NCBI GenBank assembly: GCA_025738555.1
Contig: JAOVFP010000002.1
Coordinates: 1,054,001 to 1,118,000, forward strand
Direction: 5' to 3'
DNA length: 64,000 nt
Source: Cyathus striatus
Taxonomy: Eukaryota; Basidiomycota; Agaricomycetes; Agaricales; Nidulariaceae
The position numbers were made by a program, and so were the translations under genes. Each line of letters opens with the position of its first letter. The first letter of the stretch is position 1. Under the pieces are notes generated by a model that saw nothing but the letters and a program-made list of their open reading frames with translations, made no database searches and was not told the DNA's origin. Below are positions 1 to 64,000 of this stretch, piece by piece.

Positions 1-328
1 CTGGACTACCAACTTAAAAGATTGTATGTACTCAGAATACACATTAGATTTGTGATTTATACCGAGCTAGCTGTTGAATTGTGCTCAAGATACGCATTTT
101 TATTTATTCACGCGACAAATTTAGATGAGATTACTTATCCTTTCTAAAACACCAAGGATTTCTGGGGGGCTTATGAACATCGAAAATAAACGTCTCCAAA
201 CTCCCAATGAATTTATGAACATATACCCCCGTTGTGGAAGTCTCAACAACTAAAAAAATGGTTTTTTGTTCGAATAATGGCATTTATGAAGTTCCGAGTG
301 TGGAAATATTGACCGTAGTCGTAATTCG
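1..328. other. Unannotated flank
   Basis: AT-rich sequence left of the first TIR element. I see no convincing coding region, RNA gene or repeat here. Confidence 0.5.
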
Positions 329-1506
329 GGGGCAGCAAGAAAATTCCGGGCACGCACAAAAGTGAGCATGAGTTGAGCGTGCACGCTCAGGGTCTGTGCG
401 TGGAAATTCGACCCTGTGCGTGAAGAATATATATGTGAGCGTGAATAATATTTAAGTGAGCGTGAAGCAATATTTAAGTGATTGAGAAACTACTATTATC
501 CAAAAGATGTACTGTAGCATATCCTTATGATCTATTCTAAAAAGTATTAAATATCATACTAATGCCAGTTCTCGCCCAAGCCAACCCAGTTTAAGTATGA
601 ACGTGATAGGTATTTCTTTTCACGCTCACGCATATTTACCATAAATTGTGCGTGGGTGCTATATTCACACTCACCCAATTTTACTTGAGTTTGAGCATGA
701 GCATGATAGGAGTATCTATCACGTACATGTATATTCGCTGCTGCTCACCTAGTATAACGTGAGGGTAAATATATTATATTATATGTACATTCACGCTCAT
801 AATCTACTAATGAGCGTGATATGTACTACACGACCACATATCCTTTATATTATAATAAGTGTGAGCGTGAATAGATATACCCATCACAATCACGCACATA
901 ATAGCTCACTGTTAATTTAAATGAGTTTGGGAGTGTGCGTGAAGTGAATATATATCCACGTTCATGTGTAAGAATTAGTATTCACACCTACATTGAAATC
1001 TGGCCATGTCTATTGTGCTTATTAGCACTTACTACTCCTCCCACATGTAAGTGAGGTCAAAATATCAATACATTATTTAATCTTATAAAAATGAATACTC
1101 ACACCATGAGCGTGAAGTAAAGACATTGAGCGTGAGTTGACAGACCTTGAGCGTGAAAGTATGGACCCTGTGCGTGAGACGCCGACCCTGTGCGTGAGAT
1201 GTCGACCCTGTGCGTGAAATAAAATCTTGAGCGTGATGTGAGCGTGAATAATATCGCCTTGAGCGTGAAATTTAATATTTATTCTTCTACTTCTGAGTAT
1301 TTATCTTACTTAAAAACTTTACCTGCAGTGGCAATAAGACTACAATAGTACAGTACCAGTATATATATTTGATTTACAATTAGTTTGACTTAGAAATAGG
1401 CTTGTTACAACTATTAATTATATCTTGAGCGTGAAAATTTGGCCTTGAGCGTGGCACGCTCAATCACGCTCACTTTTGTGCGTGCCCGGAATTTTCTATG
1501 TGCCCC
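329..1506. mobile_element. Non-autonomous TIR element rich in GAGCGTGA repeats
   Basis: The two ends are inverted copies: GGGGCA, three variable bases, then AGAAAATTCCGGGCACGCAC and further matching bases, seen at about 329-370 and in reverse complement at about 1467-1506. The interior holds dozens of copies of GAGCGTGA or GTGCGTGA in both orientations, giving many possible small hairpins, and no reading frame of note. The flanks (GTAATTCG left, TTTTCGGA right) do not form a clear target duplication. It is best called a MITE-like element of unknown superfamily. The dense short motif could be a transposase-binding subterminal repeat, which is inference. Confidence 0.7.
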
Positions 1507-2004
1507 TTTTCGGAGAGATTTACCACACTTGCTGAAGGCAAGCGAATAAGAGGTACATTCATAGGGTTCCGTTAATCTATCTGTACTGTAGTGAATTGTT
1601 TCATAGTTGTGAAATATTATATCTAAATTCTATCTTAACACTTGTTTGATGCTGAATATTAAAGTGGAATGTGAGCACGCCACGCCACTTGTCTTTTTAG
1701 TCCGGATCCTATGCTCCCAAGGCAAACATATATATCAGTATGAGTAGAAGCATGGAATTGTTCTAACACTGAAATCAGTTGTATTCCATAGCACATTTAG
1801 AATATACAAACATGTGTGCACAACTCTCAGGTTAACGAATAATACACTCATTTATGTATAAGGTGACTGAAAGATTTTGTGCTACATGTTTCGGTGATTC
1901 AATTGTGCAAGGGAGTACTTGGCAGTTTAATAGGCTACTAGCGATGAATTACTATCTGCACCAAGTAAATATAAAAGTATAAATACCGCTGAAGAGGGGG
2001 TCTG
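1507..2004. other. Unannotated AT-rich spacer
   Basis: I find no coding region, structural RNA or clear repeat between the TIR element and the dispersed repeat that follows. Confidence 0.4.
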
Positions 2005-2470
2005 CTTGAAGGTTCCTCAACGAAAAAGTGACAGTTATCGCGTCCGTCTAACCTTAAGGTTCTAAGGTAAAAATAGGAGAGCGTGTCAGCGGTGTTAATG
2101 AAAGAATTGACGGCGCAATGTGAGACAGGACATCAAAATGAAGTTCTGGAGTGATTTCTGAAAGTGGGACTTGGTGAGAGCAAACAGGATGAGCAAGACA
2201 ACGACTTAGATCGAAAATGAGAGAGAGGGAGCAATAGAATTGTGGGGTAAAATTCACTAAGGTACTGTAGAGCTAGATAAACAGTTTAAATAGTAAAATA
2301 GAGAACGAAAATTTATAGAGAGGAAGACGAAGCGGCGATGATATCAGAGTAGATGGTGAGTTGCTGCTAGAACAATAGTGCTATGATGTGATCGATATCG
2401 AGTAAATTTGTTGTCCTGCTTGTGCGCGTGGCGGTCCGTTGCTTCACCAGCTCTTAGCTGAGTGCATGGA
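2005..2470. repeat. Dispersed repeat R1, copy 1
   Basis: This stretch matches 4670-5230 in the same orientation. Shared landmarks are a GAAGGTTCC block, CTAACCTTAAGGTTCTAAGG, GAAGTTCTGGAGTG, a purine-rich GAGAGAGGG run, and near the end TTTGTTGTCCTG followed by GTCCGTTGCTTCAC. The two copies are clearly diverged. Homology extends upstream of any possible LTR start, so I do not call it an LTR. Confidence 0.6.
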
Positions 2471-2529
2471 GTATTTTTATAGGCATCCAACGTTAGATTG
2501 TAAGGTGGATGCGGTCCGATGGGAGAGCA

Positions 2530-3240
2530 TTGAGATGCGTTCGGGAGGACCGTTCAACGGCAGACTATGCATGCTTGTTCAGTGTCCCTCGACACTTTGA
2601 CCTCTCAGTGCTCCATTGGCGCTCATATTGAAATCTCCCTGGATTGTCCCAAGTACCTTGATCCCGCTCGGCAGGCCAGCTTTTAATTAGCCTCCTCAGT
2701 GTAGTCTTTGAAATGCGCAGCATGGGTAGTACTACCGCAACGGAAATGAGAGACCACTTCCTCCACGCAGCTTTGGATAGACGTAGGTACTCAATATGTG
2801 CTTGGGGGTGGTATGTAGGCATTCTGTGGAGGGAAGGGGATGTGAAGCGAGGAGAGATTGAAGGGGCACGCAATCTACTTAGTACGCCTGTTATATGGTA
2901 TATGGTACTCTGGGGGTATGTGTTAGCCTTTTGTGGTTTGATGTGGATATGCTTACGAGGCTGCTGGTTGATCTTTAGGTATAGTTTAGTTGGTTAGACA
3001 GTACCGACACTACATGGTGAGCCGACGAAGTCTAATGTTGGACTGTGAGTCCGTTAGAGGAGGAAGTGTACATTGCGATCCGAATGAAAGAGGGGCGAAG
3101 GTGCAGGGATGTGCGGTATCACGTTCGAGCATGTCACTATCAGCTAGCTTTTGGGATGAAGCTCCAGGCGCCTGTCGAGCAACGTTAGAAGCAGCCATGG
3201 CGGAAGGTGTGAAGGCTGATGTCACCTAGTATGCCGCTAG
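2530..3240 (-). repeat. GC-richer dispersed repeat R2, partial copy (inverted)
   Basis: The sequence is noticeably less AT-rich than its surroundings and is homologous, in inverted orientation, to about 42940-43740. Shared stretches include CGACACTTTGACCTCTCAGTG-like sequence, GCGCAGCATGGGTAGTACTA and CGCAGCTTTGGAT. Translations of both copies share a patchy S-M-G-S-T-T-x-T-E segment, but neither frame is long or recognisable, so I treat it as a repeat rather than a gene. Further copies lie at 42240-46850 (interrupted), 50640-51060 and 62040-64000. Confidence 0.6.
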
Positions 3241-3563
3241 AGCTAATATGTTTGTTATGTAGTCCATAGACATCGTTAGATATAGCTAGGTGGCCTGAAA
3301 CTTCAACTTTCGTTGTTGTACGACATCACGGGAGATGGAGTTAGGCGGCCATTACCTCGATTAGTGTTCGATGTCAAGATCATTGCCGACTTCTGCCGTG
3401 CTCAAGACTTGATGCTCCTGATTCTGGTAACTCTTCTTTGCAATATCCTCTAGGTTCTCAGCGTGGCAGTTTACATTTACAAAATTGGGGTTCATTTCGG
3501 CTTTTTCACTGACAATAACTTCGAGCATCCTGGCTTAGGCCTTCTTATGGCATGGGAGGGAAG
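3241..3563. other. Spacer without recognised gene
   Basis: I see no supported coding or RNA feature between repeat R2 and the small MITE. Confidence 0.4.
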
Positions 3564-3565
3564 TA

Positions 3566-3922
3566 CTGGAGACTTTCGACCGATTGTTCGGCGATTTTTC
3601 AGCGTGACACAAAAGTTCATTCATTGTTCTGTTCACCTCCCGGTTTGAAGTGTGACTAGCATAAAATTTGTTCACATCTCACGGTGATCATAAAAAATTT
3701 CTACAATCTAGGAAGACTTTGAAGGGAAATTAGACCATTCTAATGTAACAGAGCACTTGTATTTTGTGAAAAATAATTGAAGTTTTTCGGAAAAAAAATC
3801 AGTCTTTTAGTTTCACAGAACCTTTGTTCGCGGCTGCCTGTGATACGTGACAACCGGACTAAATTGTTCTGTTCGGAGGCCCTGCGTGACGCGTGACCGA
3901 ACAATCGGTCGAAAGTCTCCAG
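3566..3922. mobile_element. 357-bp MITE with TA target duplication (Tc1/mariner-like)
   Basis: The ends are inverted repeats beginning CTGGAGACTTTCGACCGATT (3566 onward, and the reverse complement ending at 3922). They are flanked on both sides by TA (3564-3565 and 3923-3924). Inner parts of the arms also pair around GTTCTGTTC. The TA flanks and size suggest a Tc1/mariner-type non-autonomous element; no transposase is encoded. Confidence 0.75.
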
Positions 3923-3924
3923 TA

Positions 3925-4669
3925 AGAGGTAAACCTTTCAACGCATGAGGCGATGGGGGACAAGAAGGGTGAATAGTCGTGGTGGGAAATGGTACATGGA
4001 CTATTGTTACTCTATCCTTGTAGAAGCGAACATTTTACTATCTATTCTCTAGAGATTACTTTAATCAGCAAGCTGTCGTGGTACACAAACTCTTGCAATT
4101 TTTGTGACAGGCGTATTACTGCTTGTTTTAAAGTCTTTAAATCATTTCGAATACCAAACTACTTATTTTCTGTTGAATATTGAACCATTAAAGATGTTGT
4201 GACTCGAACACATTGATAACAACAGATCAGATTGAACCAAATGGGACACATTGCATCCTCATTTACTTGTTACTCTATGCCCACTTGCTGCTCCATCTCC
4301 AGCTCTTCTGCATGCTTGCTAATATTCTCCTCTCCCCTTTGATACAAAGTATGTCTGTCTTTCCTCTTTTTTCACTAATTCCAATGTATTCACTCACTGT
4401 ATCTGCAGGATTTGCAATAGTGCACACACATGCACTGTATTGACTTGCACTGCCATCTGGTGTGACTGGGACTTGTGAACACTTGAGCAGGCATCCACTT
4501 TGTTCTTCCCTACTTGCTCACCTTGTCTCATAGATCATTGTCCTTGTTTGGGGCTGTAGAGTTGTAGGTGGTGAACTGGTGACTGGTCATTGAGTACATA
4601 CTGCTGCTGCCTTGTTCCAGAGTATATCCCCTAGCTTCATATCCTCCCCTTTGAAGAGGACAAAGTGTT
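3925..4669. other. Spacer without recognised gene
   Basis: The short open frames here have no recognisable motif and look like chance. The 4210-4440 part is pyrimidine-rich on the plus strand. Confidence 0.4.
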
Positions 4670-5230
4670 GTTGAAGGTTCCTTGATGAAGAATGTGAGCA
4701 GTTAGCACATCCATCTAACCTTAAGGTTCTAAGGTAGAATAAAAAGAGTGTGTCAGAAATGTATATGAAAGATTTAACAGCGCAACAAAGGACAGAACTT
4801 CGAGACGAAGTTCTGGAGTGTTTTCAGTGATCAGAACTTGATGGGAGCAGGAAGAACAAGTGAGACAACGAATGAGAGACAGAATGAGAGAGAGTGAGAG
4901 GTAGAAACGAGGGTGAAATTCACTGAAGTATGATAGACCTAGATACACAGTTTAAATAGGAAGAGAGAAGGAAATATACCTAAAAGGAGTGAATAAAATT
5001 TTATTAAACCCAAGGAGGTGATAAGGACTGGACTACAGTTTCAAGGAGAGTAAGACTGAGAGAATGAAAAATAAATGTAGAGAAGTCTCGAAGCAACAGT
5101 GAGGGGGGGGGGCAGATGTAGAGTTGTTGGCCCAACCAATGTGGTGTGGCCAACATCTGAATGAATTTGTTGTCCTGTGTGTATGTGTTGCAGTCCGTTG
5201 CTTCACAACTCATATTTGAGTGCCTGAGGA
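4670..5230. repeat. Dispersed repeat R1, copy 2
   Basis: Direct, diverged copy of 2005-2470 with the same landmark order. It contains a G homopolymer near 5104-5112. Copies 1 and 2 are 2.66 kb apart, but no retroelement coding sequence lies between them. Confidence 0.6.
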
Positions 5231-5289
5231 ATACTACTCTGATGAAAGTTCAAGTTTTTCAAACTTGGAAACAATATAGCACTAGCTTC

Positions 5290-6430
5290 AGTAGTAACTA
5301 GGTCTTATTACAGGCCATTCAATCTGCTGAGAAGAAATGTAAATTTTATAAGATTGCTGTGAAGTCAGGCTATGCCCCCTGTGCATCAAGATATTTATAT
5401 ATATATACTTGTGCTTCTTGCCATAGTAGGTAGTGGTAAGATAGGCCTCATACATACTCAACCACCCCCACGTGACGAAAGCATTACAAAGCATGATAAA
5501 TTAGGATTTAAAGGTCTATTACTTGTAATCTCAACCAATGAGAGAAACATAGCTACAAATTGTTGGAAATGCTATTTTATGCAACTGGTAGTTAAGATCA
5601 TTGAAACAAATGAGATTTGGTAACAGAGACTACGAAATACAGTGTATTGGACTATTTATGGAAGGTATGATAGATAAGATGTACTTATTCCTGTGGCACC
5701 GCTAGTGTAAGGACTGACTTGCTGAATGTGGGCCCACACATGGCAGAGAAAATCAAAGAGCGAAGATGGAACACAGTCTTTATGATATAAATAAACTGTG
5801 CATTGACATTAACAGTAGCTCACCTTGAAAGAGTGGAAGTGGGAAATACCAAGTACTAGATGAAATTGCGAGGTACTTTCCACATCGCTCAGACATTCTT
5901 TGCACTTACCCACCCACCCACCCACAAACCCCGCTCAAATAAGCATACACATGATAGATAGCTCCTTTTCACATTCCTTACTGTTTCCACTACTTTATTT
6001 CTGCTTACAACTTCTCTCACTTCCTCATTTTTCATGAATATTCACTTACATTTACATTACTTACATTATTTTCCTTCTGTTGTGGCATCAAAGTAATTTA
6101 CATGCAGTATAGTTTGCCTTTTGGTGGTGGGGGACTTTATGTTCCTCTTCACTGCTGCTCCTGCTATGTATCTAATTGCTGATGCGAGCATGGTCAGATT
6201 GCAATGATTCCGATTTCTGAAGCGATGGGAGTCGGGACCTCTCTGAATGTAATCACATGATAAACGTAATGTTTGTCACATCACATGGGGGTGGTCAAGT
6301 ATGTATGAGGCCTATCTTATGACTGTGAGTATCAAGACACTGAAGCTGAAGTGTTATCATATAATAGTACATGTACCAGTAACAATATGAACTCACCCCA
6401 CCATCCTCCCACTTGCTTTTGTCTTGTCAG
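5290..6430. repeat. Dispersed repeat R3, copy 1, split by a MITE
   Basis: The left part (about 5345-5437, containing AAGATTGCTGTGAAGTCAGG and TGTGCATCAAGATATTTATA) and the right part (about 6323-6430, with GTGAGTATCAAGAC and ACATGTACCAGTAACAA) together match the continuous sequence 9375-9530. The copy at 9.4 kb therefore represents the uninterrupted state, and the 880 bases between the two halves are an insertion. Confidence 0.65.
5438..6317. mobile_element. 880-bp TIR element inside repeat R3
   Basis: Terminal inverted repeats start AAGATAGGCCTCATACATAC at 5438 and end with the reverse complement at 6317. The match continues inward through the CCACCCCCA / TGGGGGTGG blocks. The uninterrupted paralog near 9455 supports insertion after TAGTGGT. 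The host duplication is not clean (TAGTGGT left, ATGACT right), so the superfamily is unassigned. The interior has a short CCCA-type tandem near 5910 and no coding capacity. Confidence 0.7.
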
Positions 6431-6505
6431 CCCCAACCCAGTGTTGTGTGATCATCTTCAACACCATGTTCTCTATGATTGAACATTGGGAAATCTCTTG
6501 CCGAA

Positions 6506-8031
6506 ATGCTTGATTCAGCTAAGAACTTCGTGATACAGAGCAGTGCAACATTTATTGATATTGGTAAGCAATGCTGTAAGTTGACCTTATTTATGTGTTG
6601 AAGTAAACATTTATTACTTACTACATTTATCCTAGATGTAAAGAAGGTCTACTATCCAAGGGTTTCATGTGGTAACTCCAATACATTCCATCAGGATGAC
6701 TCTCAAATTCTATCAAACTGTGATGTAAGTTATGTATAATTCACTCATGATTACACCCATTCTCATCCCTTCATACTTCAAGTATAAACAAATTAAAAAG
6801 GGGGATATTAATGTAATTGAATGCATCAATGAGCCTGTATGGAAGGGAAGCCTCTACAATGACTTTATAGTTGAAGTTTCAGGGGAAAATAAGAGGAAAG
6901 TGGAACAGATCTATCATGGATGGCGCAGCCATGTGGTGGGTTGATAAAATACCTTTTAATCTCACATCACAATATTTATATGATATTGAAGCAACTGAAG
7001 AAAGAATTAGAAATGTTGTCCAAAATGTGGTAAGCAAATATAGTCAAAATTTCTGGGACTGGATGTTTGATGTCTAGAAAGTAAGGCCACATCCCAGTAT
7101 TCCTCAAGTGTTTGGAATATATAAATCAACCGATACAATTGGTTTGGTGTTTCATGATGATGATACTAGAACTACCATTTCACATGCTTACTTGACATCT
7201 GACCATAACATAGGAAAATATAAAAGACATTCACAATATATGCCGTCTCTGCAACCTTTGCAGTGTGCTGTGTGCTGTATCTTATATGTAAGTCCACAAT
7301 TATAAGCATGAAAACCCTCTGAGATAGAAATGACCAGGTGTCACACTATATTGTGAGAGCTGATCTTTACTTGCATAATTTTCAAGTTCATATGCAGGTT
7401 TTCTGCAGGATACCTTGGAATATTTATGCCAGCACATTCAATCACTTCGCACCAAGCTTTATTTATCTGTGGGTGTTCCCATTGGAGAGCAGCAAGGTTG
7501 GGCAGAGGACCAAGTAGAACTACCTGCTTAGCAAGGTTATATAAACTTTTATGTCGATTCACATGGTACACTTAAATCTGTTATGTCCACATCAGTAAGC
7601 AACTATTGTACATATATTACCTAATACCCTTCTTACTGCACCATAGGTTTATGATACTAGTTACTCTTCCTTGATGAGGTGGAATACACAGAGGCCGCCA
7701 CCAAATCTTCCTAAAAGTTCATTTAAATTGATAAACTCAATTCTCAACCAGAATAGCATCATCTCACAACCACATTTTAGTATGGCACAACTGATATCTG
7801 CATGTCATGATGCATTTCTATCAGTAATTCACAATGAATATATATATAACAACCAGAAATCCGAATACCATCTTGGGCATCCTGTTATACTACATTTGCC
7901 CAATTACTGTAACATTCATTACATATCTCGTCATGTTGAGATCATTCAACAAAAATATGATACCACCTCATGGTTCTGTAATTCCATCTTATTTTACAGG
8001 GAAATATCACATGTAGATAAGTTTACATGGT
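6506..8031 (+). pseudogene. 3'-truncated member of the M-F-D-x-A-K-N-F family (copy C)
   Basis: Function unknown. The ATG at 6506 opens a 58-nt first exon (M-L-D-S-A-K-N-F-V-I) with a GTAAGC donor at 6564, the same exon length and phase as copy B at 46.9-49.6 kb. Later exons keep the family landmarks: an I-Y-H-G segment near 6915, P-Q-V-F-G-I-Y-K then G-L-V-F-H-D-D-D near 7105-7160, Q-P-L-Q-C-A near 7255, and an exon near 7671-8031 ending F-T-W. Introns are short with consensus borders. Copies A and B continue for about 300 more residues after the F-T-W exon; here nothing matching follows, so the 3' third is missing. The N-terminal motif resembles the opening of many Agaricomycete-expanded proteins, an impression from family knowledge rather than a search. 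Confidence 0.7.
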
Positions 8032-8039
8032 AAGTACAA

Positions 8040-9340
8040 GACATATTAGGTGCTCACCTATATTGATATATATACTCATGTACTACCCTGCTAGCTTCAA
8101 GTTAATGAGGATTGGGATGGCTCTTGGTCCAGGGTTTGAGTCCTTGCAATCACTTTGAGGGATTGGTGATCAAATATCAATGTGAAAGAAACCAGAAGGA
8201 GGTCATGTTACTAAGTTTTTTTTCCCATTATTATCTGGAAATAGCTGATAAAAGGCCTATATAAGTCTCCAGATATGGTTCATTTCCATCCTATGGTTCA
8301 GAAACTGCATGTTCTGCCAATGAAGCACAGTTTTTCTCGTGAGCATTTAGGATATATGAAATTGACCAAGATTCAAGCAGGGATGAGAAAGCGATGAGCA
8401 CTTGCTAGTGAACTGAGCTGGTTGAACATCAAGTTGCAGTTTAACAGGTGCTGACAGAATTGAACCATGCACATGGTGCATTGTAGAGCTGGAGAGGGAT
8501 GATGAAGAGTGAATGATATGGGAATCAGGAGGATCAGTATGGATGTCATTTCAGGGAAGCAGAATGTAGGGAGTATACTAATTGTGTCAGGTCAGGGAAC
8601 TAGGAAAGAAGAAAGTATGTTGGGTGTCATCCATTGTGTGTCAAAGGAGCTGATATCTGTGCTTCTCTTAGACTTCATATATGGCTTCACTAGGTATTGT
8701 AGTGCCTATTCCAGCCAGATGACAAGGTGAAAGGGATTGGGGGTACCCCTCGGTGTTGCTTACCATATGTTCTCACCAATAGCTTCATACACACTTTCAT
8801 CTAATCTCTGTTCATTGCCACTCACCATGCTGAATCATACTCACAGGCTCTGATAGTCTCAATACACTATTCTCACTCTAGTCTCTCTGTTCTCCACTTA
8901 TAGAGCTTCTCATGCTGTGATTGTCTCTACTAGAATCTTTAATATTCTAGCTCTATACATAGCACAAGGTAGCAGGGGAAACTTATATACACAGACTCTG
9001 TACTGCAATATTCAATCATGTGGAAATTTCTACATTGATTCAAGAGGAACCTTTCAAACTGGTGTTTTATTAGGACTGCATGCTGAATTCTGGAACATGC
9101 TCTTCTCTCACATTGTTTCTATATCAGATTTCAACAGAATCATCACCACTATTGGGTGCCTGTTGTGATGTTTTTTTTTTCATATTTCCACAATCTGTGC
9201 TGCCAGTTATCTGTGTCATCTTAATTTCGGAATGATGCTTGAATGGTCTTCCATCATATTATTATGAGGGAGGGGAGCACTGTTAAAGCATATAGCACTA
9301 TACTTAATGTGAGCAGTGTGAAAATGATCTGGATACCTCT
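8040..9340. other. Spacer without supported gene
   Basis: Short frames only. A degenerate stretch at about 8280-8400 on the plus strand faintly recalls the H-L-G-x-x-K segment before retrotransposon integrases, but it has stops on both sides and I do not annotate it as such. Confidence 0.35.
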
Positions 9341-9374
9341 CCTACAGACCATTTCTTCTAAGATGTGTGAATGC

Positions 9375-9530
9375 CATAAGATTGCTGTGATGTCAAGCTA
9401 TGCCCCTGTGCATCAAGATATTTATATTTACTCACACTTCTTGCCATAATAGTTAGTGGTGTGAGTATCAGGATGCTGAAGTGTCATCAAATAATACATG
9501 TACCAGTAACAACACAAGCTCACCCCCACC
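9375..9530. repeat. Dispersed repeat R3, copy 2 (uninterrupted)
   Basis: Continuous sequence matching the two halves of R3 copy 1 around the insertion at 5438-6317. It serves as the empty-site comparison for that element. Confidence 0.6.
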
Positions 9531-10375
9531 TGTTATTATATGGGCTGTGAACATTTCGAGTTCCCGTTAAATTTTTCGAGTTACAGTTAAGTTACACTTA
9601 AGTTATAGTCGAGTTCCCCTATTGGGCTCGCTTATATTTTTCGAGTCAAAGTTAAGTGGCCATTTTCCTCGCTTATATTTTTTGGTGAAAGTCGAGTTCC
9701 CTCGAGTCAAGTGAAGTTACATCAGGAAAATCCCCATCAGCTAAATTAGTAATATTAGTAAATCTAAGGTGTACCCATGTCCAAATTTTACTAATTTGAG
9801 GTAATTCAACTTAATTGTACTTATATTGCCTATTGTGAGGCATGATAAGTATTCATAAGTTTGGTACAATAGCAAAGCATACTTATTTGTGCTTATATTG
9901 CCTATTGTGAGGCATGATAAGGGTTCATAAGTTTGGTACAATGGCAAAGCAAATTTACTTGTACTTCTATCACCTACTGTAAGAATGATAAGTTTTACAA
10001 GAATTAACTATCATGAAATTACATTCAATTTTAGTATAATATACCAGCTATTCCTATAGCAAAATTAACTTTATGACAATTCCATTTCACAGAGAATTTC
10101 ATCTCAGGCACTGTGCATCTAGTTTAATTCCATAATGAAATTATGTGTGTGCTATAGTGCTGATCAAAAGTATTGTACACACAAAATCCAAACAAACAAT
10201 ATTGCGAAAGACATAACTTCCCTCTAAGTTGATCAAATCTCTTCACGTAAAATGTAGATATGTAATATACGGCCTGCTCTACTATAATATGATTTTTGCA
10301 AATTTTTATATGCACAGAATAATGCCACAAGGAGTGACGAAAAAGGGTGAGGTTTTGACTGTATTGCGACCTTTA

Positions 10376-10685
10376 CCACATTATCCGGGATTGACGAAAT
10401 TACGTGTATTTTAGGTATGTTATACTACTGCTTAAGAGCTTCAAAACGCGTCATTAAACATAAAATTATGAGCTGTGGGTCATTTGTAATTGTCGAGGCG
10501 TTCTGGCGACTTTCGCTAAAAATAGCCAAATGATGCGAAAAATAGCAAAAGTTGCCAGAATGCCTCGACAATAACAAATGACCCACAACTCATAATTTTA
10601 TGTTTAATGACGCGTTTTGAAGCTCTTAAGCAGTAGTATAACATACCTAAAATTCACATAATTTCGTCGATCCCGGATGGCACTG
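10376..10685. mobile_element. 310-bp hairpin MITE with TA flanks
   Basis: An almost perfect inverted repeat: arms of about 140 bases around a short centre near 10535, including ATCCGGGATTGACGAAATTA at the left end and its near complement at the right. The right end reads CACTG followed by TA; the left is TA followed by CCACATT. TA at both borders (10374-10375 and 10686-10687) and a CAGTG-type terminus suggest a Tc1/mariner/pogo-type MITE. High arm identity suggests a fairly recent copy. Confidence 0.75.
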
Positions 10686-11259
10686 TATATATATTCCATT
10701 CAATGGCTAAAGGCAATAGATTAAGTACATGTACAATACTTTCTAGTAATTAAACTGTAGTTAAGAACCAATATCATGGTGGGGGAGCACACAACATAGC
10801 CTACATCATTGTTAATTGGGGGGAGAAATAAGTTACATACAAGTTAGATGTACTGTATAAAGGTTTAAACATTAAGTTCAAATGGCAAGCTATAAAGTGA
10901 AGTGGTCATGGCAGGCGAGAAAGTCAGCATGTGATCGCTTCACTTTGTTTGGCCTTGATTGGAGCACGTGCTTGTTGAACTCGAGTCTTGACACGTCAAT
11001 GGTTGTCGTGCTTCTTTCAATTCCCCCACCTTTTCTAAGTTCTTTCCTTCCCCTCCCTCCTTCCCCTGCCCGTCATTTGTACCCATTTGTCTAGTAAAAT
11101 GCTGGGTTTCTACTTCAAGATCCGACTTCAATATCCGCACTCAAGTCCGCTTCAATAACTTCCACCAGTCTCACTGCTTTCCAACTTATGGGCTCGTCCT
11201 CCACTTGAACTTGTATTGTGTGTTTGGTCATTACTTGTATTTATGGTCTCTATTTCCAG

Positions 11260-11475
11260 GTATGTATTTGAGTTGTCTTCTTATGTGTGTGCTCATCATG
11301 TACAGGAGCACTATAGTTGCTGTCATTGTGTAGCTGGTGCTGCTGGATGATGGAAAGGGGGTGGATATGGGAGGATATGTGTAGCTGGATGTTGTGGGGT
11401 GGATATGTTGTCATTGAGTGAGTGCTGCTTGCTGCTGGATAATGGAAAGGGGGATATGTGTAGCTGGATGTTATG
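11260..11475. repeat. Imperfect short tandem repeats (GTAGCTGGATG / GGATATG type)
   Basis: Repeated blocks built from TGTAGCTGGATGTT, GGATAATGGAAAGGGGG and GTGGATATG. This is low-complexity sequence without a supported gene. Confidence 0.5.
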
Positions 11476-11802
11476 GAGTGCATATGCTATATCTTTAGGG
11501 GACTGTTGTAATTAGATATATTTATATATTAATGTAACCACTTTCATTGCAATACAATAACAATATATAATTAACTGAAACCTATTGTATACTGCACTGA
11601 GTGAAAAGTAATGTGTGCTTATAAGCATCCAGGTTTTGTTTATGTGGGCATATTACCCCTTAAATGAACTTATCAGTCCTTATCTGAACTAAAAAAGGAT
11701 GGAATAAGGTTGGGACCTTACTATTATCACTAATAGTACTTATTTCCCTTTTTCAACCTTATTTCTGCTCTTTTTCACTTAAGTTCTCTGAAATTGGCTT
11801 TT

Positions 11803-12267
11803 TTAGTGAACAGGATTTTTCCTGATGACTACTTGCTTATTTTTTTTTGAGTGAAAGTTGAGTTCCCTCAAGTCAGGTGAAGTTACCTGCTTATTTTTTT
11901 TTGAGTGAAAGTTGAGTTCCCTCGAGTCAAGTGAAGTTACTCGCTTATTTTTTTTTGGGTGAAAGTTGAGTTCCCTCAAGTCAAGTGAAGTTACCTGCTT
12001 ATATTTTTTTGAGTGAAAGTTGAGTTCCCTCGAGTCAAGTGAAGTTACTTGCTTATTTTTTTTTGAGTGAAAGTTGAGTTCCCTCGAGTCAAGTGAAGTT
12101 ACCTGCTTATTTTTTTTTGAGTGAAAGCTGAGTTCCCTTGAGTCAAGTGAAGTTACTTGCTTATTTTTTTTTGAGTGAAAGTTGAGTTCCCTCGAGTCAA
12201 GTGAAGTTACTCGCTTATTTTTTTTTGAGTGAAAGTTGAGTTTCCTTGGTTGAACTAGGTGACTCAC
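11803..12267. repeat. 54-bp tandem array
   Basis: About eight to nine units of 54 bases, each with GAGTGAAAGTTGAGTTCCCT, then CGAGTCAAGTGAAGTTAC, then TTGCTTATTTTTTTTT. Because 54 is a multiple of three, the minus strand stays open for 154 codons as an 18-residue repeat. I take that frame to be a by-product of the period rather than a gene. A more diverged unit continues to about 12430. Confidence 0.85.
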
Positions 12268-12689
12268 ATATTTTTAAGAATGACAGTCAGCGAGATAAAT
12301 CAAACATCTGTTCATGCAGATATTTTCGTGCACGAGTCTTCGAGTGAAGTCGAGTTCCTTCAAATCAAATTAAATTACTCGCTATTTTTTTTTTGAGCAA
12401 AAGTTGAGTTTCCTTAGTAAAACTAGGTGACTCGCATATGGAATAATAAGTGAGCATATTTGTATTGATAGATATACTAGCATCATAAATATTTTTGTAT
12501 GGTATGTCAATAAGGGGTAATATAGGTTGGAATAGGAAGGAAGTATGCCTATGTATAACTTATAGGTCTGGCGTACTTAGCTACACCCTGAACAGTGCCA
12601 AAGTCAGTGTTATCTTTTTTTTTTTTCAATCCTAGTTTATTAAGTTGGTTGTGGAAAACCATATGTCATGACTACACAGTGCAATCTAC

Positions 12690-13560
12690 TTGACTAAGGG
12701 AGACTATCTAACTGGTGTGAGTGGGGTACTGTTGCTACGAACTCGGGCTGTGATGCCGGAGGCGAGGACATCTGGTCTTGGCAGGTATATGGTGGGAAAC
12801 CGAATCGTGTCAAGAGTCAGGCATCTGGTGGGTCCCACTCGGGGAGGGTGCCTAGTGTGCAGTCGAAGCGTGCAGTGGTGCGGGCATAGGTGAAGAGCGC
12901 AGCAATGCGTTTGGGCGAGGCGAGGAGTTTTCCTAGCGTGAGGTGGTCCTGCGCTGTCCTGTGAGTAGGACAGTGGAATAGGAAGTGGTCGGTGGTTTTG
13001 GGCCTGAGGTGGCAGCAGCAACAGACAGGAGAGGGGGATTTCCCAATGCAGTGGAGGTGTTGGTACAGGGGGTTATGATTCATAATGAGATAACCTGGCA
13101 GTGTTGAGAGTTTACAGGGTAATGTGAAGAATGTCTCCCAGAATTTCAGGAGATGTTTGAGAGGGAAGATGCAGTTAATTCGATGGTAGTGAGGGGAGGT
13201 TCTCCAGGCATTGTCGTTGTGTGATATGAGAGAAATCTGGTGGGCCGTGCGGAGTGTAGCTTTGTTCGCGGGGAGTGGTGAACGTAAGCTTTTGGTAGAA
13301 AGGGGTGAGGGCTTGAGCCATCCATGATAGCGCCCTTTGCCTCTGCGTCTGCGTGTTCGTTTCCCGGCACGTCCAAGTGTCCCGGTACCCATCAAATGGT
13401 GATGGTGGGTCGGCAGGCCAGGGGGTGTGCTCAAGGATGGATCCCAGCTGATGTTGTTGTTATCTTGTGGGCGGTGGTATGTGCTACATACGAGGAACTT
13501 CTTATGGCTACCTCACCCAGCCACTTGCAACGCCCTTCTAACTCGATGGCATGAGTTCAC
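12690..13560 (-). pseudogene. 3' end of a non-LTR retrotransposon (RNase H and terminal zinc finger), decayed
   Basis: Two minus-strand frames show the end of a LINE polyprotein. One has W-V-P-G-H-L-D-V-P-G-N-E-H-A-D-A-E-A-K at about 13395-13338, the typical RNase H C-terminal segment. The other has a cysteine/histidine cluster, C-C-C-C-H followed by D-H-F-L-F-H-C, at about 13023-12970, typical of LINE C-termini. The two motifs lie in different frames, so there is at least one frameshift, and an in-frame TGA directly precedes the W-V-P-G-H segment. No reverse transcriptase is present, so this is a 5'-truncated dead copy. The piece at 36283-36500 shares the P-K-T-T-D finger region and belongs to the same family. 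The stretch is GC-richer than its neighbours. Confidence 0.8.
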
Positions 13561-13764
13561 TGGCGTCGTCATACATACACAAATACTTGTGTAACATTGT
13601 AGGCGGGAATTGGAGTTTGAATTAAGCTTCAATGGGCACAAAAGCCACATTCTCGTCTTCACCTTCCACTCTGTACTCAACCACACACATTGCCGACCTC
13701 TAAAGCGTTCTGAGGTGAACTTAGCACATTAGCACCCCACTCATCATCCTGAATCCAGCCTTAG
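13561..13764. other. Spacer upstream of the GCM-MULE gene
   Basis: This lies directly 5' of the proposed start codon at 13765 and presumably holds promoter and leader. I see no distinct motif. Confidence 0.3.
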
Positions 13765-14140
13765 ATGCCGAAAAGGATCCCCCCCATTCTTGATCTTGAA
13801 TACGACGAACAATTGAAGAAATATAAGGTATGGTTTTATATATTTCAGAATTTTACACCGGTTTTCACATTCCAGATCAGCGACAACATCATGGTCTTCT
13901 ACCACCAACGTATATATAGAGGTCATAGACGGGGGCTGACTTGGAGGAAGGGGAAGTTAGAGAAGATTGTTGAAGGTATCTCAGATACAGCAAAACAGTG
14001 GAGGGTAAGTGATTTGGACTGCTATAACAATGAATTTCAACTTATGTCTTCATGTATCAGTTCTTGCAATTTCACATCAGACTTGGAAAGCGAACTTGTT
14101 GTGCATTCGGTTGGACCCAAATTAGATATCCTGTGTAAGT
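13765..14140 (+). pseudogene. 5' exons of the GCM-MULE gene
   Basis: The ATG at 13765 begins M-P-K-R-I-P-P-I-L-D. A 48-nt intron (13828-13875, GTATGG...CCAG) leads in phase to an exon with Y-R-G-H-R-R-G-L-T-W. A consensus GTAAGT lies at 14005, yet a frame carrying H-S-V-G-P-K-L-D-I-L continues to about 14127 and fits the family better if a frame change is allowed. The exon structure after 14004 is therefore uncertain. Joining these exons to the downstream gene rests on order, strand and my recollection of this family. Confidence 0.5.
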
Positions 14141-14376
14141 ATATCTTCCATTTTTTTCTTTTCCTACTCACCTCCTGAAGCTATAGAAAATGATAAGCTT
14201 ACATGTATGATAAATGGCCTGTAGTGTCATACTTACATTAATATTGGTGCTACATGTTAATATCCATACTAAAATCGTTTTCATATATTCTTTACTGTAT
14301 CAAATGTTTGCTATATCCTGTATCGAGAACACCTTGTATCAAGACACATACCTATTGCAATGGGCATTTCCTCTAG

Positions 14377-14546
14377 GTGCTACGCCATTGCCTGGGACCG
14401 CCTCTCTACACAGTCTACAATGCAGAATGCACGGGTTTTATTCTGGGCACCCACCTCCTGAAATCCCTATGGATTGGCAGTTATCATACGGTCTCCTTTG
14501 CGGCAGACATTCAGGCATCCCTCTCAGCGGCCGGCAGCTTTTATTC
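14377..14546 (+). pseudogene. Probable further exon, cut by a foldback insertion
   Basis: A GC-richer island with a frame reading C-L-G-P-P-L-Y-T-V-Y-N-A-E-C-T-G-F and ending A-A-G-S-F-Y-S-H just where the foldback element begins. Base composition differs sharply from the AT-rich foldback, consistent with a coding exon. After the foldback, at 17357, a frame (V-N-G-T-T-Q-T-G-A-H-K-S) opens and may be its continuation. Confidence 0.4.
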
Positions 14547-16168
14547 GCATATGATGCTCCAATGTGTCATTTATTTGCTGTACTTGTAGCTCAGTTTGCT
14601 ATACTTAACCATTGCCATACTCTCAGAATCTACTTTTTTTTCTGTATTTTCTGTATATATCTATATTGGTACTATATATTACATACTCATATATCCTACC
14701 ACTGCAGATATCTCTCTTATAATGACTGTTTCAACGACTTTCTGAGGCTTCGGAAATTTCCGTCACAATTCCCACGCTCTTCTGAGAATAGCCTGCCATT
14801 CAACTTACGTCCAACTTCTTGCCAACTTCAGTCAATCTTACCGTTAAACATTACTGAGCTTCAATTTCAGCTCATTTTAATTAGTTTACATTATATTAAT
14901 ACATACTCAATACTAGATAAGGACTACCAAAGGATATTTGGGGGCACTATTTCTAATATAAGGGTGTTATTAATCAAGTAAGCTCTCACCAAGCAACAGT
15001 GTGTCGCCGATAGCAACAATAACAGAATTATATAGCCTCTAAAGAGTTTCTTTTCACCACGGGCAATTGCTTTTATTCTCTTTGATGATATCGAGAAGAT
15101 ATGATGAAATCAAATCTTTCGTCATATCTTCTCAATATTATCGATTTTAAAATATATTCATCATATTTTTTTCATATCTTCGCACTTATAGAAGCAATTT
15201 CCCGCGGTGTTTTTCTCTCTGCTATAAGCTATGCACTGTCACTCTAATCATCATCTTAAACACTTGGATGGGTGTATTTTTATATTGGAAATAACATCTC
15301 CAAAGCATCTCGACTACCCTTTAGTAACTCATATTTAGTGTAAATTATCTATAAATATAGCATGGAACAATAAATTAAAGCTGAAATTAAAGCTCAGTAA
15401 TGTTAAATGGTAAAATTGACTGAAGTTGGATGTAAGTTGAATGGCAGGCTATTCTCAGAAGAGCGTGGGAATTGTGACGGAAATTTCCGAAGCCTCAGAA
15501 AGTTGTCAAAACAGTCATTATAAGAGAGATATCTGCAGTGGTAGGCTCAACAAAACCCTTCTCACGATATCACGTGGACCTTCCATATGTAGACATACAT
15601 CAACGGGAAGGGCACTTCATGAGACGGGCTTAGACCAAAGTCCAGGAAAGTGCAGGGCAGTGTAAAATGTGCAGTATATTTGCTCTGGGGCCTCGAGTTC
15701 AAACCAGCAGTATTGCATTGGTAGATAAAAAATGTTACATTGCTTCTTCCACACAACACTATGTATATAAAAATTTAAAATGTGTTGGGTGAAGGTCTCA
15801 GTGAGGGAGACAATTTGACGACCTCACAACACTCAAGGACAACAGAATGACTTCAAAAGTGACTTGATCAACTTCAAAATGATCATTTACATAATAGACA
15901 CTTCATTTGGAACTAATGATGGAAATTTTGATTTACACTGCCCTGGTAAAACACGGACTTTAGTACAAGACTGTCCATGGAGTGGATGTATTGAGTCGAG
16001 ACTATCTGCAGTGGTAGGATATATGAGTATGTAATATATAGTACCAATATAGATATATACAGAAAATATAGAAAAACAAGTAGATTCTGAGAGTACAGCA
16101 ACGGTTAAGTATGGCGAACCAAGCTATGAGTACAGCAAATAAATGACACATTGGAGCGTCATATACTT
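14547..16168. mobile_element. Foldback element I (long inverted repeats)
   Basis: The left arm runs from about 14547 to the centre near 15120. The right arm is about 15130-15545 continued at 16004-16168. Matching landmarks include ATATCCTACCACTGCAGATA (left) against CTGCAGTGGTAGG (right), and the pair around GAATAGCCTGCCATTCAACT. The ends carry ATGCTCCA / TGGAGC. The element interrupts the coding sequence of the GCM-MULE gene. The right arm is split by a 458-bp insertion. No transposase frame; superfamily unknown; no target duplication found. Confidence 0.7.
15546..16003. mobile_element. 458-bp insertion flanked by a 15-bp direct duplication
   Basis: The 15-mer ATCTGCAGTGGTAGG occurs at 15531-15545 and again at 16004-16018, on either side of sequence absent from the opposite foldback arm. 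A duplication of that length fits target-primed retrotransposition (SINE or LINE type) better than cut-and-paste. There is no obvious poly(A) tail, so the class is open. Confidence 0.55.
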
Positions 16169-17357
16169 AAAACCTGTGCCGTACTTCGGTTGCCATAAAT
16201 AAGTGTCGCCGTAATCGCAGAATTGGCTTATTCTTCAACATTTTATATACATATGTATTCTACATGGTTATGTTATGTATTCATATATTATAACGTCTTC
16301 GAAATTGACTGTTTCGACGACTTTTTGTGGCCTCGGAAATCTCCGTAAAAGGTTCCCACGCCTTTCCGAAGATGAGAAAGGTACGTCATTACGACTTTGT
16401 TCTCGCTAATACATTAGAATATGTAACATATGATTATTATATTAAATGTTATTTACTTACAGGCATGAACTGAGATAAGCTAAGACATTTGATAGACACC
16501 TACAATGCTCCAATTTTTATGTTATGTTATACCTCTTCTGCACCATCTTTCTTAATATATTGATAGCAATAAAGCAGTGTATTGGGAAGCTGAACATACA
16601 ATATAGCTTAAAGGTATCTGGACATGGTCTTACTTTGATGAGCAGTGTACAGGTGCTTTTATACTGGAGATAAGACAATATAAACCTTTTAGTGTCAGAT
16701 ATCTATTAATAAAATGTACAAAAGTGAAATAAGAGCATAAACGAAGTTCTGTTATCCCTAACATTACAGTTGGATGTATGGCACAATGGTCAGAAGAGCG
16801 TGGGAATTGAAACGGTAATTTCCGAATCCTTAGAAAGTCGTCGAAATGGTCAATTTTACAGACATATACACAGTAGATCTATGTACCAACATATATTATA
16901 AAATAGCAGAATGTATTTATGATGGAAATATCGAAAAATGCGCAGATTATTAGATCACAGTGACACTTAAGTATGGTGAACCGAACTATAACTACGGTGA
17001 ATTTATCAATAGATGACGCTCCATTCTCGAGAAGGTGGGGGAACCATGTATGGAGATCTTAAGTATGGCGAACCAAACTATAACTATGGCGAATTTATCA
17101 ATAGATGACGCTCCATTCTCAAGAAGGCGTGGGAACCATGTACGGAGATTTCTGAGGCTGCAAAAAGTCATTGAAACAGTCAATTTCGAAGACGTTATAA
17201 TATATGAATACATAGCATAACCATGTAGAATACATATGTATATAAAACATTGAGGAATAAGCCAATTCTGCAATTACAGCAATACTTATTTATGGCAACT
17301 GAAGTACAGCACAGGTTTTAAGTACGGTGAATTAATTAATAGTTGGAGCATCAAGTG
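16169..17357. mobile_element. Foldback element II, same family as I
   Basis: Inverted arms: AAAACCTGTGCCGTACTTCG at about 16170 matches in reverse complement near 17318, and the arms pair through GCCATAAATAAGTG, CAGAATTGGCTTATTC and ATTCTACATGGTTATG. Near 16990-17110 a segment with CAATAGATGACGCTCCATTC is duplicated in tandem. Ends again carry TGGAGCATCA-type sequence. It abuts element I, suggesting self-insertion or arm duplication. Confidence 0.65.
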
Positions 17358-18334
17358 CAGTGGTGAATGGAACGACTCAAACAGGTGCACATAAGTCTCT
17401 TAACAAGTTACGACAACAGGATGGACTAAGGAATAATCCCCAGTTACATGATGATGAGGCTGTGCAACACCTGTCTCAGCTCATGGACTCTACTACAACC
17501 AGTAATCCCACTGATTCCTTAACTGAAGAACTAGGTGTCACTTGGCTGCCATATCTGAGTCTCTTGGTATTGACCCAGGATGTTTTCCAGGCAATAGTAC
17601 CAGTAGCCTAGTTGAACTTGATAAACATCTATGTGACATTGACTTGTTATGGAGTAGTAATATGTCATGATATGTATGAGGTGCATCAGATGAATACATG
17701 TTATATGGGGATAATACTATTTTTCTGCAGTTCGAAATAGGGAGCTTTGGTGAAACATATTCATTGCTTCAGACATCAACAAGCATTTTTATCCCAGCTT
17801 GCAGCAAGTTATAGATAGCACTAAACAGGAATCAAGAAATGGGATTTGTATGTACTATTAACTAATATTCATCTATAACTTTTGGTTTACACAATAGCAG
17901 GCCAAATATGTGCAGTCGATTGGAAGTTTATTTGCTGTTGGACATAAATGGAAACATTCCATTTCGAATTCCACATCCCCTACTCCCAAGAAACTAAAAG
18001 CTCCTACTGGCGAAGAGAAGACTGAAGGAGAGGGGAGTAGGAGGGAAACAACTACACAGGATCTCCTCAACACAGTAGGTTTGTTACACTATAATGATAT
18101 GCCCTCCACCTTTTCTAACATCCCCCACCAGGCATGGTTATAGCCTGCTTACAGATCTACAAAAATGAGACACAGGATGACATCGATAAGAAGCATAAGA
18201 TAATTGGCGAAGTGTACGAACGGGCGGAACAAGGCATACCAAAAGGATTTGCGCTCTTTGTAACACCTGAAGGTCAGTTATTGATGTATAATAAGAGGTT
18301 ATTTGCTAAATACTATCTATCCTTTTGCATTTAG
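17358..18334 (+). pseudogene. N-terminal linker region of the GCM-MULE gene
   Basis: Several short open stretches precede the zinc domain. One (about 17910-18074) reads S-I-G-S-L-F-A-V-G-H-K-W-K-H and then a charged K/E-rich stretch. After an intron, 18134-18272 reads a charged segment ending L-F-V-T-P-E-G, whose donor at 18273 and acceptor at 18333-18334 join in phase to the next exon. The joint around 18075-18132 does not keep frame with consensus splice sites, so a frameshift or mis-set intron lies there. Confidence 0.45.
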
Positions 18335-19179
18335 GACATATCCGAGGATATATTGCAAGGCCCGTTGAAAGGGACATAACAGGACTACTTCCTAAAGTCG
18401 AAGTCGAACCCATGGAAGTCGAACCCGTGGAACCTATACAATCAAATACAACCCATGCACAGACAAAAATCACTGTTAGAGCTTCAAAGCATAACACCAG
18501 TGACAGTGATGATAGTGACAGTGATGACAGTGACAGCGAGACCGACGATGAGAGTGATGATGACAATGATGATGACGAAGATGACAGGAAGGTCCTGAAT
18601 GTTAAGAGCAGTTGCAAGTTTAGAGGAATCAATAAATGCGAGCTCAAAAAGATTGCCAAAACAATTGATCTTTGGCCTGGTGAAGACCCTAATACGTGGA
18701 ACACTTTTCCGGATGGAGAGTGGCAACACAAGTACTCTCTGTGGTATTACACTGATACAGGACGAATGAAGATCCAGTGGGTGAACCAGTCATCTTGGGG
18801 AGTGAAAAGGAATGGAAGCCGAGACGCAAAAACATACAAAAGAGGCTATAGATGTCAAAGAACTTGCCGAGGAGTCTTTACTTGCGATAATCCCAGTTGC
18901 CTGGTTATTATTCATGCCAGATCCACATTGAAGGCACGAAGTAAGCAGCAAGAATGGAAGTGTAAGCAATGTAAAAACTCGATAACCTACATTAGATGCA
19001 ACGCCAAGTCCATTACTTATATTTATAGGAAGGGCGTATATTTCTGTCAGCACGGTTTTCATCATCATGGCAAACTGGGTGACATAGTTAGTCCCTTACC
19101 AGTGCAGTGCAAAAAGTTAAGGCAGGATGTCATTTTACATCCAAACGCTAAAGCTTCGGAGCTGCAGTCAGGAGTGTGA
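18335..19179 (+). pseudogene. Acidic linker and GCM/WRKY-like zinc domain
   Basis: An exon of the larger gene. It starts with a D/S-rich acidic tract (about 18500-18590), then a zinc-binding domain: C-Q-R-T-C-R-G-V-F-T-C, later W-K-C-K-Q-C, then Y-F-C-Q-H-G-F-H-H-H. The Cys/His spacing fits the GCM/WRKY/FLYWCH DNA-binding superfamily often found in MULE transposases, where it probably binds element ends. The frame ends at TGA 19177-19179, after which the same frame continues straight into the transposase, so this stop is a nonsense mutation rather than the gene end. Confidence 0.7.
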
Positions 19180-20264
19180 GATGTAATGGGCATACCTGGG
19201 GTGCCAGTGACTGATTATTCCACCTGTTATAACAATGTCCACAGAATCACTGTGGAAAGAAAACAGATCATTGAGTCTTTGGGGGGCCCCCCAATGACGC
19301 TGGAGTTCAATCTCGAAGCATACAAAACATTTTCTGAAGCACATCCAACATTTATTGTCGCTGAGGATCTTATCGACAAGAAAGTTATCTCTTTCCAATC
19401 TACTTGGATGGCTTCCTTACTTGTCAGAGCTGATTTTAATCCTTCTGGGTTAAATGGTGTTATCTCAGATGCCGCGCATGGCTGGTGGAAATACAGGTCT
19501 TCTCTCGTTATTATTTCTACACTCTATTGCACGCAAACTTCATCATGGATGCTGGTCTTGTTCACCTACAGCGACGGCGGAACAAGCCTACACTACAAGC
19601 TTCATTTCTGGGTGTTATTCGGAAATATCTTCATTCTGTACAGAGAGAACAATGTGCAGATTACCGATCGTGCCTTCTCTGGGGTGTGTATTTTATATGC
19701 TCTCTCTCTATAGATAACACACATTAACCATCTGTTAGGTTGTTGATTTCAGTGAGGCCCAGCAAAATGGGTATATCGACGCGTTTGTTGAGATGGCCAT
19801 TGAAATGAATGATCCTCGAGATCTTGTTGAACTGAGGGTTGCTGCTGAGGGTCTTCTGAAAGGCTGCCAACAGCATTTCAAAAGCAGCGTGAGGCATATC
19901 AAGCATATGAAAGGAATCGACAATGATTCCAACAGCTATAAATTCGAAATGAACATGCTTCATCTTCTCGATGTGCCAGTGAAAGAATTTGACGAGATTG
20001 TTGAGAAGATTTTTCTAACCTTCCCAAAGGTGAAGCCGTGGCTATCCTGGTATTTACAGCCCCACATGGCATCAATGATTTTCCAGTGTAAACGAAAGAT
20101 GGGGGTTACTGAATGGACATCTCTACCATCCACGACGAATGCTGAGGAAGCACAGCACTTCAAGATGTATATGTCCCAGGGTCGAGACCACTACTTTTAC
20201 GAAGGCCTTACATCGTTGAAGGCACTTGCAGACGCAAACGAAACGACATTCAATGCTTTCATTA
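19180..20264 (+). pseudogene. Mutator-like (MULE) DDE transposase domain
   Basis: Two exons joined by a 55-nt intron (19684-19738) in phase 0. Likely catalytic residues: Asp in I-S-D-A-A-H-G-W-W (about 19468), Asp in V-V-D-F-S-E-A-Q (about 19745) and Glu in T-T-N-A-E-E-A-Q-H-F (about 20150). This is the expected DDE layout for MULEs. A segment G-G-T-S-L-H-Y-K-L-H-F lies between the first two. The domain is open apart from the TGA just before it. The exon ends at a GTAAGT donor at 20265. Confidence 0.75.
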
Positions 20265-20319
20265 GTAAGTCTTAACTCTTATCTTAAGTTGGGGATGGTA
20301 CTGATATTTATTTTCATAG

Positions 20320-21860
20320 CTGGCACATGTATTCGTTATGGAAAAGCTGCACCCTGGCAGACATATGATCGAAAGTCTCGCCATTCAGAAAGGAAGCTAA
20401 TTGATGAGTCAACAGACAAGGAAACCAAGAAGGAAAATAAAGCGACTGAATCGCCTGAAGAGGAGTCCCCAAAGAAAACATTGGCTGAGAATAAACCAAA
20501 GAAGAAAAGAGCAGAGAAGATTGTGAATGATGGTCGTCCTTATGATCACAAAACCAAAAAATATTTAGACACCCATGCAGGTCTAAATGAAGCTGTTAAG
20601 AACGAAGAGAGGGCTAAGCTCCTTCAAGTGTCAAAAGCAACAGAGAGAGCCAAAAAAAATGCCCCAAAAAAAGTAATGACACAACGGAAGACTCGACAGG
20701 GACCTAAAGGTGTTACAGAGCCTCAAAAGAAGAAAAGTCAGCACAAGCTACTACCTAAAGGCATTCCAAAGCCTCATAAGAAAAAAATGTTTGAAGATTT
20801 TAGCTCTAGCCCACTGAATATCTCTGATGAAGGGCGCAAACCCAGTCTTTTTGCTTCCTTCTCATGGGAGGACAATTCGTGCTGGTTGGATTCCTCTTTA
20901 CAGCTCTTATTTCAGGCTTTGTATTGTCGTCCCCACAACTTCGAAACTGTGGTGAGGACTGTGCCACCAGACTGCCATCTGAAGGTAGTCGAGACGTTAT
21001 TTAATAAATACTTGGGCTATCAAGCCGAAGTCTTTAGCCTATCCTCTGTAAAGAAGCTTTCAGAGGAATGGAATATATTCTTAAACTATCTCGCAAATCA
21101 TAGGATAGGAAATATTAGAAAAGGCAATTTTAACAACCTCTGGGTGAGTTAGTACGATCCATCACATATAATTTCTTATTGGCTTCATGGTTAGGAATGG
21201 TTTTATGACGTTGTGAACAAGGCGAGGACAGAAAGCAAGTATAACGGCCACCTGTACTTTGAACGACTCAAGGTGGCCATACGCATATGTTGTAAAGCTC
21301 TCGACACAAACAAGATTATACACTTGTACATGGAAAAGACGCCAAAATGGAAAAGGGCCATTCATCTGACGATTAAGGACTTTAACACATTCAACAGAAA
21401 TGCAAATACATGGCTTAAGCATCAAACCAGCTTTAAATATGACATCCACGATGTACTTCCCTGTTACAGAACCATTGATGGCAAGCCCAAGTGCACTGGG
21501 GTTAACTTTGATGTTATGAAATGGTTATCTATCCCAGTTGTACTAATCATCAACATAGACGAGGCTTGTTTTATGCCTCAAGGCAAGGACAACTTACCTT
21601 TGGTTTGGAATTTTCCGGGGGAAATTCAACCTGATGGAAATTCCGTTGTTTATGAAATGGTCAGGCGTGCTTTCTATGGTGCCAACCACTTCAGAACTCG
21701 GTACTTGTACAACGGTGCAATTTACGACTATGATGGGATGAACGCTAGTATCACAAAAGAGCTCACTGATATGACGGCTAAGACTGCTCTGTATGGACAG
21801 AATGTAAATCCTCCACCTGGCTTCTTCACAACCATGGTTGTTTATAAGTTGCGAGGTGGC
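20320..21860 (+). pseudogene. Lysine-rich linker and ubiquitin-specific-peptidase-like domain
   Basis: Begins at acceptor 20319 in phase with the transposase exon. A basic, nuclear-type linker (about 20370-20810) precedes F-S-W-E-D-N-S-C-W-L-D-S-S-L-Q, which matches the catalytic Cys box of C19/USP peptidases. After an intron (21144-21194) the domain ends with G-A-N-H-F-R-T-R-Y-L then I-Y-D-Y-D-G-M, fitting the catalytic His and Asp boxes. All three catalytic positions are therefore present. By family it would cleave ubiquitin-like conjugates; a role in protecting the transposase or host chromatin factors from turnover is inference. Confidence 0.65.
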
Positions 21861-21893
21861 GTAAGTTCACAAGAATCATTCTTAGAGTGACAG

Positions 21894-22438
21894 GTTGCAA
21901 AGATTCTTGAGCTACATCAGATTAGCGTCTCAGGCATGCAGGGGCTACAGAAACCTCCAGTATTAAAGTACCGTGGAGCTGATCTTTCTCCAGAGGTCAA
22001 TCATTCATGGTTCAAGAAGACGAAGCAAGTGTATACCTGGGAATATACTAGAGCTATTCCCAAATCGTCCACAATGCCACCAGAAGAATCAACAACTCTA
22101 CACCATCAAGTTACTCCCATAACAGATGATGAGAGCGATGAACGTTCCATTCCGCCACCAGAGGAATTGTCAACTCAGCATCCAGATGAGAAGGGTTCGT
22201 CGCAACTACAAGATGGGGAAGATGATGACTCTGTTGAAAGTAACTCACCTTTCAACTGTTGATGTGGTGTAGCTGGAAACGGCCCAGAACTTGACGTGGA
22301 GGCACCAGGAGCTATTCAATGCTATGGGTGCAAAGATTGGATGCACTTGGCTTGCCAATGAGGTGGACGAGGATCTTGGCTGCCAGAAGAAATAGATTTC
22401 TTCTGTGACTACTGCTCAAAGGGAAAGTCTTATATAGT
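21894..22438 (+). pseudogene. PHD-finger exon with two TGA stops
   Basis: After a 33-nt intron (21861-21893) the frame runs through an acidic, proline-rich segment into a zinc finger: Cys, stop, C-G, then C-Y-G-C, D-W-M-H-L-A-C, and F-F-C-D-Y-C. This is the C4-H-C3 spacing of a PHD finger, a histone-tail reader. TGA codons fall after the first Cys (22260-22262) and after L-A-C-Q (about 22360). Both are explained by CGA to TGA change of an Arg codon, which is inference. Confidence 0.65.
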
Positions 22439-22493
22439 GTAAGTAACCATTTATTCACTTTATAGCAACTTTTCTTATATTTCCACCTTTCAG

Positions 22494-23564
22494 GCCAACC
22501 CCCCCGAAAGGGTGGCCACAAAGAAACCAAACAAATCATCTACTGTTAGTTCTTCCAGGCCACATAAGAGATAACTACTAACCATTTCGTCAAATAGAGC
22601 AGGGAGAGGCACTTTAATCCTTGTCAGTCAGTATTGGTACCCAGGAAGGATTCTTAGGAAAGTCGAGCTAGGACATGAGATGCAATGGGATGTCAAGCTT
22701 TGGAGGGACTGTAGTATCCCAGAGAGAAATCAGGGAAATTTTCTTATCTATAATGGCATTAAAAAAAGCGAAATTGTTGATGAGTTGTGGAAAGATATCC
22801 AAAGCTGGCGAGGGATACAGGTGATCATATTTTTATAGTCTTTACATAATAACTAACGAGCATACCAGCTTGGTCATTGGAAGCTGGCGATTAATACTCC
22901 TTCAGAGGAAGACATAATCAAGAACTTTGTACAGACCCCTGTAACAAAAGAAATGGAGGGGATCCTTGGTCCTCACATCATTATACTGGATGAGCTACTC
23001 TGCATCGACATCCAAAAAGTCGATCTCCGAAAATATAGGAACATACCAGCACTTCATTATGCTCGCAGAATGGAGAAATACCCAAACGAGCAGAGCCTAG
23101 GTTATATTCGAGGGACAGTCGACCATTATGGCAACCTGACGCCTCAGCAACGAGCTGAAATCACACATTGGTTCTCTATTAATGTTCCTTCTGCATCATC
23201 AAACAAGAAAAAGCCTTTGAAGAATCATCCATCAAAGTGGATGCTTACCATATCATTTGTGCATGCAGTGACATTATACATTATGTCAGTGTACAAGGAT
23301 AGGCTTGAAACTGGAACGAAGCCTGTTGAAGCTGCATGGATATACCAGGTGAAGGAAAGGATGACGGCTTCTATAGATGTGGACCATGAGTGCGTGACAA
23401 TGTTTGAGCGGAGACTGTTCGAATCTTCGATTGATGCAAGCCGCGCTGGAAGTGGAATTTGGGGATTCAATGTTGGTCCTCTCCAGAATGAATGGTTTCC
23501 TTACAATGAAGTCCCAGCTTACTGGCGAGAATCAAAATTTGTAGATGTTCAAGAGGATCTGGAG
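22494..23564 (+). pseudogene. C-terminal region of the GCM-MULE-PHD gene
   Basis: Two exons, about 22494-22820 and from about 22870 to 23564. The first has a TAA near 22573 and then a basic R-A-G-R-G-T-L-I segment with aromatic residues that could be a chromo/Tudor-like fold (speculative). The second is open for 220 residues with no domain I can name. It ends at a GTATGC donor (23565) with no downstream exon before the inverted repeat starting near 23689, so the 3' end is probably lost. Confidence 0.55.
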
Positions 23565-23688
23565 GTATGCTTATGTATGCTCATCCTGGACTGTTGTATT
23601 AATTATGTGGTTGAATAGGTCAGTCCTAACTACAAAAAAGAATAGCTAGTATCAGTAAACAGTTTGTTCGGATGAATATGTAGATAGT

Positions 23689-24840
23689 GATACGACTAAC
23701 TTGGGTTTACGTTATATTATTAGCAGTAGCACCACTAACGAGAAATATATTCTCTAAGTTAGTTATATTTAGTATGAAGGGTGTATGGATTTCCAATATG
23801 AAATAGAACAAGATAATGATCCTGGGTTATTTCTAAAGCTTGGTTTCGGAGACTTCAAGAGCAGTTTCAGTTAAAAACTCGAAGTTCTAATATTCAATTC
23901 AACAAACTAATACTCGGTACTTCAGATACTAGTCAAAAACTTCGAATACTAATTCCAGAACGTTACTCTACTCTGAGAACGGAAGACAGCTCATGCAGTA
24001 CTTGGCTCTACCTACACTACCTTCCCTAAGTTATATACTACAGTTCTACCTACGTTATTTGTAATCGTAAAATAGCGTATCATATGTGTAAATAAATGGC
24101 ATATATCTACTTCTGAAACTGTCCATAGGTTCTCAGAGGTGCAGAGCACCCTCCATATGGTAAACCATATGGTTACAACTTGTTTCCAAGGCGCCTCAAA
24201 CGCTGCGGCATTGGTACTAGCTTGGTACATGCACTAAAGCGTGTGCGCATATAGGTATGCGCTCGGTTACATGGGATTTCGGAGTTAACGGCTTCTTTGT
24301 GATGCGCGTATCAATAGCGCGTGATGGCATATGTACCATACTTGGTGGTTTCACTCACAGCATCCCATATGGTTTTGCACATGTCTCTAGTGCAGCCATT
24401 TGGGTCCAGATACAGGCAGTACGAGATACATCCTTTTGCTACAGCCTTGAGACAAGGCAACGGGAATTTCCTCCGGAGCATTACATAATAATGGCACATG
24501 GTGTGATGCATTGGACTTCGTGCTAGAGCACCATTCAAGGTGTACAAGAGTGGTACGGTGGCTTCGTTATAGAATACTAATAATTAAATAAGTAGCTTAG
24601 TGGCTACTAAGAAATGAATAGAGCATATTTAAATAAGTGCAGAAAGCCAGCAACCCATATAATATATCTTTCCATACCCTTGGTTTGTATCGAGGAGATA
24701 CTTTAGCTGGCAGCGCGGGTCTCAGCCCCAGCCCTTGTACTCTTCCCTTAGTAATGTATTTTGTATAAAATACTATAATTGGCAACTCGGGACTCGTTCC
24801 AACTCTTGTACTCATGGGGCGGCATCTGCACAGATAGGAT
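23689..24840. repeat. Left long inverted repeat
   Basis: Pairs with 35155-36266. Short open frames inside (for example 24257-24526) are not shared as frames by the other arm, so I regard the arm as non-coding. Confidence 0.7.
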
Positions 24841-25457
24841 ATAGGAGTTTGAATAAAATGCCATAATAATTGAAAAATAAGTTTATTGTAAAAGCCGGCG
24901 TATCAATAGCCATACCGAATATCCAATTCTCCCTCCCTTCCTCATGTAAATTGGCTCTCGCGGCTGAGCTGTAACAGTAAATGGTATGTTCTGATGCAAT
25001 ACAAAGAACATTGGTTACTTCTCGAATACGTAGTCAGCCATACCTAATTCCATTCACAACATGGAGGGGAATACTATGGGAATACTATGTTATTCTCCAT
25101 CCCTTCCTCGTTTAAATCAGCCCTCCTGTTGAGCTTTCCTTCTTCTTTTCCTAGTTACTATCAGTATTCAAATGAATATAATGTATTTATTATTATTTCT
25201 ACTATTAAGTACACTCGAGAACTATCTAACTATGGGGTACATGGTAGTAATGGAAAGAAAGTGATGGTGTGGCCATATCATGTGACTCCAAGTTTGGTTG
25301 TTTTGATCATATTTAGGGCAGGGCTAGCCTGCCCTAAATATGATGGGAGCAGTCAACACGGTTGCTGTTACCTTCAATTCTTTCATCCACTCACTCATGT
25401 TCTCACTAGTAAGGTATTAGAGTCACATTAGTATACATAATAGTAGTAGTAATGGTT

Positions 25458-25496
<39 letters not shown>

Positions 25497-25523
25497 ATAA
25501 AAAGTCCCCTTTGCAGGAAATGT
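24841..25523. other. Spacer with a TAG microsatellite
   Basis: AT-rich sequence without a supported gene. It contains a (GTA)n run at about 25455-25490 and, just before the hAT-like element, a few codons of the LINE fragment that resumes at 26636. Confidence 0.45.
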
Positions 25524-25531
25524 GCCACAGG

Positions 25532-26627
25532 TAGTGTTGTTGGCACAACCTCGCCGTTTCGCCTCGCCATGTATCGCCACCTGGCGATCGCCAGGTGGTG
25601 ATACCTCCTCAGAAATTGATACTGGCGAGACCCGGCGATATCTAAGGATTATATAATTAGTAATAGATGATGTGATTCACTGTCTTTGCTCTCCGTTCTG
25701 TTAGATACCTCTGCTGTCTCAAAAATTCAATATGTACGAAGCTAAAATGCATGGAACTAAAGGTAGATGACCAAAGATTACATTCATAGCTGAGATCTCT
25801 TGTAATATTATCTAATAAATTAGTGCTTACCCAGGCACACAGGCAACAGTGACTTTGAATCACACAATATGGAATGGGAAAATTGGGGATGAATTCACTC
25901 TTAGTTTACATACAGGGTTTTCTTTGTAGTATTATACTAATACATTTATCTACAACGTTCTATGTGAGTCTACAACTTGCATTCCAAATTGTTCTCATTC
26001 TTGGTCAAATCGGCGTTCTCGAAGGCCACTGTCCAAAGCATTTCGTGCCTCCTAGTAAATGTCACACGCACCAAAAGATTTACCAATTGATGTAAATAAT
26101 ATTCTGATGGACTGGGATGAATGGTTTGTCGGACTCAGATGATGATATTGAGGTTACTGTGGCCTTGAATACCTCTTATCCCAAGAAGGAAAAAGTTGCA
26201 CCTGGGAAGGTGATTATGGATAGAGTACTTTAAATTTAAAAGGGAGAGAAAGACGGTGCTAATACTTTATAAAGTGAGTATATTGCTTCTGAGGGGAATA
26301 AGTAATGTAGAATTAACCGTGCGGTGCGAGAATAGGTGGTTTATACTAAGCTCATACATGAAACCCTCCCTTCCCTCAAGGATCGGGCTGAGGCTGATGA
26401 TCCATGAGCCTCGGGATGTTAATTGGTTATTTAATTCAATGAAAATGTATAATAGTAGATATTTTCAAGATATTCCGTATGTTCCACAGCCAAACACCTG
26501 CCTAACCTATCACTCAGCCGTCGCTTTCCCATCGCCAGTCTCGCCAGGTCTCGCCACTTTCCCACGCCAGGGTTTCGCCGCGCCAGGCGATTGGCGAATG
26601 CTTTGGGAGGTTGTGCCCCCTACACTA
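25532..26627. mobile_element. 1.1-kb hAT-like element with 8-bp TSD
   Basis: Flanked by the 8-bp duplication GCCACAGG (25524-25531 and 26628-26635). The terminal inverted repeats start TAGTGTTGTTGGCACAACCT (left) and TAGTGTAGGGGGCACAACCT (right, reverse complement). Subterminal parts are rich in GGCGA / TCGCC repeats that can pair across the element. An 8-bp TSD and TA-starting termini fit the hAT superfamily. No transposase is encoded. It sits inside a LINE 3' fragment, whose frame reads through when the insert and one TSD copy are removed. Confidence 0.85.
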
Positions 26628-26635
26628 GCCACAGG

Positions 26636-26970
26636 CTCACTGAAACGGTGGAGCATTTCCTACTATGCTGCCCCGCCTATGCAGACCAGCACTGCAAGCT
26701 TCTTGCACAATGCACACCCTGCAACCGCCATGTCTATCTATGGAAAATTATCTTGGGTCCAACGAACCTCTCCGTGCCGCTGAATATATCAATGCTACGG
26801 GACACCTACGTCAAACACTTACGGTGTGCGTTCACCCCGGTGTTCCCTCCATTTACATCTTCCTGCTGACATGCCACTTCAAGGCCTCTACATTACTGCA
26901 CCTATGTCAAACACGGCTTCTTTCCGTTCCTCCTGAAACTTTTAGTTCCAAGAATTACCTGCTATGAGTG
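26636..26970 (+). pseudogene. LINE 3'-terminal fragment
   Basis: Frame with E-T-V-E-H-F-L-L-C-C-P-A-Y, the Cys/His segment at the C-terminus of non-LTR retrotransposon polyproteins, followed by a short open tail. It continues from about 25515 across the hAT-like insertion. It is a short fragment without RT or endonuclease. Confidence 0.6.
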
Positions 26971-28300
26971 CAATATCTCATGATCAAAGGAATTTCAAGT
27001 CTATGCTGGTGTTGCCTGACGTTGCCCGACGTTATAAACTGTCCCGTCTGTGAGTTATCATTTGTAGTGGATATTGGTGATTATATATATGATTATTGCT
27101 GCTAGTAGACCCAAGGAAATCTTCAATTCAGTAGACCAACGCGATAGCTAGTTGTTATCACAACAGTTACGCGAAGACCGTATTCAAGGTGTATAGTGGG
27201 CGTGTGAAGGACTTGGTATACTTTCAATGAACCACGCTGCTGGGACTTATCGTGTGTTTGTCTTCAGCGATGTGTTACGTCTGGCACCAACATCACCAGA
27301 TATCCTCACTCTCTGTGGCCTCGTACAATAAGAAGGCTGCTGTTACTGCTCTGCAGCCCCCTCCTCCCCGTGTTGCATCCCCCAGGGCGGCGGGAGGGAG
27401 ACCTGCATTGCCTAGGCCTACACCACAGCTGCCTGTGGCAGGTGGGAGCTGTGGGGTGCTTTCTGCTGCTGCTCACACAGTGATGAAGTCAGTAGACTTT
27501 CCGTCAAGTTAAGGTTAGTCTCTTCCAAGATATTCAATATTATAACTTTTTAATGACACATATAGTACTATATATTATTTCCTTCATTGAACACTAAGGA
27601 TATGTAAGATAGAGAAAACGCAACAGTCAACAATTTCAAAAACTTACGGGAGTGAATGTCATACCATCATACTGTTTTACAACTTTTAGAAGTTTTACCT
27701 GTTTGAATAAAGAAGTTGATGGTCTAGTATGAATATGAGTGAGTGTTAAGTAGGTTTCAACTACACGATACCTGCCTCCAGCTCTTTAATCTTTTTCCCT
27801 CCTCATGTCCCCTACCTCAATGTCCCCCGTCCCCCACCTTATGCGTTTCAATGTCCCCTACCTCTATCCCCCACCTCCATGTGTTCCCTTCTGCCACTGC
27901 CAATGACTCTTCCTCATCAGCCCGCCCCCTACCTCAATGTTCCCTTCTGTCACCACCCACCTTCTCCCACCAGCTACGTTCACCTCACTGTGTAGACATG
28001 TCTCCTCTCTCCCACTTGAACCCCACTCGGTTGTTCTAACTTTCTACCTCTACACCATGTAGAGCCTCTTGTGATATAACAAGAAACCTACCTCAGAAAC
28101 ATCTTCATGTCCACAGGTATAGGATTAGGTACCCTCCTTTATATATTACCCTGATATCTCTCCTGCCTTGTCTTCCGACCTTCATATCAACCTTTCCTAC
28201 TCTATCCCCGCGCCCAACCATCTACCATTTTATTTTATTCTAAACACTGAAGGCAGTAATTAATGAAGAGGACATTGAGTTGAGGCCTCTCAGTTAATCA
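26971..28300. other. Spacer with C-rich low-complexity tract
   Basis: No supported gene. A proline-coding GC-rich patch at 27345-27480 and imperfect repeats of CCCCTACCTCAATGTCCCC type at 27790-27970 stand out. Confidence 0.4.
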
Positions 28301-28309
28301 AATGAAGGT

Positions 28310-28745
28310 CGACGTACAGAGTGAAAAGTTAAGTTCCTTCAAGTGATAGTCAAGTTCAGTTAAGTTCCTTCAAGTCAAAAGTTAAATTCAGTTAAGTTCC
28401 CTCAATTGAAAAGTTAAGTTCTGTCAAGTGATAGTTAAGTTCCTTCGAGTCAAAAGTTAAGTTCAGTTAAGTTCCCCCAATTGAAAAGTTAAGTTCCGTC
28501 AAGTGATAGTTAAGTTCCTTCAATTGAAAAGTTAAGTTTCATCGAGTGATAGTTAAGTTCCTTCGAGTCGAAAGTTAAGTTCAGTTAAGTTCCCCCAATT
28601 GAAAAGTTAAGTTTTGTCGAGTGATAGTTAAGTTCCTTCGAGTCGAAAGTTAAGTTCTGTCGAGTGATAGTCAAGTTCAGTTAAGTTCCTTCGATTGAAA
28701 AGTTAAGTTCCATCTAGCAAAAAGTCAAGTTCCTTCGAATGTATG
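28310..28745. repeat. AAGTTAAGTTCC-type tandem repeats
   Basis: Alternating units such as AAAGTTAAGTTCAGTTAAGTT, TCCTTCGAGTC and CAAGTGATAGTTAAGTTCC. The same simple family occurs at 9545-12440 and 37990-38285. Confidence 0.75.
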
Positions 28746-28834
28746 TTAAGTGAATATTAAGTAACTTAAAGTCCATGTGACTTTATGGATTAGTTGTACA
28801 CTCGACGGAAAGTATTATATATCTCAAATTTTAA

Positions 28835-29235
28835 TAGTAGTGATATGATCTGAGCAGTTGCGTATAATTCACAAGGTCAATTAGTCTAATGGTACAGTGT
28901 GAATAAACGTTGTACTAGTCTTTGGAAGGCTTTGGGTTCGAATCCCAAATGGACCTCTAGGTCAATAACCTCTGACTTCTTTTTCCAGATTGATCTTAAG
29001 GTCAATTAGCCTAATGGTACAGTGCAAACCAATGTTGTAATATATTACGGAAGGCTTTGGGTTCGAATTCCAGTAAGTACCTGTTCATATATTTTATAAT
29101 GTCTTTTAAAAGTTTGCACCACGAATAGTAGTAATATGATCTGAGCAGTTACATGTAATTTCTAAGTTCAATTAGCCTAATGGTACAGTGCGAATAAACA
29201 TTGTACTAGTGTTCGAATCCCAATAAGTACATTAT
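28835..29235 (+). repeat. Three tRNA-like repeat units (possible SINE heads)
   Basis: Units at about 28875-28955, 29000-29085 and 29165-29232. Each begins with GTCAATTAGYCTAATGGTAC (first G absent or variable), resembling a pol III A box, and ends near GTTCGAATCC, a good B box. In the first unit the ends GGTCAAT and ATGGACC can pair with one mismatch and TTGGG-TTCGAAT-CCCAA forms a T arm. The middle instead forms an 8-bp stem (GTACAGTG with a CATTGTAC-type partner) rather than clean D and anticodon arms, so these are not normal tRNAs. Units one and three share upstream sequence (AGTAGTRATATGATCTGAGC), so the repeat is larger than the tRNA-like part. Confidence 0.55.
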
Positions 29236-29763
29236 TATATTGAGGTTTTCCAGTAACATTTTTCTTGATCAATTTTATTATTAAGTTTAATGGGTGCCAA
29301 TATAGATTCAACTAGTTTATGGTTTTTTTTATTAATTATTTCCGTTCCTTCACCATCGTAACAGCTGAACACTAGTTAAAGTAGATAAGATACTGTAGGT
29401 ACACTATCTGTAAGTTTGATATGATCATGAACATCATGTGATTATTTGAGCCTGCCCTAAAATAAACTATTTTCAATATAACAGTTGTGGGTGTCTGTTG
29501 ATTCTTTGTCTGTTCCTTCACCATTGCAGTATCTGAACATTAATTACAGTAGATAAACTAGATACAGTAGATACAATAAGTAGATAACATAGATAAACAT
29601 AGATACATATCACTGAACGATAAAACATCTAGTCGTAACGAAGCTACACCGTAAAAGCAACAAAAACCACCAGGATCTGGGACCTGCGACGAAGGCACAT
29701 TTCAATACAATAAAAACACCACCCATAGCAATAAAAATAATAATAGCTGAAGATAATTGTGCT
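29236..29763. other. Spacer upstream of the Spt5-like pseudogene
   Basis: AT-rich with GATACAGTAGATA-type simple repeats at 29540-29610. It may include the promoter of the following gene; no motif is distinctive. Confidence 0.35.
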
Positions 29764-32743
29764 TTGAATCATGATGGCTCATTGAAGGATGCCAGCGAAA
29801 TTCAATGGCATTACGACCCTGATGATGCGATGCCTCTACTGAAGAATAACAAGAGAGCAAGAATAGAGGTGATGTCTTATGCTGAGAGTAACAGATGTAT
29901 TATTGAAATCTTTCATATCGTACAGAAGACATTCTTAGATATTGAAGCAAAGGTGGCTTCTGACTCAGAGGGTGAAGAGGATGATGAGGATACAGACAGT
30001 ATGTACAATTCACTACCTGAATTCAAATTCTCTAGCTGAAATTGACTACTGTAGGATTTATCAATGATGAGGATGAGGAAGAGGAAGATCCCAACACCCC
30101 CATAGCGTGACTGACACTTCAGTGTTCACTTTATGCACGCCTACAAAACGAAGACAAGAAACAGCAAGTTATGGATCGCATACGCTCAGGTGGAGGGGAC
30201 CTTTTTGCGAGTTTACAAGCTGGACAACACATTGATAATCACCGTGAACTTATCAACGATATTGTTACAACGTATGTCAACTCAGGTCCTAGCTCATACA
30301 TAGGTGCTGCTTTGCCAGCAAGTGGAACTAGTTCTTCTTCGGCAGTCAGCAAGCATAGTATTCCTCAACGCGACTGTAATCCTACCAAGGACTGGGCCCT
30401 TTGGGATCTAGTGGTTAAGGTCGGTCAGTATGATACAGATATGTCTGTGTTCTCATTTACATTTTATAGAATGGATCTGAGGAAGATGTGGTATTTTCCC
30501 TTAGCTTACATGGCGGCTCGAAGTACATTCGCAGTGCATTTTCGTTATCGGTCATCCCTGGTCATGTTTATGTGGAAGCTAGATGTCTTGACAACCTTAA
30601 GACCAGCACCAAAATTTTGGCGGATGTTTATCAAAACAGTATCTGTCTGGCGCCAACTGCTAGTTGGGATGATGCCTTTTCAAAAATTGGAGAATGCTAC
30701 ACTCCATCCAAGAACACATGGGTCCGGCTCAAAGGAAGGTTTCAATATGACCTAGGTTTTATTAGGGATGTCTGCGAGAGGTCTTTCAGGATTGAAGTTG
30801 TTCATATACCTCGAATAATGTATAGGAACTCGTCGAAATGAAAGCATGTGTCTAGTTCATCAAATCCAAAACCACCTTGTGAGCTTTTTGATCCTGACAA
30901 AGCTCGAGAAACAAGTCCGAAAACTTTTGAAGTTGTTTTCGAAGATCAAAATAATGTGATTATTAAAGGATATAATTTTAGGAAATCCTTCTACACACCA
31001 GAAGGGTTCATACTGCGTAAAAACGTCACATCAGAATGCCATTATCAAGCTGAAGCAACCCCTACAATTGAAGAGCTAAGGTCATTTGAGAGCTGTATCC
31101 AAATTCCAAAAAATATTTTGGAAGATACAAGGCGAGCTGTACTTTCAGCAGCCATACGTATAGGTGATCAAGTGAAGGTTGTCCTACAGCAGCCAAAGGT
31201 TTTGCTCGCATTTGTAGAAGACATCTCAGAAGGAAACGCAACACTGAGACTCCTTGAATCCCCAACAATACTCTTCGAATATCCGGTTATTCAACTCCAA
31301 AAATGCTTCAAAATTGGTGATGGCGTTAGAGTGAAGTCTGGACATCTCAAAGGAATTGTCGGGATGGTATCCGATATACAGCCTTATGGACAAATTGGCG
31401 AGGAGAAAGTTACCATCATCACTTTTCCAATAAAGGTATTTAAGAACATTTTTGCATTGACATGTTACTCAAGCTGCTTGAACAGGGGCATCATGAGTCA
31501 GTTTGCTCATTGGATTTGGATTTTTGTAGCGAAGTCCATAGAAGCCATACCTTTAAAGGGGAGAGTAAGGCAGATCGTGAATATGAGGCCAGGATCATGC
31601 AAGAAGATCCATATAAATTTCTTTATGGCCAATATGCAGTGGTTAAATTTGGTGCATGTAAAGGGGATATGGGTATACTGAAGAGTGTGAATGCAGATGG
31701 GAAAGCCATTCTTGAAGTTCAGGCCCACTTAATAAGCTCCAACTGTCAGGACGAAGTGTCAATAAACGATTTATATATTCCAGGGTAATTATAGATAAAA
31801 TTATGACTTTCTGCTCCTGCAAACTAATAATATATGGTAGGCATTACGACATGCTCCCAGAAAATTTCAAGGGACTTAATTTTGTTGGGAATTCATCATC
31901 ATCAATGAATATATGTCCTACGCCTCAATGGGAAAATGATTTTGGGACTGGATCTCATATGCCTGCTTGGAATCCCAGCTCAAGGACCCTGCAAGTAAGT
32001 ACTTATATTTAAATGTGATATATGTGCTTAATTAAATACTGCTTAGATATCAAATGCCACTGCTGCTGAATTTATTGCATATCTGCATCGCAGTCAGTCT
32101 GTTTTAGTTGTAGTATTGACATGTACTGATAATAGTAATTATAGTTCCAGAGAACCAAGAATCAACTGGCCACTTGGAACCTTCTGGTTTTCTTCCATCA
32201 TCCATGGAAACTTTTGTTGTAGGTGAAGGCTCTTCAGCACGTTCGAATTTTATAAATGAGTACAATGGTGTGTATTGTTATTCCTCATAAATATTCCCCT
32301 AATATATTTACAACTTTGCAGATCATTGGATCAAACGACTTGTTGATAGCGACAGTGTGTTTCTGAGTAAAAATTTTCTCAATGTGATTATTTCAGGCAC
32401 CCAACTGACTATGGCTAGCTCTGGATTTGAAAATGGGAGGTATGAAAACTGCACTGGGTTTTGTGTTGATGTCATTAATAGTGATCAATCAATCTGAGTG
32501 GAGTTAACTGGTGGTATTGTAATTTTGGTACCGGCTAAATATGTCCATAGGGTTTCCCCGGAAAGGAGAGGTCAAGTGGTTATGGTCGTGAATCACCTAA
32601 ACCATCAAATCTACAGGGGGGAATACCAGGTAGTCGATCTGAAGGGAGAGGTAGTCTTTGCCTATCCACTCAAAGGAAAGAAAAGACATGATAGGGGGAT
32701 TGATATTCCTATTGGGGATCTCACTGTTATTGCAAAAAGACGC
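29764..32743 (+). pseudogene. Spt5-like transcription-elongation-factor homolog (KOW repeats), decayed
   Basis: Spt5 binds RNA polymerase II through an NGN domain and KOW repeats. Here an acidic N-terminal stretch (about 29960-30000) is followed by an NGN-like segment (P-G-H-V-Y-V-E-A-R-C near 30552) split by an intron (30427-30471) joining D-W-A-L-W to E-E-D-V-V-F. Next come KOW motifs: V-R-V-K-S-G-H-L-K-G-I-V-G near 31325, V-K-F-G-A-C-K-G-D-M-G-I-L near 31640, and further ones near 32500-32740. A tail P-A-W-N-P-S-S-R-T (about 31963) recalls the Spt5 C-terminal repeat. Introns include 31436-31485. An in-frame TGA at 30839-30841 and a stop at 30037-30039 break it. It is a paralog of the type multiplied in Agaricomycetes, not the housekeeping gene. 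Confidence 0.75.
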
Positions 32744-32939
32744 TGATATTTGCTCGCCCTCCATATATTGTATATAGTATTTTCAAACGTGTACATAGTT
32801 ATCAGGCATTACTCACATTATAAAACTTTCTTGATATTATATAACAGTAGTCATTTGCTTACATTCGAGAGCACACATGAAGAAAGAGAAGAGGGGATTA
32901 GAAATATTGATATGTCGGCTTTTAAAATAGAGTTATTTT

Positions 32940-35109
32940 CAGTAATTTACACTCCCCCAAGAGGTCTGTACGGATCTGTACGGATCCGCACAGATCCGTA
33001 CGGAATCCGCACGGAATCCGAAAATTCCGTACGGATCCGTGCGGATTCCGTGCAGATCCGTACAGATCCGTACATACCTGTATAGATACCATACAGAATT
33101 TATATAGTGGTTATTATTATTATTAGAGGTGAATATTCTATATGAATTCCATACATATTCTGCATGGATTCTATGTGGATTCATGCATTGCTACCTTGTC
33201 ACAGGTGTCAAGTGTGACACTACATGAAATCTGTGATACACTCAATATATAGTATCATGCTCAATGCATAGTGTCATGCTTAATGTATAGTATCACACTC
33301 AACACTTAGTGTCATGCTTAATGTGTAGTGTCACACTCAACACTTAGTGTCACACTCAGCACTTGGTGTCGCGCTCAACCCTTAGTGTCACACTCAACAC
33401 TTAGTGTCACGCTGAAGCCTTAGTGTCACGCTTAACACTTAGTGTCACGCTTAACCCTTAGTGTCATACATAATGCAGAGTGTCACACTTATTGCTTAGT
33501 GTCACACTCAACACTTAGTGTCACACTCAACCCTTAGTGTCACGCTTAACCCTTAGTGTCACACTCAACACTTAGTGTCACGCTGAAGCCTTAGTGTCAC
33601 GCTTAACACTTAGTGTCACGCTTAACCCTTAGTGTCATACATAATGCAGAGTGTCACACTTATTGCTTAGTGTCACACTCAACACTTAGTGTCACACTCA
33701 ACCCTTAGTGTCACGCTTAACCCTTAGTGTCACACTCAACACTTAGTGTCACGCTGAACCCTTAGTGTCACGCTTAACACTTAGTGTCACGCTTAACCCT
33801 TAGTGTCATACATAATGCAGAGTGTCACACTTATTGCTTAGTGTCACACTCAACACTTAGTGTCATGCTTAACCCTTAGTGTCACACTCAACCCTTAGTA
33901 TCACACTCAACCCTTAGTATCACACTCAACCCTCAGTGTCACACTCAACCCTTAGTATCACACTCAACCCTTAGTATCACACTCAACCCATAGTGTCACA
34001 CTCAACCCATAGTGTCACACTCAACCCTCAGTGTCATGCTTAATGCAGAGTGTCACACTCAATGCTTAGTGTCACACTCAGTGCTTAGTGTAACACTCAA
34101 CACTTAGTGTCACACTCAACCCTCAGTGTCACACTCAATGCTTAGTGTCACACTCAACCCTCAGTGTCACACTCAACCCATAGTGTCACACTCAACCCTC
34201 AGTGTCACACTCAACCCATAGTGTCACACTCAACCCTCAGTGTCACGCTCAACACTTAGTGTCACACTCAACCCCTAGTGTCACACTCAACACTTAGTGT
34301 CACACTCAACCCTCAGTGTCACACTCAATGCTTAGTGTCACACTCAACCCCTAGTGTCACACTCAATGCTTAGTGTCACACTCAACCCATAGTGTCACAC
34401 TCAACCCTCAGTGTCACGCTCAACACTTAGTGTCACACTCAACCCCTAGTGTCACACTCAACACTTAGTGTCACACTCAACCCTCAGTGTCACACTCAAC
34501 CCTCAGTGTCACACTCAATGCTTAGTGTCACACTCAACCCCTAGTGTCACACTCAATGCTTAGTGTCACACTCAACCCATAGTGTCACACTCAACCCTCA
34601 GTGTCACACTCAACCCATAGTGTCACACTCAACCCTCAGTGTCACACTCAACCCATAGTGTCACACTCAACACTTAGTGTCACACTCAACCCCTAGTGTC
34701 ACACTTAACCCTTAGTATCACACTCAACACTCAATGTCACAATTAATGTATAGTGTCACGCTTAAACCTTAGTGTCACGCTTAATGGAGAGTGTCACACT
34801 TAGTGCTTAGTATTACACAATTTTCTATTCTAATTTTCTATAAGGAAATAAGTATAATAAGATTCTGTACAGATTCTGTACAGAATCTGTACAGAATTTT
34901 TCAGGTCTGTAATGCGGAATTCTGCGGAATCCGCACGGAATTTTTGATTCTGTGCGGAATCTGTGCAGAATCTGTACAGACCCAAAAAAACCTCTGCCAA
35001 AAAAAAAAAAATCTGTGCAGATTCCGCACAGATTCCGAAAATTCCGTACGGAATCCGCACGGATTCCGCGCGGATCTGTACAGAACACCTGGCTAAGTGT
35101 AAAGAGCTC
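32940..35109. mobile_element. 2.17-kb TIR element filled with a 19-bp minisatellite, 8-bp TSD
   Basis: Flanked by GTTATTTT (32932-32939 and 35110-35117). The ends carry inverted TTTACACT, then a matching TCTGTACRGATC block; the first 130 and last 240 bases are packed with palindromic TCCGTACGGAT / TCCGCACGG motifs. Between them lies the 19-bp array. A second copy is at 44441-46114 with the same left (CAGTAATTTACACTCCCCCA) and right (AAGTGTAAAGAGCTC) ends, which defines the borders independently. The 8-bp TSD suggests hAT; no transposase is present. Confidence 0.8.
33225..34815. repeat. 19-bp minisatellite array
   Basis: About 80 head-to-tail units of roughly 19 bases, consensus TAGTGTCACACTCAACCCT with variants at the last positions (ACACT, ATGCT, ACCCA, ACCCTC). 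Longer blocks of several units are themselves duplicated, for example around 33345-33490 and 33515-33660, showing higher-order expansion. It lies inside the TIR element. Confidence 0.9.
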
Positions 35110-35154
35110 GTTATTTTTCGCTTTTATTAGTTCATTTTATTCAAACTTCTATAT

Positions 35155-36266
35155 TAAATCTGTGCAGAAGCCGACTCATGAGTATAAGAGTTGGAATGAG
35201 TCCCGAATTGCCAACTATAGTATTTTCTATGAAATACATCACAACTAAGGGAAGAGTACAAGGGCTGGGGCTGAGGCCCATGTCGCCAGCTAAAGTATCA
35301 TATTGATACAAACCAAGGGTACTAGTAAATATATCATATGGCCTCAGTTCCCTGCACTTATTTAAAAAACTATTACATTTGCTTCGCAGTAGCTATGAAG
35401 CTACTTGTTTAATATTTATTTCTTATTATTATTTTATGACAAGGCCGTTGTACCTCTCCTGTACACCTTGAATGGTGTTCCATCACTAAGTCCGACGCAT
35501 CATGTGCCAGTGTATGTAACTGCACCGAGAAAAATCCCAATCAGGGTACATGGGCCGGTATCACTCAAATCCATAGCCCATAGCCTTACTAGAATGGGTC
35601 TCATACCCCCCATATGAGAAACCGAGTGGTTGCATGGTTTACATGTGCAAAACCTCATGGACAATGGCACAGGAAATAGCCAAGGACTGTATCAATGCCA
35701 TCACACACTATTGGTGTGCACCGCATAAAGAGCCATTAACTCTGGGAATTCTTGTAACCAAGCGCATACTAATGCAAGCGCACATTTTAGCACATGTACT
35801 GGGATAGTACCAGTGCCACAACGTTTGACACACCTCTGAAACAAGGTGCATCAATTTGGTTTGCCATGTGGAAGGTTCTCCACACCTCAGGAGGAACTCA
35901 GACAATCTTAGAAGTAACACACGTGATCTATTTACATACATGATATACTATTTACAGTTACAAATACAATAGGTAGAATTTTAGTATATAACTTAGGGAT
36001 GGTAGAGTAGGGAGGACAAGCACTGCCTGAGCTGTACTTCTGTTCTCAAAGTAGAGTAACGTTCTGAAATCAGTATCCGAAGTTTTATTAGAATTTGAAG
36101 TACCAAGTACTATTGAATTGAATTGAATTATAGTCTTTAACTCATTCTATTTCATTATTGCAAACCAGATACCCTTCGTACTAAATATAACTAACGTAAT
36201 TACCTATTTTATGTTGGTGGTGCTACTACTGACATAATAAAGTACATCTAAAAGTTAGTCATATCA
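35155..36266. repeat. Right long inverted repeat
   Basis: Reverse-complement partner of 23689-24840 with indels and many substitutions; same landmarks in reverse order. Confidence 0.7.
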
Positions 36267-36282
36267 ATATGCTAAATGAATC

Positions 36283-36500
36283 AACGCCCCCCCGCAAGCT
36301 CTCTACAGTGCTCATATATCACATCACAAATCACAGCCTCCTGTGCTCCCACCTCCATCACATATGCAAATCAATGGACAAGATATGTCCCTCCTACCAA
36401 CATGGCCCCAAGACCACTGATGACTTCTTCCTCCACTGCCAGACTTATAACACTGCTCGCTTCACCCTTGTGGACACTAGTCACCTTTCTTGTAGATAAA
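36283..36500 (+). pseudogene. LINE 3'-terminal fragment
   Basis: Frame with C-P-S-Y-Q-H-G-P-K-T-T-D-D-F-F-L-H-C, the terminal Cys/His finger of the same LINE family as 12690-13560. Too short to carry any other domain. It starts just outside the right long inverted repeat. Confidence 0.65.
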
Positions 36501-36920
36501 ATAGGATTTAAAAAACCCGATATCGCACTAGAGGTCAATAGAGGGGACTAGTGGGTTTTGCTTCCCCACAAACACCAGACGAGACTTGATTCATAGCATG
36601 CCATTGTGCAAATACATTTATTATACAATTCCATTCCCTTTCATATCCATATTACCAAGATATACAGTAAGATATATACACAATAAAAGATAATATAGAA
36701 TTCCATTCCCTCCCATATCCGTATTACCAAGATATACAACAAGATATATGTATGATGTTCCACAAACTATATTATACTACATATTATATTCAAAGCTAAT
36801 AACAATCCTTGTTGAAGTCCATTCAAAGCTTTCCCGAGCTGCCCCATTTCGCCCCACCGTTGTCGAAATAATGCTCCCGGGTACGCAAGTATATGTGCAT
36901 GGTCGCTATAGCCTTTCCGT
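36501..36920. other. Spacer with imperfect duplication
   Basis: A segment with ATTCCATTCCCTYYCATATC and TATTACCAAGATATAC occurs twice (about 36630-36675 and 36698-36745). No gene is supported. Confidence 0.4.
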
Positions 36921-37224
36921 TTATTTTGAATCCTCTGAGGGTATAGTGTGGTTCGCTGTCTGAATCACTGTCGTGGAAAGGAGCCCTGAAGCACCAGCCT
37001 TTAGAGGTAATATGAAAAAGCAAGTAAAGACTTACAACAGGACCCAGTGTCGTATGTTGCAACAATTTTCCTGCCACAAATTTCGATACACTGCACGTCG
37101 GGCAGCGACCAGGGCTTCCATTCGTTCGTGGTGTGTCATGTGATTGCAGACAGGATGGTAGACAAGAATCGGCTGTTACACATGCTAAGGATATGAAAAC
37201 AGAATAGAGAAAGATGGAATACAT
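36921..37224 (-). CDS. Candidate small secreted cysteine-containing protein
   Basis: An ATG at 37224 opens a hydrophobic, signal-peptide-like N-terminus (M-Y-S-I-F-L-Y-S-V-F-I-S-L-A-C-V-T-A) followed by a short region with C-L-P-S-C and C-P-T-C. With a 37-nt intron (GTAAGT at 37035, AAAG ending at 36999) the spliced product is 88 residues, ending at TAA 36923-36921. Without splicing the frame stays open to 133 residues. No family is recognised. Small secreted proteins are common in plant-associated basidiomycetes, but a chance frame is possible in this repeat-rich setting. Confidence 0.35.
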
Positions 37225-37985
37225 ATGGCCATTTTGTCATTGGTTGGGACTGAAAGAAATAAAACGGTTGTGAAAATAAAAAATAACGACGAATAGATAA
37301 TTGTTATAGTTACCAATACAAAAGAATGCGTGAGATCAAGAATGAAGAGGTCACGAAGAGGTCATGATGAGGATAGGAATTGGCGTGAAGTGTTTGTTAT
37401 GATTGGAATAAGCAACTAGAAGAAATGAAGGAACAGACATAACTTAAACTCATGAATATCAATGTTCCCCTCAGTCCTCCTTGACGTAGGATCCCTCATC
37501 ACCTCTTGCTACTCAAAACACAACCATGCATCCCCCCCATCGTACATCCTCTCCTTTTTCGAGTGACACATGTCAAACTCGTGGTTCGACTGGCATGCAT
37601 ATTGTTTCATTTTTCTGCTCAATAGGTACCTGGTCATCGGGACATTGTTGGTAATAAGGCTCCTGACTAGAATGCAAAGCTGAAGAAAAAGATGTATGAA
37701 AAAGATCAAGGCTGCAGCGGAGAGCTGATGAATCATGTCGCTACCTATTGTCCTCGACAGGCCTTTTGTTCTTTACCGCATTCCACCCCTCCACATGTGA
37801 TTGGAGTAATTAAATTTGATAATGGTAGTTATAGTTCCACAAAATATATTGAACATGTATCTAAATGAGCTTGAGTTACGATAACATGTGGGGGTAGTGT
37901 GCTTTGCCACTTGCCAGCCACAATGAACATGTACCTGAACCATTAAACAATGTAACCTGTATACTACATACTTGTAAAAATCAAA
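37225..37985. other. Spacer without recognised gene
   Basis: I see no convincing coding region or repeat. Confidence 0.35.
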
Positions 37986-37989
37986 ATAA

Positions 37990-38285
37990 ATAAAAGTTAA
38001 GTGTCTACAAGTTCCTCAAGTGGAGTTAAATTCCTCACTTATTTTTTCGAGTGAAAGTTAAGTTCCATCGAGTCGAGTTGAGTTCCTTGCTTATTTTTTT
38101 TCAAGTAAAAGTTAAGTTCCATCGAGTTCCTCGCTTAAGCTAAATTTGAGTGTCAGTTGAGTTACCACCGAGTTACCTTCAAGTGGTAAATGACAACTCA
38201 ACTCCACTTGAATTTGAGTTGAGTTCCATTCGAGTTCCAGTTGAGTTCCAGTTAAGTTCCTACTTTAAGTTCCTCAAATTCCATT
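37990..38285. repeat. AAGTTCC / GAGTTCC repeats
   Basis: Same simple-repeat family as 9545-12440, with TTTTTTCGAGTGAAAGTTAAG and GAGTTCCAGTTGAGTTCC units. Confidence 0.7.
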
Positions 38286-39262
38286 ACTAAAAACCCATAC
38301 TTTACAATTGTGCTCATTGTTGTCATCATTCCTTAGCTCGTTGTTTCCCACGCCCACCGCTGCCGCCAAGGATGTGTAAAAATAGCACCATCATATCATC
38401 CATCAAACCCTTGATCATTCCACTCGCTTCTGATGCATTGATGGTGATCACATTGCACTTCTTCCATCATCATGCTCAACAGTGAGCACGTATTTTGTGC
38501 ATTCTTCTCTCAGTTTTTGGATTCATCCAGTGATTTATTTTTTACAATATGAAGTTAGTTATTTTGTATGTAATATAACATCTTTGTTGCATAAACATGG
38601 TGTACTGTGCTTACAGAAAATATAACATGAATAATAATAATTTCAGCTTTTCATACTATTTCATAGGTAATTTAGCTGTACTGTTGATGTATTAAATATA
38701 CATTCGTATTCACAAAAAAATTGGGAGGAATCACCCATGAACTCGACTAGAAATGAAAAAAATGGGTGCTCATTGTTTATGACGATGACGAGGTACATGA
38801 ATGCGATCAAACGCGTGGCGGAAAACAACGTGTGGCACTCATTGATCAATTTGATGGAGGCAGAGGCATCAGATCAAATTAATGATCGACATTCAGGGGC
38901 GTGGGAAATAATGAGCGCGGAGGCAAACATTAATCTAGCAACCCATAGCAGTATTGGAATCTCTGTCATATACCATACAATTTACATTTTTCGAGTTACA
39001 GGTAAGTTCCGAAGTCGAGTTCCAGTCGAGTTCCAGTTGAGTTCCATTCGAGTTACCGGGAACTCGAAAAGTTGACGGCCCGTTATTATATGTGCCAGAG
39101 ACCCTATGCAAAATTGGGGTAGTGATTCATTTACACCAATTGCATTTTTATTTTCTGTTGAACAGCCATTAAAGAACATTTTAACAGAAATGCATAACCA
39201 CAGAATAGGGACAAGTAATGTTTGAAAGATAGATCCGGATAAACATGGAAGTACAGTAAAAT
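38286..39262. other. Spacer with a terminal GAGTTCC repeat patch
   Basis: Mostly AT-rich, no supported gene. At 38985-39085 another GAGTTACAGGTAAGTTCC / GAGTTCCAGTCGAGTTCC patch occurs, ending GGGAACTCGAAAAGTTGACG. With 37990-38285 it may bound a single element of about 1.1 kb. Confidence 0.4.
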
Positions 39263-41903
39263 TTAATTATATAATGAAGCAGCTGAACTCTCAGACAGTT
39301 CTTCGAAATGGTCCACATCCACATCACCACTGGCACTGTCTACATCCAAATGGCTAATCTCCTCCCAATCATCTTCATGAGTTTCCCAAAGAATTCTTAA
39401 ACGTTCTCTATGTTCTCTTGTCTGGTATACTGTTCCTAGTACAGCAAATCCATCTTCCAGGGTTGTAACACCAATCCAAGACAGAGATGAAATGTTTGGT
39501 AATATAACCATCGCACTATATCTTTCCCCGAACCACCTCTGCAAATTGTATTTCTTTATAGAAAAACTATTCCGTGTGTTATAATGAGGGGCTGGGGATT
39601 CATGATTTTTCACCAGTTCATGCCATGTTTTAAAATATCTTGTGCCGACACTGTCTTCTATGTTTGATGAGGGTTTTGTTTTTTCATCTGCATTTTATTT
39701 GTAAAATTTAATTTAAGCATAAAGAAGTAATTGATTCGAATACCTTGGTTATTGACTTTAAATCCAGAAGGGCTAACATGTCGCGAGACATCAGGGATCA
39801 TTAGTAGCCCATGCATCTTGTAAAGATCACGAAGGGCTTCATAGTAAAACCTGTCCCAGTAATTTATTACTAGGCTCATAGCTATACTTGCACTAGAGAG
39901 TCCTTTCAATTTGGCAGAATATTCTGTTAGCTGGTTGACTCCTGACTTTTCCAATGACCAAAAAATACGTGGCTCCAAAACCCCTCCATCAACAGGGTCA
40001 ATCGCAGGGTCAGAAATAAATAAATACACTTCTGCATCTGTGTTGCTTTCCACATAGTGAAATATTGCAGAGGAAAATATAGTAATGTCAATGTTAATTT
40101 CCACGCGGGATGCTGTAGGACAATAGTTTAGAGTTTTAGCATTTTTTTTCAATGTATGTCTAAAAAACCTCATTACCTATGCCCAAGCAACCAGTGTTAT
40201 TTATACCATGAATAATTGCACTATTTTCTAGTATTTTCGGAGCCTGATAAAGCCAATTATAATAAGTATTGTCAGAGATACCACAATGTCCGAAAAATGA
40301 TATAGGAATTTGATGATATGTATTTTTGAAGGTCACTGGCGTTATAGCATCAGTTTTTAACTTGAAGCTGGCAAGATATCATGAAAGTATTTGGTTAGGT
40401 ATAGCTGAACATCTAATTAGTCTTGTCCTTACCATGTAAATTGAGATACATCTGATGGTTCCCAGTGAAATAAGTCTGTGTTGTGCGTCCATGGATTACT
40501 ATGGATTATTTGTTGAATAATGTCGACATGATAAGATATGCAATGAATATAATTAAAATTGGTTGGCCTCGGGAATGGCCAAACTATAACAGAATACCCA
40601 AGAAAAAAATCAAATTTCGGGTGGTTGTATATATATTCAGTCCTCATCACCGAGAGAAATGCACGGTGACAAGCAGATATTTGTTGTGCCATACCAACAT
40701 ATTGTTGGGAGAAGATGTTATTGTGGTTGAGAAATATGTCCATTAGTTGAAAGTCGCTTTGAGGTAAATTTTCTGGAGATCTAAAAATGTTCCACCAATT
40801 TCCTATCTTTTGATAATGGTTGTAGTTATATCGTTGAGAATTATAGTTGGAAATCTGCAGTGTGATAAGGAAACATCCAGTGATCCATGTAAGAAACTTA
40901 CCGACAATACAGCGTTAAGTCTACCAGATGAATTGACATAGAAATCGACAACATCAGAACTTACTTCAGAACAAATCTGGTCAAATACATTCCCCAATAA
41001 ATAAAAATCGAAGTTAATTTTCCGGTAAAAATATCTGAGGGTGCTCTGAAAATGAGGACAATCACAATTCACTCAGTGAGGCCGGACTTACAATATAATC
41101 GGATATCTAGGTGCCTCTAAATAGTTCAGAAGTTTTGGGGGCTTAAAATGTGTACTTACATATTTCAAACTGAAGGCAGCACGCTGCAAAGGCTTCAGAA
41201 TCAACAGATATTCTCCATATCTTCGATGTGTTCCTTTATTGTAGTTAGAAGCTGCACTAGCATGTGAGATAATATGTGTGTTTACCGTCATCATGAAACA
41301 CCACACCAGTGCTGCCACTACATTTAAATATACCAAATACTTGTCTAACCCTGGGATGAGGGCTGAAAGCTAATGGGTAACCAACAGGTTTACAACTATA
41401 AAACTGGCATTTACATACAACAATTTAAACAGAATTTCCAGTTCCTTCTTTAGTTGCTATGATGTATGTGTTCAAATGTGCATAAAAGAAGTACTTAATT
41501 CATCAACTCACTGCATCTCCGCGCTGTCCATGATAGATTCGTGCTGCTCTTTTAGTTTCTCTTGAATACTCAACTACAACATCATCATAGGCATTGTCTA
41601 TATTCAAATGGCCATCCACTACATGGATATCTCCCATTTCAAATTGTCGATACTTTGTAATGGCATAAAAATGTGTATAATCACTGACAAGTCCAACATG
41701 GCTTACTTTTGATATAAGTTGAGATTCAGTACTATCTGCAGACTTTTGAAAGGGCTTCCTTGCATCTAGAACATAGTAGTAAATAGTCCATATCAAGGTG
41801 TGGCAAGAAATAGTATGAACGTGAACTTACAGAACTTTGCATTACTACCGACATCAATAAACACGCCATTATGTATCACAAAGTTTTTAGCTGTGTCGAA
41901 CAT
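39263..41903 (-). pseudogene. M-F-D-x-A-K-N-F family gene, frameshifted (copy A)
   Basis: Minus-strand paralog of copy B (46925-49582), same exon order. The ATG at 41903 gives M-F-D-T-A-K-N-F-V-I-H-N-G-V-F. Later exons keep A-A-R-I-Y-H-G-Q-R-G, then R-Q-V-F-G-I-F-K-C, L-K-P-L-Q-R-A-A-F, a Q-F-T-W exon end (40429), Y-Y-E-A-L-R-D-L-Y-K-M, and a C-terminal exon with S-S-L-S-W-I-G-V and an acidic tail ending at 39263. Between F-H-D-D-G and the next conserved block (about 41270-41300) this copy has one extra base relative to copy C over a 39-base stretch, which breaks the frame. Function unknown. Confidence 0.7.
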
Positions 41904-42239
41904 CTCCAAGAGGTAGTATATTTGCTAGTATTCGAGTGTGTAAGTGTAAGATGCAGATGAGCGCAATACTGAATGGAAGATAAAGCAACTTGGGGAGCGC
42001 CCAGGGCTGTGGGTTGCACCTCATGCATCAATGTATCCTGTGGAATTGCTGTCTTAATGCTATTGTTATAGCAAAAATGTCTGTACTATTAGTAGTCCAA
42101 TTGATCGTAACCGGAACTGAAATTATCGTGGCTATACCGGTACGCAAGACCAACCTTCGACTGTAGCACTGCAAATCGTTTTCACTACTGCTGTTGTAAC
42201 GCATATGTAGCCTAGCGCTGAGCGTGTAAACAGTGTCCC

Positions 42240-44440
42240 CTAAACGTCACGGATATGATAGATGATCGACATCATCGAAGTCTTATTTCGAGATACGTGC
42301 GACACAGAACTTTAAAACCACCAAATAGAGAGAAATATCCCATGAATGTGGTGGCTAGATCAAAAGTACTACATGACAAATGGACACCGAAATTATGCAC
42401 TACTAAGCCAGCCATAGTACGGGAGTATATGTGCATTCTCGCTTGTAACAGCTGATCGTAGAACAATCCGACGTTGTAGATGAATAGCGAACAGCAGTAG
42501 AAGACTAGACCATACGAGTCAGACGCACACTGAGAATACATGGTGGGTGAGGCCGTGCACCCAGCGAAACGCACAGCCTTCTGATAGACTTGCATATGAA
42601 GCTAATTGTGTGCATAAATCTGCGAAGTACATAGCCATCCCCAGAAAAACATAACATGGCAGGGATAGCGAAGCTATCGGAGCCTCAACGTTGTGCATGT
42701 GATAACATGATGAATAAATGGATAGACGTTGCACGAGCTAGCAATACGAACAGATACCTCAACGCTATCGGAGCTTTGGGCGTTGAGGGAACGACGTGGT
42801 GATGATGTACGGTAGGTGACATTGTATGGGCTAGGAATGTCGACTAACTCCATCCTCCGTGATGTCATACGACAGCGCCTAGCTATAGCGAACGGCATGT
42901 ATGGATCATATAACAAGTATATTAGCTTCTAGCAGCATAGGGTGACAACAGCCCCCGTACCTCCTTCCGCCATGCTGCTCTTAACGGTTCCCGGCAAGCG
43001 CCTGGAGTTCTGCATCCCAAAAGCTAAGCTAGCCGACAGCGACATGTTCAAAAACATTATTATGGGGTAAGTACCGCTCGAAAGCAAGAGCGCGATACAG
43101 CACATCCGTGATCCCCCGCCCCCTCCTTTGTTCGGATCACAATCAACGCCCCCCCTCCTCCAGCAGACTCATAGCCTAATATTAGACTTTGTCGATGCAG
43201 CGCGCAGTGTCGGATCATCTGACCCACTAAGCCATACCTAGAGACTAACCAACGGCGTTGTCAGCTCGTCCATCACAATCGAACAACAAAATGCCAGCAC
43301 GTACCTTCTTCCTCCCCATCTGCCATGTAACAGGCGTACGAGACGCACTCCGTCGTACTCCTCATCCAAACCCCTGCTCGCTTCACAACTGCTTCCCTTC
43401 CTAGAACGCCTACCGAAGACCCCCAAGCACCATATGGAGCACCAACGTCCATCCAAAGCTGCACCGAGGAAATGGTTTCTCGTTTCTGTTACCGTAGTAC
43501 TACCCATGCTGCGTGTTCTAAACAGTGCACTGCGGAGGCTGGGTCCTAAAGAGGGCTTGTCGAACGGTCGAGTTGGTCTAGCAATCTGGGGGTCATTTCG
43601 ATGTGAACGTCTTGGAAACACTGAGAGGTCGAAGCGTCGAAGTATCGAGGAGCTCTGAACGAGCGTGCGTAGTCCTGGCGGAACCAATACCCAACATAGC
43701 ACGACGTTACATCGTCGGCGCTGTTTCATAGAGCGACAGACCACGAATGTGTAGTGAAGGCGGATGAGGGTGATGGAGTGGCATAGAGTGTTTCAAGGGG
43801 TACCGGGGAAGAAGAGGCCGTGGATGGGGGACAAGGGTGAAGAGTATGACGAGGAGGATGTTTAGTGTCGATCTGAAAAACGTAACTATGAAGAACTGAG
43901 ATAATGGTGAACGTACTTATAAGGAGGTCTTTCATCGACTACCAATTCAATCCACCATCGACAAATCCTATCGGTCTATACATAGCTTTCAACAGGGCGT
44001 TGGAGGATGTCGATGTGTGATTTGGTTGTAATAGTTAGTAGTAGGCGAGGCGAGTCGGGCCGGGTCAGAAGGATATTTGTTCAACAACTTACATTACGTA
44101 ATAGCTCTCCTCTCCCCTCCCCAACACCCCCAAAGCATCGCTTTATACCGTACCGTCGTATACGAAGCTATGGGCCACTTTCCCTTCTCCACCTGTAGCG
44201 AACGCCGCACTCTCAATTTTCTCGTATCCTCCTGCGCGACCTCTACGCCTCCCTCTTCTCCTCCAGAACAGCACCAACAGCATAACCAAGTTCTATTTGG
44301 CGTATTGGTTCCGCTGGGATTGCTTACCTTCGTTCTGACTCAAGCCTTCAAACATCAACGCTTCAAGCGCTTCCACATATTACCCCAAATCATCCAGAAC
44401 AAGCGCTCCTACTCGACAAGTCAAAAATCTGCCGGTCTTC
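42240..44440. repeat. GC-richer palindromic repeat R2, left part
   Basis: 42240-42940 matches 62040-62540 and 50640-51060 in landmarks (CTTGCATAYGAAGCT; CAACGACGTGGTG-like sequence). 42940-43740 is inverted relative to about 44260-44440 plus 46115-46850, so the whole forms a foldback with centre near 44000. The right arm is cut by the minisatellite element at 44441. A frame on the minus strand (43238-43744) is long but has no recognisable domain and is only patchily shared by other copies. Confidence 0.55.
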
Positions 44441-46114
44441 CAGTAATTTACACTCCCCCAAGAGGTCTGTACGGATCTGTACGGATCCGCACGGATCCGT
44501 ACGGAATCCGCACGGAATCCGAAAATTCCGTACGGATCCGTGCGGATTCCGTGCGGATCCGTACAGACCCGTACAGACCTGTATAGATACCATACAGAAT
44601 TTATATAGTAGCTATTATTATTATTAGAGGTGATTATTCTATATGGATTCCATACATATTCTGCATGGATTCTGTGTGGATTTATGCATTGCTGCCTTGT
44701 CACACATGTCAAGTGTAACTCTAGGTGAAAAGTGTCACACTATACAAAATCCATGATACACTCAATATATAGTATCATTCTCAATGCATAGTATCACACT
44801 TAATGCATAGTGTTATGCTTAATGTATAGTATCACACTCAACACTTAGTGTCACACTTAATGCAGAGTGTCACACTCATCACTTAGTGTTATGCTTAATG
44901 TATAGTGTTATGTTTAATGTATAGTGTCACACTCAACACTTAGTGTCATGCTTAGTCATACTCAATGCTTAGTGTGACACTCAACGCTTAGTGTCACACT
45001 CAATGCTTAGTGTGACACTCAACCCTTAGTGTCACGCTTAATGCAGAGTGTCACACTCAACACTTAGTGTCACACTCAATGCTTAGTGTCACACTCAACC
45101 CTTAGTGTCACGCTTAATGCAGAGTGTCACACTCAATGCTTAGTGTCACACTCAATGCTTAGTGTCACACTCAACACTTAGTGTCACACTCAACGCTTAG
45201 TGTCACACTCAATGCTTAGTGTCACACTCAATGCTTAGTGTCACACTCAACCCTTAGTGTCACGCTTAATGCAGAGTGTCACACTCAATGCTTAGTGTCA
45301 CACTCAACCCTTAGTGTCACGCTTAATGCAGAGTGTCACACTCAACACTTAGTGTCACACTCAATGCTTAGTGTCACACTCAATGCTTAGTGTCACACTC
45401 AACGCTTAGTGTCACACTCAACACTTAGTGTCACACTCAATGCTTAGTGTCACACTCAATGCTTAGTGTCACACTTAACACTTAGTGTCACACTCAATGC
45501 TTAGTGTCACACTCAACACCTAGTATCACACTCAACACCTAGTGTCACACTTATAGTGTCACATTTAATGTATAGTATCACACTCAACACCTAGTATCAC
45601 ACTCAACATCTAGTGTCACACTCAACACCTAGTGTCACGCTTATAGTGTCACATTTAATGTATAGTATCACACTCAACACCTAGTGTCACATTTATAGTG
45701 TCACATTTAATGTATAGTGTCACACTCAACACCTGGTGTCACGCTTATAGTGTCACATTTAACGTATAGTGTCACACTCAACACCTAGTATCACACTCAA
45801 CACCTAGTGACATGCTTAATGCAGAGTGTCACATGCAAGGAAACAAGTATAATAAAATTCTGTACAGATTCTGTACAGAATCTGTACAGAATTTTCAGGT
45901 CTGTAATGCGGAATTCCGAGGAATTCTGCGTAATCCGTACGGAATTTTCGGAATCTGTGCGGAATCTGTACAGACCCAAAAAAACCTCTGCCAAAATGAA
46001 AAAAATCTGTGCAGATTCCGCACGGACTCCGAAAATTCCGTACGGATTCCGTACGGATTCCGCACGGATTCCGCGCGGATCCGTACAGAACACATGGCTA
46101 AGTGTAAAGAGCTC
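44441..46114. mobile_element. Second minisatellite-filled TIR element (1.67 kb)
   Basis: Same left end (CAGTAATTTACACTCCCCCA) and right end (AAGTGTAAAGAGCTC) as 32940-35109, with near-identical TCCGTACGGAT-rich flanks and a 19-bp array between about 44755 and 45835. It has landed in the right arm of the R2 palindrome. The immediate flanks (CGGTCTTC left, TTAAATTG right) are not duplicated, so the insertion site has been altered or the copy arose by recombination. Confidence 0.75.
44755..45835. repeat. 19-bp minisatellite array, copy 2
   Basis: The same TAGTGTCACACTCAA core as 33225-34815. Later units are more degenerate, with TAGTGTCACATTTAATGTA and CACCTAGTATCACACTCAA variants. Confidence 0.9.
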
Positions 46115-46850
46115 TTAAATTGGTACTTTGGATTCAGCTGCGGGCTTGCTCCTGAAGGGAGGATGGAAGGGTACGATGGGCAAAGGGTTGGTTGGGATGC
46201 CGAGGGTAGGTGTGAATACATCGTTGGCCAACGAAGTGTGCCTTGTACACCAGCTGTTACGTAGTAGATTGGGAGGAAGAAGGTACACGTTCGTTTTTGT
46301 TTTATTTTGGCAGATGCTGGTTGTTCACCTCTAGATGTAGCTTAGAGAATCTGATAGTTCCGGTGGTGTACGACGAGTAGACGAGTGGAGAAGACGGCGA
46401 GGCTATCGAGCGGGGACTTCAAAACGACACCGCTGAGACTTGAGCATACTACTGTCATAAAGCTCTTTGGATGCAGCACTACGATGATGGGATGGTGTAG
46501 GTAGTAGGTGTTCGAGAGGATTAGGATGGATATGCTTGCTAGGCGGCCCCATTGGAGGCAGTTGAGGCAAAAGAAGGTATGCGGATTGTTGTTGGCCTAT
46601 GGTGATAGAGGATACTTAATAAGTTTTATATCTCGACTCTAGACGTTGTTCGACTTGTTCAATGTTGGCTTAGCTCTGGCATTCATGTAATGTCCCGGTG
46701 GATGATCTTACATTCTTGGTCCATACAGCTTCGCATATCGTGTGTGCTGTAGTGCGACATTGTTCTATAGACGTACTTGCTCTGATACTGCCGAGGTGCC
46801 GTCTTCATGTGATGTCGTCTATCGCACATTTGTATTTACGAACAAATTAA
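46115..46850. repeat. GC-richer palindromic repeat R2, right part
   Basis: Continuation of the R2 right arm after the inserted element. GGGAGGAAGAAGGTACACGT at about 46270 is the inverted match of the 43300 region. Confidence 0.5.
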
Positions 46851-46924
46851 ATGACAAGTTAAATTTGAAAGAAAGATTTGGTTCAACACTGAAGTACAAT
46901 AAATACTAATAATGGTTGCAAAAT

Positions 46925-49582
46925 TTAATTATCAGCAGAGCCCACAGACAACTCTTCAAAACAATCTGTATCCAAGTCGTCGCCATCATCGACATAAGTA
47001 ATCATCTCCCAGTCGCCCTTGTCATCTCTATGAGACAATTTTTCTTGAGAAATTTCAAGAAGTTTTCGTTGTTCTCTTGTCTCGTAAGCTGTCCCCAGTA
47101 CTGCGAAGCCATCTTCAAGAATAGTAATTCCGATCCAAGATAGAGAAGAAATGTTTGGTGATGTTACCCAGGGATTATATCTTTCCTGCTTCCATGAATG
47201 TCCCATATATTGTTCCACCGCATAATTGCTCCGGTTGTCCCAACCATAGGGTGGCCGTTCTCTATGTTTCACCAGTTCGTGCCTTGTTTTAAGATACTCG
47301 ATGTCTACATCCTCTATGTATGAAGATGATTGTCTTCGTTTTTCTGTATGTTATTTTTAACTTCGATTTAAATATCAAGAAACAATTGATTCAAATACCT
47401 TGTTTTTTCTGTGCAAGTTCAGAAGGTCCAACGTGGAGTCGCAAGACACCTGATTTCATTTGCCCACACATTTTGTAAAGATCACATAGAGCTTCATAGT
47501 AAAACTTATCCCAGTAAGCTGTTATTGGGTATGATTTTATATTTGCCCCAGAGAGTCCTATTAAAGCGGCAGAAAAATCGCTAAGTGGCTCGGCTCCTGA
47601 CTTGTCTAGTGACCAATAAAAATGTGGCATAGAAACCCTTCCATCTATAGGGTCAATCTTAGGGCTTGAAATAAACAAATATATGTTTATGTCTGTGTTC
47701 CTTTCCATATAACGAATGATTGAGGAGAAATAAATGGTAATGCCAATGTTAATATGCACACTAGATACTGTAGGACAATATCTTAGAGCTTTAGTGATTT
47801 TTGTCAATGTACCTGTGAAAAATTCATTACCTATACCCAAGTAGTTAATGTTATTGTTATCATGAATGACTACATCATTTTTTAGTATCTGTGGAGCTTG
47901 AAAAAGCCAATGGTGATAAGTGTAGTCAGAAATGTTGCAATATCCCAAAAATAATATATTTCTGTAAATAGCATTTCTGAAGGTCGCTCGAGTTATAGCA
48001 TCAGTTTTTAACTTAAAGCTAGCAAGTTATCATGAAAATATTTGGTTAGATTAGTATGCGGACACCTAATTAGTCCTACCCTTACCATTTAAATTGATGT
48101 ACATACGATGGCTCTCTGTAAAATAATTCTGAGTCACAGTACCATGAGGTGCTGTTAATGTTTTGTTGAACGACCTCGAAATTACCAGATAGGTAATGAA
48201 TGTGATCGGTATTGGTTCCCAACACACCCGGCCAAATTTTAACAGGATGTCCAAGATGGCACTCGATTTCCTGGCGGCTACTTATATATTGAGTCTTCAT
48301 CATGGATAGATATGTGCAATGCCATGACATCAGCTGTTCCGTATTAATTTGAGATAGGGAAATAATGCTATTATTGTTGAGAATTCTGTTGATCAGTTCA
48401 ATGTCGCTTTGGGACAGATTTTTAGGAGGCTTCTGAGTATTCCAACTATCTCCTATTAATGGATAATAAGTGGAGTCGTCAAGTTGTTGAGGATTACTTG
48501 AAGACTGGTGGGATAAGAAAAAATATGATGGTGATCCATGTAAGCCACTTACTGATAATACAACATTAAGTCTACTGGATGAATTGATGTAAAAGTCCAA
48601 AGCACATAGACATCCTTTTGAGTAAAGTATTACTTGGTCAACTAAATTCCCCATCCCAAGATCATAATCAGGATCAAAAGTATTGATGTGCCATTCTAAA
48701 TATTTCAAGGTGTTCTGCAGAAAAATAAAAACCAGATTTCACCAGTAAAGAATGTAACTTACAATATAATCTGATATCTGAGCATTACTGTCTCAGAAGT
48801 TGTTTAAGCTTAAAAATGCATGCTTACATATTTGATATTGAAGGCAGCACGCTGCAAGGGTTTTAGAGTCAGCATATATTCCTCATATCTCCTACATGTT
48901 CCTACATTATAGTCAGTAGTAAAGCTTGTCTCTGTAATCGTAGTACTAGTACCATCATCATGAAACACCAGACCAGTCATGGTGTCATTGCATTTAAATA
49001 TACCAAACACTTGTCTAATCCTGGGATGAGGGCTAAAAGCTATTCTTTAACTAACATATCCGCCACAACCAAACTGACAATTACTTACCGTAGCTTAGAT
49101 AGAAGTTCTAGTTCCATTTTAAGTCGCTTTTGTATCATGTAAATGTTCCAATGCGTGATAATCGAAATTAATTCATTCACTCACAGCATATCCACGCTGT
49201 CCGTGATAGATTCGTGCCGCTCTTTTCTTTGTTTCCCCTGAAACCTCAACTAAGACGTCATTGTAGACACTGTCTGCTTGTACCAGCCCATCGAGTACAT
49301 GGATGTCCCCCATTTGAAATTGTAGACACTTTATAAATGCATAAGAATTGGTATAGTGACACATAAATGGAATACAATTTACACTCAATATAAGCTGAGA
49401 GTTGCGCTCACGAAACCTCTTTGAGGTATTATGTGCAGACCTTGAATGGACCTTCTTTACATCTAGCATAAATGTAATGATGATCATATTTTTTATCGAA
49501 ATAAAAAATGAAGGGTGAACCTACAGAGCTTCTCAATAAATGCACCATTCCGTATCGCAAAGTTCTTAGCTGAATCAAACAT
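46925..49582 (-). CDS. M-F-D-x-A-K-N-F family protein, apparently intact (copy B)
   Basis: Function unknown. The ATG at 49582 starts M-F-D-S-A-K-N-F-A-I-R-N-G-A-F; exon 1 is 58 nt, with donor GTAGGT at 49524. Exons follow carrying R-A-A-R-I-Y-H-G-Q-R-G, a short one with L-E-L-L-S-K-L, one with H-P-R-I-R-Q-V-F-G-I-F-K and G-L-V-F-H-D-D-G, a long exon (about 48708-48082) with F-Y-I-N-S-S-S-R-L, another with Y-Y-E-A-L-C-D-L-Y-K-M, and a last exon with an acidic tail ending at 46925. I see no internal stop when joined at consensus sites, giving roughly 700 residues. No signal peptide or membrane segment stands out. The N-terminal motif recalls a sequence common at the start of Agaricomycete lineage-expanded proteins. 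Three paralogs here indicate local duplication. Confidence 0.7.
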
Positions 49583-49739
49583 TTCCGCAAGATACAAGTA
49601 TTTCCCAATGGTTAAAGTGTAAGTAGAGTAGTGTAGAATGTAACAACACAATACTGAGTATGTGTATAAGCTGAAGATGGTGGGCAATGATGTGGCATGT
49701 AACACCAAATATTACAGGAAGATGTGTATCTTGGTTGAT

Positions 49740-49990
49740 AGGCACATAGCCTGGTTTATAGCAGTCTTACAGCATCTACATTTGATTTACATCTACCCTA
49801 AGAAAAGCATCAGTACGGTAGTCTAGTCAACGTTGATTGGCAGGGAGGCTGTACAGGTCCAAAATTATTATAGAAGATCATTTACTATACCGGTCTTGAG
49901 AAATGTTGAGTCCCCGTTACATCGTCCTGTAGAGCAGGCGTTTCGCCTGCACTACAAAAATCGACATATTACAATTTCCATTACGTAATC
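49740..49990. other. Spacer
   Basis: Intergenic sequence between copy B and the short candidate CDS; nothing recognised. Confidence 0.3.
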
Positions 49991-49995
49991 AAGTG

Positions 49996-50262
49996 ATGCG
50001 CGTGTCGACGCGTTTGTTCGCGTTCACGCGCTCTCTCTCTCCCGCCGATTCCCTCCAACGCCGACACTTCCACATCGCCGCAACGCCACAATTACTCAAG
50101 ATCATCGGTACTGCGCACTACCAAGCTCCACTGAATACCAGAATTAGTGTTACCAAAGGCTGTGTCTCTGCCCCAAGTCCCTCTCCTCAAGTTTTATTTT
50201 ACAATTTTTCTTCCAATTCATTGGTATGCTTTATGTTTCAATCTTTTCCTTTTCTTCAATAA
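49996..50262 (+). CDS. Short candidate frame with mitochondrial-presequence-like start
   Basis: The ATG at 49996 opens 88 residues beginning M-R-V-S-T-R-L-F-A-F-T-R-S-L: arginine-rich, lacking acids, and amphipathic, followed by R-R-H-F-H-I-A-A-T-P. This is like a mitochondrial targeting sequence. The first 100 bases are GC-rich compared with the surroundings, as for a captured host exon. The rest resembles no family and drifts into AT-rich sequence. It could be a 5' gene fragment or chance. Confidence 0.3.
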   Translation: MRVSTRLFAFTRSLSPADSLQRRHFHIAATPQLLKIIGTAHYQAPLNTRISVTKGCVSAPSPSPQVLFYNFSSNSLVCFMFQSFPFLQ

Positions 50263-50639
50263 TCTACGATCCTACAGATTTAATTTCCGTTTTATTTCAA
50301 CCATTCCTCATTAAGTACACTCTTTATTTTAATTTTCTATAAAATCCCTGTACCTAAACATTTGCAATCCAGTTGAATTTACCCTCCCTTCTCGACACCT
50401 TAGAACACCCAAGGTCGAACGGATGTTCACCGACTCGCCCACATATTTCTTTGTTTAGGCCTCAAGCTCATTGTAACCTCTACAGTCCCCTATTACATGC
50501 ATTGACCAGTCTGCAAGCCAGTTTCAATGTGCATTAGCGCCTATATAGGTGCTTTTAAGCCAGTCCTTCACGCGCATTCGATAATGCACAGGTATTCAAA
50601 AGTATTATACCCTTAATACACACAATATCTATGAGAATG
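50263..50639. other. Spacer
   Basis: T-rich on the plus strand; no supported gene. Confidence 0.3.
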
Positions 50640-51060
50640 ATACTTGTGGTTAACGACCCCGTTCAATTAGTTAATCATTGTAATGTAGATTAGTAATAGT
50701 CGTATAACTCCGACTTTACGTGAAGATGATGTATGGTGGGGAAAGGTTGCGTGATCCATAAACGTAAACACAAACAGGTGCCTCGATGCTATCCAAGCCA
50801 GAGCATTGAAGGAACGACGCAGTGAGAATACACAGTAAGTGACACCGTATGGGTGGAAGAGATCATCGAACTCTATCCCCCAAGATGTTGGACGACAGCG
50901 AGAGTTGGTCGATAAGATGAGGGAGAGGACAGCCACGCAGTAACAGTGAGTCTGAATGCACAAATTGGAGTTCAGAGGCGACAGGTCGCAGCATGTTGAA
51001 AAAGAGCAATCCTAATGGTAATAGTAAGTAATACTAAATATACAGTGAGGTCGAATCAAA
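50640..51060. repeat. GC-richer repeat R2, partial copy
   Basis: Shares with 42740-42960 the order AACGACGCAGTGAGAATACA-like, GTGACACCGTATGGG-like and GACGACAGCG-like blocks. It lies just outside the left end of the 10.6-kb element. Confidence 0.5.
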
Positions 51061-51129
51061 CGTGGAGGAGGCACTCGCAAATCACCGTTCCCACGTTCCC
51101 ACGCAGGGTGCATGTTTCCGTTCCATGAC

Positions 51130-51531
51130 TATGGAAAGCCTAACAACCACGCTCAAATGCATCAAATTATTTTGCATTCCGACATTCGGCATCACGGCTT
51201 TTCGGTTAGATATCTCATTTTTGTGTTTCAGGATTTCAGTTTTGCTTAGTGCACTCAGGATCGGCTAAATGAAAACTTGTGCTTCGGGATATTGCAAGTG
51301 GGAACAGCAATTTAATAATTAAAGTGCCATGCTAGGGATACGAGCTACATATTTATCATGTAGCTATCTAATCAACAAAATTTGGTTCTGAAATTGACAT
51401 GATTTTTGAAGTGTTATGTGGTACATACACAGTAGCACGGTTCACTCACCATTGGTAGCTTGAAGTGGACATGATTTTTACAGGTCAATAACTTTGTTTG
51501 GATTTATTCCTAAGCTACATCATATAGCTAA
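51130..51531. repeat. Left terminal inverted repeat of the 10.6-kb element
   Basis: Matches 61307-61750 in reverse complement. Relative to the right arm it lacks about 40 bases near 51445 (the right arm has a CGAGCGCGCC-containing segment there). Its inner end is a truncated unit of the 212-bp satellite, with GTCAATAACTTTGTTTGGAT. Confidence 0.85.
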
Positions 51532-51669
51532 ATAAGTACCATGAATATCAAAACCAATAAACTTTGAAGGTACAGTTAGCATTATATGGTAAGTAGCGAG
51601 GGTCACTGTACAAAAATCAAAATCATAGTATGTATGTAGCTTATAAGAAATAATCTCCAAAAGAATACA

Positions 51670-54600
51670 CTATGCTTCTTCCTCATCCTCACCCTCATCT
51701 TCATGTTCCCCATTATCAAATGAAAGAACAGGAATAAGTGTGGTATGTAGATCATGAAGTGCAAACCATTTACAGTATTTGTTGCAAACATGTTCAAATG
51801 GAAATTGATCAAAGGCATCACCAATATTTCCATCTCCAAAAAGTGCTACTTCGTCATCCAGTGATCTGAAATCAATACAAACTGTCAGACTAGATGTATG
51901 GCTGAAATTTTTAAATAACTTATGGCAATGTCATAATCTGAGGGTCACATAGTACACTGGAATTTCCTGAAAGGTAAATATATGTTAGCATGAATTTTAA
52001 ACTGTGTATAATAGGGGAAAATGGCACCTTGAAAATCAGAGACATACACCAAAGCTCCAGTTTTCTCATATTGTACATGCTGAGTAAAGGAAAGAAACTC
52101 TGCAATATAGTAGAGGGGCTCTTCTTCTTCAAGAAGAGGAACTGCTGATCCATTATTTATGAATTTAATGAATTCTCCATCATTCTTATGTATCAACTCT
52201 TCAAGAAGATATGCTTTATGAGCTGTTCCTACCTTTGCCCCAGCTTTCATAGCTACAGATTCCTGAGCAATACCTAATCCTGCATTGACAAAACGAATTT
52301 TTGGAATATTAAATGGTGGGTTCCCCTTGATGGAAATACTCTGAGTGGTGAAGGCATAAGAATATGATAGCAATGAAGTAGCCCAGTAGACAACATTTGC
52401 TTCAATAAGAGTTTTGTCAAGCTCAGTGTCATAAGCAAAGCGTTGGTATGTCACTTTCTGTGGTACAGAGCTGCCACTAGCTTTCTTCCTTCCTTTCGGC
52501 TTTTCTGGAATATATACACACTTCACAGCAACCTTTTGGTTTACTGTAGTCCCTAAACCGATCTCTAATAATGGAGTAACAGTTAATAGACCTTCATGAG
52601 CTGTCTTGCATGCTCCCACTCCAAGAGTCTCGCAGTTATATATGGTTACTGTGGCATAGAATGCATTGGATGGAGTGAATGATGTAGAGCAGGTGCCATC
52701 CAGAAGCTCTGTTAGTTCAGCATTGGGAATTGCATAAAATTGAATCTGTTCCACTACATTGTTGACTTTCCATATAATTTGAGTAATAAGACATTGAATG
52801 AGTAGGATTCATACATACCTGAATGTAATGGTATATTAGATAATAACCCACCTGTTTTTAATGCATCATGAATCTTTGCCTGGTCAGGAGATGCATATAG
52901 AGCAGTACACTTCCTCAATGGAATTGATGTTGGTGATAGATCGGCTGATCCTTGAGTATTCTAAGTAACTGTTAGTTTTGATTCACTATGTTACAAGTGG
53001 CTTAATCTTACTGTACGTGATCTTTTCTTTGCATCGTTCTTTCCTGGTGTCACAGGAGTTCTATTCTTTGAATTTGTATCTTCAGTATATTGAAATTGAT
53101 TTTTTATGGTTTCATTATTCACAGAAGCTGGAATATCAAAATTAGCAGCAGAGTCATTCTGCATAAGCAAGTAATTAGTAAATGATGACAATCAAGATGT
53201 GAAATCTAACCTGAACTTCCTGTGGGTTCATTAATAAATAAGACTGCATAAAATGAACAAGATATCAGCTTACTGCTTCAGAATCAATATACTCCATGTA
53301 ATCATCCCAGAGTGAAGCGGGGATTACAAGAGCAAGTATAAATGACTTTGCGAGTCGTGGCTTCAATTCTGATTGATCGCTGTCGGTAAGCTGCGGGGCT
53401 GCGAAATGTTTCGTCACCGAGAGGGTGATTGATTTCAAATATGGTAGGGCAGAATCAATTACTTACCATTTTAATAGTTTGAAATCATTGCTTGTATGTA
53501 GAAGTGAATATAACTGAAATCAATGCTAATTAGTATAAAATCAATGAGAGGTCAATCAATTAATTACATTAAGTAGAAATCAATCCCAGTCCGAAATCAT
53601 TAGAAATCATTAGAGTGAAATCAATGACAATTAAAAAAGAAATCAATGAGAAATCAGTCAAAAATCAATGAATAACTCGAAATTGTTAGGTACCCAACTA
53701 CAGAATATACTAAGTACTAGGGTGGTTAACTATATACATATACTTACTTTATCTACTAGACCATTAGTCCTTTTCTAACAAATAAACTTTACTCTATATT
53801 ACACATACCTGGAGAGCGAAATCAATGTTGAAATTAATCATTTGTACTTAGTTTAAATTACATTTCAAAGTGAAATCATTGCTGAAATCAATCCTTTTGG
53901 ACTTTGTAATATTATTGGTGCAAGTTTGAAATCATTGGGAGATCAATGTAAATTCCAAGGGAAATAAATGCGAAATAAATGCGAAAATCAATGTTAAAAT
54001 CAATGTTATATAATATGGAAATCATTGCTAAAATCAATGCTAAATTTAATGTTATTTCAATACTTGTTTTTATTTATTTTCATCATACATAAATGTACAT
54101 AGTATGTAAAAGTGTTATAATAGTAATACTCCTACAGCTTAGAAAATTCGGTCACGTGATTTCATCGTTCTACCATTTTTGAAATTAGTGCACCTCTGTG
54201 AAGGCTATAAAATAGAATGAAATAATATATTGATTTTAGTATTGATTTACCATTGATTTCCCTATGATATAACATTGATTCATTTATTTCCCTTGGAATT
54301 TACATTGATCTCCCAATGATTTCAAACTTGCACCAATAATATTACAAAGTCCAAAAGGATTGATTTCAGCAATGATTTCACTTTGAAATGTAATTTAAAC
54401 TAAGTACAAATGATTAATTTCAACATTGATTTCGCTCTCCAGGTATGTGTAATATAGAGTAAAGTTTATTTGTTAGAAAAGGACTAATGGTCTAGTAGAT
54501 AAAGTAAGTATATGTATATAGTTAACCACCCTAGTACTTAGTATATTCTGTAGTTGGGTACCTAACAATTTCGAGTTATTCATTGATTTTTGACTGATTT

Positions 54601-56105
54601 CTCATTGATTTCTTTTTTAATTGTCATTGATTTCACTCTAATGATTTCTAATGATTTCGGACTGGGATTGATTTCTACTTAATGTAATTAATTGATTGAC
54701 CTCTCATTGATTTTATACTAATTAGCATTGATTTCAGTTATATTCACTTCTACATACAAGCAATGATTTCAAACTATTAAAATGGTAAGTAATTGATTCT
54801 GCCCTACCATATTTGAAATCAATCACCCTCTCGGTGACGAAACATTTCGCAGCCCCGCAGCTTACCGACAGCGATCAATCAGAATCGAAGCCACTGGTGA
54901 CTTTGCAGGTTTCTTGAATGTCTGCTTCATATCCTTTCCCTTTCCTTTCCCACCCTTTCCCAGTGTCAAACAATGCTCATAAAAATATGGATGATCTTGA
55001 TCTTCACATGAAAGGTCTGTCCAAGTTGAAAGCTCATGAATAGTGAGTAATTTACTATCAAAATGAAATCCATGCATTGCTGCCTTGAGCTTCAATAGAA
55101 CAGTCTTCTCAACCAGTGCCATCAGTTCAGCAGGTGTTGAAATTGCTGGGACATTCTGACATCCCTCCTGAATGTTCTATTGGAAATAAAATTGATATGA
55201 GTATAATATTACTGTACTGAAGTAAAATTACACACCAAGACCAGTTCTGGCTTTGATTTTGCAGGAACTTCACGTACAACTTGTATAATAATACCAATTG
55301 TTTCCATTTGACGACTTTGATAGCTTAATTGGCGCATCTTGTCCTGCTCCATATTGTATAGTCCATGTGCACCAGAATATCCTGTAGCAGAGACACGTTG
55401 ACCAGAAGATGTTCCATAGCTATTTCCACTTGATATCCATGCAGATGGTATACCTACAGCTGGAAATTGACTATTTGCAGACACATGAGATATATTGTAC
55501 CATGGCTGTATAGAGGATGTTGGATTGAAACCATTCGGCAATGGTGTAACTTTACGTGCAAGAAATTCTGAGTCTATATCAAATGAAATTAGTATATCTA
55601 TCTATTAAAGCACAGAAAGAAGCTGTACCTTTTTGCTGAGCCTGATTCACAGAAGCTCTAATGGCATCCATGTCAATTGTTGTGACCTCTTGTGAAGGCC
55701 TTAGCTGACGAGAAAGAGCTGGACCTAAATATTTTGATAAGTACTATTACCTTCATGAATATGGATGCTGCATATTGATAATAGAATCAGGCTGGGAAGA
55801 TTGCTTAGAGCGATTGTATTTCTGAGCAATATCTGGTCCTAATAGATATATCAATATTGAGTGACAATCAAAGAGGAGAAAATGTTACTTAGAATTGTAC
55901 CCGACTTTTTTGCATAATGATCAAAGCATTTGTCACACACAAATTTACCTTTAGATTCACTCTTCAAGTAGTGTTTAGTATCCCCAGGCTGGAGTACAGT
56001 GGTACAACCCTGTCAACCACAGGGGATCGCCTTGTTTGCATGAGCATCTTCTGTAAATATAGTAATTGCTTCAATGTTGTCATTGTTGTCATTCATAATT
56101 GCGTG
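51670..56105 (-). pseudogene. Alpha-kinase (MHCK/EF2K family), interrupted by a MITE
   Basis: Alpha-kinases are atypical Ser/Thr kinases. The N-terminus (about 56030-55890) holds a zinc-like pattern: C-G, TGA stop, Q-G-C-T-T, then F-V-C-D-K-C-F-D-H-Y. A Ser/Gln-rich linker spans several exons (55800-55210), then K-L-L-T-I-H-E-L near 55050. The kinase domain occupies about 52754-51770: V-A-V-K-C-V-Y-I (candidate ATP-binding Lys), E-F-L-S-F-T-Q-H, G-A-L-V-Y-V-S-D-F-Q-G, L-C-D-P-Q-I-M-T, then F-G-D-G-N-I-G and H-V-C-N-K-Y-C (the family's Gly-rich and zinc-binding signatures). An acidic tail ends at TAG 51672-51670. Defects are the TGA near 56033 and the insertion at 53352-54897. The kinase-domain exons look intact, so function may have been lost only recently. 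Confidence 0.8.
53352..54897. mobile_element. 1.55-kb long-TIR MITE with 9-bp TSD inside an alpha-kinase exon
   Basis: Flanked by TGACTTTGC (53343-53351 and 54898-54906). The arms, about 700 bases each and nearly identical, span almost the whole element. They start with GTGGCTTC followed by ATTCTGATTGATCGC and are full of GAAATCAATG / CATTGATTTC motifs, so the single strand would fold into one long hairpin. A 9-bp TSD and very long TIRs fit the Mutator superfamily. Removing the element and one TSD joins the kinase frame across K-P-A-K and S-F-I-L without a shift. The MULE transposase gene at 13.8-23.6 kb could be related to its mobilising source, but no end match ties them. Confidence 0.85.
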
Positions 56106-56816
56106 TAGGCAAGAGATGAGAGGAGCAAATACAACAGTATGAGGTGATAGCAGATGGGACTTCAAGACACAGAAGATGAGTGATGCAATTTTGCTTCTAT
56201 CACACCTTTTATTTATATATCCAGCCCAGATAAATATTTGAGTGTAGAAAATAATGGTCTTAGTCCTGAATTTACACTCAAGTGTGAAAAACCAGACACA
56301 TGCTGAGGTATGAAAATACATGAGGCCATAAACACGGAAAGTCATGGCTGTATGAGTCATAATATGAATCAGAATAGAAGGCAGCAAGGTGCTATACTTC
56401 ATAATAAAATTGCATGAGGATGTTTACTGAGCCATGCCAATTGCATCTAGACCGTTATATATTAGTGTAGTAATCATATTGCTGTTTCATAAATGTAATC
56501 AGCTGTGTAAATAAACACATTTAAGACCAGGACAATACAAATGTGACATACATGCTGTGATCGAGTACAAGTGTGAGGCAAGACATGCTGCAGATAAGTA
56601 TCATATTATGGGAATAATTTCTGAAACATTCTGCAGCATGATGTCAAAGGCTGTTCCACTAAGCATAATCATTGTTCAAGACTGCCTCATTTTCCAAATA
56701 CCATACATTACTTGAATAGACTCTCTATTCCGAAATCATTATAAATACCATGTACATTAATACAAACTTTTCTTCACCACTTTATCCCAATTATACAATA
56801 CTGCTGTCTTTCATCT
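56106..56816. promoter_or_regulatory. Divergent intergenic region between alpha-kinase and integrase gene
   Basis: About 700 bases between two head-to-head genes, presumably holding both promoters. AT-rich; I cannot point to a specific core element. The open minus-strand stretch 56013-56402 overlaps the kinase 5' end and may be leader. Confidence 0.4.
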
Positions 56817-58723
56817 ATGGCTAGAACTGGGTGCAAAAATCAGTACATGCCTAATCGTAAGTAATGATGATGCTTCTACTGCATATATTCATTCTACTTA
56901 CAATTCTGTAGCTCCCATTGAGGATATTGCACCACATATACTCAGGTATTGGAAGATGTGTTTGTCAGATAAGGATATACTTGGATATCTCAAGACACAA
57001 CACATTGATTCTATGAAGTATGGTTTGGGGTAAGTGTTCTGATGTGCATATATATATGTTTAGTTGTTAATACTATATTTCAGACTTACTAAGTTCATAC
57101 AGTTGCGTGAGAGTATGGGATTGTTCCGAACTCGGAAGCAAAACCATGATGTTGAGAGTATCCACCCTGCTATGACATGCCTTCGTGTTCAATATCCAAA
57201 TGCAGGTGCTCGAGAAATGATAAGCCTATTGTTTCATGAAGAAAATATGGCAGTATCAAGGTGCGAAGCATATGTGTAATGAATAGATAATTGGTAATTG
57301 ACTTATGCACACAAAGACGAGTAGTTACTTCATACTTTGCTCTGTATGAAGCAGACCTTGTTAGGCAGTGCTGAGCCAACAGGTTGCGCCGGAAAAAATG
57401 GTGGTCTGCTGGTGTTAATGATATAGTTGCAGTGGATCAGCATGACAAGTGGAAGTATAAATTTGGTCTGGGGCTGCATACAGGAGTTGAGCCGTTTTCA
57501 GGAGTAATCCAATGGTTGAAAGTATGGCACACAAACAGCAATCCTAAGCTAATATTTAGCTACTATCTTGATTCAGTTTCACAATTAGGAGGTAGGCATT
57601 CTTTTTTAGTTGAAAAGAATAGGACTGAGTATAATTTAGCAATGCCACTTGTAACACAAAGTGATCCAGGTTCTGAAAATTTTGGATTGGCAAATGGACA
57701 TACATTTCTTTGCCACTGGCATGATCCATCTCTGTCACGAACACTTCAACACCGCTGGATGCGACAGAAAAAGAATGTCAAACCAGAAATTACATGGTCA
57801 CAGCTCAGGCGATGTTTTACTCCTGGTTTTGAAGACATTCTTGACCATGGTGTTCAAGAAGATTGGTACCATCCAGACAACACAGTTGAAGCGTAAGTTA
57901 TCCTTCATTAATTTTGAATACAGACTTAAATATTACTATTAGAATGGTCTTTCGATGGGTATTTATCCCATGGTTGCAGGGGGAGTTAGATGGTTACAGG
58001 GACCATGTTAACAACACTGCAAAACGTGCAGATCAAAATAAAATTCTCCCACATGGAGTCCCCAATGACATATATTACAATCCAGCAGAATATGGTGTCT
58101 TGGACTTTAAGGTATGCATACTGAAGCTTTGTATAATTATCTACTGCTAAACATGTCATAGATAACAGTTAATCCAGCAGCTATACAAGAAGCACGTACT
58201 CTGTTCTGCCCTATCGATGATCCTGTTTTCGAACTTGTTCCAAAATCATTTTCAGACTTAGCACATGAAATTTATGCTCAGAATAATGCTCCAGTCATTA
58301 CAAGGAATAATGTATGGGATGTGTATCTGTTTATTCTAACAGCTCTTCAATCTCTAGATGATATTCTGAATGCTGTTCATGATGGGTGGACTGGGGCTAT
58401 TCAAACCCCATGGCATGAAGTTCATGATGTAATTGAACTACATCCTAATCTTACAGAGTTAGAGGGAGGTATTGAAAATGCTGGAGAGGACGGATCATAT
58501 TACATGGGAGGTGTTAATAATTGACAGGGCTTGGGTGAGTCTTTATCTTGACTTTAATTATATGTCATTGAACTCATGTTAATAAGATGACACACATTCA
58601 TCCCAATTGGATGCAATGATGAATGCTGAAGATCCACTTCTTGAGGGTGAAGATGATGTCCCAGAGTTTGAAGTGATTTTTACTTCTGATGAAGATGAGA
58701 GTGATGACAATAATGACCGGTGA
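56817..58723 (+). pseudogene. Integrase-core (rve/rva_4-like) protein, candidate transposase, with two in-frame TGA codons
   Basis: The ATG at 56817 (M-A-R-T-G-C-K-N-Q-Y) is followed by GTAAGT-type introns. The N-terminal part includes R-K-Q-N-H-D-V-E-S-I and P-N-A-G-A-R-E-M. The core has V-A-V-D-Q-H-D-K-W (Asp at 57435), T-Q-S-D-P-G-S-E-N-F-G (Asp at 57663) and V-K-P-E-I-T-W (Glu at 57786). If the 48-nt segment 57592-57639 (GTAGGC...TTAG) is removed as an intron, spacing is D-59-D-40-E, close to retroviral-type integrases. Further exons hold V-N-N-T-A-K-R-A and V-W-D-V-Y-L, with an acidic tail ending at 58723. TGA codons occur near 57375 (C-stop-A-N-R-L-R-R) and at 58522-58524. Otherwise well preserved. 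The role as transposase of the surrounding element is inferred from position. Confidence 0.75.
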
Positions 58724-58859
58724 AATAGCTCATAAGTGTACAGAAGACTTGTAGTACACTGTAACATGGAATGTACCTGATGTACTATGACACAAGTGTC
58801 GCTTTCATTCTTTTTCCAATTTGTGGTGATTTCCTTCTGTGATGCCACTATAGTTATGC

Positions 58860-61380
58860 TATGTATTCAAGCTTGTTATTTGAATCAAATAGGGTTAATC
58901 ACCAACAAATTTTTTATTCTGTTCAGTTGCTGATGGTGTCTCCATATGTTCATCACCTCCCTACAGCACACTCAGAACTAGTAAAACACTTCTGTGTACT
59001 TACCATGTACTCACTGGTCTTGGATATATGTGCAGAGAATAGATATACATGTCCTTAATATATTTAGCTATATGATGTAGCTTAGGAATAAATCCAAACA
59101 AAGTTATTGACCTGTAAAAATCATGTCCGCTTCAAGCTACCAATGGTGTTTACATATGTTTACCATGCCCCTTTGGCACACTCAGAACTAGTAAATCACA
59201 CTGCCGTGCACTTACTACATACTCACTGGTCTCAAATGTACATTCAGAGTAGAGATATACATGTCATTAATATGTTTAGCTATATGATGTAGCTTAGGAA
59301 TAAATCCAAACAAAGTTATTGACCTGTAAAAATCATGTCCGCTTCAAGCTACCAATGGTGTTTACATATGTTTACCATGCCCCTTTGGCACACTCAGAAC
59401 TAGTAAATCACACTGCCGTGCACTTACTACATACTCACTGGTCTCAAATGTACACTCAGAGTAGAGATATACATGTTATTAATATGTTTAGCTATATGAT
59501 GTAGCTTAGGAATAAATCCAAACAAAGTTATTGACCTGTAAAAATCATGTCCGCTTCAAGCTACCAATGGTGTTTACATATGTTTACCATGCCCCTTTGG
59601 CACACTCAGAACTAGTAAATCACACTGCCGTGCACTTACTACATACTCACTGGTCTCAAATGTACATTCAGAGTAGAGATATACATGTTATTAATATGTT
59701 TAGCTATATGATGTAGCTTAGGAATAAATCCAAACAAAGTTATTGACCTGTAAAAATCATGTCCGCTTCAAGCTACCAATTAGGGCTGTACACCGTATCC
59801 GTACTATACGGTTTACGGGTAACCGTATTTACGGACCCGTACCGTTTTTGAAGGGGCCTCGAGCGATGCTGTTACGGTACGGCTTAAGCCGTGCCGTCTA
59901 CCATACATTCACCGTACCGATACGGCCGTATTACGGTCACATACGGACATACGGTATATAACTTCTTAGCAGTGATAAATCAACAATTAGCGTGTTTTCT
60001 TGACCTCAAACCTACTTAAAAACAACGATAAGCATGTCCATATACATCAAATCTGACCATTTAGATAAAATATAAACTGTTTTTTCGCAATTTGCACCAC
60101 ATTTACACCTTGAAAGAAATCAAGATTCAATTCTCAACTCTTGAGAAATGCTAACGTGTGTCTTGAGTATCTTTGTGGTAATTCCTATTCACAGGCTGGC
60201 ACTAGTGAGTTACTTATTACATTGCAACAGTTGACTCTAGTCTTTCTATCGGACGTGCTTGGTACTACTTAATTATAGTCTACCAAAAGTATTAATGATT
60301 ACTTGCTCGTAGTTATGGTTTTCTATGTAAATATTATCCTTTAAATTAACTTGATGCAGATTCGAGAAACGGTTTCCTCGGGTGCAAGGCCTAGACATTT
60401 ATAGTATCACTGATCAGCCCCTCACCATATGGTTTGTATATGTGAATGTCAAACTTACCCGATACATGACCCCGCAGCGGTAGGTCTACTACAGAATAAA
60501 TACTACTATATGGGGACCAGGCTACTCACAATATTGGCAACGAAGCGGTACATATGTAAGTTAGTAACACAATAGCAATGGGTAAATAAAGAGAGTGACT
60601 AGACATTCTGAAATCCACCTGAAATGATCTCACACTGTTAGCAGCTTCAACCATAAATACAGTAATCTGTTCGTTACTTACCTAGGACGAACTATATAAT
60701 CGATTCCCTGACTATAACCATACATTCAAACAGAAGAGTGACAACATGTAGTCAACCTAAGCTTAGAGATATTTAATAATACATGTAAAGTCCTGAGTCG
60801 ACATCGACGTCAAACAGTCTCGACAACTAAATGTATTTCGTAAACTCATACCTAGGTTCCGGACACTACTTATTGTCATTACTTTTTAATGGATTTATTC
60901 TCTAGCTGCTATTGTTACCTGAGTCAATACTACTTGTAGAAGTATGTAGGAATCGAAATAATACAGGTAAAACGGATTTTTGAAGAAAAAAATTGGAAAT
61001 ATAACCCGTAACCCGTATAAATCCGTCCCGTAGCCGTAAAACGGTCCGTACCGTTCTGTCAAGGCCAAAAAAATCATCTATACGGTACGGTTTACGGGAA
61101 ATCCGTAACCGTCACATGACCGTACGCTATACGGCCGTATACCGTTTACGGTACGGTGTACAGCCCTACTACCAATGGTGTTTACATATGTTTACCATGC
61201 CCCTTTGGCACACTCAGAACTAGTAAATCACACTGCCGTGCGCTTACTACATACTCACTGGTCTCAAATGTACACTCAGAGTAGAGATATACATGTTATT
61301 AATATGTTTAGCTATATGATGTAGCTTAGGAATAAATCCAAACAAAGTTATTGACCTGTAAAAATCATGTCCGCTTCAAA
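58860..61380. repeat. 212-bp subterminal satellite of the 10.6-kb element
   Basis: Exact 212-base spacing of the ACCTGTAAAAATCATGTCCG block (from about 59107, 59319, 59531 and 59743, then near 61352 after the hAT-like insert). A first unit at about 58900-59106 is more diverged. Each unit includes TTTACATATGTTTACCATGC and TTTAGCTATATGATGTAGCT. The last unit runs into the right TIR. Each unit gives a 61-codon frame that is only a shadow of the repeat. Confidence 0.9.
59781..61168. mobile_element. 1.39-kb hAT-like element with 8-bp TSD inside the satellite
   Basis: Flanked by CTACCAAT (59773-59780 and 61169-61176). The termini are TAGGGCTGTACACCGTA and the exact reverse complement. Subterminal regions are dense in ACGGTACGG / CCGTACCGT motifs. 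No transposase is encoded. The ends and the 8-bp TSD fit hAT. The interrupted satellite unit is restored when the insert and one TSD are removed. Confidence 0.9.
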
Positions 61381-61750
61381 CTACTGATGGTGTTTACATA
61401 TGTTTATCATGTCCATTTGGCGCGCTCGGAGCTAGTGAACCGTGCTACTGTGTATGTACCACATAACACTTCAAAAATCATGTCAATTTCAGAACCAAAT
61501 TTTGTTGATTAGATAGCTACATGATAAATTTGTAGCTCGTATCCCTAGCATGGCACTTTAATTATTAAATTGCTGTTCCCACTTGCAATATCCCGAAGCA
61601 CAAGTTTTCATTTAGCCGATCCTGAGTGCACTAAGCGAAACTGAAATCCTGAAACACAAAAATGAGATATCTAACCGAAAAGCCGTGATGCCGAATGTCG
61701 GAATGCAAAATAATTTGATGCATTTGAGCGTGGTTGTTAGGCTTTCCATA
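61307..61750. repeat. Right terminal inverted repeat of the 10.6-kb element
   Basis: Reverse complement of 51130-51531 apart from a segment of about 40 bases missing on the left. The outermost 300 bases differ at only a few positions. Confidence 0.85.
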
Positions 61751-61756
61751 CATGAC

Positions 61757-62039
61757 TGAGTACTCATTGATGCTCGGTTTCTGACAGTGATAAAGCTTTG
61801 TTTTGATGTTCAATTGACCATTAATAAGCATAAACGCATAGCCTAGATTGCAGTTTGAGACTCAGAGAATACACGTACCATCCGGGCAAAAGGGTAACAC
61901 TAGCCGTAGCTTAAAGGGAATGTGAATGTCGAATCCCTAGCGGTAAGGATTATAAAGAGGAGCATTTATTTCTCATGAGCAGAGACAAGGTTACTTATAT
62001 AATTTTTTTTAACATACTGGACCCAGAGATATATAACAT
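61757..62039. other. Right flank of the 10.6-kb element
   Basis: No feature recognised. Confidence 0.3.
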
Positions 62040-64000
62040 GAATATGATAATAGTAAAAGAAGACTGCGATCCGAAGCAACGAAACAAAAGACCAAGATCA
62101 AGTGCTCAGCACGGACTCAAGTTGAATGCTAGGCCAGAGTAATATAAGTTGGGTGAACACTGTGGAGCATTATAAGCCAGCTAGATAGAGCTGGATGTTC
62201 ACTTGCAGCAGCTGAGCGTAGAGCGATCCGATGTTTCGGATATGCAATGAATGGAGACAGACCGAGCTTGCGCATACTTTCGAATACTCGGGAAACGTTG
62301 AATTCCCGGAAATTCACCAGCAAGAATAGATTATGCATATAGACTTGCATACGAAGCTGAGATGTATATTCGCCAGTGAGGGGTAGCAAGACGGGAGTAC
62401 AGAGGCTGTTGGAGACAGGAGTCTCTGTACTGCGAGCAAGACAAACATGACGCTGGAGGGTTTATGGACTTGTAGCAGGAATAGCTAACTAAAGTACATC
62501 CACCGCGATGTCGTTCGACCGCAAGAGCTCGGATGCCACAGTACCTAGTTAATCAACTCTATAGACTAGATAGTAAAAGTGTTAGTTTCGAATGTTATAC
62601 AGGAACAATAACCCACATATATACTTCCGACACAAATACACCTAATGGTGTCTAACAAGCACATCCATTCCCCTCCTCATCGCCACCCACACCGTCCTCA
62701 CATATCCGTCCCGCCCCCAGCAGAAAGTAGGGAGCTGCATCTGAGGAACTAGCCGACACTAACATGCTCAGAAAGGTCGTTCTGAGAACGATCAACTAGA
62801 GCTTTATACGGCATACCCCTCCCCTCGCCCGTTTATCCACTCGAATGCTCATCTACACCACCTCATCTCACGTGTACAAACTCCGATAGTAAGCATTGTC
62901 GACTGGGTATGCAGGCGTACGGTCGGCACTATCTAACTCCACTAAACCACATGTAGAAACTAACGAACAACCATGTCAGCGCATTCGACACAACGAAATC
63001 AACAACAAGAATGTACCATCTTCCGCTGCCATGAACACAACGTACTAGGCAAACTGGGTTGTCCCACAAACGTATCCAGCCCCTCCCTCCTCGTCCCCAT
63101 CCAAATATCCCAAGTTTGATTCTCTCCCCTATATCTTCCCCCGAACACCCACAGCTACACCACAAGTACCAGATTGAATACCAGCGCCAATTCGAAAGCT
63201 GCCCTGCTGCCGGGTGGGAGGTCTTTTAGTTCCGCCAAACGCGTTATGCATCCCAAGTACTAAGCTTGAACCACAGAGGCTGAATGTCGCTCCGCGGATA
63301 GGGACCATCGATTCGAGTGATCTAGGGCGTTTTTGACGTGATCGCCAGGGGGAGAGTAAGAGCTTGAAGTATTGTAAGCAGCGCAGGTGGGTACTGGGCG
63401 AGCGAAAGCTGTCCCAATTGGATTGATACGCGGAATAGATCCAGGTTACACCCAGCTGGCGGTTTGTGGTGTGGGTAAAGATGGACATGTGGAGGACAAT
63501 AAGGTGGGTGATGAGTATGCCTTGGATGGATAGGAAGGCATATCTGTTGTACGAGGAAAGGGGCATGATGTCCGGCGGTTTATACAGGTATGAATATCAA
63601 GTGGGTGTATGGGCATTGGATTGAGACGGCAAGAGTGAGAGGACGTGTAAGTGGGACGGTCTATGTGAGCAGTTAGTAGGAGAAAGGATAGAAATGGAGG
63701 TGCTAAAGGACATACTCGTGGCGATCTGTGGACTTCTACTGCATCCACTACACCTATACGCAGAACCATCCCTATGACCATCCTTGACTCCATCATAAAA
63801 AGGCTTCGGATGAGGGTAGCGTAGTACACACATCTAAGGCACAGAGTAAACAACGGTGGTCAATAGAATGTTCACTAGAAGGTCGCCTATCACTGGTATA
63901 GGACATGGTTAGGTGTCTCGGCACGTGCTTGACGAGGAGTTTGAACACAGTATATCAGAAGATAGCGCATGACTGGGGAAAAGTGAAAGAGCTGGTTGGA
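62040..64000. repeat. GC-richer repeat R2, further copy
   Basis: Direct-orientation relative of 42240-43900. Shared landmarks include ATAGACTTGCATACGAAGCTGA, the CCCCTCCTCATCGCC-type pyrimidine blocks, ACTAACGAACAACCATGTCAGC and CAACAACAAGAATGTACCAT. Open frames within (for example 63129-63566 and 63446-63853 on the minus strand) have no recognisable domain and are not conserved as frames between copies. The copy runs off the window. Confidence 0.5.

What the first reader, a model, noticed from the sequence alone, without database searches (positions are those of the whole stretch)
51124..61756. A 10.6-kb DNA transposon that pairs an integrase-core protein with an alpha-kinase passenger
Seen directly: matching inverted termini (TATGGAAAGCC...), an exact 6-bp direct duplication CATGAC outside them, and two divergent genes inside, one with alpha-kinase signatures (F-G-D-G-N-I-G, H-V-C-N-K-Y-C) and one with a D-59-D-40-E integrase-like core. 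Known: alpha-kinases and this integrase-core family are multiplied in Agaricomycete genomes, and retroviral-type integrases can move DNA transposons. Inference: the integrase-core protein is the transposase, and the element offers a mechanism for alpha-kinase expansion in mushrooms. I know of no named superfamily with this gene pair.
Basis: partly seen in the sequence, partly recalled or inferred. Interest (0 to 1): 0.93.

Follow-up and report, generated by a model that had tools for sequence, protein, structure and literature searches.

The report
Mushroom transposon carrying an alpha-kinase gene
This is a real jumping DNA element of a known fungal superfamily that carries a transposase and a protein-kinase gene as a steady pair, and its relatives account for many of the alpha-kinase matches in this fungal genome.

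Summary
The element spans 51130-61750, with 317-bp TIRs (2 differences) and an exact 6-bp TSD, CATGAC. Two nested hAT-like elements inflate it; without them it is 7,670 bp. One gene encodes a D-59-D-40-E integrase-type transposase (PF24764), the other, divergent, an alpha-kinase (PF02816). Both are broken in this copy.

In this genome 37 of 43 transposase loci have a homologous kinase within 12 kb, all 37 divergent (0.7 expected). The 8 pairs found with TIRs on both sides all have exact 6-bp TSDs. Kinase and transposase distances correlate (r = 0.93), and both genes show purifying selection between subfamilies (median dN/dS 0.18 and 0.06).

[quoted passage not shown] This is a TET-less new member of a known kind. 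New here: the kinase is a selected part of the element, and its relatives account for 24 of 35 Pfam alpha-kinase matches in the genome. The kinase's role is unknown; I favour help with transposition.

The parts
51124..51129 (.). left target site duplication CATGAC
   Evidence: read directly; exact match to the right copy
51130..51446 (+). left terminal inverted repeat, 317 bp, TATGGAAAGCC...; a further 82-88 bp match (51447-51534) recurs several times near the other end
   Evidence: the repeat finder I2-I7; 2 differences to the right TIR
51670..56096 (-). alpha-kinase gene (multi-exon, hand-drawn model), with an N-terminal Cys-containing stretch and a C-terminal alpha-kinase domain; broken in this copy by a TGA at 56013-56015 and by the nested insert
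51948..52760 (-). main alpha-kinase catalytic exon, open
51670..51930 (-). open frame of the last kinase exon with FGDGNIG and EHVCNKYC, which align with the glycine-rich and H-x-C-x3-C segments of solved alpha-kinases
53344..54906 (.). nested hAT-like non-autonomous element 53352-54898 (614-bp arms, 100% complementary) with 8-bp TSD GACTTTGC at 53344-53351 and 54899-54906; interrupts a kinase coding exon
   Evidence: empty site in L009
56097..56816 (.). about 0.72-kb divergent region between the two modelled gene starts; no room for a TET/JBP gene
   Evidence: gene models
56817..58723 (+). IS3EU-type transposase gene; exons 56817-56856, 56912-57029, 57084-57260, 57317-57591, 57640-57892, 57943-58111, about 58162-58523 and a last exon ending at 58723; TGA at 57372-57374 and possibly another at 58522-58524
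   Evidence: first acceptor not re-fitted; PF24764 34.1 bits over cut-off 26; 530 homologues
57435..57788 (+). integrase-like catalytic core from D152 to E253 (D-59-D-40-E); contains the 48-nt intron 57592-57639
58933..59780 (.). subterminal tandem repeats of about 212 bp; a further part lies at 61177-61440 after the second insert
   Evidence: the repeat finder D1, D2
59773..61176 (.). second nested hAT-like element 59781-61168 (TAGGGCTGTACA... termini) with TSD CTACCAAT at 59773-59780 and 61169-61176
61434..61750 (-). right terminal inverted repeat, ends ...GGCTTTCCATA
61751..61756 (.). right target site duplication CATGAC

Best explanation
The stretch is a member, by every feature I could test, of the IS3EU superfamily of eukaryotic DNA transposons. 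An integrase-type DDE transposase would bind the TATGGAAAGCC ends and join them to target DNA with a 6-bp stagger, giving 6-bp TSDs (shown: ends, TSDs, catalytic triad, predicted fold; inferred: chemistry). Its divergent partner gene encodes an alpha-kinase. This is a standing second component of the lineage rather than a chance passenger (shown: frequent pairing in one orientation, correlated divergence, purifying selection, conserved residues). Most likely the kinase helps transposition by phosphorylating the transposase or a host factor; about 0.5 for this against other roles (inferred). The window copy was hit by two hAT-like elements and CpG-type decay, and could now move only if helped in trans.
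Against: 37 of 74 kinase loci have no transposase within 12 kb and 6 of 43 transposase loci have no kinase. 21 of 37 pairs showed no terminus of the type searched (ends of other subfamilies were not searched in full). The second two-gene copy of the window's own subfamily (L009) has no recognisable left end. Repbase IS3EU transposases could not be compared directly. No empty site was found for the window insertion; its joined flanks match only themselves. Foldseek alone gave no transposase hit at E <= 0.001. One conserved kinase glutamate (E120 of the window exon) is Lys in 4 of 23 loci. No data bear on what the kinase phosphorylates.
Confidence: 0.9

Rival explanations
1. The kinase is host-serving or neutral cargo: a captured host gene that hitch-hikes and does nothing for transposition.
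For: Kinase homologues occur without transposase within 12 kb (37 of 74 loci), and three of four TIR-bounded kinase-only elements have exact TSDs. Kinase constraint is weaker than that of the transposase (0.18 against 0.06).
Against: Neutral cargo should decay between subfamilies, yet median dN/dS is 0.18. The VAVK lysine is kept in 22 of 22 readable loci, E187, H228 and the Q and G of DxQG in 23 of 23, and its D in 22 of 23. Orientation is identical in 37 of 37 pairs. The same pair is printed for TET+ IS3EU, found in rusts and Tuber.
Confidence: 0.2
2. The kinase is a counter-defence factor that relieves host silencing rather than a regulator of the transposase, by analogy with the TET/JBP genes that some IS3EU elements carry.
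For: Copies show heavy CpG-type decay: between window and L009, 39 of 90 CpG positions carry a transition against 63 other differences in 3,210 aligned positions; CpG observed/expected is 0.30 on the transposase side of the element against 0.60 in window 1-50000. This suggests methylation-type silencing, which Kojima proposes some relatives answer with TET.
Against: No link between the kinase and silencing was tested, and the decay shows the kinase has not protected these copies.
Confidence: 0.25
3. The two TIR copies are unrelated dispersed repeats that flank the genes by accident.
For: There are about 590 terminus matches in the genome, far more than the 43 transposase loci can use.
Against: 317-bp TIRs with 2 differences, exact TSDs in all 8 two-sided pairs, and no wrongly oriented terminus within 5 kb of any of the 37 pairs.
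Confidence: 0.01

Closest known systems
TET+ IS3EU transposons of rusts and Tuber (Kojima 2025, PMC12730594)
   Same: TAYGG..CCRTA ends, 6-bp TSDs, transposase and alpha-kinase genes in opposite orientations
   Different: Those families carry a TET/JBP gene between the two; here the gap is about 0.72 kb with none, the closest named homologues are from Agaricomycetes, and TIRs are 317 bp (window) to about 720 bp (C21)
IS3EU/GingerRoot superfamily in general (2023 IS481EU paper, PMC10045372)
   Same: DDE transposase related to integrases, TA..TA ends, 6-bp TSDs, first catalytic D 100-300 residues from the N-terminus (here residue 152)
   Different: no alpha-kinase is mentioned in that paper (0 occurrences); direct sequence comparison was not possible
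Kyakuja, Zisupton and other fungal transposons with TET/JBP cargo (abstract of PMC12730594)
   Same: an enzyme gene carried with a transposase in basidiomycetes
   Different: different transposase superfamilies and different cargo
Alpha-kinases TRPM7/ChaK, eEF2K, MHCK A
   Same: alpha-kinase fold and motifs, including the aligned H..H-x-C-x3-C positions; their role as zinc ligands is recalled
   Different: 14-22% identity in the structural alignments to alpha-kinase chains, its own N-terminal region, and carried on a transposon

Membership tests
IS3EU | termini TAYGG..CCRTA | tested here: met
   TATGG...CCATA in the window and in C21, and in 10 of 10 further elements whose two ends were fetched
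IS3EU | 6-bp TSD | tested here: met
   exact in 8 of 8 two-sided gene pairs and in 3 of 4 kinase-only elements. Nine short copies also have exact TSDs, but the scan that found them allowed at most 1 mismatch
IS3EU | integrase-like DDE transposase | tested here: met
IS3EU | first catalytic D 100-300 residues from the N-terminus | tested here: met
   residue 152; criterion from PMC10045372
IS3EU | phylogenetic grouping with Repbase IS3EU transposases | not testable with these tools
   Repbase is not held and supplements could not be read
IS3EU with alpha-kinase | alpha-kinase gene opposite in orientation to the transposase | tested here: met
   window, and 37 of 37 pairs within 12 kb
TET+ IS3EU | TET/JBP gene between transposase and kinase | tested here: not met
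   only about 0.72 kb separates the two modelled starts in the window. A genome-wide Tet_JBP search found nothing, but its controls were silent too, so it is uninformative
Alpha-kinase (PF02816) | profile match over cut-off, and fold | tested here: met
Polinton/Maverick (also 6-bp TSD and a retroviral-type integrase; recalled) | further genes such as DNA polymerase B and capsid (recalled) | not tested
   not searched for; two genes fill about 7.7 kb here and the transposase matches PF24764

The most novel reading that the evidence does not exclude
A transposon-encoded alpha-kinase is a working second component of IS3EU transposition, and the alpha-kinase expansions reported as gene-family growth in mushrooms and rusts are largely copies of this transposon gene rather than host signalling genes.
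Probability: 0.45. Interest if true: 0.7.

Novelty: new member of a known kind. Interest (0 to 1): 0.45.

Why it matters
Alpha-kinases are reported as a gene family highly expanded in rusts and absent from Microbotryomycetes (passage of PMC4469406; its table row shows 79 and 39 in two columns whose headers I did not see). If many such genes are transposon genes, kinome comparisons partly measure transposon load. The system also offers a clear case of a DNA transposon that keeps a protein kinase under selection, so the kinase's role can be tested by mobility assays with and without it.

Tried and rejected
Chance or unrelated repeats: rejected. Categorically new superfamily: rejected after the literature search. 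Searches for prior print of the pair: IS3EU + transposon; alpha-kinase + transposon + Agaricomycetes; alpha-kinase + transposase + fungi; alpha kinase + transposable element + Basidiomycota; alpha-kinase + Coprinopsis + expansion; alpha-type protein kinase + transpos; alpha-kinase/transposon/cargo/fungal (3 of 4 terms, 20 of 371 listed); alpha-kinase + rust + Melampsora + transposable elements. Of the papers whose passages I saw (PMC12730594, PMC10045372, PMC5295586, PMC4469406), only PMC12730594 puts an alpha-kinase on a transposon; the rest I know from listings only. The library holds open-licence papers, so subscription papers and Repbase Reports are missing.

Led nowhere: an empty site for the window insertion; genome-wide Tet_JBP search, silent also in its controls; wider kinase search with alignment A3, 2 hits including the query's own first sequence; transposase profile against solved-structure sequences, 0 hits; Pfam scan of ten other open frames of the window, no family over its cut-off. 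In one search only the integrase core region was matched, so the N- and C-terminal parts of the transposase were barely tested, as were the N-terminal parts of the kinase. One paired locus (C10z) aligned over only 149 kinase codons. One terminus position was mistyped by 26 bp (on C9, not within 5 kb of a pair), with no effect on the pair counts.

Full report
WHAT IS THERE. The element runs from 51130 to 61750 (10,621 bp). Its ends are inverted repeats of 317 bp with 2 differences, and CATGAC is repeated exactly on both sides. Two nested elements inflate its length. 53352-54898 has 614-bp arms that are 100% complementary and an 8-bp duplication GACTTTGC. 59781-61168 has TAGGGCTGTACA-type ends and an 8-bp duplication CTACCAAT. 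I call them hAT-like from the 8-bp duplications and ends; that label is recalled, not searched. A related copy at C2:377000-386000 (L009) shows the first site empty, with a single GACTTTGC. Without the two inserts and their extra duplications the element is 7,670 bp, close to the 7,321 bp of a second-subfamily copy on C21.

THE PAIR IS A UNIT. The transposase core exon has 79 matches in this genome and the kinase exon 83, which cluster into 43 and 74 loci. 37 of 43 transposase loci have a kinase within 12 kb, all 37 divergent; uniform placement predicts 0.7. Against this, 37 of 74 kinase loci and 6 of 43 transposase loci have no partner in 12 kb. The 27-bp terminus occurs 293 times forward and 297 reverse with up to 2 mismatches, and 0 times for the reversed-pattern control. 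For the GG-type terminus (101 sites with up to 1 mismatch, 100 of them listed), plus six window-type ends added by hand, 8 of 37 pairs have correctly oriented ends on both sides within 5 kb, 8 on one side, 21 on none, and none has a wrongly oriented end. I read both junctions of all 8 two-sided pairs: all have exact 6-bp TSDs (window; C21 CTAACC, read; six others).

NON-AUTONOMOUS COPIES. Eight of the nine keep a stretch matching the kinase exon (about element positions 938-1097). Two on different contigs are 99.84% identical with different TSDs (L022, L023), so movement has been recent. Four TIR-bounded elements hold a kinase match without a transposase match; three have exact TSDs, and the fourth (C9) has flanks that are reverse complements of each other and no TSD.

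SELECTION AND CO-INHERITANCE. I compared 23 loci: window, L009, C21 and 20 further pairs fetched (20 chosen by me from the remaining 34). One of them (C10z) aligned over only 149 kinase codons. Protein distances of the two genes correlate at r = 0.93 (0 of 5000 permutations as high). For pairs with dS 0.05-1.2 the median dN/dS is 0.186 for the kinase (73 pairs) and 0.062 for the transposase (75 pairs); at dS 0.3-1.2 it is 0.18 (65 pairs) and 0.06 (72 pairs). Among near-identical copies (dS < 0.1) pooled pN/pS is 0.56 (60 pairs) and 0.95 (61 pairs), as expected if inserted copies decay freely while propagating lineages stay functional. The pairs are not independent, so these are descriptive. 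The three transposase catalytic positions are D, D and E in 22, 22 and 23 of 23 loci. The VAVK lysine is kept in 22 of 22 readable loci, the DxQG aspartate in 22 of 23, E187 and H228 in 23 of 23; E120 is Lys in 4 of 23. Several copies have stops in the sampled exons.

DECAY. Between the window and L009 copies 39 of 90 CpG positions carry a transition, against 63 other differences in 3,210 aligned positions. CpG observed/expected is 0.30 in the 3.2-kb transposase side of the element and 0.60 in window 1-50000. This fits methylation-type decay; methylation itself was not measured.

OTHER SPECIES. The transposase has 530 homologues at E <= 0.001. The best 120 were listed; all but two bear a source's name, those names are of mushroom-type fungi, and most carry PF24764. 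The kinase search gave 20 hits, also from such fungi. Four of the 20 kinases lie on contigs whose species and length equal those of listed transposase hits (Mycena belliarum 251147, Favolaschia claudopus 1528280, Mycena capillaripes 4001673, Suillus clintonianus 76911). That suggests linkage elsewhere, but positions were not available.

WHAT IS KNOWN. Kojima 2025 (PMC12730594; passages, section 4.1 and the figure legends seen) states that TET+ elements of seven Pucciniales species make 6-bp TSDs, end TAYGG..CCRTA and were classified as IS3EU, and that all TET+ IS3EU families have a TET/JBP gene between transposase and alpha-kinase genes, which are in opposite orientations. The 2023 paper PMC10045372 (passages) gives TA..TA ends and usually 6-bp TSDs for IS3EU and does not mention alpha-kinases. 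The window element therefore fits IS3EU in every feature tested; a tree with Repbase sequences could not be made. It differs from the TET+ families in lacking TET: only about 0.72 kb separates the two modelled gene starts.

ALPHA-KINASE EXPANSION. Of 35 PF02816 matches in this genome, 24 coincide within 1.5 kb with homologues of the window's kinase: 19 in transposase-paired loci and 5 without a transposase in 12 kb. The other 11 are unexplained. These are exon-level matches, not gene counts. Separately, 27 loci with PF24764 matches (not all candidates scored) have no PF02816 match within 12 kb, and one has a short kinase fragment, so the pairing marks one transposase lineage. Alpha-kinases are described as highly expanded in rusts and absent in Microbotryomycetes (PMC4469406, passages). 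With the IS3EU report from rusts, this makes it plausible that much of that expansion is transposon copies; I did not test rust genomes.

VERDICT. The element is real, with a conserved two-gene design. It belongs by its features to a named superfamily, and the gene pair was in print in late 2025. The additions here are the genome-wide pairing statistics, the purifying selection on the kinase, the kinase-only derivatives, and the share of alpha-kinase matches that they explain. The kinase's function is open; help with transposition is my best guess, at about even odds.

Noticed in passing
window 53344-54906 and 59773-61176: Two hAT-like non-autonomous elements with 8-bp TSDs nested in the transposon; the first has 614-bp arms that are 100% complementary.
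   Followed up: partly
G000 C9:2518542-2521488 (L088, L089): A kinase-only element with TIRs but no TSD; its two 10-bp flanks are reverse complements of each other, which suggests rearranged ends.
   Followed up: no
G000 C12:1472278-1479620 and C7:1973425-1980648: Terminus-bounded intervals of 7.2-7.3 kb, most of whose ends read ...CTCGA, with no listed match to either gene; possibly a further related family.
   Followed up: no
G000, PF24764 matches: 27 rva_4 integrase-core loci have no PF02816 match within 12 kb; one has a short kinase fragment nearby.
   Followed up: partly
window 58933-59780 and 61177-61440: Subterminal tandem repeats of about 212 bp, seen in other copies too; possible multiple transposase-binding sites.
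   Followed up: no
kinase N-terminus, window about 56096-55900, and L030: Cys-containing stretch (CGRSSC...CDGC in L030) ahead of the kinase domain, shared with several homologues; possibly zinc-binding.
   Followed up: no
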